A stretch of 64,000 nt of DNA from Dichotomocladium elegans (taxonomy: Eukaryota > Mucoromycota > Mucoromycetes > Mucorales > Lichtheimiaceae): the NCBI GenBank assembly GCA_025716815.1, contig JAIXMN010000009.1, forward strand, positions 930,001 through 994,000, read 5' to 3'. Positions 1-64,000 of the stretch are shown one piece after another. The notes beneath the pieces are model-generated. The model was given only the letters and a program-made list of their open reading frames with translations. It did no database searches and was not told the origin of the DNA. Each line of letters starts with the position of its first letter. Positions within the stretch are counted from its first letter, which is position 1. A program made the translations under genes and the position numbers.

Positions 1-47
1 AGACACGCATTAGCCGGTTCTTCTGCTTTCGTTGGGTCTGTTGACCT

Positions 48-569
48 CTAACCTGACATGTCAATGTTGTTTTTACGGATAAACTTGTCGATGACATCAA
101 ACCATATCCACGTGGATTCGTAATTACTGTGGTTCTTTTGTTTTTGTTTTTCTTCAAGATATAATTCTGTGATTCGCTTGGTCGTAGGGTCTATGGTGTG
201 CGCTTCTTCGCGCCAGTAGTCCATGAAGAGCTCAATATCCTCTTCGAGAAAGCGGTCCTTTCGGCGTCGCTTCGCTGTCCTTCCATTCGCTTCTTGGTCC
301 TCAGCCGCTAATGCTTCGTCCAGCTCTTGTAGTTTCTGGTACCATTGCCAATGACTCTCCTTGTTGCGATGACGGCGGTGATATTCAGCCTGAAGCTCCT
401 TGACACGGCTGGTGATGACCTCTAAACTGTAATCAAATTTATTCACCACATGCTGCCGGAGAACATGTTCAAGCGAATGTGACTTCCATTCACTCGCTCT
501 AGATTTCAGAATGCTTAGAATAGCCAATGTGTCTTTGTCGTTGATTTGGCTGTGTCGAATTGTCGTCAT
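48..569 (-). CDS. Hypothetical protein, Myb/SANT-like
   Basis: An uninterrupted 173-residue reading frame with an ATG start. The middle (about residues 28-85) is helical and rich in Trp, Arg and Lys, with evenly spaced aromatics (WKSH... and HWQWYQKL), resembling Myb/SANT-like or trihelix DNA-binding modules. It is followed by a basic run (TAKRRRKDR) that could be a nuclear localisation signal, then a second Trp-rich helical part near the C terminus. Such proteins occur as fungal regulators and as accessory proteins of Harbinger-type transposons. No transposase is seen beside it, but the window edge cuts off the downstream side. The family assignment is an inference from residue pattern only. 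Confidence 0.45.
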   Translation of the reverse strand: MTTIRHSQINDKDTLAILSILKSRASEWKSHSLEHVLRQHVVNKFDYSLEVITSRVKELQAEYHRRHRNKESHWQWYQKLQELDEALAAEDQEANGRTAKRRRKDRFLEEDIELFMDYWREEAHTIDPTTKRITELYLEEKQKQKNHSNYESTWIWFDVIDKFIRKNNIDMSG

Positions 570-847
570 GTCGTCCGTTATTGCACTGGGTACAATAATT
601 ATTTATGAAGAAAGAGAGAGAGATACTCTCCTGACAAAGTAGACTTTGTTGCATTATTATATTTTTATCCTTGTGGTACTTGGCCCTCACACCCACAAAC
701 ACCAGTTTGCAAGTGCATACATCATATTTCCATCTCATTTGCCCAGACGGGAGCATATAACTTTTCCCGCTTGCCGTTGAATTGAACAGGTTTAACATCG
801 ATGCACTGTCTCAGATTCGCAATCTCGCAGCGGTGGCCGGGGTCGTA

Positions 848-1941
848 CTTTTTTATTTTCAAATAAAATTCGCATAAAAATATGGCATACATAAGGTCGA
901 GACATACCCGTTAGTCAACAGAAATTATCAGCCTCCTTGTTACCCTTTAACTTGCCCGAAGGTAGCTAGGTGCGCCATTGCGGTAACAGTGGCAGACGAG
1001 GGAAGAAAGGAAGGATCCGGGAGCCGTCGAGCGTCGACGGCCGATGCGTCGACGGACCAACGACAACACCAGCGGCAGAAGCAACGGAGGAAGCAGGCAA
1101 ACAAAAGCACTTCAACGGACCCATGGTGGGAGACTTGTGCGGCTGCAGCCAAACCACGGTCCCACCCAAAGCCCATATCGTCTCCTCTCGGGGCACTTGA
1201 GTTAGACTGATATCGTTATCTACAGGATCCGGATTAATAGAAAATTGCAGAATGGAACAAGGGTAAACTATTTCCTTTTACTTTGCTCTTCACAACTGAC
1301 CAAAACTGCTCAATCGGATTGAGTTCAGGAGAGTAGGCTGGAAGATATCCCCGACACATCTGTAGGTGCATTATCCATGATAAAATAGCGCTCTTATGGT
1401 CTTCATTGAGAATACACAAGCAACCCTTCGCTTAAGGTTTCTTTAAAGATTCTGTCAAGTCTTTCTCGTACTGTGATGGCCATTGTTGTGCTGAACAAAC
1501 ATGGATTCCTAGCAGTTGATGCGCACAAGACCTTCTCACACATGAGTTTGAAAATCAAACCTTGCCTTAGTCAGTGTATGCTGTGTAACTGCAGTTGATC
1601 CGCGCTTCTTTCATCCGAATGCCTGTATCCTTTCACTTGGGAATGTGTGCACTACGCAGATATTCAGTGCGAGAACAAAGGGATTGCAAAAAATACATTT
1701 CTTCATCTACAGCATAGTTCATAGGTTCAGGATAGCCAGGCACATCAACAATATGACCTTGGCCATCTTGATAGAAAAATAGATTGCTCATTTCAGAGAG
1801 TAAAAGTGTAAAAAAGAGAAAAGAGATGGAAGCGACCTCTTTCAGTGGATGCATGTGTTATTTGATTTGTCATCTTACGTATTCTGCGCTACATGCGATT
1901 TTATTTTTGTGATCCTGCGACTTTGGTTTTGGAAAATAGTG
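848..1941 (-). mobile_element. Tc1/mariner (IS630-like) element, copy 1, decayed
   Basis: Transposase on the minus strand with an intact-looking DDE tail: DNAP (second Asp) near 1375 and YSPELNPIEQFW (catalytic Glu) near 1300-1335, plus an N-terminal piece at 1633-1800. Frames are broken, so no full transposase is encoded. The ends are CTTTTTTATTTTCAAATAAA at 848 and, reading inward from the right, CACTATTTTCCAAAACCAAA at 1941. Both are followed within 30 bases by a TCGCA motif, and TA lies outside each end (846-847, 1942-1943), as expected for this superfamily. A GC-rich segment at about 940-1200 separates the transposase from the end and is shared with the copy at 35 kb. The right-end sequence also matches the Fanzor-bearing element at 17-20.9 kb. 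Confidence 0.85.
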
Positions 1942-1995
1942 TACGTCTTGCAATCACCCTTCCGCTGCCATGGCTCCAGTCTTTTCATACAATAT

Positions 1996-2389
1996 ATGGC
2001 ACAAGGCAGCGAAGCGAGAGATGCTCCAACCATCCCTTCTGAGACACCGTCTGCACTAAACCCCTCGCAAGACAATACTGTTAGTCAGACTCCAGGCTAC
2101 GTATGTCTCTGTCTTTGCCAGTTTCTGCAAAGAAAATCACCAATATGACCAGAGAAGATTCTGGTCGAACGTTTACGATATATACAAAGCATCGATATGG
2201 TCGCCTTCCGCAGTCAGAACAGCTGGGTAAAATATCATGTTTTACTTATAGCGCGCCATCCTCACCCTGAGGGATTTTTTTGGTCATTATGGCCTATGCA
2301 GGCTCAGTCTTGACCTGTCGCAGGAAACTGTAGAGAAATTCGAAATCGTCGTGGAGTGCATCTTCTGGTATCCAATTACCCTCGAATAA
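1996..2389 (+). CDS. Possible small three-exon protein, 88 aa
   Basis: A spliced model gives an open 88-residue frame: exons 1996-2100, 2153-2226 and 2302-2389, with introns of 52 nt (GTATGT...CCAG) and 75 nt (GTAAAA...GCAG). Phases are consistent (0 and 2) and the stop is TAA. The first exon encodes a Ser/Thr/Pro-rich acidic N terminus. The second and third encode a more structured part with FWSNVYDIYKAS and LSLDLSQETVEKFE. There is no signal peptide or membrane segment. The family is not recognised. The call rests on splice signals and intron lengths like those of neighbouring genes. It starts 53 bases outside the TA flank of the transposon and could be spurious. Confidence 0.38.
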
Positions 2390-2899
2390 AAAGCGAAGGA
2401 TTATACATTTATGATTTATGTCCCCGTTATTTTCAGAACCAATACTGCATGAACTAGACAAAACGAACGGTATTTTGAGGTTTTATTATTCTCGTTGCCG
2501 GATGCATTCGTTTTTCCGGAGAAGAGGTTCATGGTCTCGTGACCGATTATACTGAAGCTTTTTTTTTAACCAATTAGAGCGAATGGAGCCGTGGGAACGT
2601 TTGCTTGGGTGCAGTAATGTGCTGTCAAAGAGTGGCGTATCTTATCCAACTTTTCTGTATTGTGCAAGCGTCTCTTTCTGCGCCAAAGACTGGTGTGGTA
2701 GTCTTCTTCATCGGTATGATGGGTTGCCCTTGCCGTATAATTCAGGATAAACCTTGCGCCACACATGAAGGATTGCGAGGTGCGTGACTTTTCCATCACC
2801 GACATTAAAAAGGGGGCACGAATGGGGTTGTCTTCGTAGAGCAAAGGGGCATCTCTTTTTACTTATTTATTTATTTTCTTCTTCTCTTTCTTTACCTCA
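2390..2899. other. Intergenic, no gene supported
   Basis: Upstream region of the lysine-degradation gene. A 92-codon minus-strand frame (2566-2844) resembles no family and is not convincing. A pyrimidine-rich tract just before 2900 fits a promoter-proximal region. Confidence 0.5.
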
Positions 2900-5800
2900 A
2901 TGGGTGTCTTGGCGAACGTGGCTGCTCAAAGGCGAACGATCACATCTTATTCTTATGTCCTCCGTTCAGGCAACACAATAACGCACCAGGGATTCAAAAG
3001 TCTCGGTATACGTCGAGAAGACAAGAGCCGCTGGGAACGGCGAACTCCCTTGACTCCCGATGCGGTCCGTCGTCTCATCAGTGAGACAGGCACACGCGTG
3101 TATGTCCAACCGAGCACCAAACGCATCTTCTCCGATGCCTCATATGCGAAGGCAAGTAGACCCATTCAGCTACCAGAGTGAGAAAAGAAGAGAGCTGTTC
3201 GGTCTCTCTGAACAGCGTCTACCATTTGTATGTTGTTTAGGCTGGAGCTACACTTACGGAGGATCTCTCTGGAGCGGATGTCATCCTTGGTATCAAGGAA
3301 GTGCCCTCCTCGAAACTACTGTCCGACAAAACATATTGCTTCTTCTCTCACACGCATAAAGGAAAACCAGAAAACATGCCGATGCTAAAGGCGATCTTGG
3401 ATAAGGCGAGTCGGTGTTACCCGGGAAGAGAAGAGTGGCGGGAGGAGAAGTATCGCTCTGCAAAGGATGAGAATCTTATGCTTTTCATACACATAACCAG
3501 CGCATCCGATTGATCGACTATGAGTTGATGAAGGAACCAGAGTCAGGTAGACGACTGGTAGCTTTCGGCAAATTCGCTGGCAACGCAGGAATGGTCGATG
3601 GTCTCCATGGCATGGCTCACAAGTTCCTGGGGATGGGCTACAACACGCCTTTTATGGTAAAGCGACTTGAGTCGTGCGAAAAATTATGCCTCGCTTGTTT
3701 ATGATCGTGTCCTACTCACACCCACTGGTTCTCATGGAAAAAAATAAGTACATGGGTATGGCTCATTCTTACCGGACGGTGGCTTCTGCCAAAAATGCTG
3801 TGCGCAAAGTCGGAAACATGATCGATGAGGAAGGGACGCCTAAGGATCTGGGTCCTCTCATATTTGCATTTACTGGAAGGGGTAACGTGACTCAGGTACG
3901 CAAGGAAAGAGTGGATGAATATTCGTTTCGAGATGCTGAGCAATGTCCTACAACAGGGTACACTCGAAATGTTCCAAGAACTCCCACACGAATTTGTCCC
4001 GGCATCGGATTTACCAAGGATTGTCAAAGATAAAAGTGAGGAATGGATAAACCCATATATGGTAGTACTTTTCCTCACCCGATAACGCAGATCCACGTTT
4101 GAACAAGGTCTATGGTACAGTACTAAGCCCTGAAGACTACATCGAGGCCAAATCTGGCGGTGCACTCCAGGACTATCAAGACTACTTGGAGAATCCTTCA
4201 AAATATGAGTCAGTCTTTGCAGAGAAGGTAAAAAGCCGAAGGGTCGTTGAGGAAAATAGAACAAGCCATCTCACTCTATTTTCGGTATACTTGCTTTCTG
4301 CATATCCATCCCTCTCCGGACTTGTATCTAAAGATTGCACCGTATGTCAATAGCATCATTACCGGGGCTTACTGGGATCAACGTTATCCCAGAATCCTCA
4401 CTAATGATCAGTTGGCTACCATCCAACGGCAGCAACAAAATGGCATGATTGGCAGGGCAAAATTGATGAGTCTTGTGGATATCGTCTGTGATCCTAAGGT
4501 ATGGCATCATAGACGTAAGCCCGATTCATTGCGGCGTGAATGAGCTGACATTGCCCACGCTGCTGAGTAGGGTGCGGTAGAGTGTTTGTCACATTCAACG
4601 GTCATTGAGGATCCGTTTTATTACTATGATGCCGTCAATAAGGTGGAGCACAAGGAGTAAGTCTGTTCTTTGCATGTATAAGGACAAATACTTAAAGGTC
4701 CCTCTTGGTGGGCGAAATGATGGTTATAGCGTGGAGAAGGACGGAATCCAGATTATGGGGATTGATATACTTCCTGCAGAGCTTCCCGTAGAAAGCAGTG
4801 AGCACTTCAGCGATGTGCTTTATCCGCACATTAAGGACCTAGTAATTCTCACGGATTTTCCCACGACCGGAAATAGAGCTATAATTGCTAAACAAGTCCC
4901 CTCTAGATTCACCCCACATCAGATGACATGAATAGGCTTTCCCCCGTGCTGGCAAATGCCGTCATTGCAAACCAGGGAAAGCTCATGAATGGTCACACGA
5001 CGCTCTTAAATAATATTGAAATGACGGGTGGTCATGTGGCAGACCAGCAACAGCAAAGGCAAAATATTCTGCTGCTCGGCTCCGGAATGGTGGCACGGCC
5101 CCTGGTGGAGCGTCTCACGCGCCGAGCAAATGCCCGGGTTGTTATTGGTAGCGCTTTTGAGCTGGGAGGGACAGGTCAGGTGCTCATGGATTTATTTTAT
5201 GTAGCAAGCAACGTTCTTTCGGAAGCCGAAAAGATTGCAGCCTCTGTCAGCTCGGGTCCAGGTCTAACCGAAACCGTAGAGCTCGATATCTCAGACAGTG
5301 ATAAGCTCGCACGGCTCATATCGGGTGCTGATGTGGTTGTCAGGTACCAAGCGGAAGACTCACAGCTCGTCACAAATTCTAATACTGTAATTCCACATCA
5401 GCCTGGTCCCTGCCTTTTTGCACCATACCGTAGCAAAGGCTTGTATCGAACAAAGGAAGCATATGGTCACAGCGAGCTATGTCTCAAAAGAAATGGAGGA
5501 CCTTGATGAAGCGTCAGTATCTCTATAGATGAGAGTCCCTTTGAACTTTGGCTCATATAGTTTTTGGTCAACGTCAGGGCTAAAAAGGCAGGCATCGCCA
5601 TCATGAATGAAGTGGGACTGGATCCAGGAATCGACCATATGTCGGCCATGAAAATTATTGATCATGCAAAAGCGCATGGAAAAAAGGTGACAACTTGAAT
5701 TTAAAAGACATGTTCTATGATACTCAAACAGCAAATCTTTATCGCAGATCCGCTCCTTCGTGTCGTGGTGTGGCGGCCTGCCAGCACCAGAAGCATCCAA

Positions 5801-6877
5801 TGTGCCTTTGGGATACAAGTTCAGCTGGTCGCCAAGAGGTGTACTCACTGCGAGCGGCAATGATGCTATCTTTTGGTCCAATGGCAAGGTAATAACGACA
5901 GCGAGAAAAGAACGACCGAAAACTTATGACATTATAGCAACATACTATTGCCGGAGAAGACTTGTTGAAGAACCATTTCCCATCCGTTCGAACTCCATTC
6001 GCAGGTTTTGTCTTTGAAGGTCTTGCCAATCGAGACTCACTCAAGTATACGGATATATATGGTCTCGGAAACCTACGTGATATGGACACCATGTTCCGTG
6101 GTACCCTGCGCTACCAGGTACGTTGTCACTTTGAACGTCTCTGTTTTGTTCCTTTTCGCAATTAATCACCTCCACTGCAGGGCTACTCTGACTTGCTCTA
6201 TGCTTTCAGAAAGCTCGGATTTCTCAGTCAGACCGAAACACTCCAAACAGTCATGGGCCGATGGGTAAAGTATCACAGAGTCGCTGATTCGTAATCGTTC
6301 TTGCTGATAACATATTCTCGATTAGCGTCATGATGCCGAGGATGTGATCCAAGGAAACCTAGCTGCTATCAGTGACCTTATCGGGCTCTCACCAACCCAT
6401 TCCTTAACCACCCGTACGACCGAAGCGCTCCAATTTTTGTTTACTGAGGGCCTGCATAACGATCCGCAGCTCCGCTCGGTCTCTGCGCTTGATGCACTCT
6501 CTACCGTGCTCAGCCGACGCTTGCAGTATCAGCAAGGCGAGCGAGACATGGTTGCAATGCAACATACTTTTGTTGTTGAAAGCTCTCGAACGCAGCAGTT
6601 TGAGACGATCACATCGACGCTTATCAGCTATGGTGAGCCGAAAGGCGACACTGCCATGGCCACTACTGTCGGTGTCCCGGCGGCGTTGGCAACCGAGCTT
6701 GTACTTGACAACAAAATCCATGCCCGAGGTGTTTTGCGACCAACAACACCGGATATATACCTGCCAATCCTAGAGACGCTTGAGGGTGCGTACGGCATTC
6801 GATTTGTAGAGCAGGTCAATCAAACGAGAAACAAGCCGCTCTCGGAGCCCACTGGAAGCGGCACATGGTCAGGGTAA
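2900..6877 (+). CDS. Bifunctional lysine-ketoglutarate reductase / saccharopine dehydrogenase
   Basis: Alpha-aminoadipic semialdehyde synthase: joins lysine and 2-oxoglutarate to saccharopine, then oxidises it to aminoadipic semialdehyde and glutamate, normally in mitochondria. The first ~45 residues are Arg/Ser-rich without acidic residues, like a mitochondrial presequence. The reductase half follows ([48 protein letters not shown]-like [21 protein letters not shown]). A Rossmann motif [16 protein letters not shown] near 5065 begins the dehydrogenase half, with [25 protein letters not shown] and [14 protein letters not shown]. At least eleven introns are needed. Two have GC donors: 3152-3240 and 3406-3500. 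Exon phases fit throughout. Length is roughly 930 residues, as for animal AASS. Most fungi are known for separate LYS1 and LYS9 enzymes, so the fused form is notable. Confidence 0.93.
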
Positions 6878-7556
6878 AGGAGACCGTTAGAAAAAAAAAC
6901 AAAGAAAATCAATTTAGATGCGCCTGTTGTTTATTATGCTTTTTCCCATTTTTTCTTTAAGAGACAAAAGCCCAACTGGATCAAATGAATGCTTGAATGC
7001 AATTGACGCTATTGTGTTTATGTCTTTTTTGTCTTTCTACAGGACAAAATGGATTTATTACAGCTGATAATTACCATTTTTGGTACATAAAGTCCGGTGT
7101 GATATTTAGGTTATATATATGTGACAATAGACATAACCGGAAGAAGACATATTGTACAGCATCAATGCAGAGATCATAGACAAGTCAACGGGACCGTATG
7201 GGGTCGAGCTGGAATTGACAACATGTTTGTTTGATGAAGGCGATGGTGTCTGAGACTTGTGTCCTCGATGAATGATTGGGCTTTGACACAATTGACTGAG
7301 ACACACTGCGTTCTATTTGGCTCTGCGTTTAGAGCACGGTGGTGGAATTTAGATCATAAAAAGCACATTGTTGATGATCACTACCATTCCACCTTTTCTC
7401 CTCTCGATTCCTCGAATGATCGCTTTTCCGTCTACGCCCCCAATTACGACCTCCATAGCGAAGCCGAAGCATGAAAGCCAGTCGAGAATCAGTCATGAAA
7501 GAGTTTCTGGAGTCCTATACAACGCTCATCGGCCAATTATTCCCAGTTTGTTTGTG
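6878..7556. other. Intergenic, no gene supported
   Basis: AT-rich 680-bp stretch between the LKR/SDH stop and the protease start. The in-frame extension of the protease frame upstream of 7557 lacks a signal sequence and is not counted as coding. Confidence 0.5.
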
Positions 7557-8596
7557 ATGAACCGCATTCTAACGATATGTATTTTTGCGGCACAAGCTGT
7601 GCAGGGGCTAATGCAAGGAAGGCCATTGGACCAATGGCAGGACTACCCCTATTTTGCAATCGTGGACGGGCCGAAGACGTGGTGCGGTGGAGCCATCATT
7701 GCGGATGCATGGGTCGTCACGGCCTCTCATTGTCTTGTCGAGACAAAGTTGACCGAGGTTTCTGTAGTTAGGCGGTACGACCGATGCGACGACTCGCCAT
7801 GGCAAGACAAGAGAGACATTGTGCCAGTCAAGCAATCCATCAGCCATCCGCTCTATCTGGCCAATCCAAGTTTTGAGAATTACGTATATGATATCGGGCT
7901 CGTTGAACTCGAAAGACCGGTACAAAGCCATCGAATTGCTGTTGCTGGTGATGAGCATGACCAACAAGATCAGGGTATCCCCTTTTTCATTGGGGTTGGC
8001 TACTCATCCGAATCGGGGGACAAACCGGATCATCTGCAAGGGATTGAGGGCTCATTGGTCAAGGTACCCGGAGTGACAGACATGCTCTTGATGACTCTTC
8101 CGGATGGGTCGTCACTATGTCACGGCGACTCGGGTAAGCAACTTTGTTTAGAAGAAAGTCCATATATAATTGAGTGTACAATGTTGCCGCTCGCTGACAC
8201 GCATATATATTTATATATAACGCACCCTTTTACCCAGGAGGACCGCTGACTATCTCCCAAAACCGAGAGGATCGTATTTTGACGGGTGTTCTCAGTCGAA
8301 TTTTCAATACTCGTGATCCGAACTCAACCATACTCACCTGTCCTGTGCCGGACGGTAGTAACAGAACAGTATACAATGGATTCGTAGATGTTCCTCGGCA
8401 TCTCGACTGGATCGCTGCAACTACCGGTTTACCAAAAACATTATTCACTGCTGTACCAGAACGATCCAGTAACAATGCGCCCGTGTGTTCTGGCACTGAG
8501 GCACTGAAGGCTTTTGACTGGAGGAGCGTTAGCATTCTATTCCCTGTATTGGTAGCAGCAGCTGTTATCATTGCCTCTTGTATGGTTGTTATGTAA
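7557..8596 (+). CDS. Secreted, membrane-anchored trypsin-like serine protease (S1)
   Basis: The start at 7557 gives a clear signal peptide (MNRILTICIFAAQAVQG). The S1 fold then shows all catalytic residues: His in VVTASHC, Asp in YDIGLVEL and Ser in CHGDSGGP. The Ser codon is followed directly by the only intron (8134-8237); splicing restores GDSGGPL. Spliced length is 311 residues. The last ~25 residues are hydrophobic (SILFPVLVAAAVIIASCMVVM), so the enzyme is probably tethered as a C-terminal membrane or GPI-anchored surface protease. The frame also opens 63 codons upstream, but that part has no signal-like character. A secreted digestive or processing role is an inference; the substrate is unknown. 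Confidence 0.85.
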
Positions 8597-8864
8597 CATT
8601 CTTCTTCTTCTAGATTTCCTTGACTTAAAGTCACAGTTATTCCGATGTTTCCATTCGCAACCGAAATAGTGCTGCTCATGCACCCAATACCGCTGCTTCT
8701 TCCATAAACTAATAAAGTTAATGTTTTTGTAAAGCTCGGACGGCTCGAGAGATATTAAACATATAGGATGATGGGAAGACCAAGCCGTGGCAACCACCCC
8801 CTCCTTTTTTAAACTCTCTCTCCTTCTCTTATCGCTTTTTCCTATTTTAGATATCCCTAGAATC

Positions 8865-8871
8865 TATAAAA
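8865..8871 (+). promoter_or_regulatory. TATA box of the serine-rich protein gene
   Basis: TATAAAA lies 58 bases before the ATG at 8929 in a pyrimidine-rich leader, the spacing expected for a fungal core promoter. Confidence 0.5.
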
Positions 8872-8928
8872 GGGACGGATAAACTGCTGAATTTCAAGAG
8901 CTCCGTCCTCTTTCTTTCTTTTCACACC

Positions 8929-9180
8929 ATGTTACAAGGATATCCACCCGCACAAACAAAGCGCCGACAGATTTATAGACAGCGCGCCAAACAGATCGCC
9001 ATCCATGCACCAATACCCTATGGATCTATCCCTTCTCGACGGGGCATCAGCGCACCGTCGACGACTCGTCCTGCTCGAAAAGTAAGTGTTTTCTTTGAGT
9101 CCCTCTTCTGTCCCCCAAGCCCCCTTTTTCTTGTGTCTTGTGGGAGTGCTAAACGCGGTATTTGACCGTCTTGGTAATTT

Positions 9181-9232
<52 letters not shown>

Positions 9233-10121
9233 CCCTCTCTCTCTCTCTCTCTCTGAATAAACTTCTTTTGTTTATGCGATCTGTGCTAGATTGTATGTTT
9301 TATTGGCCTGTTATCACTCAATACCAACCAACCTAATTCTTTTGCAGAAAGCCCCTTCCTCCACCTTTGCTCCATACCCATACTTTGACAATGACCGCTC
9401 AAAGCATACGTCTTCTTCCTCCTCCTCTGTACTATCTACCTTACTCGATTGTCTCCTCTCTGCTTTTCCTGCGTCCTCCACTTCAGCGACGTCTGCAGAT
9501 AATAATATTGGCGCATCTTCGGTCGTTGGGTTCATGCCGCGTTCACCGTCCGTGGCTGCACCCCCACTTGATGTCAGTCTTCCGATCACAATCGCCTCCA
9601 GCATGGACACTGCCGGTGATGACTCATGCAGCTGCCTAAGCAGCAGTCTTTCGTCTTCATGCGGAAGTCTAAGCTCCTCATCAGTCACCAGCTCCACAAC
9701 GTGTAGCAGCTGCAGTAGCATCATGGCTGCATCCTTATTCTTGGCGTCTGAGGACTCCTTGTCGGACATCCTTTGCGATCGCTATCGGCAGCCCAAGGGA
9801 ACAAAAACCGGTGATATGGGTGATAGTGTTACTGACGGCAAGGCAGGGCCGCTGCCACGAAACGTCTCTTCTGCTGCTGACGGCCGTAAGATCATCGCCA
9901 CAGCCCCTATGCTGTCACCCACACTGCCTGCAAAGCCAATCTATCGGGCCCGTGACCTGCGGGTCAACGGAGCCCATCTTCGTATGATTGTTGCTGAAGC
10001 CAATATGATGCGGGCAGACAAGATCGTTGGCCCGCTGCGGCCTAGAGGTTCATTGCCCAAACGATCCGACGAATTTCTGCCTTCCAGGCGGAGCCCGTTA
10101 AGATATCCACCGTACGCTTGA
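8929..10121 (+). CDS. Serine-rich low-complexity protein, unknown
   Basis: Two exons, 8929-9081 and 9348-10121, encode 308 residues. The intron (GTAAGT...TTTTGCAG) holds a long (CA)n and a (CT)n tract. The N terminus is basic (KRRQIYRQRAKQ). The centre (about residues 62-165) is Ser/Thr-rich with long serine runs and scattered Cys. The last ~60 residues are the most ordered part (YRARDLRVNGAHLRMIVAEA, then MMRADKIVGPLRPRGSLPKR) and look like a conserved C-terminal motif. There is no signal peptide or membrane segment. The family is not recognised. The organisation, intrinsic disorder plus a short conserved tail, suggests a regulatory or adaptor protein, which is speculation. Confidence 0.6.
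9183..9255. repeat. (CA)n and (CT)n microsatellites within an intron
   Basis: About 24 CA units (9183-9230) followed closely by about ten CT units, inside the intron of the serine-rich gene. The tracts lie about 100 bases upstream of the acceptor and could vary in length between strains. Confidence 0.95.
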
Positions 10122-10510
10122 AATGACGTATTATTTTTCACCCCAAAAAGTTCTGATCACCTGCACAATCCCCCTCAATTTTTTTTTTTTTTTGGTTGTG
10201 GCCATAAACAGTAATTTTCTCCCTTCTGACTGACTGACCGACTGTTCCCTGGGGTTGCCATTCAGCCAGTAGGAATTTTGTTTGCGGGGTATGAAATTAG
10301 CTTGGTCGGTGAGGACCTAAATAAATTGCGTGCTACCACCAAAGATCATTTGACCTTCCTCGAAAAATGATATTTTATCGCTATCGGCACCCCGCTCCTT
10401 AAAAAATTTCACTCAAATTCTGCAACTGTCTAATCTCAGCGCAGAGCATCTGTTGCTGGTTTTGCCTTCGCTTGTCGTTTGAAGGGTGGTGGTGGTTGCA
10501 AATTGCCTTT

Positions 10511-10669
10511 CTATCGTTTGGTAAGCCCACGGACAGTTGATTTCGGCATACCGACTTTGTTCCCTGCTTCTTCAATGCAGGCACCTTCACCATGGTATTG
10601 CTTGAGCACATCCCGCACTTCGCCCCTTGGTATACCGTCTGCGTCTCTATTGGAATCAATCTCTATCAT
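10511..10669 (-). pseudogene. Helix-turn-helix fragment, probable transposase or regulator relic
   Basis: A 52-codon minus-strand frame from ATG at 10669 to TAG at 10513. Residues about 15-52 read as a homeodomain-like HTH: GEVRDVLKQYHGEGACIEEA, then NKVGMPKSTVRGL. This pattern is common at the N terminus of Tc1-type transposases and in small DNA-binding proteins. The frame ends right after the recognition helix with no downstream domain, so it is most likely a remnant. Confidence 0.3.
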
Positions 10670-10783
10670 GTCTGAACAATCGCATAAAATGACAGTGGAA
10701 GAAGTAGGGGTATTCTGGCGAGGAAAAAGAGGCTTTGTGTGGAACTATAACGCTGTATGTAGGAAACTATAAAAGTATGGAGA

Positions 10784-10809
10784 ATATATATATATATATA
10801 TATATATAT
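10784..10809. repeat. (AT)n microsatellite
   Basis: Thirteen AT dinucleotides in a gene-free stretch. Confidence 0.9.
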
Positions 10810-11042
10810 GTATAGGTATATAAATACCTATGAACAGGCTATTGCTTCCGATTATATTAATTAGACTGTAGCGAGAACTGTGTGAGAATTATCTCAGTAA
10901 CAAAAGCAAAACAGGGTGTCGGATAGGAAAATGGCGAATTTTCTAGAAAATGATGAGTGAGTTATGTAATACTATGCACAGAACGGTGTAGTGAAGACTC
11001 ATACGCTGGCGAACCGAAGAAACGAGGAATTCCTCAAATGGC

Positions 11043-11294
11043 TGTGGCAAAGGACCGTCAATTTAGCAAAGTGAAGAGACTGGATAGCAGATAACCCAGA
11101 GGAATGTGCAGTAGACTGAGTAATGGACTATGGTAAAGGACGCTTCATGAAAAGCTAAGAAACTGGTTAATGGACTGAATAAGGGACTGGGACACAGACA
11201 TGTTGCAATTGAAGTCCTTAATTGCACAGTTCTTTACTTTGTCCGCTATCCAGTCTCTTTTACTTTTCCAATCAAATCGTCCTTTGCCATAGTC
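11043..11294. repeat. Three related ~80-bp units, two direct and one inverted
   Basis: Units begin near 11043 and 11126 on the plus strand; a third runs on the minus strand from 11294 to about 11200. Each starts TATGGCAAAGGAC-like and continues AAAGAGACTGGATAGC-like. Translated, the units share YGKGRF...KRDWIADN...CA, with stops between the plus units. This looks like a decayed coding repeat that was duplicated and partly inverted. The parent family is not recognised. Confidence 0.6.
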
Positions 11295-11390
11295 AGGGTG
11301 TTGCTCGATACTGACTGGTACATATATATGAGCGCATGGAATATGGTTTGGGAAAGTTACAATAATCTTTTTTTTTTCAACCATAAGTCT

Positions 11391-11703
11391 AACGACACGT
11401 GGAAGTTTGTCTACGAATTGAACTGCCTTGCTGATTATGTCTACGACCATCAAGAGACCCGCGTACTTGCCGAGGAGATACGTATGGCAGATGTCTCTGA
11501 GCGCTTGTATCAGGACTTCAACAATTGCTCACTGTTTGATGAAGTACAGTACGTCAGTGTAATGGATATATTGTTACGAACGCTTCAAGCAGGACTGTCC
11601 TCTGGATGCGTCTACTGATGCTATTGACAAGAACGACAGTGACGAAAAATATTCGGAAATGCCGATGGAGCGGAACGGGCAGCCTAAGATCAATATCGGT
11701 TGA
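11391..11703 (+). pseudogene. Possible 3' gene fragment, unknown
   Basis: An open stretch encodes SNDTWKFVYELNCLADYVYD and continues to CSLFDE at about 11541. Removing a 49-nt GTACAG...AAGCAG intron joins it in frame to an acidic tail ending QPKINIG and TGA at 11701-11703. No convincing 5' exon is found; the sequence before it is the inverted repeat cluster. It may be the truncated end of a decayed gene. Confidence 0.28.
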
Positions 11704-11957
11704 GCTGCAAATATATTATGTCTTTTGATATTTGTCGCGCAAGGCCAAGCAGATACATCAGAAAAAAAATAGCATCATACACAGATTTCACAGACACGTA
11801 GCTAGATGACGGAAGATAAAAGAGGTTTACACACATGTATATGTCCTATATCCATGAAGCTGCCTCCCATGACAGATCTACTCGACTTGAAGTCGGAAAA
11901 CATATTCTATGCTGAACGTACATGTATCCATAGCCGTTTATGCAGTACTTGATGTAC

Positions 11958-12250
11958 TTAAACCTTTTCAAACATCGGCTCAAAAATCCTAATCTTGTCT
12001 CAGTCAGTGTAAGTTGTGTAACTGGCCGTAGAACCTCTCTCCTTCATCAAATCAGCTACATCCTTTCGCTTGGGATATGGGTAATAACAAGTTCACACAT
12101 ACCATTCCAAGATAGATTACGCAAGTATTGAGTGTTGAAACATAAAGATGAAGGAGGATGTCTCTTCATTAATGAGGCATATTTCATAGGCTCGATACAT
12201 CTATACTAATTAGCTTACATGACCTTGCACATCTTAGTAAATAGCAGATG
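11958..12250 (-). mobile_element. Tc1/mariner element relic, copy 4 fragment
   Basis: Nucleotide similarity to copy 1: the stretch with CAGTCAGTGTAAGTTGTGTA, the block matching its TCCTTTCGCTTGGGA segment, and the ATGACCTTG...CATCTT block occur in the same order and orientation as at about 1530-1780. It corresponds to the transposase N-terminal region. All frames are broken and no ends could be assigned. Confidence 0.6.
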
Positions 12251-14439
12251 ATTTCAGTTGAATTTGTATAGTTACGTAAGGACAAATTTGCCAGACTGTG
12301 TGCGCAACATCTTGTTTCTGTTCATGCGAACAGTTGGCTTATCATCTTGCACAGCAATATTTTGGGAAATGAGACATGGTTTTCACAATTGTGTATACCC
12401 ATGTTGCCCATTGCAATCACCTCAAACGCTTATACTGCACAGTTTCAGTTCACCTGTTTACTTATCGATAAAGACAGGTCATGCAAAAGAGCAATTGATA
12501 AATGGTTTTTGGCTGGTTGTCTTGCTATTAAGCTCCAAGGTTTCTCCATCTCCCTCTTTTCTGTCGGAAAGTAGCATGGATACTGATTTGTATATACACC
12601 ATGGATGGAATTTCTGCTATAACCGGTGCCTCCTTGCTGGAAAGACCTTCAAAGCACTTGATGGATTCAAGAATCTACCTGCGGTGCTTCAGGCTAATTG
12701 CTTTTTGTAAAAGTACTGATCATCGTAATTTAGAGTAAAGCGATGCCGATCCGCCAGCGTAAACTTCCATCCCAGTGTATCACACGATGATACCCCTTCC
12801 TCCACCGCAAGTTGCATCTGTCATCAATACACGAAAATTTTCACTTTTTGGGTGTAAGACCATCCCTAGTAGTCTAATCATTTTGCTCCATGTTGGCATG
12901 AGGAATATGAACAAAGAATATGATATTTATTATCTTCTGTCCAGATGGCTAACCTGGAGCAGCGACCTATCTGGAAAATAGCTTTCAATCTATGAGATGA
13001 CATATTCGTTCCCCATTGTAGATTTCATGCTTCCTGAAGGACGATGACGACGGTATGTTGCGTACCTGGATATTATACCTAAAATCTGCCTGAACGAGAC
13101 AGAGCACAACTGTTAGCAATCCATCTTTTGCTGCCACTAAAGTTGCAGCTTGGCATGAATAATAGCAAGTTCTGATGCTCAATACCTCCACATCGCTCGC
13201 TGGCTCATCTGGTCAATGCCGGGTGTAGTGAGGAACCAGATTGATATCTATCGAGTGGACAGGCCTTTGTCTTTTATACCATGAAGAATATTAATGCTAC
13301 ATATATGCTAAATTGCTCCACCGGACCATCTCATCCATTTTGGCCAGTTACTTACGAGCGGCAACATTGTGCTCTTTTTTTCTTTCCCTCTTTTTTCTTT
13401 TGCATGTCTTTGCGTCCTCCCCCCCCCATGATGCTGGATGACTTTGTATGTTCTTCCAAATCTGGTTTATTCAAATGTTGATGTTCATCTGTGCGCCCTG
13501 CAACTAGTCATCTTTCAGCATTCACCACCTCTCGCCTCAATCTCCTCTTCGGCCCGGCTTTGTTGATGTTGGTGTGTCTTTCGGTTGCTTTCTCTACTGC
13601 ATAAGGGGGGTATTTATGGAGCCGCATAATAACTGACAGCCGGCTTTAATGTACTATCTACTGACAGCCTAGCCTTGTCCACAAAAATTGCCACCACTTC
13701 CATCGGGAAGTCTCGTATTATATAGTTCCTACCCCTGCTTCTAAAATCACGGATTCTTTCCGTTCTCGCCGATGGTTGCACTGGTGACAATAAGAACAGG
13801 TTTGACACCACATATACCGTACATAAACAAAAATAAAAAAGGTTGATTGGAGCACTTAGAGATATTGACATCAGCTTCAAGCTACAGCTTTATGACTTGC
13901 TTAATTTCGTCAGTTTGCCCATCTCCAACCTGCTTTCAGGGACGAGTGGGAAGGAAAAAGATATTGATTCAAAACCTTGATACCGAGTAGATTCTGGAAC
14001 ATTGTGTGCATAAAATAGGACATGAAATAATTATCTTAGGAGGTTCCTATGCATCACCTACACAGCATGTGCCTAACCGTTCACTTAAGCTACCTTGCCA
14101 TGTCGCCGTCATAAATAGTTTTCCTGCAGCACGAAAAGCAGTAAATCGTTCAAAACGTTTGACGCAAGTTTTGATGGTATCCAGATTAGCGATACTGTTT
14201 CTTCCGCATCATGCGCTTTTGCATAGTGTAGTTTTCCCTGCCCAAAGAATCGAATGTTTCTATGCAGTGAGGCGGGGTGGAAGCAGGTTGGGGAGGAGGT
14301 GGTGGTGGGCGATAATCGCCAAGCCACCAAAATAATTCACGGGAGCCGTGCGCCATAAAATTGTTTTTTAAGCTTCCGATCAAGGAGAATCGAGAAAAAA
14401 GAGAGAGAGCTTGGAAAAAAATTACCGCCTACTTATACG
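12251..14439. other. 2.2-kb stretch without a supported gene
   Basis: Several 60-150-codon open frames on both strands, none with recognisable motifs or a coherent splice model. Likely decayed repeats plus the upstream region of the eIF3b gene. A short perfect palindrome GGCGATAATCGCC, enclosed by GGTGG/CCACC, lies near 14300-14330. Confidence 0.5.
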
Positions 14440-16889
14440 ATGTCTGACCTCGACTTGAAGAACCTGCCGGAGCGCGAAGAAGAAATCGACTTTAGCGACA
14501 TTTACGAGAAGCATCAGATCAATGTTGAGGATGATCTCGACACGATCATTGTTGTTGACGGTGCTCCCATCGTCGATGAAGCCAAGGAAGAAAAGTTGCG
14601 GACCGTTTTGACAAAGCTGTTTACAAAGAATGCCGGTGAAATCAAGGAGAATGGCATCTGGATGCCTATGGCTCCCAATGCCAGCGGCAAGCGTGAGAGC
14701 AAGGGGTATGTACTTATCGGCCTGGACTCAAAGGCGATGGGACCGTCCGCCGACCCGTTGGACGCGCGTTATGCTCATCTTGTTTATTTCTAGTTTCCTC
14801 TTCATCGATTTTGAGACCCCCGAAGCAGCCCATGCCGCCATTAAGAATTTGGATGGCCATAAAATGTCTAAGTCACATCAACTTTCTGTCAACCGCTTTT
14901 CAGATGTCGAGAAATACGCTACCATGAGCGACGAGTATGTTCCGCCAGTACAGGAGGAGTTCAAGCCCAAAGAGCACTTGAAGAGTTGGTTAATGGATCC
15001 TCAGGCTCGTGACCAATTCTTCGTGTACCATGGTAACGATGCCGGTATCTACTGGAACCGCAAGTCTGAGAAGCCAGAAGAAGTGTATTCTCGACGGGTA
15101 AGTTTGGTTCACAAAAGGGCGCAATTCTTGTGAGGGTGCTTCATTTGACCTATTTGTTATGAAACAGGACTGGACTCAGGGCTATCTTCAATGGTCGCCT
15201 CTTGGCAGCTATATTGCCACTTTCCATAGCCAGGGCATTGCCCTCTGGGGTGGACCATCATGGGCGCAGATTGTGCGTTTCTACCATCCTGGCGTCAGAC
15301 TTATTGATTTCTCGCCCAATGAGAGATACCTCGTGACTTGGTCGACCGAACCTATCAATCTTTCCCGCATCCCAGCAAACACCCGCCACCCCTTCTCTGA
15401 CTACGACGAGGGCAACCAGACCATTGTCTGGGACATTAAGACCGGCGCCCTGCTCCGAACCTTCCCCTCCACCCAATCTGAGAGCCAACAAAAGACTGTC
15501 CGATGGCCCATGTTCAAGTGGTCTCCCTCTGACAAGTACTTCGCCCGTGTTGTGCCTGGTCAGCAGCTCTCCGTGTACGAGGCTCCTTCGATGACCTTGC
15601 TGGACAAGAAGAGTATCAAGATTGACGGTATTGTCGATTTCGAATGGTCCCCCGCTCTTGGCGGTAAGGCAGATCCTAAGCTCAACCAGAAAGAAGAGGT
15701 GCTGTCCTACTGGACTCCTGAGGTTGGCAACCAGCCTGCACGTGTGACGATTATGGCCATGCCAAGCAAGGAGATTGTGCGGACAAAGAACTTGTTCAAT
15801 GTCACCGAGGTGTGTTATTTGAGCATGATGCAACGAGATAAAGAGAGGAGGCTAAACGTTCTGATTTCTGTATAAAAGTGTTCTCTGTACTGGCAATCCC
15901 AGGGCTACTTCCTTGCAGTCAAGGTCAATCGCCACACCAAAACCAAGAAGTCACAGTTCACCAATCTTGAGATCTTCCGAATGTGCGAGAAGGCCATTCC
16001 TGTCGAGACACTCGAGATCAAGGATCCTGTGCTCAAGTTCGCCTGGGAGCCGAATGGCGAGCGTTTCGCCACGATCAGCACGAACGATCCCGCCTATGGC
16101 GCCGCCCCCAACCAGAGTGGCGCTGCTGCGCCGACCACCATCAAGACCGCTATCACCTTCTACTATCTTGACACAAGCAAAGCTGTGGCAGGTTTCCGCC
16201 CATTGAAAAAGATTGAGAAGAAGACTGCGAACAACTTTGCCTGGTCGCCAAAGGGCCGTCACATCGTCCTTGCCACCATCCGCAGCCCGAGCTCCCACGA
16301 CATTGAGTTCTGGGATCTCGATTTTGAACCTGCCGCTGGCAGCAGTCTCAGCGAAGCTGCCAAGAAGGAGGGCAAGAAGGAGGTCGATTCTATTCAGCTG
16401 CTGGCAACACAGGAGCACTATGGCGTCACAGACATTGAATGGGACCCCACCGGCCGCTACGTGGCGAGTGGCTCCAGCGCATGGCATCATTCCGTCGACC
16501 ACGGCTTCGCCATCTGGGATTTCAAGGGTCAGCAGCTCATCCAGGAGAACATTGATAACTTTAAGCTGCTCCAATGGCGCCCGCGCCCCAAGACCCTACT
16601 CTCCGATGAGCAGAAGAAGAAGATTCGCAAGAACCTCCGACAATATAGCAAGATCTTTGACGAGGAGGACTTGGCTGCTGGCGATGCTAACGCCGCTAAG
16701 CTTATTGCCGCCCGCCGAAAAGCCGTCGAGGAATGGTACGCCTGGAGAAAGCAGGCTGAGAAGCAGATGCTCGAAGAGCGTAAGGCTGCAGGCAAGGAGC
16801 TGCGATCTACCCAGGACGACGGCAAGTCCGAGACTATCGAGGAATGGGTCGAGGAGGTCATTGACGAAGTCGAAGAGATTGTGGATTGA
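14440..16889 (+). CDS. PRT1: Eukaryotic translation initiation factor 3 subunit B
   Basis: Scaffold subunit of eIF3, which recruits the 43S complex and mRNA in the cytosol. Four exons (14440-14705, 14794-15097, 15170-15809, 15880-16889) give 739 residues, the normal family length. The acidic N terminus is followed by an RRM split by intron 1 (splicing restores GFLFIDFE). A WD40-like eIF3b propeller follows: LQWSPLGSYIATFHSQGIAL, VRLIDFSPNERYLVTWS, WDIKTG, FKWSPSDKYFARV, FAWSPKGRHIVLATI, IEWDPTGRYVASGS. The C-terminal helix contains LLQWRPRPKTLLSDEQKKKI and EEWYAWRKQAEKQMLEERKA, and the tail is acidic. The gene looks intact. Codon use is GC-richer than its neighbours, in keeping with high expression. 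A transposon starts about 130 bases after the stop. Confidence 0.97.
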
Positions 16890-17209
16890 GGAAAAGGACA
16901 GAACTTTGGCGAATAATTGCATTATCGGTAGACATAACATAATAAAACGTAACCCATGTATGACGTTCATTGACATCGTTGCATTGCCAATGTATCAGAG
17001 CAAATCTTTTGTATATACACCATTTTTCAAAATCAAAGTCGCACCCTGCCAGTTCTGAAGTCGCAGGATCGCAAAAATACAAATCGCATTTTTGCCCGGA
17101 AATCTTTACGCGTGATGACAAAGCAAAAGTCGCATACATACACGGAAAGATGTCGCAAATCCATCTCATCCTTATGACTCTTTCTCTTTATAAACTTTTA
17201 CATTTTGAA

Positions 17210-17539
17210 ATGAGCAATCTATTATTTTACAACGATGGCCAAGGTCATGTCGCTGATGAGGAAATGTACTCACTTCAATCGGTTTGTTCTTACACTGAAT
17301 ATCTGCGTAGCATATCGTGCAAAGATAACTCTGAGTTTACTCTCACACACATTCCCAAGCGAAAGGATACATACATTCGGATGAAAGAAGCGGGGATCAA
17401 GGGCAGTTACACAGCATACACTGATCAAGGCAAGGTCAGATGTTTCAAACTGGTGTTTGAGAAGATCTTGAGTGCATCAGCTGCAGCAAAACTGCTAGGA
17501 ATCCATGTTCGTTCAGCACAGCGATGGGCATTACAGTAA
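17210..17539 (+). pseudogene. Truncated Tc1/mariner transposase N terminus
   Basis: It opens MSNLLFYNDGQGHVADEEM and runs to the HTH segment ILSASAAAKLLGIHVRSAQR, then stops just after RWALQ. It matches the copy at 36 kb closely over this part. No DDE catalytic domain follows, so this element cannot supply its own transposase. Confidence 0.8.
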
Positions 17540-18069
17540 GAAAAGGACCCTGACAGCATTTTAGGAAACGTAGAAGCAGAGGGCCGATCGTGTATTCTCA
17601 ATGAAGAGCATTTATTGTTCTAGAATGCAATTGTCGCTAAAAATAGCCGTACTCAAAAGAATCAATATCGAGAAGACTAAGTTTATTCTTGGAAAGAACA
17701 AAGAACTATCAGAATGTGCTTGTCGCTTTTGTCAGTGAGCCATTTAGCCTGGAGATTGTAACTCCGAAGCTGGTTATCAAATGGAATAATGAAGTAATGG
17801 CTTTCAGGAGACTCCTGTGTTCTCATTGTAATATTCAGAGAAATTATTCATTATGTACCTACACTTCCTGAACGTATGGATAAGGATGACAGCAGTGTCG
17901 TGTTTTGTTGTGTTGTAAGAGACTGAGAGAGTACGAAAAGAAATACAATCTTCCTACACTACACAAGTGCCGGATATGTATCGGATTATTCTTGAGATGG
18001 TCTCTTGGAATTACTTGTTGGAATTGTTTGGGATTTCATTGTTGATTTCAGACCTCCCTCACGTCGATA

Positions 18070-18225
18070 CAGTGGTCGCCCGTTATAATGATACCCTCGG
18101 TTCCAGGAAATCGCATCACTATAATGAATTGGAATAAGCCCTACCTGGCAATTTTGTCCTTCATAAAGTGTATCGCTATAACGAATTATCATTATAATGA
18201 ATATCACTATAACGAGCGGCCACTG
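18070..18225. mobile_element. Pogo/Tigger-like MITE, 156 bp
   Basis: Terminal inverted repeats CAGTGGTCGCCCGTTATAAT at the left and, inverted, CAGTGGCCGCTCGTTATAGT at the right. Each is flanked by TA (18068-18069, 18226-18227). CAGTGG...CGTTATA ends and a TA target are hallmarks of pogo-type elements. There is no coding capacity. It sits inside the Fanzor-bearing element, 245 bases before the Fanzor ATG. Confidence 0.9.
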
Positions 18226-18290
18226 TAAAACCTCATTAAAGAACCCAGTGGGAAAAAGAAAAACACTGTGGAGATGGATCATTGCTGACA

Positions 18291-18300
18291 CTATAAATAG
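18291..18300 (+). promoter_or_regulatory. TATA box upstream of the Fanzor gene
   Basis: CTATAAATAG, about 170 bases before the ATG at 18471 and 65 bases after the MITE. It is the only good TATA element in the leader. Its use as the Fanzor promoter is an inference. Confidence 0.45.
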
Positions 18301-18470
18301 TGATGCTCAAGCAAACTGTCCCTTTCCATTATCCACATACAAAACTAGAGCCCATACAGCCTACAGAAAATAACACAGCACCACATTTACGGTTGAAAGG
18401 TAATACAGCCGCTTTCATACTCGGCTCTGCGATACTAAGAAATAATATACCCTAGGTCTTCACCCACCAA

Positions 18471-20669
18471 ATGGCCCAACCCCACCGCCCCGTCATTCCC
18501 GAAGGCATGCGCACTGGCCACAGCATTGACCGCACTGGCCGTATAATTGGGGTGAAATCGTCCATACGGGGCATCGGCTGGCGACAGCAGTACCGTGAAC
18601 GTCTGTATCAGTTGGTTGACCTTGTCCACAACACCACAACACAGGCGTACGCGTTCGCCAAATATATTTTCATCAACGAGGCAGCGCGCGATCCAACTTT
18701 TAACATCCAGGAAAACATCACGGAGAAGTTCTTTTCAGAAGTTTGGCTCTCCATGGTAAACAAAGCCGAACGCCGCACCCAAGGTGAAACTGCCCGCATC
18801 CGAGAACTAATTAATCGCCACAAGGATGGGTACCTTCGGATATCCGGATACGACAGGCCTGCGTTCCCTTATTCCCAGCAATGTTCTTCTTACGAAGGCA
18901 CCAAGATTTATACTGCTTACGTGAATAATGTCCACATGCGGTTCGGGCAACACCTTCGGCGTGTCATCAATGTCATCCTGAATCTTCGTCAGCGAAAAGC
19001 CGACCGCAAGCGAGAGTTAATCGCACAGGGCCTAAGCCCCGATCAAGTACGCCAGGACCTTTATGAAACCATCACCCGGCATGCCACAGGATTCAAGCTA
19101 GCAATTGCCCGTCGAGGTGTTTTGAGGGAAGACATTAGTGCCGAACCTGGATTTCTTCGGGAAGCATACGATATCCTACAACCTGTCTTAAACGCTTACC
19201 CCCGAAACCACCAATTCCAACACCAGAGTATCTATTACGACGCCAAGGCCAATCCTGTTAAGCATTTCAACGCCTTCTTCCAGCTTGCACGCGTTTGTCA
19301 ACAGAACGGAATACGCGGATTCAACTGTTTTCCACTTCGTCGCTCGTGGTCACCATGCTACATGGAGATCGATACGAAAATCCTTTGCTACCATATCCTG
19401 GGCTGCAAAATGGAATCCCACACAAGCAATATGGAGTACTGGAGACGTGTTGTAAACCTGAAATCAAGAGCTTTCAAACCCCAAGAATCCGAGCTGCTCC
19501 AATTCCGTGGGACTATTCACACTGACGGCGTCGGTGTTACTGTGTTCAAGAAGACAAATGGCCTTCAATCGGGTTTCGGACAGAGATTTGGCATCCAGAG
19601 CGAAGATATCGAATACGTCACCCCACAGATACTCCGGAACGAAGACTATAGAGGACAATGGGTCACCATTGATCCTGGCAGAAGGGACCTGTTGTATTGC
19701 GTTCATGAGAACTCGTCACCCGACAACCACCAGACCTTCCGATATACAAAGCAGCTTCAAGATCATACACGGAAGACCAAACGGTACTGCAGACTCCGAG
19801 AACGACTCAAGTTAGAGCGACCCGAGGTCGCGTTGGCTGAGCAGAATCTATCTCAATTTCAAAGTCATACGCTTTCCGTGCCCAACTACGACGGATACCT
19901 GCCGCCAAGAATCGGGTCTCTGTAGTTCTCAAGTCTTTCTACGCGACAACCACTACGAACCACCCGAACCCGCAATTTCTTTTTCGAAAACTTCGCCTGT
20001 CAGCGTTTTACAAGAAGCAGCAAGCAGATGAAAAGCTTCTCGACTCTTTGAATGCGAAGTTTGGCAGTAGGTCCGTTTTCGTGATGGGAAATTGGTCTGC
20101 GCCGCATACAAGATATCACGAGCCTATCCGTGGTGTCGGCTTCCGGCGGCTGTTGAAGAAGAACAATTGCAATGTTTATTTGATCGACGAGTACAAGACA
20201 AGCAAGTGCTGCCCTGTATGTGACAATGAAAGCCTTGCTACCTTTAAAATGGTTCCTAATCCACGCCCATATCGACGACCCGACAATCCGCTCACGATCT
20301 GCCATGGCCTGCTACGGTATGAAGGACGGGCATGTTGTGTTATATTTCCAAAAGATTATAATACAGTATTTTGATGTTTCAATAGATGCACAAATCAAAA
20401 CTGTACAGCAGGCATGGCAGAGGGTGTTTGTCAACCAAGGTTATGGAACCGGGGATCTGGCGGCGGCTCTCAACATGCATCATATCCTCCGGGGTCTTCG
20501 GGAAGATGGTATCATCCCAGCAAGGTTCCAGAGAAGAAATGCTGCACAAGCATCCGCAGCTGGTGGAAGGCCACACTCACCTGAACCAGAGCAGCGCAAC
20601 GTGAGACTACGACGGGCAAGGCCAGGAAGGCCACGAGGTGCACGCTCTGGCGGGTCGAGACGACCGTAA
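18471..20669 (+). pseudogene. Fanzor (TnpB-like RNA-guided endonuclease), two frameshifts
   Basis: The 484-codon 5' frame carries the helical N-terminal part typical of Fanzors, the FNCFPLRRSW motif, RuvC-I Asp in WVTIDPGRRDLL and RuvC-II Glu in VALAEQNLS. After a one-base shift near 19,900 the frame continues VLKSFYATTTTN, FRKLRLSAFYKKQQADEKLL, then GFRRLLKKN and DEYKTSKCCPVC. A 69-nt intron (20317-20385, GTATGA...CAATAG) joins CHGLLR to CTNQNC, completing the zinc-finger cysteines. RuvC-III Asp follows in LWNR/DLAAALNM, where an extra G in a GGGG run (20451-20454) shifts the frame. The C-terminal tail is Arg/Pro-rich. All three RuvC acidic residues are present. As given, the gene cannot make a full protein; the two indels are either real decay or sequence errors. 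Fanzors are established eukaryotic relatives of TnpB that cut DNA guided by an omega RNA. Confidence 0.92.
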
Positions 20670-20686
20670 CCCCAACCAAGAATTTT

Positions 20687-20948
20687 CCGCGTCAGTTATC
20701 GCTGACGCACCCAGGATAACCATAGCCCTTCGGGGCAAGCCCCCTTCCTTTGGAAGGACGGTGTGTTGTAAGTCAACGGGATTGGAGAAGGCGTAGTGTT
20801 TTCTGCTGACTAACAGGGTTTCATCCATGGATGCGAAATCTTTTTACCTATTGATACGACAAACTTATATAATTCTATGCGACATTTTTCTTGTATTTTG
20901 CACGACATTATTTTATCTTGTTTACGACATTTATTTTTGAAAATAAAG
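20687..20948 (+). ncRNA. Candidate omega RNA / right-end element of the Fanzor locus
   Basis: Begins 18 bases after the Fanzor stop and runs to the right terminal repeat. Hairpin 1: 20689-20695 pairs perfectly with 20702-20708 (7 bp, loop TTATCG). Hairpin 2: GCCC-TTCG-GGGC at 20725-20736. Hairpin 3: CCTTCC-TTT-GGAAGG at 20743-20757. A weaker GTTG/CAAC hairpin lies at 20765-20777. The same region is recognisable in copy 1 (reverse strand, about 906-993), where hairpin 1 has three compensated stem changes. In TnpB and Fanzor systems the guide RNA scaffold is encoded here and the guide comes from sequence past the right end. The 5' end of the RNA is not known and may overlap the coding region. 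Confidence 0.65.
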
Positions 20949-21170
20949 TATCCGTGAACATCTACGTATTGGGAGTTTATGTCAGAGCTGCTTCAACGTT
21001 CCACACATATTAATCTAGGCTCTGTCTGCCTACAGAGTATCCAAGTTACTTTATTATTTTGGTGAGACGGGGATAGCAACAGCAATCAATGGATCCTACA
21101 AGAGTTACGGTGAGGACGAATCAGTTCTTGATTTTGAAAGCATCAGCGCCCGTGCAGAGGATAAACGTAT

Positions 21171-21467
21171 CTTATTGCTCAAGAATAAAAGGTCATCGAC
21201 AGCTACAGATTGAGAGCAGAATAGGCTAAGGTCACGCCTAAACCTCCGTACGGAACCCATTCCACAAGGCGTTTGTCTGCAGCAAGGCCCTCAGTGCCTG
21301 CCTCCTTTTAGGAGAACCTCTCAAGCTGTAGTACCAGAGCAAAACGCAGCCTAGGTGGAGATGCCACTGAGGATGTCATCTCACCTAAAATCCTTACGGA
21401 ACCCATTTCACAAGGCGTTTGTCTGCAGCAAGGATGATTTTTCCCTGCCTCCTTTTCAGATGTCTGC
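21171..21467 (+). repeat. Direct repeat unit A, ~297 bp
   Basis: Nearly identical to 21598-21896, offset about 427 bp. It contains two internal copies of a ~40-base motif (ACGGAACCCATTCCACAAGG, near 21250 and 21396), each followed by CTGCCTCCTTTT. It also has a bulged inverted repeat GGTGGAGATG...CATCTCACC at 21355-21384. No coding potential. It starts 220 bp beyond the Fanzor element. Confidence 0.9.
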
Positions 21468-21597
21468 GCTTTGTCCTGGCCGTTTAGATGGATTGTTACC
21501 TATCAGTGAGAATTGATGTAAACCAGTGATTATAAAAACCGTTCATCAACTGGATAATCAGAAATGAAACCGACAACGGCAGGAAGGATGAACTTAT

Positions 21598-21896
21598 CTT
21601 ATTGCTCAATGAATAAAAAGACCGTCGGCAGCTACAGATTGAGAGCAGAATAGGCTAAGGTCATGCCTAAACCTCCGTACGGAACCCATTCCACAAGGCG
21701 TTTGTCTGCAGCAAGGCCCTCAGTGCCTGCCTCCTTTTAGGAGAACCTCTCAAGCTGTAGTACCAGAGCAAAACGCAGCCTAGGTGGAGATGCCACTGAG
21801 GATGTCATCTCACCTAAAATCCTTACGGAACCCATTTCACAAGGCGTTTGTCTGCAGCAGGGATGATTTTTCCCTGCCTCCTTTTCAGATGTCTGC
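21598..21896 (+). repeat. Direct repeat unit B, ~299 bp
   Basis: Second copy of the 297-bp unit, differing at only a handful of positions, so the duplication is recent or homogenised. The ~130-bp spacer between the copies is not repeated in the flanks. Same internal 40-base motif pair and bulged inverted repeat as unit A. Confidence 0.9.
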
Positions 21897-22686
21897 ATTT
21901 GCTCCAGCTATAAGATGTGGGATAGACCAATTTCATTTTAGAAGCACCTGTAGCGGATGTCATATTGGACAATAATTAACACAAAACGAAACAGCGAATT
22001 CTCAGTACACCAGTTAGCTTACTGAAGCCGGCGTCTTGGTTTCAATGAATAAAGGAAAAGGTGATTTCTGCTTGAAACGATCATCCAACCACAAAGCCTC
22101 TTTCCCTCTCCCGCCTGAATAACATAATATTCAATTCCAGCTGACGCGCTGATTGGGTGTATAACTCGTATCAAGTCCTTCCGCGAGGTGCATAATTTGT
22201 AACTTTACTGGTTTAGAGCTAGGGGAGTCACGGTTAAACCATGCAAGTGAATTGGTGCCAGTGGAGACAGCGCAGTGCGACGCTGTTCACAGCCTGTATG
22301 TCGGCGCACCAGACCCGTTTCGACCAGAAACGCGACAGGCCCGAGACACCCGGTCCACTAGAAGTCCGGAAAGGAGGATACGTAGTATAATGATTGCAGG
22401 AAGTTACATGAAGGTCTCGTCAAGAAACTTGGGGGCGCGCGCACACACACACACGCGCGCAAGCGGTCCACCAAAGTTGAATGCAGCCCATAATTGTTGA
22501 TGATATGTGACTGGTACAAGCGATAAGGTTCAGTGGTATAATTTGCCAGAGCGCCGTGCCTGCACCTGTTTGGCTTGGTGAGACGTTTCTCATGTGAACG
22601 ACGCGAGGTTGCTTTGAGCGGAGCATACTTGATCATCCAGCTTCTTCCCCTCCATTTTTTATCTCTCTCCGTACTTTCTCCTAACC
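21897..22686. other. Intergenic, no gene supported
   Basis: No convincing frame. It contains an alternating purine-pyrimidine tract at 22435-22460. The minus-strand frames over that tract are artefacts of the repeat. Confidence 0.5.
22435..22460. repeat. Alternating CG/CA tract
   Basis: GCGCGC followed by (AC)n and then GCGCGC: 26 bases of strict purine-pyrimidine alternation, a sequence type able to adopt Z-DNA. It lies about 230 bases upstream of the next gene. Confidence 0.8.
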
Positions 22687-24738
22687 ATGCGAGAGGTAGT
22701 TGTAACAGGTGAGACAAGAGGGGCAGAAGGTGGGTTATCTCTTTAGAGCCTTTGTTGCTTACAAGAGCAATTCGCAGCTATCCGCGATAGTGTGGCCAAC
22801 GGCGCCGGCCAATTTAAAATTGTGCCATTCACAGAAACATTGCTAAGATTGAATCCGGATCTACTCCTTGATCGAGCAGACTATCTGGCCTGTCTCAGGC
22901 GGGAACTCCGGTCCCTGGCGGGGGATTCCTCACATAGAGTAAAAAGACGGGCCACTGCCGCACTGCAGGCTATCGATGCAAGTTGCTTACATAACAGTTG
23001 TCTCGACTAGCAGGACTAACCTTGCATGGAACAGAAAATGTCAGAAGCTTCCTTAGACAAGATTCAGAGCCTCCTGGACAACCGCAAGGAAGATATCGAC
23101 GACCGACACGCGGCCCAGGCTATTGAAAGGGATTTATTTGGGCATATGGCAAGGGAGGTAGCAGGCGGCCTGAAGGTGATTTCCAGGGAACAGATGAAGG
23201 CGGTGGCTAGGCTGGCGAGGCAAGAGAAGGAGACAGCAACGCCCACTGAAAACCAATCGATCGTTTCACCGGACACTGGATTTGACGAGAACGCGCCAGA
23301 AGCCTATGAGCAATCAGGCGACATGGATGAGCCAGGGGAGGAGCGAGGAGAAGGCGATGAGGTATTAGAAGAGTCAGAGATGCTATTCAGGCGCGCATTC
23401 TCGGAGGATCAGATGAACAATCACCATGAAACTATAACGGCAATTCCAAAGCAACCGACAGAAGCAACTTCAGATGCACGGCGCAAACTATATGAAAGAA
23501 TCAGGATCAAAATGCAGGCATCCTCTATTTCGATGCGTGAAAACGCAAAGCTACTCGAGTAGGTTTTAATAATGGCCGGTGGAAGATGCTTTCTCTCATG
23601 ATTTATGCTTTTCGTAATTCAGCCCTATGCACTATAAAGTGCTCGATTTGACCGGTCACCACATTCGAACAAAGAAAGCTTTGGGTCAACTGTACTCCCT
23701 TGCCCGTCAAGACTATGCAAGCCAAATATTATATACACGATCCACACTGAAACAGCATGAACAGGATGTCTTTGACGATCTTGATCGAGCATGTACAGAA
23801 GAGCAAAAGCGGATTAGAAGGATGCTTGAAATCTGGTAGACTGGAGTTATAAGAGGCTAGGCGGCTCCACTCATTAGTATCATATAAATCAAAAGCAAGG
23901 AACGACTAGATGCGGATACGGCTCGAAAACCTTCAAGTGAACTGCAGCACTGTATGAAGAACTTTTTTCATTTTGTGGATGCTGCTGAAGACCGCGGAGT
24001 CGCAGGAAAGGAACAAGATGCGCAATGGTTGGTCCAGACTAAGAGTATTGTCATAAAGAATTACTAAGTTAATCTCGTAGGGGTGATCTCTCGTTGAGAG
24101 CCACAAGTCTGAGGAAATCCTGCTGTCAGGACCCTCGGATAAGAACAGCAATGGGCAAACGATGTGATTTTATCTTGCGGTCCAGGAGCATCTCTTGGAA
24201 CCCAGAATTGCTTATCGGGGAAATATCAGGCGGGTTGCCACGGTGCCCGAATTGGAAATTCTGGCATGACCTGCTGCTTAAATGCGCATTGGGGTCTCGT
24301 GACTGTATCTGGCGCGTTTTGCATGAGTTGCCTGGATTGACAGATGAAGAGCTATCTAACGTCAAGATATACTCTTTTCAGCTTGCAGGTTAAGTGAACG
24401 GTACCGATGATTCCAACTGCGGGGTAGCGTATTTGACAATGATGTACGTAGGTACGAGTCTCTATGTGTATTGCACAGACTATGTTCATGGTATATTTCG
24501 ATTCGCTATGGTGGATTACTGCACGTTGCCAGTGTCAGTATATGACGAGGAACAGAGAAAGGTGGTTTATACTGTCCTCCGAGGTGTATTTGAGCAAGTC
24601 GAACAGCAAGTCAAGCACCTGATATTGCTGTCCAGACGCCAGCGGAAGCGACGAGTGGATGATTACGATCCGGAAGATGCATATAAGGCGTTAAAGATTG
24701 TTCCCACCCCGCCTCGGAATGAGAAAGAGTGGTATTAA
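22687..24738 (+). CDS. Mucorales family protein with PD-(D/E)XK-like domain
   Basis: Seven exons can be chained in consistent phase: MREVVVT...; 22778-22977; 23035 on; an exon starting PMHYKVLDL; CKERLDADTARK; GDLSLRATSLRKS; and TSLYVYCTDYVHGIFRF to the stop at 24738. The intron at 22978-23034 has a GC donor and a CTAAC branch point. The product is about 560 residues with an acidic Glu-rich middle. The C-terminal third has GKRCDFILRS...PELLIGEISGG, reminiscent of the D...ExK/S core of PD-(D/E)XK nucleases, then VKIYSFQLAGTSLYVYC. From memory this layout recurs in many uncharacterised Mucorales proteins. Nuclease function is not shown, and the Lys of ExK appears as Ser (EIS). Start choice is uncertain. 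Confidence 0.7.
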
Positions 24739-25253
24739 TGGTACCGAGGATGCCAGAATGACAGCAAAAGGGTCTGAGGAAGCGGTGACAGTAATAAATG
24801 ACGGTAATTGATTTGTTACAAAAATAAACGCAGGGGAGAGGAGGAGAGGGCGAACAGCCCGATATTGCTCATGTAGCACGTGCAATATGCATCTCTCTCC
24901 AAAAATGACAAGGTTAGCTTTGCCACCCGCTGCTGGACTTCTTCTCACACACGTATATATATGTATACGATGCTATGAGCTAATCAGCTGGCCGAAAAAC
25001 TCTAATACATGGTGTGTATCGATGTACATAACCCGCCGCCGCGTTCGGTGGGCTGGGGCTGTATAAATAAAGGAATACCTGATGTAGGGCGAAATAAGCC
25101 CTTCCCTTTTCGGAGAACAGAGATTGCAACTCCGATGGGGGTGCGCGACAGCGAGAAAAGATCAATTCATAGCCTACCTGGGAGAGAGTTCCGTTCCATC
25201 TTGTTCCATCACTTGCTAGTTACCTCCTTTCATCACTCCTCATTCTGAACGCC
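24739..25253. other. Intergenic, promoter region of RhoGDI
   Basis: No gene seen. A TATAAATA element near 25064 and a pyrimidine-rich leader precede the RhoGDI ATG. Confidence 0.5.
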
Positions 25254-26374
25254 ATGGCTGACCACCACGATGATGATGACTTTGCCCCCACTCAGACCGC
25301 TGGCTACAAGCCCGGTGAAAAGAAGACGCTCGAAGAGTACCAGAATTTGGATGCTCAGGACGAGTCCTTGAACAAGTGGAAGGAGTCTTTGGGCTTGAAG
25401 GCCACCGGTGAGTCCTTGCCCCAGGTTGACCAAGAGGGGAGGGGAAACATATACTTTAATGCCATCGCACTTTAATGCCATCGGCTTTGCTCATACCTCT
25501 CTTTCCTAGTCGCTGGTCCTGCGGATGATCCTCGCCGAGTATGTATCCGCGGGAATCGGACCAAAAGGGGGCCACCCCGCGCTCGCAACGACGACAGCTT
25601 GCTCACCATCTCTCTTTTTTTTTTCTGTTCTCCCTCTATAGGTTGTCGTTGAGTACATTGCCCTAGTGGTGCCTGGTCGTGAGGACGTCGTCGTGGATCT
25701 CTCAACGGCTGGTATATATTTTGCGATAAAGTAGTAATGGGAGCTGGGACTTATTGTGCGCGTCTAGAGGCCATTGAAAATGCCAAGAATATCCCCTTCA
25801 CCATCAAGGAAGGTACTGAATACCAGTTGAAGGTCAAGTTCCGGTATGTATTTTTTCTTCTTGTTTCCGATGAAGCGATACAAATGCTTCAATGGGGACA
25901 GCGGTCTTTTCTTTACTTATTTCCAATGCTTTTTCCTTTAGTGTACAACATGAAGTCGTGTCTGGACTTAAGTATCTTCAGGTTGTCAAACGCAAGGGCA
26001 TTCGTGGTAAGAAAGGAGCCATGTTAGATGTTTTTTTGCTCGGGGGAGTGTGAAGTGTAGGAGATTTGGAGCCAAAGAAGGGATACTATCTGTTCTGCAT
26101 GATTCTCACTGACTGAATCGCTTAGTGGACAAGTCCGAAGAAATGCTTGGTAGCTATGGTCCCAGCGCTAATAGCTATGAGAAGACCTTCCCCGTCGAGG
26201 AAGCTCCCTCAGGCTTCATTGCTCGTTCCCATTACGACGCAAAGGTACCGGATTTTCCCAAGAAATGCATATGATCGCTTTACTGACTTTTTTTCACAGA
26301 GCAAGTTCGTTGATGATGACGGTGTCACGCACGTCCAGTGGTCCTGGTCTTTTGACATCAAGAAGGACTGGTAA
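25254..26374 (+). CDS. RDI1: Rho GDP-dissociation inhibitor
   Basis: Cytosolic chaperone that extracts prenylated Rho/Cdc42 GTPases from membranes and keeps them GDP-bound. Seven exons splice in phase to about 200 residues, the family norm. The acidic start (MADHHDDDDFAPTQ) leads to the helical arm (KKTLEEYQNLDAQDESLNKW). The immunoglobulin-like domain follows: VEYIALVVPGREDVVVDLS, KNIPFTIKEGTEYQLKVKF, VSGLKYLQVVKRKGI, MLGSYGPSANSYEKTFP, EAPSGFIARSHYDA. It ends in the conserved WSWSFDIKKDW. No anomalies. Bem1, another Cdc42-pathway component, lies 6 kb downstream; this is probably coincidental. Confidence 0.96.
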
Positions 26375-26602
26375 AAAGCGCGTCTTTGCTTTTTATTCCA
26401 CACATATCAACCGCTTCTTCAACCCCTCCTTGTCCTCATCCCGCTTTTTCTCTTTTGTGATTTCGCTCTCTTCTAACTGTGCAAGTTCTCCCCCCACCCA
26501 CAAAGATACTTTGTCTCTACGGGAATAAAGTTTTCTAAAAACCAAGATAGACGTTCTTCGCGTTTCCCCACCGCCCTGAAGCAAAAAATAGAGATACCAG
26601 TT

Positions 26603-26779
26603 CTATTTCAGCTTACGATGGGGGTAGCGAGCAACGATTCGAGCGTTCTTCTTCAGCTTTTCGGACTTCTTGAGGACCTTTGGTACGCTCTCTGCAGACT
26701 TTTTTGCATCCACCATACTTAAAAACGGGCCGAGTTCTTGACTTGCACGGATGAGCCTTTGTCTTTGCGGTCGGATCAT
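26603..26779 (-). CDS. Possible small basic protein, 58 aa
   Basis: Minus-strand frame from ATG at 26779 to TAG at 26603. The product is basic and helical: MIRPQRQRLIRASQELGPF, then LKKSEKLKKNARIVARYPHR near the C terminus. The frame is open for nine further codons upstream of the ATG (STFKIEK), so a 5' exon may exist. Arg/Lys richness and size recall small mitochondrial or ribosomal proteins, but no family is recognised. Confidence 0.33.
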   Translation of the reverse strand: MIRPQRQRLIRASQELGPFLSMVDAKKSAESVPKVLKKSEKLKKNARIVARYPHRKLK

Positions 26780-27817
26780 CTTCTCAATCTTAAATGTTGA
26801 ATTCAGTCTTTCTCAGTGGGTTTTCTCCCCGGCCCCTCAGCAGCCGCGCTCGCACCCGTCGCAGGCATGCCACACCCATAGGCAGTGCAATGTCCTGAAC
26901 CCTTTCAGACGGGTCTATCCTTCATCAAATCCATGATGATTCTTGTCTTCCGCGATGCAGCGCGTAAAAAGATAGAGATCCATATATACCAAACCTTGAG
27001 CTGGACCACGCGATCCGGAGGTTTTTTGCAACAGCATGAGTGTTTTCGATCTGTAACTGAACTAATATTCGGTTTCATAGCATTCGCCCGAGCCCCGGGG
27101 GGTGGGAAAGAGGTGCGATGGGCATAGGGATCCGGTCTGTGGTATGGCACGCAGGGGGGGTAATACTTTAGCGATGTGTATATATATATATTTATGCGTA
27201 CGTACGGTGGTCGCTTAGCATGAATAATAATAAGCATGCCTATAAACGCTCATTGTCCCAACTGTTCAGGATGTTAATGTTGATAAACTTATCGTGCAGC
27301 ATGGGGAAGCGGCGGGCGGGGAATGCAGGTGGAAGAAGACCGAAGCTGTTACAGGATCGGGCACAGTGGGTCAACGGGTGCCATGTGCCTGGCCTTTCCT
27401 GGACCGGGAATGGCATATCATGGTGGGCAGGGAGGGGAGGGGTGTGTCGAGGGCAGAATGCACGAACAAACGAGGGAGGGAGGGGAAGATTGAGGGAGCA
27501 CTCACTGTCTAATTCCCAATGCCCGTTCAGTCTTGAAAAAGTAAGTCCGTCACATACTCTGCTTCGAGGAGCTGCGGAGGGAGGGGGGGAAGAAGATATG
27601 CGGGAAGCTGTACTGTACATACACTCAATTGGTCGAGCTCAAAGGTACCCACCTCCTTTTATTCTCGCCTTTTTCAAATAGTAAAGTAAATAATGGTGTA
27701 GAATTGTAAATCATTTTTTCTGCATTATTAAATCTCTTAAGCCTCCTCAAGATAGCGATATTCAAACCTATACAGGGTCAACGTCACACATCTGTTATCC
27801 CTAAGCTCATGTTTTGC
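26780..27817. other. 1-kb stretch without a supported gene
   Basis: Strongly G-rich on the plus strand at 27300-27600 (GGGAGG-type runs), which leaves long but unconvincing frames such as 27220-27681. A (TA)n tract lies near 27180. Confidence 0.5.
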
Positions 27818-30248
27818 TTACCGGAAGTCCGTCTTCTTACGCTGGCACCAAGAGCCTTCGTAGTCAAAATAAATGTATGTTCCTTGCTCAAAATCGTCAG
27901 TAATAATTTTCGGCTCCTCATGTCGCTGGAACCACGTCAGGTATTTTTTGTGGAATCGCCATGACTGCCTCTTCAGCTCTTTCGCAGCAAGATACCTATC
28001 GAAAAGAGTGAGATCAACATCTCCAAACCATTTCTGCCGAAGCACATACTGCTGGTAAGTGCCTTGCTGATAATAGAAGGCAAAAAACAATGAATCTATG
28101 TCGAACTTCTCAAAGAGTGCAGGGTTATCGAATATGGGCAGAGGCTGCTGAGGATAGTAGTCCGGGGAAGGATAAGGGGTACGTGGTTGATATGTTTTCG
28201 GCCTAGCGGACCACTGTAAATATCCATGCATCCTTAGCTTATGCTATGCAAACCATACCGCTCCGAGTCGATCAAGTCTGGTACATGCTGTAGACTTGCA
28301 TCCAGCATCTGGTGAGTATACAGCATATCGGCCTTACCCATGCCTATCAGTAAAAGGTTAACTCCAACACATAATCTCACACTTGCTGGGTAATTTGCTC
28401 GCCTTTGGATTTGATTGCCTCAAACGCAGGAGCGAGATCGGCCAGCGACGAAGGTAATCGCATCTCAGACATGTCCAAAGGCATGGCAGGCGCATCGAAA
28501 GGCTAGTAAAACGTCAGTTACACGAGACATAGGTACACCCGCTTCTGACGTAAATTGGGACTTACCGGCTTCATTTGATATTGCGAGGCAAGCAGTGATG
28601 CGCCTGGGGGAGGTTGCCGCTGCTTGGAAGCTTCTTGTTTTGCTTGATCAAGGATCTTTGGAGGCTCGACCCAAGCATTTTCAATCTTCCTTACGGAGCT
28701 TGAGGGTATTTTAGGAGTCTTTTCCTCAGACTTCGAGGATTTGGAGAAATTATCATGCGACGAAGATAAAGATACACCTGCAGCTGCAGCCTGTGCATAC
28801 TTGAGACTGGTAGGTGGCGGAGTGGCCACTTCGGCTGGTAGTCGACTAGATGAAGAAGGCTTTATCGGGCTTGTGCTCGCGGATTGTGCTAAAATTCAAT
28901 GAGCCTCTGTTCTTGCTGATATCGCATTTGCAAATTGCTCACCATTATCGATAACAGGCGTGTTTGCTTCCTCTATTTGTACCGATATAAATAACGTTCC
29001 AATGTGGATCATATCATAACTTACTGGTAGAAGGTGTTGAAATTTTCTGCGTAGAGGTGCTGCTGCTGCCACCACCATTTAAGCACTATGACATGGATAC
29101 ATTGTTGTTTAAATACCCTCAATCACATGTAAGTTGCGGTGATCATACATCATCATCTTTTTCTCTCTCTTTTTCTTTGGCGGAGCGTTTGGAAGACGGT
29201 GGTTTCTCTTCCTCTATCTTTGTTTCCGCTATACCTACCTGGGATTAGCGTACAGCACGATGAGTTATAGCAAAGTACTCACTATCATGACCAGTAATAT
29301 AATCCTCTGTCGCGATTGCATAAAGCTCTTCGTCCTCTTCAAGATTAAGGTCATCGTAAATATATTCATCTTCTTCAAAATCAGGTTCCTATATTTACAC
29401 GTGTGTAAGACAACAATGTCAGATTGGAGCAGGTGCACTTGCCTGGTTGCAGTCGACGTAATATTGTACGCTATCCTTGATTGCTGACACCTTACAGAAG
29501 AGATCTTAATCATTGCCGGGCTTTTTGGATGTATTCTTATATACCTCCTCGACCGCTAAGTGATCATTTTCAAGTAATCGCAGAACAAGTTCTAACCGAC
29601 CCACGTGGTATCGGTTCCGCTCGAGCCGATGCTCCAATTCCGCGGCTCGTTCATTTTTACTGTGATCCTTTTTACCTCGTTTTGATGTACCCTGAAGCAT
29701 CTCAACCTCCGCCTCAGTCATCTCTATCTGCCGCTCGATTTCGGTCTTGGTGGTTATAATCCACTCGCAGATATCGAGTTTCTCCTTCTCTTTCGGATCC
29801 ATCTTTTCCCTTTGCAGAAGACCTTCTTTTGAATACGCCTTCGTCTTCATTTCTTTTTCAATCGTCTTGAAGCGTTCCATTTGCGACTCGATCAGTTTGC
29901 GATTTTCCAGAAGCGCACGTTTGTCTTTAATTTCGTTTGACGACAACCATGTCTTGATTTGATCGCGTAGTCGCTGGAGCTTTTTGATCTCCTTCTTTAG
30001 ATCTTGCTCATATTTCTCTTTTTGATTTGTATTGTTGGTCGATTGAATTTTGTCAAAGATCGCTTCAAAGGTTTCGACGCCTTCGCTGACTTTCTTAAGA
30101 ACCCGGTCAATCTCGGCTAAAGTAAGGGTTTTTTTTAAAAAAAAAATCTTGCAAGTCCATCTTTCACCTCAAAAAAGAAGAACACATCCCGTCTGACAGT
30201 ATTAGCGTAGTTAAAGACAGACTTACTTTGCAGCTTTTTCATAGACAT
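27818..30248 (-). CDS. NOT3: CCR4-NOT complex subunit 3/5 (NOT3/NOT5)
   Basis: Core subunit of the CCR4-NOT deadenylase. It begins MSMKKLQ (30248), with intron 1 directly after, then [20 protein letters not shown] and a long coiled coil ([38 protein letters not shown]) to [13 protein letters not shown] near 29530, the hallmark NOT3 N-terminal domain. An acidic linker and Ser/Pro-rich middle follow in several small exons ([31 protein letters not shown]). The last exons encode the NOT box: [72 protein letters not shown]. The stop is at 27818-27820. Start, coiled coil and NOT box are certain; middle exon borders are approximate. It is divergent with the Rab gene. Confidence 0.93.
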
Positions 30249-31225
30249 GGCGCGGCGGGTTTTTTCGAATGTTCGTAGAGAGAAACGCTGGGGAGGTTGC
30301 GGAAAAGAAACATGTGGGTAAGGCGAACCAGCGCACCTTATTAACGGGGAATGAATCTGGGCCTGCGGAGAGAGAGAGGGGGGGTTGGTTGCGTCTGATG
30401 ATGTCTGTATCTTTGTAAGACAGGGCCACATGGTCCCTAACCAAGCCCACAGGGAAGGGGGCACTGGAACACGTATGAATATCGAATCTTAACGCGCTCC
30501 ATGTCTATATGCGTTCGAGCTAGATGAGCTATGGACACTTGATAAACGTGATGGGTAGCGAGTTGAGGGACGGCAAAGAGTGAAGGTCAAAGTACAAGTC
30601 ACGTCAAGAACAGGGTTCGCCTAAGCGATGAGCATACAACATGGCTGCTGCATTGATGTGCTATTATTACAAGGACATTGGAAAACGGACAGGTGCGGGG
30701 ATTCGGCAGACGCTGACGTTTTAAGTCTGGTATGATTATCCTGAAGAGAAGAGACCAATCATGCCGCTTTGGAACAGGTAGTCCGTTGGATGAGACGAGG
30801 TGAACTCTTGCTTCCAGATGCAAAGAGAGAAACTAGGACAGATAAGCTTGGGTTGTAAATGAGGCTATTTGAGTGAGACCGGATGGGAGGATTTCATGCC
30901 ATACATAAGCACACACGCACGCTTTCTCTGACGTCCGAGCGCCAGACTGGGCGTTGCCAAATAGAAATACAAACAACGAATAATCCGCCATAAGACGGAG
31001 GGCGATGTTCATACCTTGACTCTTTTAGAGGGCTTCTCTTGATCATCCCCCTCCTCTTGTCCATGTGGCACAAAAATCCCGTTTTTAAGCTTTTTGCAAG
31101 CCTTTCGATTTCTCTCTCTCCTTTGGTTCACTCACTCGCTCGCTCACTCACTCTCTTCCACAACCCCCTCTCCCCCTGAAAAAAAAAACTCGCTCTTCCA
31201 TTCGCCCATATACACATTAAACGCC
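30249..31225. other. Divergent intergenic region
   Basis: About 980 bp between the divergent NOT3/5 and Rab genes. The only frame over 70 codons (30599-30823, minus) shows no motifs. Long pyrimidine tracts near 31100-31190 suit a core promoter for the Rab gene. Confidence 0.5.
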
Positions 31226-32567
<1,342 letters not shown>

Positions 32568-32692
32568 TTTATTGCTGCAGGCGATGTTGTATTGATTTAA
32601 TAAAAGGTTGGATTTAAAGGTCTCGAACGGGGGAGGTGGGAGAGAAGGGAGGGAGGGAATGATTATGCAACGAAATGGGAAAACAGAGAGAC

Positions 32693-34527
32693 CTATAATC
32701 GCTCCGCGTAGACCGTCAATTTTCCAAGCTTCACAGCAGATGCAAATGCATCCTCCATATCCATTTCATTGTCAAGAGGCAAACTTTCACCCGCACTCTC
32801 GCCCTTGTAACGTAATGTCACTGGGAACCCGAGCCTATCCCGTACTTTTTCATGAAGTTGCTCAAATGTACTGTTCGCCGGTACTTTGACGGCAAAGATG
32901 TCGTCCTTGTGCGCGATTTTGAGCTTGACCATACCGCCTGCGGTGGTCGTCATCGCTGCAGAGACAATAGCTGGTGATGGTGTCGATGCGGAAGGTGCTA
33001 TTGGGGCAGACGGTTGCTTGGATGGGCTCGGTTGATGGGGATCTTCTTCTGTCTCGATGTCCCCTTCGTGTAGTCCAAAAAGCTGATTCTGGACAAGGGT
33101 GCTCTCGGCGAGATATCGAGGGAGATTTAACAACTCCTTGCAATACTTATCTAAATCTTGCTGTCTCTCGGCTGCATAACATGAATAAACCATCGTTTGA
33201 ATGTCTATCATCCCTGTCCTGAGATTACCTGTGATTTTCTCATCCACATCGGTCAGAGGACCTGGCATATATGGGAGTATCCGTTCATGGTCGTCCTTGC
33301 CAGCTTCCGCTGGAAATTCACTTAGAAGGTTCAGCTGGAAATCATAGAAGTCTGATAGAGTTTCGCCACCCCACATCCGACCCCCATTTCGTTAGTGAAT
33401 CGTGCACCAAATGTTGATTACTGTTCGCAACTGGTGAATATGCCTTTACCTTCATATAAGCGGTACAGGACGCGGAACCGACCATTGTTCAATCGGGCAA
33501 ACACAATAAACCAGTACTGGTCGCCCTCAAGCACATAGGATTCGATGCTTGCATCCTTCACCAGTGCCTGAGAGGGACTCTGCAAACCATGATGATGTAA
33601 GGCGTTGTTCTCGTGCGTCTCGTCATCCAAAGCTGTTGGTCCCCCTGCAGAGCCTGCGGACGAAATGGACGATCCCGCCGAAATGCTTGATGCTTCGTAA
33701 CCCTGCGTCACCTTCTTCCATTCTTCCACAGCTGGAATGCTGGCGGGTGGCTGTAGGATGGGCTTTCCTGTCACTGCATCTCGTACCTCGACGAACGCGA
33801 CTGGAATCAACCCTGGTCCGCCCAATCGTCCAATGGGTTTCGCCACATACCATTCCACATTTGACTGGGCAATTACAATGATCGGCTCACCTGCCTTGGC
33901 ATCCAGCTCGTCCGATCGCTCTGCCTGGAAGTCATACAGCACAATGCCATACAATGGTTGCAATTTCTTTAGGGGCGCTACTTGTTCATTCGAAGGAAAA
34001 CACACCAACCCGCCAAAACGCTTAGTCAGTAAAATTTGGGAAGATAGGTCAGAGATCATGTTTTTAATATTACAAGGATGGTGAGTTGGACTCGTCCCAG
34101 CCGAGCCACTCTCAATAAAGCCAGAGTCCATCTTTTGTGGTGAAGGTGGTGGTTGCTGCTGCTGCTGTGGAAGCTGAGGAAGAGGTGGCGCCACGTGGAG
34201 GTTGCGTTCGGATTTGTCGAGGATTTGGAAATAGCTGACAGGAACAATACCTCTGGAATTCGTGGCCGGATTGCAGGCCTCAAACCAGTGCTCGTCATTT
34301 TCCCGTCCAATCACATGAAAAAAGTCCCCTCGTTCAAAGCTTAACTCATGCGGACGCTGCGCTTGATAATCGTACAGTGCCTTGATGATTTTCTTTGGAG
34401 CTCCCATGGAAGCCTGCAGAGGCGTTGGAGCGCTAATAGGCGTCGATATTTGGTTCTTGACGAGAGAACGGCGAACGGATCGTAGATTACGTGGTGGTCT
34501 GACCTTTTCTTTGGAATGAAGGTGCAT
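32693..34527 (-). CDS. BEM1: Bem1/Scd2-like polarity scaffold (SH3-SH3-PX-PB1)
   Basis: Scaffold that links Cdc42, its exchange factor and PAK kinases at sites of polarised growth. Two exons (34527-33450 and 33351-32693) give 578 residues. SH3-1: ALYDYQAQRPHELSFERGDF...GIVPVSYF (residues ~48-100). A Pro/Gln-rich linker follows. SH3-2: VLYDFQAERSDELDAKAGEP...GLIPVAFVEV (~190-245). PX domain: ASIESYVLEGDQYWFIVFAR...LYEDFYDFQLNLL, with the intron inside the RLYE/D motif, to LPRYLAESTLVQ. PB1: VKLKIAHKDDIFAVKVPANS...LTVYAERL at the C terminus. The domain order is diagnostic. It runs convergent with the Rab gene, 125 bp between stops. Confidence 0.95.
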
Positions 34528-34969
34528 GAGGGGGGATGTATGCTCTGAACTTATTTTGCAGAAAGAAAAGAAAAAGAAAGGAGAGGAGGCGATGAACTTG
34601 GGTTGGGCGCCGCACCCTCCGGTTTAACCGGGTGATCAAAATCGGATATCTAGAAATTAGGCTGTAACACAGTTGAGAAGGCAAGCATTCGCGCACAGAG
34701 AGCGAGCGAGAGACGGCCAGGAACATGGCACAAATATGCTCCTTGCTCTTTCCAGAATTCAAATTTCCATCCTAAGGAGCTCTACACATCCTCACACATG
34801 CGACTTGTCGATGCACATGCATTTCTCATAGGTGGGGCGGGAAGGATGACGTCGATCATCTACTATCCGCTACTGATTTTCGAAGCTGCACGCGTGTGTG
34901 TAACCTGCGCCTATGCTACGAGCTGTGATTAAATTTTGTCATGCAACACCATTCTCCATCCTCAGGATC
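34528..34969. other. Intergenic, no gene supported
   Basis: Upstream region of the Bem1 gene running up to transposon copy 2. Nothing recognisable. Confidence 0.5.
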
Positions 34970-36521
34970 GTCGCATAAAAACAAAAATACTGTCGGGTGG
35001 AATACCCCGTTAGTCAACTGAGAATATCGGCCTCCTTATTTTTTAACTTACCCTGAAGGTAGCTAGGCGTGCTATCGCGGTACCATTGGCGGACGAGGGA
35101 AGAAAGGAAGGATCCGGAGCTGCTGACCGTCGACGGCGGAAAGGTTCGAGGAAGGAACGAGGAGAGACGACGACGGACCAACGACAACACCAGCGACAGA
35201 AGCAACGGAGGAAGCAGACAAACAAAAGCACCTTGACAAAACCATGGTAGGACAATTGCGCGGGTGCAGCCAAACCACGGTCCCACCCAAAGCCCATATC
35301 CTCTCCTCTTGAGGCACTTGAGTTAGGCTGATATCATTGTCTACAGAGGATCCGGGATACTAGAAGATTGCAGAATGAAACAAGGATGACCTATTTCCTT
35401 TTACTTTACTCTTGAAAACTAACCAAAGCTGCTCAATCGGATTGAGTCTAGGCGAGTAGGGTGGAAGATAAGCCCATCGATATCGTCAGCCCTATGGATA
35501 GGTGCATTATCCAGTACCAAATAGTGTCCCTTCATATTTCTTTCCTTGATTGGGGGTTGTGGGAGTCTCAAGCGGTATTAATGATCCCTGATGCTGATAT
35601 TGCTCCCAACAAGGTGGTTGTCTTTGCTCTTGTCTTTGGTATTGTGACCAATGCAGTCGTCCCTTTCTCGGACCATGCCATGCTGCGTTTCATATTAATA
35701 TCGAATCCAGCCTCATCAAGGAAAATGCAGTTTTTTCTAAAGTCGATGTCGGTCCTGTCCCATTTGCGCACCCCAGCCAAGGCGCTCTTGGATCTTCGCA
35801 GCACTATTACTGTATACAGGCTGAAACCAAGCCATTCTCGATGACAAGTTTGCATTCATTATTCGTAAATCGATGGAGTGTCGTTTTAGATACTTTGAGA
35901 CCCTCAAATCTTTGGAGCAGTTGTTCCATCAGCTGCTTTAGGACAATAGATGGATTCTCATCAATGCACTCTAAAACAACGCTTCTATGCTTATCATTGA
36001 GAATACCCGAACGACTCGTCGCTTTAGGCTTCTTAAAGATGCTGTCAAGGCCTTTCTCGTACTGTAATGCCCATCGCTGGGCTGAATAAACATGGATTCC
36101 AAACTGGTTTGCAGCAGCTGATGCACTCAAGATCTTCTCACACATGAGTTTGAAAAATCTGACCTCGTCTTGGTCCTGCTTCTTTCATCCAAACGTCTGT
36201 ATCCTTTCGCTTGGGAATGCGTATAATAACTATCTCTGCAAGATATGCTACGCGCATATTCAGTGCGAGAACAAGCGGATTGGAGAGAGAAAATTTCTTC
36301 ATCAACGACATGATCTTGACCATCTTTGTAGAAAAATAAATTGGTCATTTTTGAATGTAAAAGTGTAAAAAAGAGAAAAGAGATGGAAGCGACATCTTCC
36401 CGTGGATGCATGTGACATTTGATTTTTCATCGTATGTAGTCTGGGCAAAACGCGATTTTATTTTTGTGATCCTGCGACTTCAGAACTGGCAGGGGTGCGA
36501 CTTTGATATTGGCAAATACAG
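34970..36521 (-). mobile_element. Tc1/mariner (IS630-like) element, copy 2, decayed
   Basis: The most complete transposase of the window, but broken into several minus-strand frames. N terminus with MTNLFFYKDGQDHVVDEE; HTH region ILSASAAANQFGIHVYSAQR; linker; first Asp in CIFLDEAGFDINMKRSMAWS; second Asp in DNAPIHR; Glu in PYSPRLNPIEQLW. The transposase 5' end matches copy 3 closely (AAAGTCGCAC...CCAGTTCTGAAGTCGCAGG), and a TA lies at 36522-36523. The other end keeps the GTCGCATAAAAA motif, but its outermost ~28 bases do not match the other copies, so that end is truncated or altered. The GC-rich segment at 35060-35320 is shared with copy 1. Confidence 0.85.
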
Positions 36522-36553
36522 TATGTTTTACCGTTTAAGGCGCCGGCATCCTT

Positions 36554-37936
36554 TCAAGCAGCTTCTTCTTGAAGCATATTCGCAATGGACGTATGATACA
36601 TAAAAATGCTCGCCCTATCAAGGGCCTCTTGTTGCCATCCCACCGAGATGGTTGCTCTCCCGCGCACAGAGACCAATGCAACGGTAAACGGCTTGTGGAA
36701 CAATGCTGCACCTTGCGAAATGTGGACTCGATGCACGCGCCAACCCGCAGATGTCTTCGCCTCAAACTCGCCAAAGTCAGCCACCATTGCGTAGGTCACT
36801 TGCTTGTTTTCACGCGCCTGATCTTGCTCCTTGTCCCACCTTGACTTGTAGTCCTCCGGATACTTTCCGAGATTGAATGTGGGTACGTAGAGTGTTTTGG
36901 CGGCCTCGGATGGTCCGGAAGCATCAAACTCCTTCTGGAATCTCGCGGCAAAAGACCAGAAGTCGAGATTGAGGTCCTTCGCAGAGGTCCATACCCGGGA
37001 GAATATGCCAGACATATTTCCAACCTCTTTCTTGTCGTTTGTCTCGTTGCGCAGGTTGACAGGAGTGCGACACATGATGTCCCGACCTGACACGCCCGGA
37101 AAACCCGCAAGGATCTTTAGCGCGGCCGCCTGGAATGCTGCTTGGGGCGTGATACCATGCTTCTTGGCAGCATTAGTTACCGCATCCCAGTCTTCCACCA
37201 CAGAAGCACGCAAGAAACATCCCGCAGTTAGTGTGGCATTGTCGCCGTCGAATGCGGTATTGAAACCTAACCACAGATTATCTGTCTTTTCAGGCCGTCC
37301 GTAACGCTTCGGGCCAAACACTAGTTCTCTGACGCGATCCAATAATGTTTTGCGACAATGGTTTCCCGATCGATCCTCATATGCGGGCTGGAGAGGCAGT
37401 TCAGACGATGGAACCACACTTGAAAGGTTTTCGTCGTCCGTATCGGGAAGGCTTTCGATAAGATCATGGAGCATGTTCTTGGCACTATATCCATCGCCTA
37501 GGACAAGAGGAATGGTCACAGCGATTCCAAGGTGCGGTTTGCAATCCAGTCTGTCATAAAGCTCTATAGACCAAGGAGGAACAGTGTGATCATCAAAATC
37601 GTATTGCCTGTTTATGCCTTCGTAAAGAGGATATTCGTAATCAGTGGTATCGTTCCTGACATTGATCAGCTTTTCAATGTCGATGGATGCAAGCTTTGCG
37701 AACCAAGGGTCTGTTGCCGCATCAACAATGACCATGCCGAGCATGGGATGCTTTTTGACGAGTTCAGCAGCGCCTATTTGGACCTTTCTCTTGAACAGAT
37801 GGACGCGCTCGGGATTTTGGGATAACTCTTCTGGGTATTCAAGCACACCAAGTGCAGTCCAGCAACCTTGTCGCTTGTCCAGATGGTTCTTTAGGTGGCC
37901 TTTTTCAAGAGGACTGAGAGGACGGATACGATTCAT
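36554..37936 (-). CDS. Alcohol acetyltransferase-like protein, paralogue 1
   Basis: Single-exon, 460 residues from ATG at 37936. It resembles the alcohol acetyltransferase / acyl-CoA-dependent BAHD-like fold (PF07247-type): N-terminal RPLSPLEKGHLKNHLDKRQG, DPWFAKL, PPWSIELYDRL, a central IPLVLGDGYSAKNMLHDLIE, CRTPVNLR, YVPTFNLGKYPEDYKSRW and C-terminal ISVGWQQEALDRA. The catalytic HxxxD site reads LVLGD, so the His is replaced by Leu, whereas paralogue 2 (40.8-42.2 kb) keeps it. It may be catalytically dead or have another role. A palindromic TATA box lies 60 bases upstream. The stop lies 33 bases from the end of transposon copy 2. Confidence 0.75.
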   Translation of the reverse strand: MNRIRPLSPLEKGHLKNHLDKRQGCWTALGVLEYPEELSQNPERVHLFKRKVQIGAAELVKKHPMLGMVIVDAATDPWFAKLASIDIEKLINVRNDTTDYEYPLYEGINRQYDFDDHTVPPWSIELYDRLDCKPHLGIAVTIPLVLGDGYSAKNMLHDLIESLPDTDDENLSSVVPSSELPLQPAYEDRSGNHCRKTLLDRVRELVFGPKRYGRPEKTDNLWLGFNTAFDGDNATLTAGCFLRASVVEDWDAVTNAAKKHGITPQAAFQAAALKILAGFPGVSGRDIMCRTPVNLRNETNDKKEVGNMSGIFSRVWTSAKDLNLDFWSFAARFQKEFDASGPSEAAKTLYVPTFNLGKYPEDYKSRWDKEQDQARENKQVTYAMVADFGEFEAKTSAGWRVHRVHISQGAALFHKPFTVALVSVRGRATISVGWQQEALDRASIFMYHTSIANMLQEEAA

Positions 37937-37994
37937 GGCTGATGAGGGAAAGGATATTAGAAGAGTATTGGTTTCATTTAGATTCCCAAGAGCC

Positions 37995-38004
37995 GTATAT
38001 ATAC
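37995..38004 (-). promoter_or_regulatory. TATA box of acetyltransferase paralogue 1
   Basis: GTATATATAC, palindromic, about 60 bases upstream of the ATG at 37936. Confidence 0.45.
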
Positions 38005-38250
38005 ACCTCTTGGGTTTGGTGTCACCATGGAGGTTTGAAATACTACTCCATTGCACCAAAAAGGGTATTGACGGGAAGGAAAAGGTGGCTCATAAGTCTT
38101 TTCCTTTTCTCGGCGGTGAACTGAACCTCTTGGAAACTTATGATACAAAGCCGTTGTTACACTGCATCTGTTGCCATAAAAGTGCTACTGCAGTTTTTAT
38201 TCCATATTTGGGATTTTGCTCTGCATGATCAGGAAATATTTTTCACGGTA

Positions 38251-40175
38251 CTAAAGATGCCATTGAGTTATTCTCAGGCATTCGCCAATATACTTCACCT
38301 CCTGGTGTTTTTCGCGAATAGATCCGATGGATGCTTTTGGATTTTGTTCCAGCCATTCCAGGGTACGTCGAACAATCTTCTTGAACTTCTTTTTTTCAGC
38401 CCGCGACAAGAACGACCCTTCGCCCCTTTCCTCTTCGAGCTTTCTGCGCAAGCGGTACACGCTAGACTCCAGTGTATTAAATGCAACGGCGCGATCTTTT
38501 GCGGCCTTGTCATCGTCTTGATATTCCTCTGCTTCGGCTATCAGACGCTCAATTTCGTCCTTGGTGAATCGGCTCTTGTCTTTGGTGATCGTAATCTGGC
38601 TACCCTTTCCGAGATATCCTGGTGTTTTGTCAACAGCGTACACGTGAAGAATGCTATTGTCATCGAGTTCAAATGTGACCTCGATCTTCGGTGTCCCGGC
38701 CGGTGCAGAACGGATCCCGTCCAAGCGAAAGTTGCCTAGCAAGTGATTGTCCGTCGTCATTGAACGCTCGCCTTCAAAGACTTTAATTGTCACTTCGGTT
38801 TGGTAATCCTCGCAGGTAGTAAACGTCTCGGTTTTTTCGACTGGTATTGTAGTGTTCCGCTTAATTATAGACGTCATGATTCCTCCTCTGGTCTCGATGC
38901 CAAGTGAAAGCGGATTTACATCAATCAACATGATCGATTCCGTTCTTGTTGAGGTATTGCCAGTAAGCATAGCTGCTCGTATAGAAGCCCCGTAAGCAAC
39001 GGCCTCGTCAGGGTTGATCGAATGGTTAAGTTTCTTCCCTTGGAAGTAGTCCGAAACCAGTTTTTGGATCCTCGGAATTCGTGTCGAGCCGCCTACAAGC
39101 ACCACCTCATCCACCTTATCCCTTTGTATTCTGGAGCCTTCAAATACTTTGTTGAGGATATCCGTGATACGATGAAGCAGATGTTCACATAGGTCTTCGA
39201 ACTTGGCGCGGCTGATATTCAATGCGAAATCCACGCCACGATGTAAGCCGTCGACTTCAATAGATGTTTGCATCATGCCGGACAAGCTACGTTTTGCACG
39301 CTCGCAAGCATTTCGGATCCGAAGAACAGCACGCTCGTCTTGCGAAATATCTTGACCGTTTTTTTGCTTGAATACGTTGAGAGCATATTTCAGCAAACAG
39401 CTGTCAAAGTCTCCGCCTCCGAGATGAGTATCGCCTGCGGTTGCCTTTACTTCGAACACGCCGCCATCAATAGTCAAAAGCGAGATATCGCTCGTTCCAC
39501 CGCCGATATCGAATATCAATACATTGCGCGTCTCGTCACAATGTTTTTCAAGCCCGTATGCTAATGCTGCAGCAGTTGGTTCATTGATGATGTGGAGGAC
39601 GTCGAGCCCTGCGATGGTACCGGCATCTCTTGTCGCCTGCCGCTGAGCGTCATTGAAATGAACTGGCACGCTGATCACAGCACTCTCGACGTCTTCGCCT
39701 AAATATGTTGTTGCAACTGCTTTCAGCTTTGACAATACCATCGATGATATCTCCACGGGAGTGAACGTCTTTATCGTGTTATCGTAGATAACTTTGATAA
39801 TAGCTTCTCCGCCTTTTCCGCAAGTCACTTCAAATGGCCAGTGCTTTATGTCCGCTTGGACTTCTGGATCCATGAAGCGGCGGCCGATCAAGCGCTTGGC
39901 GTCAAAGATGGTGTTCTTATAATTGCGAGCTGACTGGTATTTCGCAGGGTCACCGACAATACGTTCATTTTCGGTAAAGGCCACATAGGACGGCGTTACC
40001 CTGTTTCCTGAAGACGAAGCAAATATCAGTTATATTTTGACAAAGCGCTTTGAAATATGGAGGGCTGGAATGTCTTCTAACCTTGATCATTAGCAATAAT
40101 CTCGACACGCTCATTCTCCCAGACACCGACGCAGCTATAAGTCGTCCCCAAGTCAATACCGATGGCTTTCGTCAT
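38251..40175 (-). CDS. Divergent cytosolic-type Hsp70
   Basis: Two exons (40175-40082, 40007-38251) encode 616 residues. The ATPase domain starts [20 protein letters not shown] and contains [48 protein letters not shown] and [17 protein letters not shown]. The substrate-binding domain has [14 protein letters not shown] and [16 protein letters not shown]. The C-terminal lid is short and ends [10 protein letters not shown]. There is no EEVD (cytosolic) or HDEL (ER) tail. Several usually invariant positions are changed (for example IGGGTSD where most have LGGGTFD). It is probably a lineage-specific or stress-restricted Hsp70 paralogue that cannot use TPR co-chaperones. It sits between two acetyltransferase paralogues on the same strand. 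Confidence 0.92.
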
Positions 40176-40830
40176 ATGAGTGGAACAAGAAAAAAAAAGG
40201 ATGGTAAAAAGACAACACCATCAATAAAAGAAAGCTGGTCTCGCCTCATTACATAATACAACGAGTGACAGCGTTTCTTTGAGACTGTGCAGTCCTCATG
40301 ACCAAATATTTATCACATGCAAAGTGGGTGTGTATGCACATTGACAAAAGGTCTAAGATAGGGAAGATTTTGACTCGTGCGACCAATGAAACGTCTGTTC
40401 CACTACATCCCGATCATATTCTGACAGTCTGGAAGGCCGGCACATCAAACACACTACGTAGGCTACTTTGCTACTAAAAGGATAATGTGATACCCGCTCT
40501 AGAGTGATGACGAGAAGTCAATAACAAGTCGGTCTGCCCATGCAACCCGTGAAACAGTTTTTGGCCCAGAAATGATGGACAGTGCAGAGACTTTCTTCTT
40601 GTCGTTTGCGATTGCGGTACGTAGATCCAATATCAGATCAATGACTTCACTCGCCTTTGCTTGCATGTGTATTGGAGATGACAGATTAGTTCGGAAGCAC
40701 CTTATATTTTATTACTAGCAAGAGATACACAAAGATTTGCCTTGGGATAGAAAATAGACAGCTACGTAGAGCCGATCACTTTTCAAAATGAACAGAATGT
40801 GAGACTTCTCCGTTACACCAAATCTGCACT
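40176..40830. other. Intergenic, Hsp70 promoter region
   Basis: No gene supported. No clear nGAAn heat-shock array was found by eye. Confidence 0.45.
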
Positions 40831-42228
40831 TTATTGATCTTCCTGCACCGCTTTCCTAAGTCGGTCAATTACTGCTCTAAAGAGGTTGTCGATAACTGCA
40901 TCATCCTGGAACATGTACTGCTGCCAGCCAAGTGTGATGCCAAGCCTCTCGGGTGTGTTAATTGTGGTGACGCTGATGAGCTTGTTGTACAAGAGGGTGC
41001 TCTGAGAAATAAGCACGTTTCCTGTTTTCCAATCGCCTTTTCGTGTGACAAAGTCGCCGAGGTCCACGAACCCCGAGTAAAGAGGCTGTTTCTCTTGCTT
41101 TGCTTCCTGGAGTGACCGAGCCCATTTTTCGGTATAGTCCCACGGATACCGTCCCAAGTTAAACACAGGTGTGTAGAGTTCGGTGCCAGCCGACCCATGA
41201 CTGGCAGCATCGAGCTCGGCTTGATACTTCGCGGCAAGGGTCCAGAAGTTCATCTCGCAGCTTTCCGCGTCCCAGATTTGTGCAAAAATACCCGTGGCAT
41301 TGCCTAAATATCCGTTATCAATGCCGCTGCTCAAGGGACGGAGGTCGATAGAAGTGCGCGTTGCGAGTCCCTTTCCACCAACACCGAATGATTCCCTCAT
41401 AGCGAGGAGAAGGGCAGTGTGAAAGGCGGCGCGGCCGGATACATCATGCTTCTTAGCCGCATCAACTACCGTATTCCAGTCGCCCATGTAGCCGTACAGT
41501 TGGAAGGTCTTGACATGGACGCCAGCTTGGTCATCTGTAGTCTCTTTAAAGACATTCCCCACTGGTCGCCACAAATTTTCCGCGTCCTCGTTTGTGCGAC
41601 TATAGCCTACGAGCCAATGCGCAAATCGCTTGAGGAGCGGGAGCCGGGCCAGGTTTCCTTTAGTATCTTCGTAGACGGGTGGAAGCGGTAAAGCGCTTGG
41701 TAGAGTCTCCCTGAAGAGATACGAGTTGGTATCACTTTCCCTGATATTCTCAACAATCGCCTGGAGCAATAGCTTAACAGTATGGGGATCGCCTAGGAAG
41801 TGCGGCAGGCTCAGAAGGATACCCACTAGCCCATTCTCCATGTTATCGGCAATGTGTACTGACCATGGCGGTCGGTCGGTCGAGGAAAGATCAAAGTACT
41901 GGTTTGTACAGCGATAGAATGCGGCCTCGGGGTTTGCGTTGGCTGGATCAAGGTGGACGATTTGGTCAAGAGGAACAGAAATCAGCTTGACAAACCAGGG
42001 ATCCTTTTCTGCATCGGCGACCGTCACGCTGAGAATGGGGCTGTTTTTTATTACCCTCGCCAGAGCAGCATGGACATGTTTCCGGAAGAAATCCGACCGG
42101 TCCATATCCTGGGGTATCTCGGAGTGGTAGAGATGGGCAAGTCCAGTAATGCAGCCATATTGTCTATTCAAATGGTTTTTGAGATGAACTTTCTCAAGGG
42201 GCCCAAGACGACGGACTCGCTTTGCCAT
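40831..42228 (-). CDS. Alcohol acetyltransferase-like protein, paralogue 2
   Basis: Single-exon, 465 residues from ATG at 42228 (MAKRVRRLGPLEKVHLKNHL). It aligns along its length with paralogue 1: DPWFVKL, PPWSVHIADNM, LPPVYEDTKGNL, AAKKHDVSGRAAFHTALLLA, YTPVFNLGRYPWDYTEKW, LGITLGWQQYMFQDD. The active-site HxxxD is intact here (PHFLGD). Family members transfer acyl groups from CoA to alcohols or amines; the substrate here is unknown. Tandem duplication with paralogue 1, with Hsp70 between them, is inferred from shared strand and sequence. Confidence 0.78.
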   Translation of the reverse strand: MAKRVRRLGPLEKVHLKNHLNRQYGCITGLAHLYHSEIPQDMDRSDFFRKHVHAALARVIKNSPILSVTVADAEKDPWFVKLISVPLDQIVHLDPANANPEAAFYRCTNQYFDLSSTDRPPWSVHIADNMENGLVGILLSLPHFLGDPHTVKLLLQAIVENIRESDTNSYLFRETLPSALPLPPVYEDTKGNLARLPLLKRFAHWLVGYSRTNEDAENLWRPVGNVFKETTDDQAGVHVKTFQLYGYMGDWNTVVDAAKKHDVSGRAAFHTALLLAMRESFGVGGKGLATRTSIDLRPLSSGIDNGYLGNATGIFAQIWDAESCEMNFWTLAAKYQAELDAASHGSAGTELYTPVFNLGRYPWDYTEKWARSLQEAKQEKQPLYSGFVDLGDFVTRKGDWKTGNVLISQSTLLYNKLISVTTINTPERLGITLGWQQYMFQDDAVIDNLFRAVIDRLRKAVQEDQ

Positions 42229-42888
42229 TGGGGTATTTAAATAAGGTATAAAAGGAAGAAAAAGAGTGGGCGAGTGACCAGATGGAAAGCCTTCTATTCG
42301 CCAGATTAGAAGTACGTATTCCTGCGCTGATTGTGTAACGTGACAGCCAGCACACAGGCTTACAGTGCACATCTCTAGTGAAGCCGCTTTGTACAGTCAG
42401 CAATCCCGATGGTCTTGTCAATCTTCAGCTTTCCAGCCCTAAGGCTGGTCACACGCATCAAGGATTCTTAGGCCACATGCATACATTGGAGCGGATGGCT
42501 GTGCTAACCTTTCGTATGCCATATCCTTTTACTATGGTTACAAGGAACTGCGCACTTCGAATAGGTGATTACGACGTGGCCGACACTCTCTGGTAGTCAG
42601 CCCATGCTCCGCAACATCAGGAGAGTGGCGCCTGATTTGGATCGGTCCTCCGCGCATCCAAGGAAAATGAAAGTCGACGCAACATGCCCGATGATTCGAT
42701 TTGCTAGGTCCGGGCTGGGCTTGCCCGGGCCCTATCAGATTGACGGGTCAGATCCAAAGTGACGTAATGGAGCTCCGCAGTTGAAACAAAGGGCTGCTGC
42801 ATCTCATTGCACGCCAAGCACTGAGCCGATATCTTTTTTTTTTCCCTTCTTTTGATTCACTTCATTTTTCTCTTTTCTATTTCTAAAA
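42229..42888. other. Intergenic between divergent genes
   Basis: About 660 bp between acetyltransferase paralogue 2 and Snf7, transcribed away from each other. No gene seen. Confidence 0.5.
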
Positions 42889-43731
42889 ATGAATCTGTTT
42901 TTCGGAAAAGCAAAGGCCAAGACGAGTGCCAAAGATGCAATCTACAAATTACGGGAAACTCTAGATATGCTCGAGAAACGACAAGCGTTTTTAGAAGCCA
43001 AGGCTAATAACGAGCTCAAGACGGCAAAATTGAATGCCACTAAGAATCGGCGAGGTAAGAGACAAATGATGCATGGCGATTTCTGTATGCTTACCGGAAC
43101 CTATTTTCGAAATGCTCAACAAGTGGCGTTACTGGCACTCAAGAGGAAAAAGGCATACGAAAATAATATCGAAAAGATTAACGGTGCTCGGATGACAATT
43201 GAGACCCAAATGATGGCAATCGAGAACGCTAACGTCAATCTCGAGACGATGAGCGCTATGCGTGCAGGCGCTGAAGCAATGAAGAATATTCATGGTTCAA
43301 TGTAAGAAAGGATAACTGCGGTTTTATGCAACGTAGCGCTTATCGAAATCAATATTATTATTTCAATAGGGACATTAACAAGGTAGACACAACCATGGAC
43401 GACATCCGTGACCAGATGGATATTGCCAATGAGATCTCGGAAGCCATTTCTAGACCGGTTGGTATGGGCGAGGAACTGGACGAGGAGGAGCTCTTGAACG
43501 AACTTGAAGAGCTGGAGCAAGAAGAGCTGGATAGCAAGATGTTGGATACCCCTGCTCCGGCTGTCATCACGCCAAATGTGCCTGTCCATCATCCAGGTAA
43601 TATAAAGGAGGGAACTACAAAGAATGGGTTACTGATGTAATGTGTCAATAGTACACAAGGGAAGTGTATCGGAGGATGAAGAAGAAGCAGAGCTCAAGGC
43701 TTTACAGGCCAGCATGAGCATGGCTATTTAA
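42889..43731 (+). CDS. SNF7: ESCRT-III subunit Snf7/Vps32 (CHMP4)
   Basis: Main polymer-forming ESCRT-III subunit for membrane scission at endosomes and elsewhere. Four exons (42889-43054, 43124-43301, 43370-43596, 43652-43731) give 216 residues. N terminus MNLFFGKAKAKTSAKDAIYK; basic alpha-1 (LEKRQAFLEAKANNELKTAK); alpha-2/3 with VALLALKRKKAYENNIEK; then MSAMRAGAEAMKNIHGSMDI and VDTTMDDIRDQMDIANEISE. The acidic C-terminal half (EELDEEELLNELEELEQEEL) acts as the autoinhibitory part, and the tail LKALQASMSMAI is the Bro1/MIM-type end helix. The first intron is 69 nt with no in-frame stop, so retention would insert 23 residues. Confidence 0.95.
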
Positions 43732-43938
43732 ATATATACATCACAACTGATATCCCCCCCTTCCGTCGCTTCTACCCTACCTTCAAACCTAACAGCAACT
43801 CTCCTATTACTTGCCATATATTCTCTCTCATTCAAATAAAGCCTATTTGATTCGCAAACATTTGGATCTTGCAAATTTTGCCCGTGATACGGAGAATAAA
43901 GGAAGCGGAGAGCTCTCAGCTTGGCTTCCCTGTTTCCG

Positions 43939-46010
43939 ATGCTTCAACAATTAAAATTGGCCAACGGTCAAGGTACCTTCGAGATTACGTACGATGGCCT
44001 CGGGCTCCGCATTGAAGGACCCGTTCAAGCCGTGCAAAAAGGTACCGAGCTTCTTTTCTCAGGGGAAACGGGAGCGGCTGCTTCTCCGGTGCATAATCGT
44101 TGTTTTGCTACATCTTGAAACAATACTAGATTCGAAGCGTTCGATTTCTGAATTGACACTCGTACCTGTGGCCAAGGTCAATGTGTTATATATCGAATAC
44201 ACGAATGGCGAGCTTATCATCAACACACTCATTCCTCGTGACCATGCCATTCCCGAATCTCCTCTCGATCTTGTCGAGTTTCACGTGCCTGTGGAAGAAG
44301 CTAAAGCTATAGACGCAGAGAAATTTGCGAACATGGTATTGAATCACGTCTACGAAGGTATAAAGCAAGAAAGACTCGATAGATGATTCCAACTCACGCC
44401 GTCAACCTCCATTTTGTCCTATGGATGTTTCTTCCTTCTCTGTTCCGTATGATGCTAGGCAATAAGGCACAGAAGCGCTTTAAAGTATTGGTGAATCCAA
44501 AAAGTGGCCAAGGGTTGGCGCATAAAATATTAAAGGAAAGCGTCGCACCAATTTTCGAGAGCGCTCGATGCGTTATTGACATCCAAGGTACGAACAGGTG
44601 CTAGGATAGGTCCCAAGTGCGGATGACGATGATGCCCCAGTTAAGTTACATGCATATATGCTTAGAAACCGAAGCGGTTGGTCATGCAGTGCAAATTGCC
44701 AAGGAACTGGATATCGACGCATATGATGGGATTGTTACCGTTAGTGGAGACGGCATCCTCCACGAGGTCCTGAACGGTCTCTGTGAACGACCGGATGCTC
44801 GTCTCGCTCTGAAGAAATTACCGATGGGTGTGATCCCTGGCGGCACCGGCAATGCCTTGAGCATATGTTTGCTTGGTGAGAAACTCGGCTTTGACGCTGC
44901 ACATACCACTCGTCAGGTCATCAAAGGTAAAACTTATCATCTCAACATGCGTGTGGGTGGATGACCGTCCTTCTGCTTTTAGGCAAACCCATGGCAATCG
45001 ACATGTGCTCTGTCACTTATCAACACGATCGCTACATGTCTTTCCTGTCTCATAATTTTGGTATCACTTCTTATGCTGATCTTGCAACTGAACCTTTACG
45101 GTACGTTATATCCATTTTTTCCCCTTGCATCGATGGAATAGGGATCACCACCCCGGACTTACATCGATGCTGTAGATGGATGGGTGATACTCGGACTGTT
45201 CTCGGACTTTTACAGCAGATTTTTACAGGCCAATCGTATACGATCGAGGCCCATGTCCAGATTGCGGAAGCAAACAAGGAAAAGATCAAGAGTTGTTTCC
45301 CTGCTGAAGCCGAGCCTCCGAGCGAAACTCCTGCTGAGGATGGTGCCATTGTTGATACAATTCCGCCTCTTGATGAGCCTGTGCCCAGCGATTGGACGGA
45401 GGTAAAAGGTGATATATCCATGTTCCTAACGAGTAAAGTGCCATGGCTGGCGCGCGGCATGATGAGCCATCCCTGCGCCGTGCCCAACGACGGCATGCTA
45501 GATCTGTTGCTTGTCCGTGACAACCATAGCATGTTTTCAAAACTGGCCATGTTCGGCAAAGTCGAAACCGGCAATCATATTGATTCGGATGCGGTAAGTT
45601 TGTGTGTGATTTATACAAGACAGAGAGAATGACTCTTTCGCGAATACAATGATCAGGTTGAGTACTACAAGATTAAGGCATTCAGACTCAAGCCGATTGC
45701 CAAGCCTGGCAAAAAGATTTATGTCGCGATTGATGGAGAGCACGCACCAGCCAAGGAATTTCAGGTCGAGGTGCATCCTGGCTTGGCCTATGTCTATGCA
45801 TTGTACCCCAGCTATGAGAACATGCGCTCCTGGCGCCCGTCGCCACCCCTGACAACGACCGGAACTTCGAGCAGCAATAGATCCTCCTTCAAGGCTAAGC
45901 TGTGTGCGCTCAAGAACAAGATGGCTCGTACTTTGAGCTATGTCCTCTCCCTCATCCGCTCCTTCTTCTGCTGCTCAAACAGAGAATATCGACGCACTCC
46001 TTCCCACTGA
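43939..46010 (+). CDS. Sphingoid long-chain base kinase (sphingosine kinase)
   Basis: Phosphorylates sphingosine or phytosphingosine to the signalling lipid 1-phosphates. Seven exons splice in phase. The N-terminal lipid-kinase accessory region includes TYDGLGLRIEGPVQ and LIPRDHAIPESPLDLVEFHV. The DAGK catalytic domain follows: FKVLVNPKSGQGLAHKIL, YDGIVTVSGDGILHEVLNGL (SGDG), MGVIPGGTGNALS (GGTGNA) and FLSHNFGITSYADLATEPLR. The insert with Pro/Glu-rich sequence (EAEPPSETPAEDG) precedes MFLTSKVPWLARGMMSHP, VPNDGMLDLLLVR and IDGEHAPAKEFQVEV. The hydrophobic Cys-containing C terminus (YVLSLIRSFFCCSN) may bind membrane. The nearest ATG is 43939; a TTG codon 18 bases earlier is not used. Confidence 0.9.
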
Positions 46011-46578
46011 AGTTCTCTCTCTCTTTCTCCTTCCATCTCGAGCCATTCTCCCACCGCCACCCCATGCATGTGCTCCGCTCCCAACCGTAATAAATCTTGA
46101 CTGTTTCTCTTTGACGTATTTGAAGACATCGAGTCCTGCGCATGCCTCATCCATTGTCTCCATCCTCCGTATCGATGTCGTGTATCCCGTACCACAGAAG
46201 GTACATATGTATGTTCCTGCCTCGCTGTATCGTAGGCAATATTTTTCCGTGCGTCGGGTCTTCTTTCTGCCAGATCTTCCAAAATTGCGGGGTAGCCATA
46301 GGGTGATTGGGACATTGTGTTACGCAACTCGTATTGCTCCCGCCATGGAGAAGCGCCCCCCCCCCAAAAAAAAAGAATAAGACGCGAAACCTGAGGGGTG
46401 TGGGGAAGTTCGGCGGATGATTTTTATTATGTCGTGGTGGCAGTGAAACAAAAGAGAGCATAGCGTTTGGATATAGAAATAGTTCAGGGAGGGAAAATCT
46501 AGGTGTAAACATACTAACAAAAAGGAACAAGGCATGAGCTTGTAATCGCGATGGATTGACAATGTTTTCGCGTTTTAC

Positions 46579-48776
46579 CTGAGGACCACCTCCACCCTCG
46601 GGGACAGTCCAGTCAATGTTTTGTGATGGATCCTTGATATCACAAGTCTTGCAATGAATGCAGTTTTGAGAGTTTATCTGCAGACGCTTCTCACCAGGTT
46701 TGGCCTCATCATCAACGTACTCGTACACACCGGCTATAGAAACTCGTTAATGCTTTGAATTATCGTACGCATATTTCTATGCTCTATAAATATATACCGG
46801 GGCAGAATCGGTTCTCAGGACCGTCAAACACACGCAGGTTGCGCTCAACGGGAATGTCTTTATCACGAAGACGCAAGTGGACAGGTTGATTCTCGGCGTG
46901 ATTTGTACCAGTACGAGCAACGTTCGTCAACAAGTCAAACGAGATTTTACCATCAGGCTTGGGATAATCAATCGGCTTGCTCTCGCTACAGAAAAGGTCA
47001 GCCATATGAAAACGACCATTCGCCAACATGTTTTGTTGAGGGGCCTAACTTACGCAGCCGTCTTGAGCGATTCCCAGTCCGTCTTTTTATGCTTGAAGGT
47101 CCATGGCTCCTTGCCCTTGGAGATCATGGTGGTGAAACCCGAGTACAAGACGCCGCCGAGGAGACCAAGTGGGGTATGGAAGGAAGGCTGGCAGTTACGG
47201 ACCGCATAAAGTTCTTCATGGACCCATGACTTCTTAAAGCTCTCCTCATAGTTATCCAGGTAGACAGGGCCTTCGGGTTGCTCCTCGTTTTTGAACACCT
47301 TTTCGAAAGCAGCCTCGGCAGCCAGCATACCGGTTTTCATGGCAGTGTGAGTGCCCTTGATTTTCGGTAAGTTCAGGAAACCTGCAGTGCAGCCGATCAG
47401 GGCACCACCGGGGAAGACAAGCTTGGGGATGGATTGGTAGCCGCCTTCGTTGATGGCGCGCGCACCATAAGAAATGCAATTACCGCCCTCAAGGACTTCG
47501 GCAATGGACGGATGGTGCTTGAATTTCTATGGAGTGGATGATTTTGATGACTAAATAAGCACATGTGTCACTTTATTCCCACGGCCTATCCCTGTTAATT
47601 TCCCCTTTTTGTTTTTATACCTGGAACTCCTTGTAAGGGCTCAAGTAGGGATTTTCGTAGTCCAGACCAACAACGTAGCCAACAGCGACCAAGTGTTTCT
47701 CAGGTTCAAAATGGTAGAGGAAACTGCCAGCATATGTTTTCAGATCTGTGGGCCAGCCAATACTGTGGATCACAGTGCCGGGCTTATGCTTTGCAGGATC
47801 AATCTCCCAAACTTCCTTGAGACCAATGCCATACTTCTGATGCTGGCTGTCCTTGCGCAAATTGTATTTCTGAATCAAGGTCTTGGTGAGTGAACCGTGG
47901 CAACCCTCGGCAAAGAGTGTGACCTTGGCATTGACGGCCATGCCGCGCTCGTAAGAATCCTACGGATTTTACATGCTCAGTTCTGTAATTTCTACTCTGC
48001 GCGCGCACCCTAGCGTGAGAAAAAGATGTCGCCTTATTTACCTTAGGTTCAAAATTCTTGTCGAGACCCACGTCATTGAGGTTCACGCCCGCCACGCTAC
48101 CGTCCTCATTGTACCTGACCTCGCTAGCGCCGAAGCCCGGATACACCTCGACGCCGAGTTCTTCGGCCTGCTCGCCGAGCCACTTTACAAAGTTGCTAAG
48201 CGAGACAATGTAATTGCCCTTGTTGTTCATTTGAGGTGGGTGGGGCAAGGGGATGGCCATCTTGGGGGTCAGGAAGCGCATATGGTCGCTAGTGACCGGT
48301 GTGTTGAGCGGCGCACCGCGCTCCTTCCAGTCGGGAATGAGTTCATTGAGGGCCCGTGGCTCAAGGACAGCACCGCTCAGCGTATGGGCACCGACTTCAC
48401 CAGCCTTCTCGATCAGCATTACGCGAATGTCCTTGCCGGCCTCATTGGCGAGCTGCTTCATACGAATGGCAGCGGCTAGGCCAGCCGGACCACCTCCGAC
48501 AATACAGACGTCCGTTTCATCCTCAAACTGTTCGCTGCGGCGCGGATCGTCCTCGGGGAGCTTATCGCGATCGGGAATCCAGATGCTTTTGGGCGTGCTC
48601 AACGAAAAGTGCCGCACGGCGGAGGCGGCTACCGCCCGAGGTACGGTCGCGCGGGTCGCCTGCGAAAGAAGCACAGACGACGAGCGCAAGGACAGGGCAG
48701 CAACGCGTCTGCGGATGTCTGCTGCAGTTGCAAGACGTGCCGCCGCGGCGCTACCACCACGGAAAAGGCTGGACAT
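46579..48776 (-). CDS. Electron transfer flavoprotein-ubiquinone oxidoreductase
   Basis: Inner mitochondrial membrane flavoprotein with a 4Fe-4S cluster that passes electrons from ETF (fatty-acid and amino-acid oxidation) to ubiquinone. The N terminus from 48776 is a long Arg/Ala/Ser presequence. Then: [20 protein letters not shown] (FAD), [101 protein letters not shown]. The ferredoxin-like motif [20 protein letters not shown] supplies cluster cysteines, followed by [13 protein letters not shown]. The last few codons after GGGGPQ (46579) are unresolved because a terminal intron is likely. Reading straight on to 46147 gives an implausible tail. At least four introns. It probably feeds from lysine breakdown, among other pathways. 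Confidence 0.95.
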
Positions 48777-51305
48777 GATGGTATTGAAGAGAAGAGTGGG
48801 GAGTAAAAGAAAAAGATGGAGAAAATAAAAATTTAGGGCGACATTTCATTCAAATGGGAAAAGATGGAGGGGATTTTTTTACTCACCGACCCATCTTGGT
48901 TGCTTTAGCATTCAGCATCTGCGGGAAAGTCTTTTACCCGCGTGTAATAGCATGAATTCTCCGCTTTTTCCTTCACCTCGCCAAACCTCTCAAGCATGAA
49001 TACAGAAAGGAGTGAGATATGTTCGTTTTTGCTTGACCCTGTCGTGGTAGTAACAAACACGAGCGTTTAGATATACAATGTTTCCATGATTTGTAAAAGG
49101 ATGTTGTGGGAGCGACGTTTCCTGCTTATGGCCGAAAGGGCATGGCAGAAAAAGTAACTCAGGTTGCACAGCTCCGCTCTATTTTGTAAGCATTTCCCCA
49201 CGGGCCCGTTTTGACGTTTTGCGGGAATATCGGCTGACATTACCGTTTAAAGTTACAGATCTGCAAATGAGTGTCGTCGGCCGCCACCCGCGCCTGATAG
49301 GAATACACCTATCGTGAATTGATCGTCTAACCAGGAAGAGTCGTTTGCTCATCCCTGCCTTCTTGAAGTAATCATGCCTTTAAAAAATTCTTTGGCTATA
49401 AGAAACGATACGTAGCTTGCCTGACTATTTCACATATAACAACGAAAAAGCAAAGCATTAGATTAAGTGTAACCACATCTATCCTCAACACAGTGGCCCT
49501 AACATAAAGGCAGATGAGAATTAAATTTGCAAAATATCTCATTGAAGACGTGCGGTAGTATCCGCCATTACAGAAACAGGAGAGGTCCGAACGATATCCT
49601 GCCCAGATCCGAGTTGGACCCCAGCGTGAAAACGGGGAAACATTTAATAGAAGTTTAATTATCGAGTGGGTACATTTAGAGACGAAAACTCTAATAAGGC
49701 CCACTTTGGAAGGCCAAACTTAGGCGCCCGTATTATATATGACATGGCCATCTATGTCGAGAACCGGCTAGGACTTAACGTCTTCTGATTGCTGACAGGC
49801 AGATTCTAGACCCCCTGCCAGGAACCAAAGGGAATATAACCAATGCGAGATACATGACCTAGTCTGCATTGACCGGAAGGGTGCGCAATTATCCCTTTTT
49901 TTCTTTACAGCCAAAGCAAATGTCAGTAGGTAAATGATTCACTGTTGGGGGAAAGCACCACTACTTTCTTGCCCAGGAAGATGATGTCGTAAGCAAAAAT
50001 CTGTCGAAACAGGAGCAAAACAATAAATAAGGTGCAGTGCGCGTGGAACGAACCTTCTGTTTCTGACCAAGCGGAAGGCTGTCGTCTACTCTATTATCAT
50101 TTGTGGAACATTCATGTCTGATTTCCTATCTGTCCCATCTGTGACACTTCCAGTCCATCAGCATATCAGCCGTTGCAGACATCTTATGCCTGCCTTCTAG
50201 AGCTCGCCATGAAAAAAATCTTAGACAGGAGCAAGACGGAAGATACGGTTGACGATGCACGAGTTGCCATCCGCCCAACCGTCTATGGCGAGACCGATTG
50301 CACAATGTATCCTAGAGTGCTCAAATGCTAAAATACAGTAGAATACCCGGTGAATTTGAAGTTTACGGTTGGCTCGGTTTGTACAGGAGAATAACGTCAT
50401 TTAATCTTTGATTGATTGTTCACAATGTTTATTGCACGTGCAGGTCTTAGAGAGAGAGAGAGGAGATGTGTTGCTAGCAAGTTATTTTGCATTATCCATT
50501 TCTACAGATGCCACTGTTCCTTTTTCCTTTGTAAATTTTGTCGTATTTATCTGCAGCACAGGCCGCTTGCAAAAGATACATGTTGCCGATTTGTTTCCGG
50601 TTTCATAATTTTACGTGATGATCCGACTTGACCGGGGGCCATTTCTCAAGCAAAATCTCCCGGTAAGCACCATCCATTACAAGCGCACCAACATAGCAGC
50701 ATGAGGATACCGCCATGTCTCACTAGCAGGAATAGCACATCATTTGTCATCGATTATTGCACCAGAAATCTAAACCATTGCACGGAGCAATTATGGATAC
50801 GGTCGAAAGAAACTTTTCTCACTGACACTGTGAAAGGCATGCATTATTGGTAAATAATCATCACCGTTCATTTTACAGATAGTGCAGTTAATAAGAACCC
50901 ATTCGACGAAGGGGTGGCCAAGACCGACCCTGAGGTGATGCTAAACACAAGAACAATGACCGCAAGGAGGAGCTAATGGTTGGATACAATAGCCCTTATA
51001 TCGCATTCATATACCCACATTGCTGGAGAAGGGAGTTTCTGAATATTCGGGACGATAAGGATAAAAACGTTATAATGATATAGCGTCTGACCGCATACAG
51101 TCGTATCACTATTATGATCGACAGTGTCCAAAATGAAAAATGGGCATCTTTTCCTCTCCTCTTTACTCATAACAATTTCTTTTGCATTATACGTAGCCGA
51201 ATTATGAATCCATTGATTTTTGTTTTCAGCATATTTTTACTATTTTATTACTAATTAAACTTTCTCTTGGGCATCTGAATTAAGGAAGGAAACAGAAAAA
51301 AAAAC
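48777..51305. other. 2.5-kb stretch without a supported gene
   Basis: AT-rich, with no frame longer than about 100 codons and none with motifs. There is no recognisable similarity by eye to the transposon copies elsewhere in the window. It holds the promoter of ETF-QO at one side and the 3' region of the CotH gene at the other. Confidence 0.5.
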
Positions 51306-53433
51306 TCAAAGGTATGCAGTGAAGAAAAAGAATGAAATACAACCTATACCAGCAGCAGCGGTTATCCATGCTGTCTGTTGGTAGTGTGCTGATGCACCAG
51401 AACCTGCGCGATATGCCAAACTCTCTGTCCTACTGACTGATTCTGCTTTTGAACCAGCAGACGATGACGGGGTGATTGATTCCTTTTGAGTTCGTTGTTG
51501 GGTAGAAAATTCGATATTGAATTCACTAGCGACCGCCTTGGATTTTGCATCAATCCTTTGAAATGTAAGGAAGAAATAGTTAGCAAGTTGCTGGCGATAT
51601 TTTCTGTGTCTCCCTCTCCTCCCGTTTCGCTACCATTCGAGTAAACCCCATGAAGCGCCACCGCCATTAGCATTGGGTGCAGCTACCGCTTGAAACAAGT
51701 TTTCAACGGTCTGTGCGTACGTCCATCCAAAATTGATACCAGGGGACTGTTGCTCTATGCTCCTGTCCCAGCGAAGATCGGCGTCAATGAAATCATGATA
51801 CTTCATGATACGAGGGCCAAGGGTTTGGTTATTGAACAGGACAGAGACGGTTGTCTTGAGATAGTCTTCAAAGGTGGATTGGACCTTAGGGTTTTCCAAG
51901 AGACGGTTGATCAGGATGGCTGCAGGGTAGCGGGCGGGGAACTTCTTGTAGGACACCTTGATGAAGTCGGCGCCTTCAGGCTCGGCGAGATTGACGCCAA
52001 AGGTGGCATCAAAGTCTTGGCCTAGGTAGTACCACCGGTTATTCTCGGTGGGGTCACGATAGGCTCCGTCGTTGGTCTGCTGCATCCAGTAGCCGTCCCA
52101 GTCTCCTGTCAGGTACTCCACCACCATGAACTTGAGGAACGTGTCAATGGAGAAAAGCTTGTCAAACAAGCTGATCTCGGCATTCTTGACGTCAATGCTA
52201 GCAAATGTCTCAGCGAGCTTCTGGATGGCCTCGACACCCTCTGGGCTACCTTCGGAAGGCTTCCACGCATAAGCATGATCAGGTCCGAGGGATTGGAAAT
52301 CGGCACCGGACGCACCATCGAATAATGGACCCATCTGTGCGGGTGGCTTGCCGTTGTAGAATACGGCACGGATGAACGAGTATTGGGTGATATCGTCGAG
52401 CATATTGAATGTACCAAAGCCTTCATTGTTGATAAACAGGCGTACCATGTTGGCGCGGTTGGCAGGCGCACCAAGGGCATACAAAATATCAGAATAGAGC
52501 TTCTCACGAATTTGGGTCGGATCTTCTTCCATATGTCGCAGCTTGAACCAATTCCGGTTGTCTAGGAAGTCACCATCTGCAAGCGACCATTCCCAGCTCT
52601 GCTTGGCATTGTTGTGCTTCTTGCCACCACCATGCAGACCGAATTGAGCGCCCTATAAGAAAAGGGGCGATCCATTAAGGGGTGGCGTTTTTTTTTTTTT
52701 TAAAAAAAAAAACTTGTTATTACACAGGCGAGGGAGTATAAGATAAATAGCATCTGGACTCACCTGGAAGGAGTAGACCTTTTCAGGGGCTACAACGGTC
52801 ACTGTCACCGGAAACCGTTGCTTGGCTGCCTTCTTGGATTTTGGCAGTTCATGCACAAGGTCACTCATCTCGGTCGGGTTACCATTGATAAAGATTGTCG
52901 GAATATAGTGGTCATCCCAGATGTCTCCCTTCGGACCACCTCGCGTCCACTCGGACTAAAGAGCATTTTAAACTGTGAGCTTATAATGCAACAATGTATA
53001 TAAAGATGCATTTGCTTACGTTTAATGGATGAGGCAAGGTGGGCAAATCGTGTGCATAAGTCACTGGCCGACCAAAGAAATCGTTTCGTGTGCTAGTCAT
53101 AGCAGCCTCAAGAGTCCTTACAAAGGGTTCTTCGGAGCCATTGACGACGTACTAGGTATAGATGTATACATAATGGTAAATAAAATTATATACTTTGGGT
53201 AATATGTGCTACGTCATATAAATGGTACATACTTTGTATACACATTTGTCTGAGCAAACCGCCTCGCCAGTATAGTATGGCACAAGAGGATGATCTGGAT
53301 GGATATGGAGATCTGTCTTAACACCGTTAATGGAGACCTGGACAGTAGTCGCTCCTGGAGCAACGAGCTTGAAGGTGGTCGCGGATGCAGCAGCGGCCAG
53401 TGTAACAACTCCATTAAATAAGAGTAAAAGCAT
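51306..53433 (-). CDS. CotH-family (spore coat protein H-like) GPI-anchored protein
   Basis: Cell-surface protein of the CotH kinase-like family that is expanded in Mucorales. Signal peptide MLLLLFNGVVTLAAAAS. Then FKLVAPGATTVQVSINGVKT, FGRPVTYAHDLP, GDIWDDHYIPTIFING and KVYSFQ before the CotH core: DNRNWFKLRHMEEDPTQIRE, APANRANMVRLFINNEGFGT, VEYLTGDWDGYW, TNDGAYRDPTENNRWYYLGQ, DFDATFGVNLAEPEG. The CotH motif region (TNDGAYRDP) is the segment known from Mucorales members that bind host cells. A last intron joins LLEW to a Ser-rich stalk and a hydrophobic C terminus (GIGCISFFFFTAYL) typical of a GPI signal. Stop at 51306-51308. About four introns. Confidence 0.92.
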
Positions 53434-54187
53434 GTTATGTTAACGCAAAGGAGAGGGGAAGAGAAGTTAAAAAAATGTAGCAGTTGCGTCAACTTTATAT
53501 ATATAATCCCAAATCGATTTTCTTTAGAGACATCCATGATCGTTTTAATAGGACACATAATATTCATACACAACACGCTATTCAATAAAGTAGGAGAGGG
53601 GAATAGCGCTTCCCTTTCTTGCGTGAGAGACAAGAAAAAAGAAATTAGGGAGGTCCGGTAGGTAGGCAAACTGTCAAAGGGGGTGTCCCAAGGGAAGGAG
53701 TGTTGCGGGGGAGCACCAGCGGCGAAACGTGAAAGTGAGAAAAGAGAGATCCTCAAAATTGACTTTTGCATGGAGATTATGTCTGTGGTAAAAACTATTA
53801 CTGGTGGCAATCCCTCTTACTTGACATGGTGTCACGTGCGTTCCTGCCAAGCATTTATCGCTGCTGCTTAAATGCCGCCCTCAATTTCCTAACGATGAAT
53901 TCCCCGCTCGCCGAGTTTTTCCATTATCCCCAAATGCGTATATAGTAAAAAATATCGCAAGTATGTACATGGATTCATCTCAATGTATAAAGACGACGCA
54001 CATACATATTGTACCAAAAAGGAGAGAGTTAAAAAGTAGCTTTTTTTCATTGTAACTTGGACCCCCTGCCTTTGTTGGATCTAACCAAAAAAAATCTAAT
54101 CTATGTACAGTACACGAACACACACATGAAATGTTAGGGGCAGAGAGAAAGTATCGCGCGCCCACACACTCCCCACCCGACATAATA
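53434..54187. other. Intergenic, no gene supported
   Basis: About 750 bp upstream of the CotH gene and downstream of MTG1. The 198-codon minus-strand frame (53214-53810) overlaps CotH exon 1 in another frame and is a shadow. Confidence 0.5.
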
Positions 54188-55279
54188 TCAATCATCAAAA
54201 TCTTGCTTATTGTAGTTGCTGTTGCTCTTGTTGTTGTTGTTGGCCCTGCGCTCCTCCTTTCTCCTTTCTAACTTTAACAGCTTCTTTTCTTGGCGTCTGC
54301 TGAGTTCGCCTGAGGACATCAAGTTGGGTGTCTGTGCCTTTTGAAAAAAGTGCTGCAGAGTATCTGGGTTTGTGTCATCGAGAGTAAATCTTCCGAGTTT
54401 GCCCTGGCGATATTGTTTGAGCAAGAACTTGCTTGCAGTGGTATAGTCGTATTCTCCGCCCTTGACGACGGCACCGATGCGCTTGGCGACAGCATGGAGG
54501 AGGGTGTGAACATCATTTGTAGGCTCGGGCATGTTGTAAAAGGATGTATATGCCTCTGAGGCATTACGCTTGTTGAGCTCGAAGAGTAGGTAATCGGCCA
54601 TCACCTGTTCGTCCGCAAGATGATCGCGAATCCCGCCAGTCAAGGCAACCCGAAGACTCCGGACGGGATCGGCGATATGGGGTACCATGACACCAGGAGT
54701 ATCAATAAGATAGATGGCTGGGTGTTCCATGACTTTCACAGTACCGATGACATTGCGCGTGACGCCCGGTTGATTGCCAGTGGCTGCTGCCTTGCCTTTA
54801 TTGACTCCCACGCGCCGCAGCGCGTTGATTAGCGATGATTTGCCGACATTAGGCATACCGACGATCATAAGGTTGAGCTGTGGGATCGGATCGGCGAGTG
54901 CGGCAGCATACCTCAAAATGCCTCGGATGTCTTGATCATTTTGACAGCTCGAGAACATGACGGGTGTGCCCAGCTGTTGAAGGGCCCGCTGAACAGGCTG
55001 CTTGGTGGATGGGTCGGCCAAATCGAACTTGTTGTAAACTATTAGCCTATGTTTTTTGCCAACAATGCGCTCGAAGTTGGGATTCACTGATGAGAGCGGA
55101 ATTCGGGCATCGCGAACCTCGATTACGAGATCGACGTTGTTGAGCCGTTCTGAGATCACTCGCAGACCTTTTGCCATATGGCCCGGGAACCAGTTGATCA
55201 CCCGGTCATAGGGGAACGTGGCCCGTGGAATAAAGTGACGACGACTAGCGGCGGCAGCAGCGGCAGCAGCAACAGCCAT
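54188..55279 (-). CDS. MTG1: Mitochondrial ribosome-associated GTPase 1
   Basis: Circularly permuted YlqF/MTG1-type GTPase needed for large mitochondrial ribosomal subunit assembly. The start at 55279 gives MAVAAAAAAAASRRHFIPRA, a plausible mitochondrial presequence; the frame stays open upstream with a TTG codon but no good ATG context. Motif order is G4-G5-G1-G3: INWFPGHMAKGLR, VDLVIEVRDARIPLSS, VYNKFDL (G4), LMIVGMPNVGKSSLINALR (G1), QPGVTRNV and YLIDTPGVMVP (G3). A poly-Asn/Ser C-terminal tail (NNNNKSNSNYNKQ) follows a basic helix. No introns, 363 residues. Confidence 0.93.
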   Translation of the reverse strand: MAVAAAAAAAASRRHFIPRATFPYDRVINWFPGHMAKGLRVISERLNNVDLVIEVRDARIPLSSVNPNFERIVGKKHRLIVYNKFDLADPSTKQPVQRALQQLGTPVMFSSCQNDQDIRGILRYAAALADPIPQLNLMIVGMPNVGKSSLINALRRVGVNKGKAAATGNQPGVTRNVIGTVKVMEHPAIYLIDTPGVMVPHIADPVRSLRVALTGGIRDHLADEQVMADYLLFELNKRNASEAYTSFYNMPEPTNDVHTLLHAVAKRIGAVVKGGEYDYTTASKFLLKQYRQGKLGRFTLDDTNPDTLQHFFQKAQTPNLMSSGELSRRQEKKLLKLERRKEERRANNNNKSNSNYNKQDFDD

Positions 55280-56077
55280 GGACGGTATGACAGATATAAC
55301 AAAAAAAAGTGGGGGAGAGATGTCTCCGACGTCGAACTTGGGGGTGGGGGTGGTTGGAGTGGCAGCTGGGAGAGGTGGAATGGGTAAGGGGGCCGCTGCC
55401 GAAAAGGGTGTGAAGCGGTCACGCCCAATTTTTGCCGTAGGTCGATCCGGAGAAGGGGCGCAATAATGCATAGTAAACTCTAATATCTTTTTTTTCGACC
55501 GAAAAAGCATTGTTTGTATTGAGGAAGTCAATTGGGAGCATGGATGGCGGCCAATGATTATAGATATTTCAAATGCTGAGGTGCATCATCATCTTGCATG
55601 TAATGAAAATGAATCTATTAATGATCATGTGAATGTCGGATCAATGCAGGCAGCGAAAGTTTGATTAAGTGCCAGTGTTTCTTTTTTATGTAAACAAGGA
55701 ACGTACGCACAAACACATGCACCCCTTCTTAGTAATGTAGGATGTATCTTTCATTTCCTCGACAGACTACTAAAGAATGTTTCTTTTGACTAAAAGAACG
55801 AAGCAATCAACGAGCGGTATCTCTACCATTTCATCGGTTATGGCTGTTTCTGCGCCCAAATGGCCTTTTGGTTTGACCGGAGGTTTCTATTTTCCGGCTT
55901 TTTGTGTCACAGAGCGTTGGGGCAGGGGAAGATACATGTTCCATAATTCACCCGGGGCCTCTCGCGCAATTGTTACACGCGGAAAGAAAATGATACATAG
56001 AAAGCAAGTAGCTTGCAGGACGATTTTCTTTCGAGCACTCTTCTTCCTTCTAGTCTTCTTTTCTTTCTGGATACATC
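55280..56077. other. Divergent intergenic region
   Basis: About 800 bp between MTG1 and glucose-6-phosphate dehydrogenase, transcribed apart. No independent gene seen. Confidence 0.5.
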
Positions 56078-57820
56078 ATGACCCTGATCACTCCCGATGA
56101 ACTTATGCGCAAGCAAGTTGCGTCTGAACTTGATGGATCGGTTACCATCATCGGTGCGTGCTTGATTTGATTTGAATATGGACGGGCGAGGGGAGGGGGC
56201 TGAAGATTCACCAAACCTAACGGATGGCTCATTGCTCAGTTCTTGGAGCATCGGGCGATCTTGCCAAGAAAAAGACATATCCCGCACTCTATCGTCTATT
56301 CAAGAACCGATTCCTACCAGAAAATGTGCACATTGTCGGATATGCTCGTACAAAAATGAGCCAGGAGGAGTACCTGAAGCGCGTCACGCAATATATCAAG
56401 AACCCCGATGTGGAGACGCTAGACCACTTTAAGCGTATCACCAGCTACCACTCTGGCCAGTACGATGACGATGCGTCATGGCAATCGCTTGACAACTATG
56501 CGACGGAGAGCGAGGCCTGCAGAGGTATTGCAGCCGGCAAGCGGCACCGGGTCTTCTATATGGCGCTACCACCCTCGGTCTTTTTGCCTGTTGCCAAAGG
56601 ATTGAGAAAGAACGTATATACAGAACAGGGTGTCAACAGAATTATTGTCGAGAAGCCATTTGGAATGGATTCAGAGAGCTCAGAGAAACTGGCCAAGGAT
56701 CTGGGGGCACTGTTTACGGAGGATGAGGTAAACGAAAAAAAAAGAAAGCGAGTAGCAACAAATGATTGAAACAGAGACTCACTGTTTTTGCCCTATCATC
56801 CAGATTTACCGCATCGATCACTATCTCGGCAAGGAAATGGTCAAGAATGTCATGATGATTCGCTTTGCAAATGTGTTTTTCAACCAAGTATGGGACCGCA
56901 AGTATGTAGATAACGTGCAGATCACCTTCAAGGAACCATTCGGCACCGAGGGTCGCGGCGGCTATTTTGACGACTTCGGCATCATCCGGGACGTCATGCA
57001 AAATCGTAGGTCGCATACCTCAACATGATGGTGGCGGGATGCATGACTCAGTGGATACATAATAGATCTTCTTCAAATTTTATCGCTCATCGCCATGGAA
57101 AGACCCATATCCACAGAAGCCGAAGCCATCCGCGACGAGAAGGTCAAAGTATTGAAATGTATTCCCCCCATCGTCCTTGACGATGCGCTCCTTGGCCAGT
57201 ACGTTGCCCATGGTGGCAATCCCGGTTACTTGGAAGATCCAACTTTAAAGAACAAGGCAAGCAAGACGCCAACATTTGCGGCTTTAACATTATGGATTCA
57301 GAACGAGCGATGGGAGGGCGTGCCTTTCATCCTCAAAGCTGGAAAGGCGCTAGACGATGCCAAGGTCGAAGTTCGAATTCAGTTCCGAAATGTCGCAGGC
57401 ACGCTGTACAAGGGTTCGCCACGCAATGAGTTGGTGCTGCGTGTGCAGCCCAACGAAGCCGTATATGTGAAGTTCAACAACAAGCAGCCCGGACTTTCGT
57501 ACAAGACGATCCAGAGCGATTTGGATTTGTCGTACGAAGACCGATACTCAAATCTAGCCATCCCAGACGCTTACGAGTCCCTTATTCTCGATGTTCTTCG
57601 CGGTGACCATTCAAACTTTGTCCGGAAGGACGAACTCCAGGCTGCTTGGAAAATTTTCACGCCGCTTCTTCATCAGATCGGAGCCGCAGGGGACGAGATT
57701 CAAGTGAAGACTTATCCATACGGGTCCCGCGGTCCTGCGGAACTCAATGACTTTGTGCGCAAGTATGGTTATGACCGCTCAGATGCCAATTATGAATGGC
57801 CACGCCAGAACGTTGCATAG
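56078..57820 (+). CDS. ZWF1: Glucose-6-phosphate 1-dehydrogenase
   Basis: First enzyme of the oxidative pentose phosphate pathway (glucose-6-phosphate to 6-phosphogluconolactone, making NADPH). Four exons (56078-56153, 56240-56727, 56804-57005, 57066-57820) give 506 residues, the normal length. The coenzyme fingerprint [20 protein letters not shown] is split by intron 1 at the first Val. Then IIVEKPFG, the active-site [46 protein letters not shown], and the C-terminal [28 protein letters not shown] and YPYGSRGP. All catalytic residues visible are intact. Its stop is 63 bases from the stop of the convergent neighbour. Confidence 0.97.
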
Positions 57821-57883
57821 AGCAACTTTTACAATGTACATAAATAAAGAAGTCCGCCTGTAGATTTATTATCCTCTACGCCT

Positions 57884-58861
57884 TTACTTTTGATCATGGT
57901 AGCCTGGAGCCTCTGAATAAGCTATACAAGCTTTGCAAAGGGTCAAAAAACCTGTATATACTATCGTGAAGAGCGTCTGGTGGATTTGGTATTCTTGGTC
58001 AAAATCCATCATCCGTGCGCCCCAACCCAAGAAGCCGCGCCATATTCTCTGTCGAAGCTGATATTTATCCGCAACATCAAGTACCGATTGCACCATGAGC
58101 ACCATTATCCAATACAAGTAGCCTATGTGTCACGCGTTGGTATGAGCAAACACGCACATATATAACTGTCTGTTTCGTACGCGTATGCGTATGCGTATGT
58201 GTATGTGTCAGTACAGCATATCTTGCCTGGTACGGGACTTTGCTTGAGGGCGACGGCAGCACGCATAACAAGGCTTTCAACAAAGCTAGTGACAGTGGTA
58301 GCAACAATGTGCACAGATGGTCGGTTCATTTTGTTGCGACGTCCGTCGCTGTCAGCCGCTTCTTGCAGGTCCACAAGTTTGTATTTTTCTGCAATTTGCG
58401 TCAGTTTGGCCGCAAGAGCAGCCCTTGTCCTCGGGTCCGTGGCCACTTTGGACGAAAGCTATCAGATGAGAAAGATAGGCAATAAAAAAAAAGAACGGTA
58501 TATAAAACGGGTACATACACGGCATGGCTACTACTCCCTTCTCGAGTCCAGCCAGATACACATCGACGGCCGCCATGGTGGATGGCATCTCGGTAGCAAG
58601 TTGTAAAAGTGTGATGGACTGTTGGACAAACTTAATGTCGAGCATGCTATTCCTTGACTGCGGGTCGTTGATCTCTTCATAAGGCGGCGGCGATAGCGGT
58701 GGCAGACTGGAGGAAGATGCCATCGACGCATTGGCCAAGAGGCCAGCGCCGTTGTCGCTGCATACTCCCGAGATATTTTTGCTACTCAGAGAGGCTTCTT
58801 GCGATTTCAGAGAGAAGAAGGGTGAATAGGCCTTCAAGCGGTTAAGCGCTGCAGCGAACAT
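57884..58861 (-). CDS. Unknown protein with MIT-like helical region
   Basis: Three exons on the minus strand. Exon 1 (from ATG 58861) encodes MFAAALNRLKAYSPFFSLK, a Ser/Pro-rich stretch (SSSSLPPLSPPPYEEIND) and a helix pair, SITLLQLATEMPSTMAAVDV then YLAGLEKGVVAMP. Exon 2 continues ATDPRTRAALAAKLTQIAEK, giving a three-helix pattern like MIT domains (spartin or Vps4 type), then a helical segment VTSFVESLVMRAAVALKQS. Exon 3 encodes a hydrophobic YWIMVLMVQSVLDVADKYQL and ends GFLTLCKACIAYSEAPGYHD. The mix of MIT-like helices and amphipathic C-terminal helices suggests a membrane-trafficking role, but no family is firmly recognised. Confidence 0.6.
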
Positions 58862-59222
58862 CAGGATGAAGAAATAAAAAACATAACGTATTCTTCGGAT
58901 GATTTATAAAAGTTGGTATGTGATTGATCAAGAATGGAACAGGATCACCCGCACAAACCGCGAACCATGACTTTTATGCATACTTGCAAGCACAGGTAAG
59001 AACAGATCATTCGATACATGTATATACAGAGCTTTTTCTTTACTAGTTGATAAATGAGCTGCACGTAACTGATTTCATCTCCTTTTCTTACCGAACAATG
59101 GATGTTAATTAGGGCCATCACAGGGGGTGGCTTGTTCCCTAATTTCCATATCCGGTTTCCTGTTTCTCTCTGGCCTGTTCTCTCTTTTCTCCCTCGCGCG
59201 CGTTCATTCAAGCATAAATTAA
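58862..59222. other. Intergenic, no gene supported
   Basis: About 360 bp between divergent genes; nothing recognisable. Confidence 0.45.
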
Positions 59223-62200
59223 ATGGCCAAGTGGAATGCCCTTGAGGTTCTCTCTTTTCTCTATCTCATTATTTGTGCAAGAACGGAATGCCAACCTCTG
59301 TATATACATACATGTATGAATATATAGCTACTGTCCCAGAACAAAGCCCTGTTCGCAGGCATTGTCACCAGTCTTCACTTTTACAACGAGGAAATCTTGA
59401 TTGTCGGCCACGGCCCATTTCTCAAAGTCTATAATGTTCTCACCCGGCAGCTTCTTGTTAATGAGACTGTTCTTGAATCCAATCGCATACATCGCATAGT
59501 GCCTGGTAATGAACCGAAAAACAATTGCGCACCAAGTCTTTGTATACGTACATTCCCACACAGATATATGTGTATATATTAAAGCGTGTAAGGGATCTAT
59601 TATTAGTTGTCGAGCATCACGGCAAGTATATTGTATACGGCTCAAAAACTATCCGGTATATTCAGCTCAGAGAGGATGTGCCCAATGCCCGAATGAGGTA
59701 ATCTCAGGCGCATTCATGCAGAATTGTGCAGCCACACAAACACACACATACACACAAATAGTCTCTCTGTAGGACCTGCGTATCAGCTTTCAGATTGGAT
59801 CATGGACGCAACTCAGTTGATCACGGGTGAGGTAACAATAAGGAAAAAGGGCCATCTATGAAAATGCCTGTCAGTAAATGCTCACTATTCATGGTGCTTC
59901 CGCTCATACCCTTCCCAAAAAAGCTTGCTGTTGCCTTTGCTCATAATCAAGTCGAAGTCTATTCAGTCCATGACGAAAAGCTCGTGTTGATTCACAAGGT
60001 TCAATGCGAAGTACGATGTATCTTGTGAGTTGATATCCCCCCAATACGACCATCCATGGAAGATAGAAACTCAGATTCTTCTTATTCTCTCTTTTAAGGT
60101 ATTCTGCTCGATTCCACGGCAAGACCAAGCAAGAGCTTATGCTGGGTTCAGGCACAGTGTTCAATGAGGTTCATTTGTGGAATGTATTTAATACAAACGA
60201 GGCCGGCGATGGCGTGGTACATAATCGCTTGATCGGTCATGAGGGTGTAATATTTGGCGTTCGGTTTAGCGAGGATGGATCTATGGTGTCCAGCGTTTCG
60301 GATGACCGAACAATCCGTGTGTGGCCCTTGGCAAAACAAAGGTATGTTCTTCGGTTTGAGGGCATTCTAGGAATGGGACAAGGATCAATCAGTTTTGTAT
60401 TGACCATACTATTAGTACAAAGCCTTTAGTGATCTGGGGACATACGGCCCGCGTGTGGGATTGCCAATTCGTAGACGAGTACCTCGTCAGCATATCAGAA
60501 GTAAGTCGAGAGACGGGATGGATGGATGGTACTCTGTCTATCTGTGCTAAAGCTCGTTCTTTTTTCACGACTTCCGTTATATAAGGATGCCACTTGTCGT
60601 GTGTGGAGAAACCTGATGATCACTGATCCGGATAATCGAGACGATATGGATTGCCTAGCTTGCTGGGAAGGACATATTGGCAAAAACATCTGGAGCTGTG
60701 CTATCAGTCCAGAGAAAAAGATTGTTGCGACAGGTGGCCAAGACTCGGGTATCCGTTTGTGGTCGCTTGTTTCGATTAAGAACAACAACATTGGTAATCG
60801 GATACATCGACGAGTAACCAAGAATGGCTTAATCTCATATGTTTTTTGATACAGAATCTGAAGATGATTTAGCCCTGTTGAGTTTGCCAGAGGCCAAAAA
60901 AGACTCGACATTTATCCGCAATTTCTCTTTGACAGATTGGCAGACGATTGTAGCTGCTACAAATGATGGGTAAGATAGGAGAAAGCCGCTCTTTATCTTT
61001 CCATATTCTCTCTTACTATGTGCCATGTAGATCTTTTTTGAAGCTTCAAAACAGCACCTGGACAACCTTATATGAAGGCGACCAGGATTTTGCGAATTAT
61101 ACAATGATGGAAAGCTCGCCGTGTGGCACCTTTGTGGTCGCAGGAAGTGTCAAAGGTCAATTGCTTGTTCTGAGTCCAGCAGGTCAATTCGAGGTAATTA
61201 ATAACCATATGATCACGCTCATTTCGTTTCCTCATCGCTGGTTCTTTTATGTTGAAGCCTATCAAAATTTCGGCACACCAGCAAAAAGTCTTTGAAATCT
61301 TTATCGAGCCGTCTTCAACAGGTGAAAATGAAAGAGGTAGCGAAAATGGATTGTCTTCTAAACTTTTTATATGGTGGTTATTTTAGATCCCTCTCTATTT
61401 TATATAATGTCCACCGGCTACAACGAGGCAATGTTATTCCACCGCTTAGTGTTAAACAACTCGAACCCGACAATTCAGACACTGTACACAATCGAGTTTC
61501 CCAGGGAAAGGACGACGGCCATAGCAACAGCGATCTCAGAAAAAAATCGAATCCTGTTTCTGGGTTCTCGCGAATCTGCTCTCATTATTTACGAGCTACC
61601 CTTGATGTTCGAAAGCTCGGAAACTGTTACTCTGCAGCCCATCTCGCCTATGATGCAGCTACGAAAGTCACATGGCAAGGAGGCTGTAAGCAGTGTAACG
61701 ATTCGACCCAATAAAGATAGCGAAGAGGATGGCGTAATCAATTTCTGGACGACTGGAAGAGACGGTGCCTTTATCCAATATCGATTGACTCGACGACAAA
61801 CACCAGAAGAAGATCAGGAAAAAGAGCAGGGGATCGTGATTGGCATTGCCAGTCAAGGTGACACTGTAGTCACAAGCCGTGATTGGGTGCTGGAAAAAGT
61901 ATATCGCAACAAGGTGACAAAGGGCTGGCTGGAGGAATCTATATGGATCGAGGACGAGCTCTTGCTGTTAGGCTTCTATCGAAAAAGATTCTTTGTCTAC
62001 AACGAAACCAAGAATTATGAGGTGTGCAGCATAAGCGAGGAAAAAAGAAGACCATAAGGTTATAACAAAATTGCTGCCTTTTACTTCCTTTTATAGATGA
62101 TCTCGGTGGCCTGTGGGGGTGCACATCGACGCTGGCAGTTTAGGACCAAAAATGCAAAGCTGGACCTTGCGACATTCATGTTTATCCGCAAAGAGCAAGT

Positions 62201-64000
62201 AAGAAGCCTTTTGTATACTGTGCTGCTGTGGCTGTAAAACTGACACTGAGAAAAACATCACAAGCTTTATGCTTATTTCCGTGATGGCACGGCTATCCAT
62301 GATGGCTTTGAGGAGACCATTCTTCAGGTTTGTTCGAACAAATGATAAAACGTAAGAGTGCGACCTGATGAACTATTTAAATACTAGGAAAATTTTGACG
62401 GCCGAGACGTACGTTCTGTCCGCTTCTTGGGTAAGTCATCTGTGGAGGAGGAAAGTCATGCAGAAAGGATTTGACGAAAGTATATTCTTCTGCTGTTAGA
62501 TGTATCCTCCAACGTAAACGAAAAGCCGCTTCTCTTTGCTACGGGAGGCGAGGATACGCTCCTTAAGATCCACCAAGGTAAAAGAATGATCCAAATTGGT
62601 TATGCAGATATTCCAACTTCACCCATGATTTTGTTCCCTAGTCATCCATTCCCCCGCTCCTCATTTCGTGACGCTGGCCCACATTCGCAAACATACATCG
62701 GTTATCAAATCTATTGAGGGTAGCAAAGGTAAAGAGAGCATGATATAGGAAGACGAAGATGAAATAATATGAATGACATGTAACCCAGGCATCGATGATT
62801 TGCTCTTTACCAGCGGCGCTAATCAAGATTTGCGATGCTGGAAACTCGAGTTATTGTCGGCAGGTCCAGGCGGATTGGTGGGTATCAACTGCCTGGAGTG
62901 GGCCTCTTGCCCCAGCGTTAGGTAAATGAAGATTAAGATGATCGCGTGCATTTTTGCTGATCCTATCAATGCAGTGAAGTGATTGAGACCCGCATTATGG
63001 ATCTGACAGTTCACGCCATTAATCCCGGGTTAGGGCTGCATCTCGTTGGTGCAGGATATTCTGATTCAACAATTCGGGCAAGTGTACATGGAGATCTTTG
63101 TGACAATATGGCCATTTATGCTGAATTGAGATGGGTCATTTAAAGGTATGGCTTTTTAATGAAGCCACTCGGCGCTTTTCGCTTCTGGCTGATGGCTCGT
63201 GGCACACACGCTGTATTTTACAAATGAAACATTTGGTGATTCCAGGTAAAAAACTGCAGGGAAAAGAAAAGGGAAGAATGGTGTTGACACACAAATAAAT
63301 ATGCATAAGGTCGCAATGGAGAATCAGACCGGATTCTTTTCTTCACTACAGCAACAGACGGAAGGTAATGTGTGGTACAGGGAAAAATGAAGCCGCAGAC
63401 TCAAGTAATAGCTTGTACGTAGGGTTGCCATCTGGGATATTAACAACAATATCCGGAATGCGATCAACAGCGAGGATATTGATATGCTCGAATCCGATCC
63501 TACACGAACAGCCACCAAATTTACGCAACCCATATGTTTTTACCGCCCCCACCAGTCTGGCGTCAATGGTCTGGCGGTTGCTCTCAAAGGAGACACGATC
63601 CTTGTAGTTTCCGGAGGAGAAGATAATGCGATGGCTTCTGCGAAGTTAAGAATCGCAGGTGACGGCACAATCCTTCCCGTGGGTAACCCACATATCATTC
63701 GAGATGCCCATGGTTCCTCCATCACAGGTAAGGATACATCTCTTTTTTTTTATAAAAACAAGGAAAAAACAGATCCTGTAACGTCCGCTCCCTGTTCTCT
63801 AGCGGTTGAATGGACCAAAAACGGCGAACGTGTGCTATCAGTCTCCACAGACCAGCGATTGAATATGTGGGATTTGGAAGACGATGGAGAGCAAGGCGTG
63901 CGTATTAGTATGGTCGATGCTGCCTTTGTAGATGTACCTGATCCTTCCGCGATGGGCGTGACTATATACAAGTAAGTGTATTATATATATATATATATAT
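59223..64000 (+). CDS. WD40 protein, Trm734/WDR6-like (tRNA 2'-O-methylation cofactor), 3' end outside window
   Basis: Many short exons (at least fifteen) encode tandem WD40 repeats over 4.8 kb. Early repeats: GIVTSLHFYNEEILIVGHGP, LAVAFAHNQVEVYSVHDEKL, GHEGVIFGVRFSEDGSMVSS with DDRTIRVW, GHTARVWDCQFVDEYLVSIS with DATCRVW, and WSCAISPEKKIVATGGQDSG. Later: AVSSVTIRPN, DDLLFTSGANQDLRCWKLEL, GAGYSDSTIR, GVNGLAVALKGDTILVVSGG and SLAVEWTKNGERVLSVSTDQ. The large size, 14-plus blades and GGEDN/GHEG motifs match the Trm734/Rtt10 (WDR6) family, whose partner Trm7 methylates tRNA position 34. The first exon is uncertain (MAKWNALE at 59223 proposed; an in-frame stop lies just before QNKALFAG at 59334). 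A GTAAGT donor at 63972 shows the gene continues beyond 64000. Confidence 0.8.
63978..64000. repeat. (AT)n tract at window end
   Basis: TATATAT run immediately after the splice donor of the WD40 gene, so it lies in an intron. Confidence 0.8.

Follow-up and report, generated by a model that had tools for sequence, protein, structure and literature searches.

Borders and copy number of the Fanzor element

The window, a stretch of 64,000 nucleotides from Dichotomocladium elegans, raises the question of whether a Fanzor gene lying between two Tc1/mariner-type ends is part of one transposon and what the gene does for its carrier. The initial annotation had placed such a transposon at 17018..20948; the element, its ends, and a Fanzor1 gene were recovered there, but the Fanzor of the window copy proved to be broken by a frameshift. 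The element runs on the forward strand from CACC to AAAG (3,931 bp), with TA outside each end (17016-17017 and 20949-20950), as annotated. The 39.4-Mb genome holds at least 38 places with this element, a lower bound for which 38 of 1372 first-look candidates were scored. The copies sit in different flanks and have the same two ends, and 26 of the 38 fetched copies, nearly end to end, align as a single stretch spanning at least element positions 41-3824. The element was thereby confirmed to be real, with its ends correctly placed.

The ends are terminal inverted repeats of the Tc1/mariner family, although they match each other only imperfectly when compared by eye. The left-end pattern had 102 genome matches and the right-end pattern (up to two mismatches) had 363, with no matches for either reversed control. 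The right end (20921..20948, forward strand) contains a palindrome of its own and was matched in three of seven relatives (L050, L052, and L053). The left border is TATA (17014..17017), which is host sequence; its last TA is the target-site duplication. Within the set of 38 copies, TATA was found in 28 of the 29 with a recognised left end, and the TA at the right border (20949..20950) in all 31 with a recognised right end.

Neither outcome that would have contradicted the annotated borders was seen: the copies run unbroken between the two ends, and a comparison with paralogous empty sites gave one case, which coincided with the element boundaries. The paralogous empty site of copy L030 was gapless and fits the duplication of a single TA, the other TA of TATA being native. 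An element starting with TACACC and carrying its own extra TA was considered and rejected, as the joined flanks of L030 were gapless only when a single TA was dropped; doing so changed the score by +4 against all eight right ends compared, one of which was L030's own. For 22 other copies, joining the flanks revealed no empty site without gaps; 40 of the 45 candidates from the first look were scored. The flanks of L023 were found 46 bp apart at C35:678143-678273. A MITE nested in the element, with the termini CAGTGG...CCACTG and a TA repeat on either side, occupies 18070..18225 of the window; the corresponding TA site is empty in L044 and L046, and a TG footprint is seen in L040 and L043. The gene neighbouring the element is eIF3b-like and shows 74-77% identity to unnamed proteins; its nearest named relatives are from Gigaspora, Scutellospora, and Jimgerdemannia.

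Fanzor1 gene

The spliced Fanzor1 consists of two exons encoding 709 amino acids on the forward strand. Exon 1 (18471..20316) is frameshifted in the window copy, with a stop at residue 484. It is followed by a 69-nt GT-AG intron within the zinc ribbon (20317..20385) and by exon 2 (20386..20669), which encodes the second zinc knuckle and the WNRD motif. The intron position appeared by eye to be the same in the Fanzor of L054, which is 52% identical. An open spliced frame (702-709 codons) with the GT-AG intron was present in 16 of the 38 copies, 14 of which had all six tested motifs; 20 copies had no open spliced frame of at least 702 codons.

The Fanzor protein of an intact copy, L010, matched PpFz1 (PDB 9cf0) at E=1.6e-117 and SpuFz1 at E=4.3e-43, placing it among relatives of proven Fanzor1 nucleases; 118 database homologues were retrieved, and the named ones are fungal. 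The Fanzor1 pattern given by Bao and Jurka 2013 (PMC3627910), D-X(125,275)-[TS][TS]XX-C4 zinc finger-X(5,50)-RD, is matched by the spliced L010 protein (DPG Asp 401 and RD Asp 639); in the window copy, it cannot be read within a single frame. Among the motifs listed in the initial annotation, DPGRRD and CCPVC are present in the window element. NRDLAAALN cannot be read within a single frame there, as the NRD frame is broken: intact copies read WNRDLAAALN, whereas the open frame of the window copy gives GTGDLAAALN. The glutamate of AEQNLS, also listed, is probably not the catalytic one. The D383-E541 spacing reported for SpuFz1 (PMC10432273) falls on the glutamate of DEYKTS (residue 574, located by alignment with SpuFz1 and counting positions by eye), which is the more probable candidate.

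Transposase remnant and parental family

The left end and the 5' part of the element (17018..17611, forward strand) are common to a parental Tc1/mariner family with 70-84% DNA identity, as determined by a blastn comparison of the first 595 positions of L010 with L047-L053 and two relatives in the window. Homology to this family was limited to element positions 1-595 and to the last 25, 90, and 107 bp in three of the seven relatives. The annotated truncated transposase was found as an N-terminal remnant with a helix-turn-helix (17210..17539, forward strand; 109 codons) and without a DDE domain. Pfam searches of the window ORFs gave only weak TNB and HTH matches, and the remnant evolves neutrally (dN/dS 0.92). 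No DDE frame was found in the copies read, full-element homology stops at approximately position 595, and DDE_3 is present in other elements of the genome; hence, the Fanzor element is a non-autonomous member of Tc1/mariner. Lacking the DDE domain, it needs a transposase in trans in order to move.

This part of the annotation is thus well founded, while the identity of the transposase that moves the Fanzor family can only be inferred. Tc1/mariner relatives are common in the genome (71 matches), and transposase frames of the DD34E type, open over 475 codons and belonging to the same family, were found at C57 and C44. Such an open 475-codon frame, with DDE_3, lies in L054, and the frame of L055 is near-identical. 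The end seen beside the L054 transposase is of the CTTTTCC type, compared with ATTTTTC in the Fanzor element; the opposite end of this L054 unit was looked for and not found. The element at 848..1941 (reverse strand), previously described as transposase-bearing, is a 1.1-kb deletion derivative of the parental family and has no DDE region itself. Its ends had been reported to match those of the Fanzor element. The left end fits the left pattern exactly (C112:931926); the right end is similar by eye, a short match absent from blastn at E 1e-3.

Of the nine Fanzors of 49-58% identity, among the matches listed below 60%, seven are accompanied by this transposase or right end, and the partnership is therefore old. 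The term "captured" in the initial annotation, which suggests a recent event, is accordingly not supported. All head-to-tail Fanzor families might share a single transposase breakpoint, although breaks close to this point also occur in Tc1 copies for which no Fanzor was listed.

Candidate omega RNA and predicted TAM

The annotated OMEGA system is represented by the Fanzor1 gene and by a structural candidate for the omega RNA. The putative scaffold, a block of GC-rich hairpins 3' of the gene (20679..20800, forward strand; first hairpin at 20689-20708), had a fold z of -2.15, compared with -1.24 for the 279-nt region as a whole. Diversity was 0.012 in the hairpin core versus 0.037-0.043 in the next stretch, and the first hairpin had 93 genome matches at up to one mismatch (control, 0). 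At the same threshold, it was absent beside all nine listed Fanzors below 60% identity. No compensatory pairs were found among the 57 predicted pairs of the 3' RNA in 31 copies, and positions 16900-21100 gave no Rfam match at E up to 1. As to RNA-guided DNA cleavage with an omega RNA, a predicted activity of this Fanzor, what was observed is a conserved, structured 3' region.

The sharp border motif predicts TATA as the Fanzor TAM. Among 100 of the 102 left-end places, TATA was found at 30 of 31 ends with a listed Fanzor downstream, at nine of 38 ATTTTCC-type ends, and, where no Fanzor was listed, at 25 of 29 ATTTTTC-type ends; two unclassed left ends had no TATA. The third group means that an effect of Fanzor presence alone is not separable, and TATA may therefore be a preference of the transposase.

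Selection on Fanzor1 and alternative explanations

Purifying selection acts on Fanzor between subfamilies, and none is detectable on the transposase remnant. The Fanzor exon had a dN/dS of 0.08 (18 synonymous and five nonsynonymous changes; binomial p 2e-8), and the remnant 0.92 (five and 17); the contrast was significant (Fisher p 3e-4), with slightly different copy sets for the two. Across 36 copies, variation was 0.018 at codon positions 1 and 2, 0.033 at position 3, and 0.041 in the intron. Changes seen in one copy only, counted over all 38, comprised 112 synonymous, 229 nonsynonymous, and 11 stops, and single copies decay. The element depends on a transposase supplied in trans, and Fanzor is the only gene in it under selection.

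We consider it probable (approximately 0.8) that the window element is a decayed copy of a young, amplified, non-autonomous Tc1/mariner-type family, the only selected gene of which encodes a Fanzor1 nuclease, and which would be moved and restored as follows. A DD34E transposase from other elements would cut and paste the unit at the TA within TATA. An RNA that covers the 3' hairpins and the right end would run into the right flank, and the host sequence past the right TA would be the guide. In the vacated site, Fanzor with this RNA would recognise TATA together with the flank and cut there, and repair from an occupied copy would restore the element and raise its copy number.

Fanzor might instead hitch-hike without benefit in a MITE-like scaffold, its intact frames reflecting very recent amplification from one master. 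Most main-group copies are within 1% of L010 in exon 1, leaving little time for decay, the stretch just before the gene has diverged about as little, and the 20 copies lacking an open frame fit this as well. Such a history is nevertheless unlikely given the excess of synonymous changes in Fanzor over the remnant, in those slightly different copy sets, and the lower variation at codon positions 1 and 2. Selection could also act through the host, with Fanzor kept intact by a service to it, for example against other mobile DNA, as the purifying selection seen does not distinguish host from element. Dozens of copies at many sites, many of them dead, look like spread of the element, however, and a host benefit seems about as unlikely. 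That the ends at 17018 and 20948 stem from two insertions flanking Fanzor by chance is barely conceivable: the abundance of Tc1/mariner relatives would permit chance neighbours at one locus, but this is refuted by the 26 copies with one stretch between the same ends in different flanks.

We tentatively propose that a long-lived transposase-free Tc1/mariner lineage survives since Fanzor, rather than a transposase, is its selected gene and a copy-restoring factor in cis, and that only those TA insertions made by the transposase that pass a filter set by the TAM, TATA, persist. If so, which we regard as possible rather than likely, a parasite of another element's transposase would shape target choice via an RNA-guided nuclease. 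For the benefit of Fanzor to its carrier, this one genome offers a natural test: it contains many intact and broken copies, a drifting remnant beside a non-drifting Fanzor, and candidate trans transposases. Why eukaryotic transposons keep Fanzor thus becomes a bench question in yeast.

Comparison with known Fanzor elements

Fanzor-only elements with mariner ends are already known, as is SpuFz1, and the present element is a good new example. Bao and Jurka 2013 (PMC3627910) describe PUl-4 as Fanzor1-only with Mariner ends and PGv-1 and PUl-1 as Fanzor1 with a Mariner transposase. Like the present element, they have Fanzor1 between mariner-type terminal repeats and TA target duplications, with the transposase either absent or within the same element. 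In contrast to those descriptions, the present case adds, in one genome, the parental DD34E family, open transposase copies, subfamilies, per-gene selection, and one empty site, and the zinc ribbon of its Fanzor is interrupted by an intron.

SpuFz1 of Spizellomyces punctatus, for which Saito et al. 2023 (PMC10432273) reported the TAM CATA, similarly lies within terminal repeats without a transposase and occurs in many copies. The likeness extends to gene-less "ghost" copies with ends and to a dinucleotide conserved immediately beyond the left repeat. It differs in that the border here is TATA, the element is approximately 3.9 kb with a transposase remnant, the omega RNA is a candidate, and cleavage is predicted. 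The closest solved structure by sequence is PpFz1 of Parasitella parasitica, an RNA-guided nuclease with the TAM ATN (Xu et al. 2024, PMC11423790), in which DPGRRD is aligned. PpFz1 has approximately 90 residues near residue 505 without a counterpart here, presumably the cyclophilin-binding FRI domain.

Copies, ends, and insertion of the Fanzor element

Positions 17018–20948 of the window (C112:930001–994000) constitute one copy of a repeated element of 3931 bp. When the genome (assembly of 39.4 Mb, fungal according to its protein matches) was searched at the DNA level, with 38 of 1372 first-look candidates scored, at least 38 copies were found, and all 38 scored places were taken with flanks of approximately 1 kb for comparison. 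A single aligned stretch covering at least positions 41–3824 of the 3931-bp query was obtained for 26 copies, and the remaining 12 were truncated or rearranged internally. The borders were sharp (left, CACC/CACT-ATTTTTCAAAAT; right, GAAAATAAAG). The left end was recognized in 29 of the 38 copies, with TATA preceding 28 of these, and the right end in 31, each followed by TA and then T (26 copies) or C (five copies). The left-end pattern gave 102 genome-wide matches and the right-end pattern 363 (≤2 mismatches), with none for the reversed controls. A 2013 paper described Fanzor1-only elements that have Mariner ends and TA duplications (PMC3627910).

One copy, L030 (C31:908844–912789), interrupts a second, diverged copy of the element at its right end, which is in reverse orientation, and thereby provides a paralogous empty site. 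With one TA dropped, the joined flanks of L030 and the right ends of other copies form a gapless alignment of 35 bases; dropping a second TA lost 4 points against 8/8 right ends compared, one of which was L030's own. The target-site duplication is therefore TA, and the preceding TA belongs to the host. The joined flanks of 22 other copies were also searched against the genome (40 of 45 first-look candidates scored), and none matched a gapless empty site. Both flanks of another copy, L023, recurred at C35:678143–678273 with 46 bp between them; this may be a deletion remnant, a footprint, or a separate small insertion.

A nested MITE with CAGTGG/CCACTG ends was observed within the element (18070–18225 of the window); L044 and L046 have an empty TA site at this position, and L040 and L043 carry a TA-TG-TA footprint that is excision-like in appearance. 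The window also holds, just upstream of the element, a segment of an eIF3 subunit B-like gene (15981–16889).

Fanzor gene and selection

An open stretch of 639 codons extends beyond the first zinc knuckle of the Fanzor. When a 69-nt GT-AG intron is spliced out, CHGLLR is linked with CTNQNC...WNRDLAAALN in a protein of 709 residues. The intron at this position is 64–65 nt in older subfamilies, and it lies at the same point, as read by eye, in the 52% identical Fanzor of L054, a locus with an open transposase. Among 118 Fanzor homologues, the best showed 48% identity over 98% of the query, and the closest solved relative is the Parasitella Fanzor1. In 18 of the 38 copies, the spliced frame ran for ≥702 codons without a stop, and 16 of these copies had GT-AG; DPGRRD, DEYKTS, WNRDLA, CPVC, CTNQNC, and AEQNLS occurred together in 14 of the 16. 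The Fanzor copy of the window is dead; its frame breaks upstream of residue 484 and a second time at the NRD motif.

For a codon test on majority codons, 13 of the 38 copies were assigned to a main group, 10 to a second group, and seven to an intermediate group; eight were left out. Between the main and second groups, Fanzor exon 1 differed by 18 synonymous and five nonsynonymous changes (dN/dS of 0.08), whereas the transposase remnant showed five synonymous and 17 nonsynonymous changes (dN/dS of 0.92; 15 and eight copies, partly other copies), a contrast with a Fisher p of 3e-4 for copy sets that differ in part. For exon 1, four synonymous and two nonsynonymous changes separated the main from the intermediate group, and 14 and three, respectively, the intermediate from the second. 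Second-group copies diverged from the intact reference copy L010 by 2.1–3.5% in exon 1, 6.6–12% at element positions 40–560, 1.6–6.9% at 600–1060, and 1.5–4.9% just before the gene. Because divergence was also low at 600–1060 and before the gene, the argument is the codon contrast and not raw divergence alone. Single-copy changes comprised 25 synonymous, 21 nonsynonymous, and no stop changes in 15 main-group copies, and 112, 229, and 11, respectively, in all 38. Propagating lineages keep the Fanzor intact, and individual copies decay. Evidence from this family bears on what Fanzor is for. Among the papers listed in a literature search that covered a minority of the subscription literature, none was seen to compare selection on Fanzor with that on a transposase remnant in one element family.

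Candidate guide RNA and predicted target-adjacent motif

GC-rich hairpins directly 3' of the Fanzor stop (20679–20800; fold z of −2.15, with only −1.24 for the whole 279-nt 3' region) form a candidate guide RNA. In 36 of the 38 copies, diversity was 0.012 in the hairpin core, 0.037–0.043 in the 78 bases beyond it, 0.017 in the following 40 bases, and 0.036–0.037 at the end. Covariation was found in 0 of 57 pairs (31 copies). The first hairpin had 93 genome matches at ≤1 mismatch (control, 0), at least 56 of which had a listed Fanzor within 2.5 kb on the 5' side, and the other 37 were without one on a Fanzor list that is not exhaustive. One of the latter (C46:1029412–1030645) has both element ends 1.23 kb apart; as this is too short for exon 1, it is a gene-less derivative, resembling the 'ghost' elements of S. 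punctatus. The first hairpin was identical beside the C50 and C34 Fanzors (64–72% identity) and, at ≤1 mismatch, was not found beside any of the nine listed Fanzors below 60% identity.

The TAM in S. punctatus is CATA, and the left repeat there is bordered on its outer side by a conserved CA dinucleotide (PMC10432273). Applied here, the same geometry predicts TATA as the TAM. Among 100 listed of 102 left-end places, TATA preceded 30 of 31 ends with a listed Fanzor, 9 of 38 ATTTTCC-type ends, and 25 of 29 ATTTTTC-type ends (the type of the Fanzor family) without a listed Fanzor; this last set may reflect gene-less derivatives or a transposase preference.

Diverged Fanzors and Tc1/mariner kinship

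A genome search with the Fanzor protein (71 of 860 candidates scored) identified, among the matches listed, at least nine Fanzor places below 60% identity (49–58%). A Tc1/mariner transposase region and left end lay 5' of the Fanzor on the same strand at C79, C40, C28:303363, and C1:1235651. Among the first 100 of 363 matches, an exact right end was located 0.5–0.9 kb 3' of the Fanzor at C28:303363, C45:344422, and C1:566438, and also at C50 (72%) and C34 (64–68%). C28:301075–305427 contains, in order, the left end, part of the transposase, the Fanzor, and the right end. Including L054, at least seven of the nine were linked to the same transposase or right end; neither was present for C46:1279662 and C68:1669 among the matches listed. 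The partnership of Fanzor and Tc1/mariner is therefore an old one. L054 (C57:1659300–1664900) presents a second arrangement, in which a divergent Fanzor with an open frame and a transposase with an open frame of 475 codons are placed tail to tail. The far end of this unit was looked for and not located; on C44, its last 3.1 kb recur at 98–99% identity, interrupted by approximately 6 kb.

The first ~595 bases of the element were shared, at 70–84% identity, with two relatives in the window and with seven longer ones (L047–L053; ~1.8 kb, no frame above 177 codons); therefore, the transposase N-terminus with its HTH remains and the DDE domain is gone. In three of the seven, the last 25 (L053), 90 (L050), and 107 (L052) bases also matched. 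The L054 transposase matched DDE_3 (E of 1.8e-30), with 34 residues from the second D to E, as counted by eye. Another open 475-codon transposase is present at L055 (C44), and two 452-codon frames without stops (63% identity to the probe) lie in inverted orientation ~5 kb apart at C31:605136–605570 and C31:610371–610805. Of the open transposases, only the end of L054 was seen (CACTCTTTTCC), and it is unlike the ATTTTTC type; the transposase moving the Fanzor family is thus inferred. At 35006–36480, the window holds one more decayed member of this parental Tc1/mariner family, which retains pieces of the DDE region.
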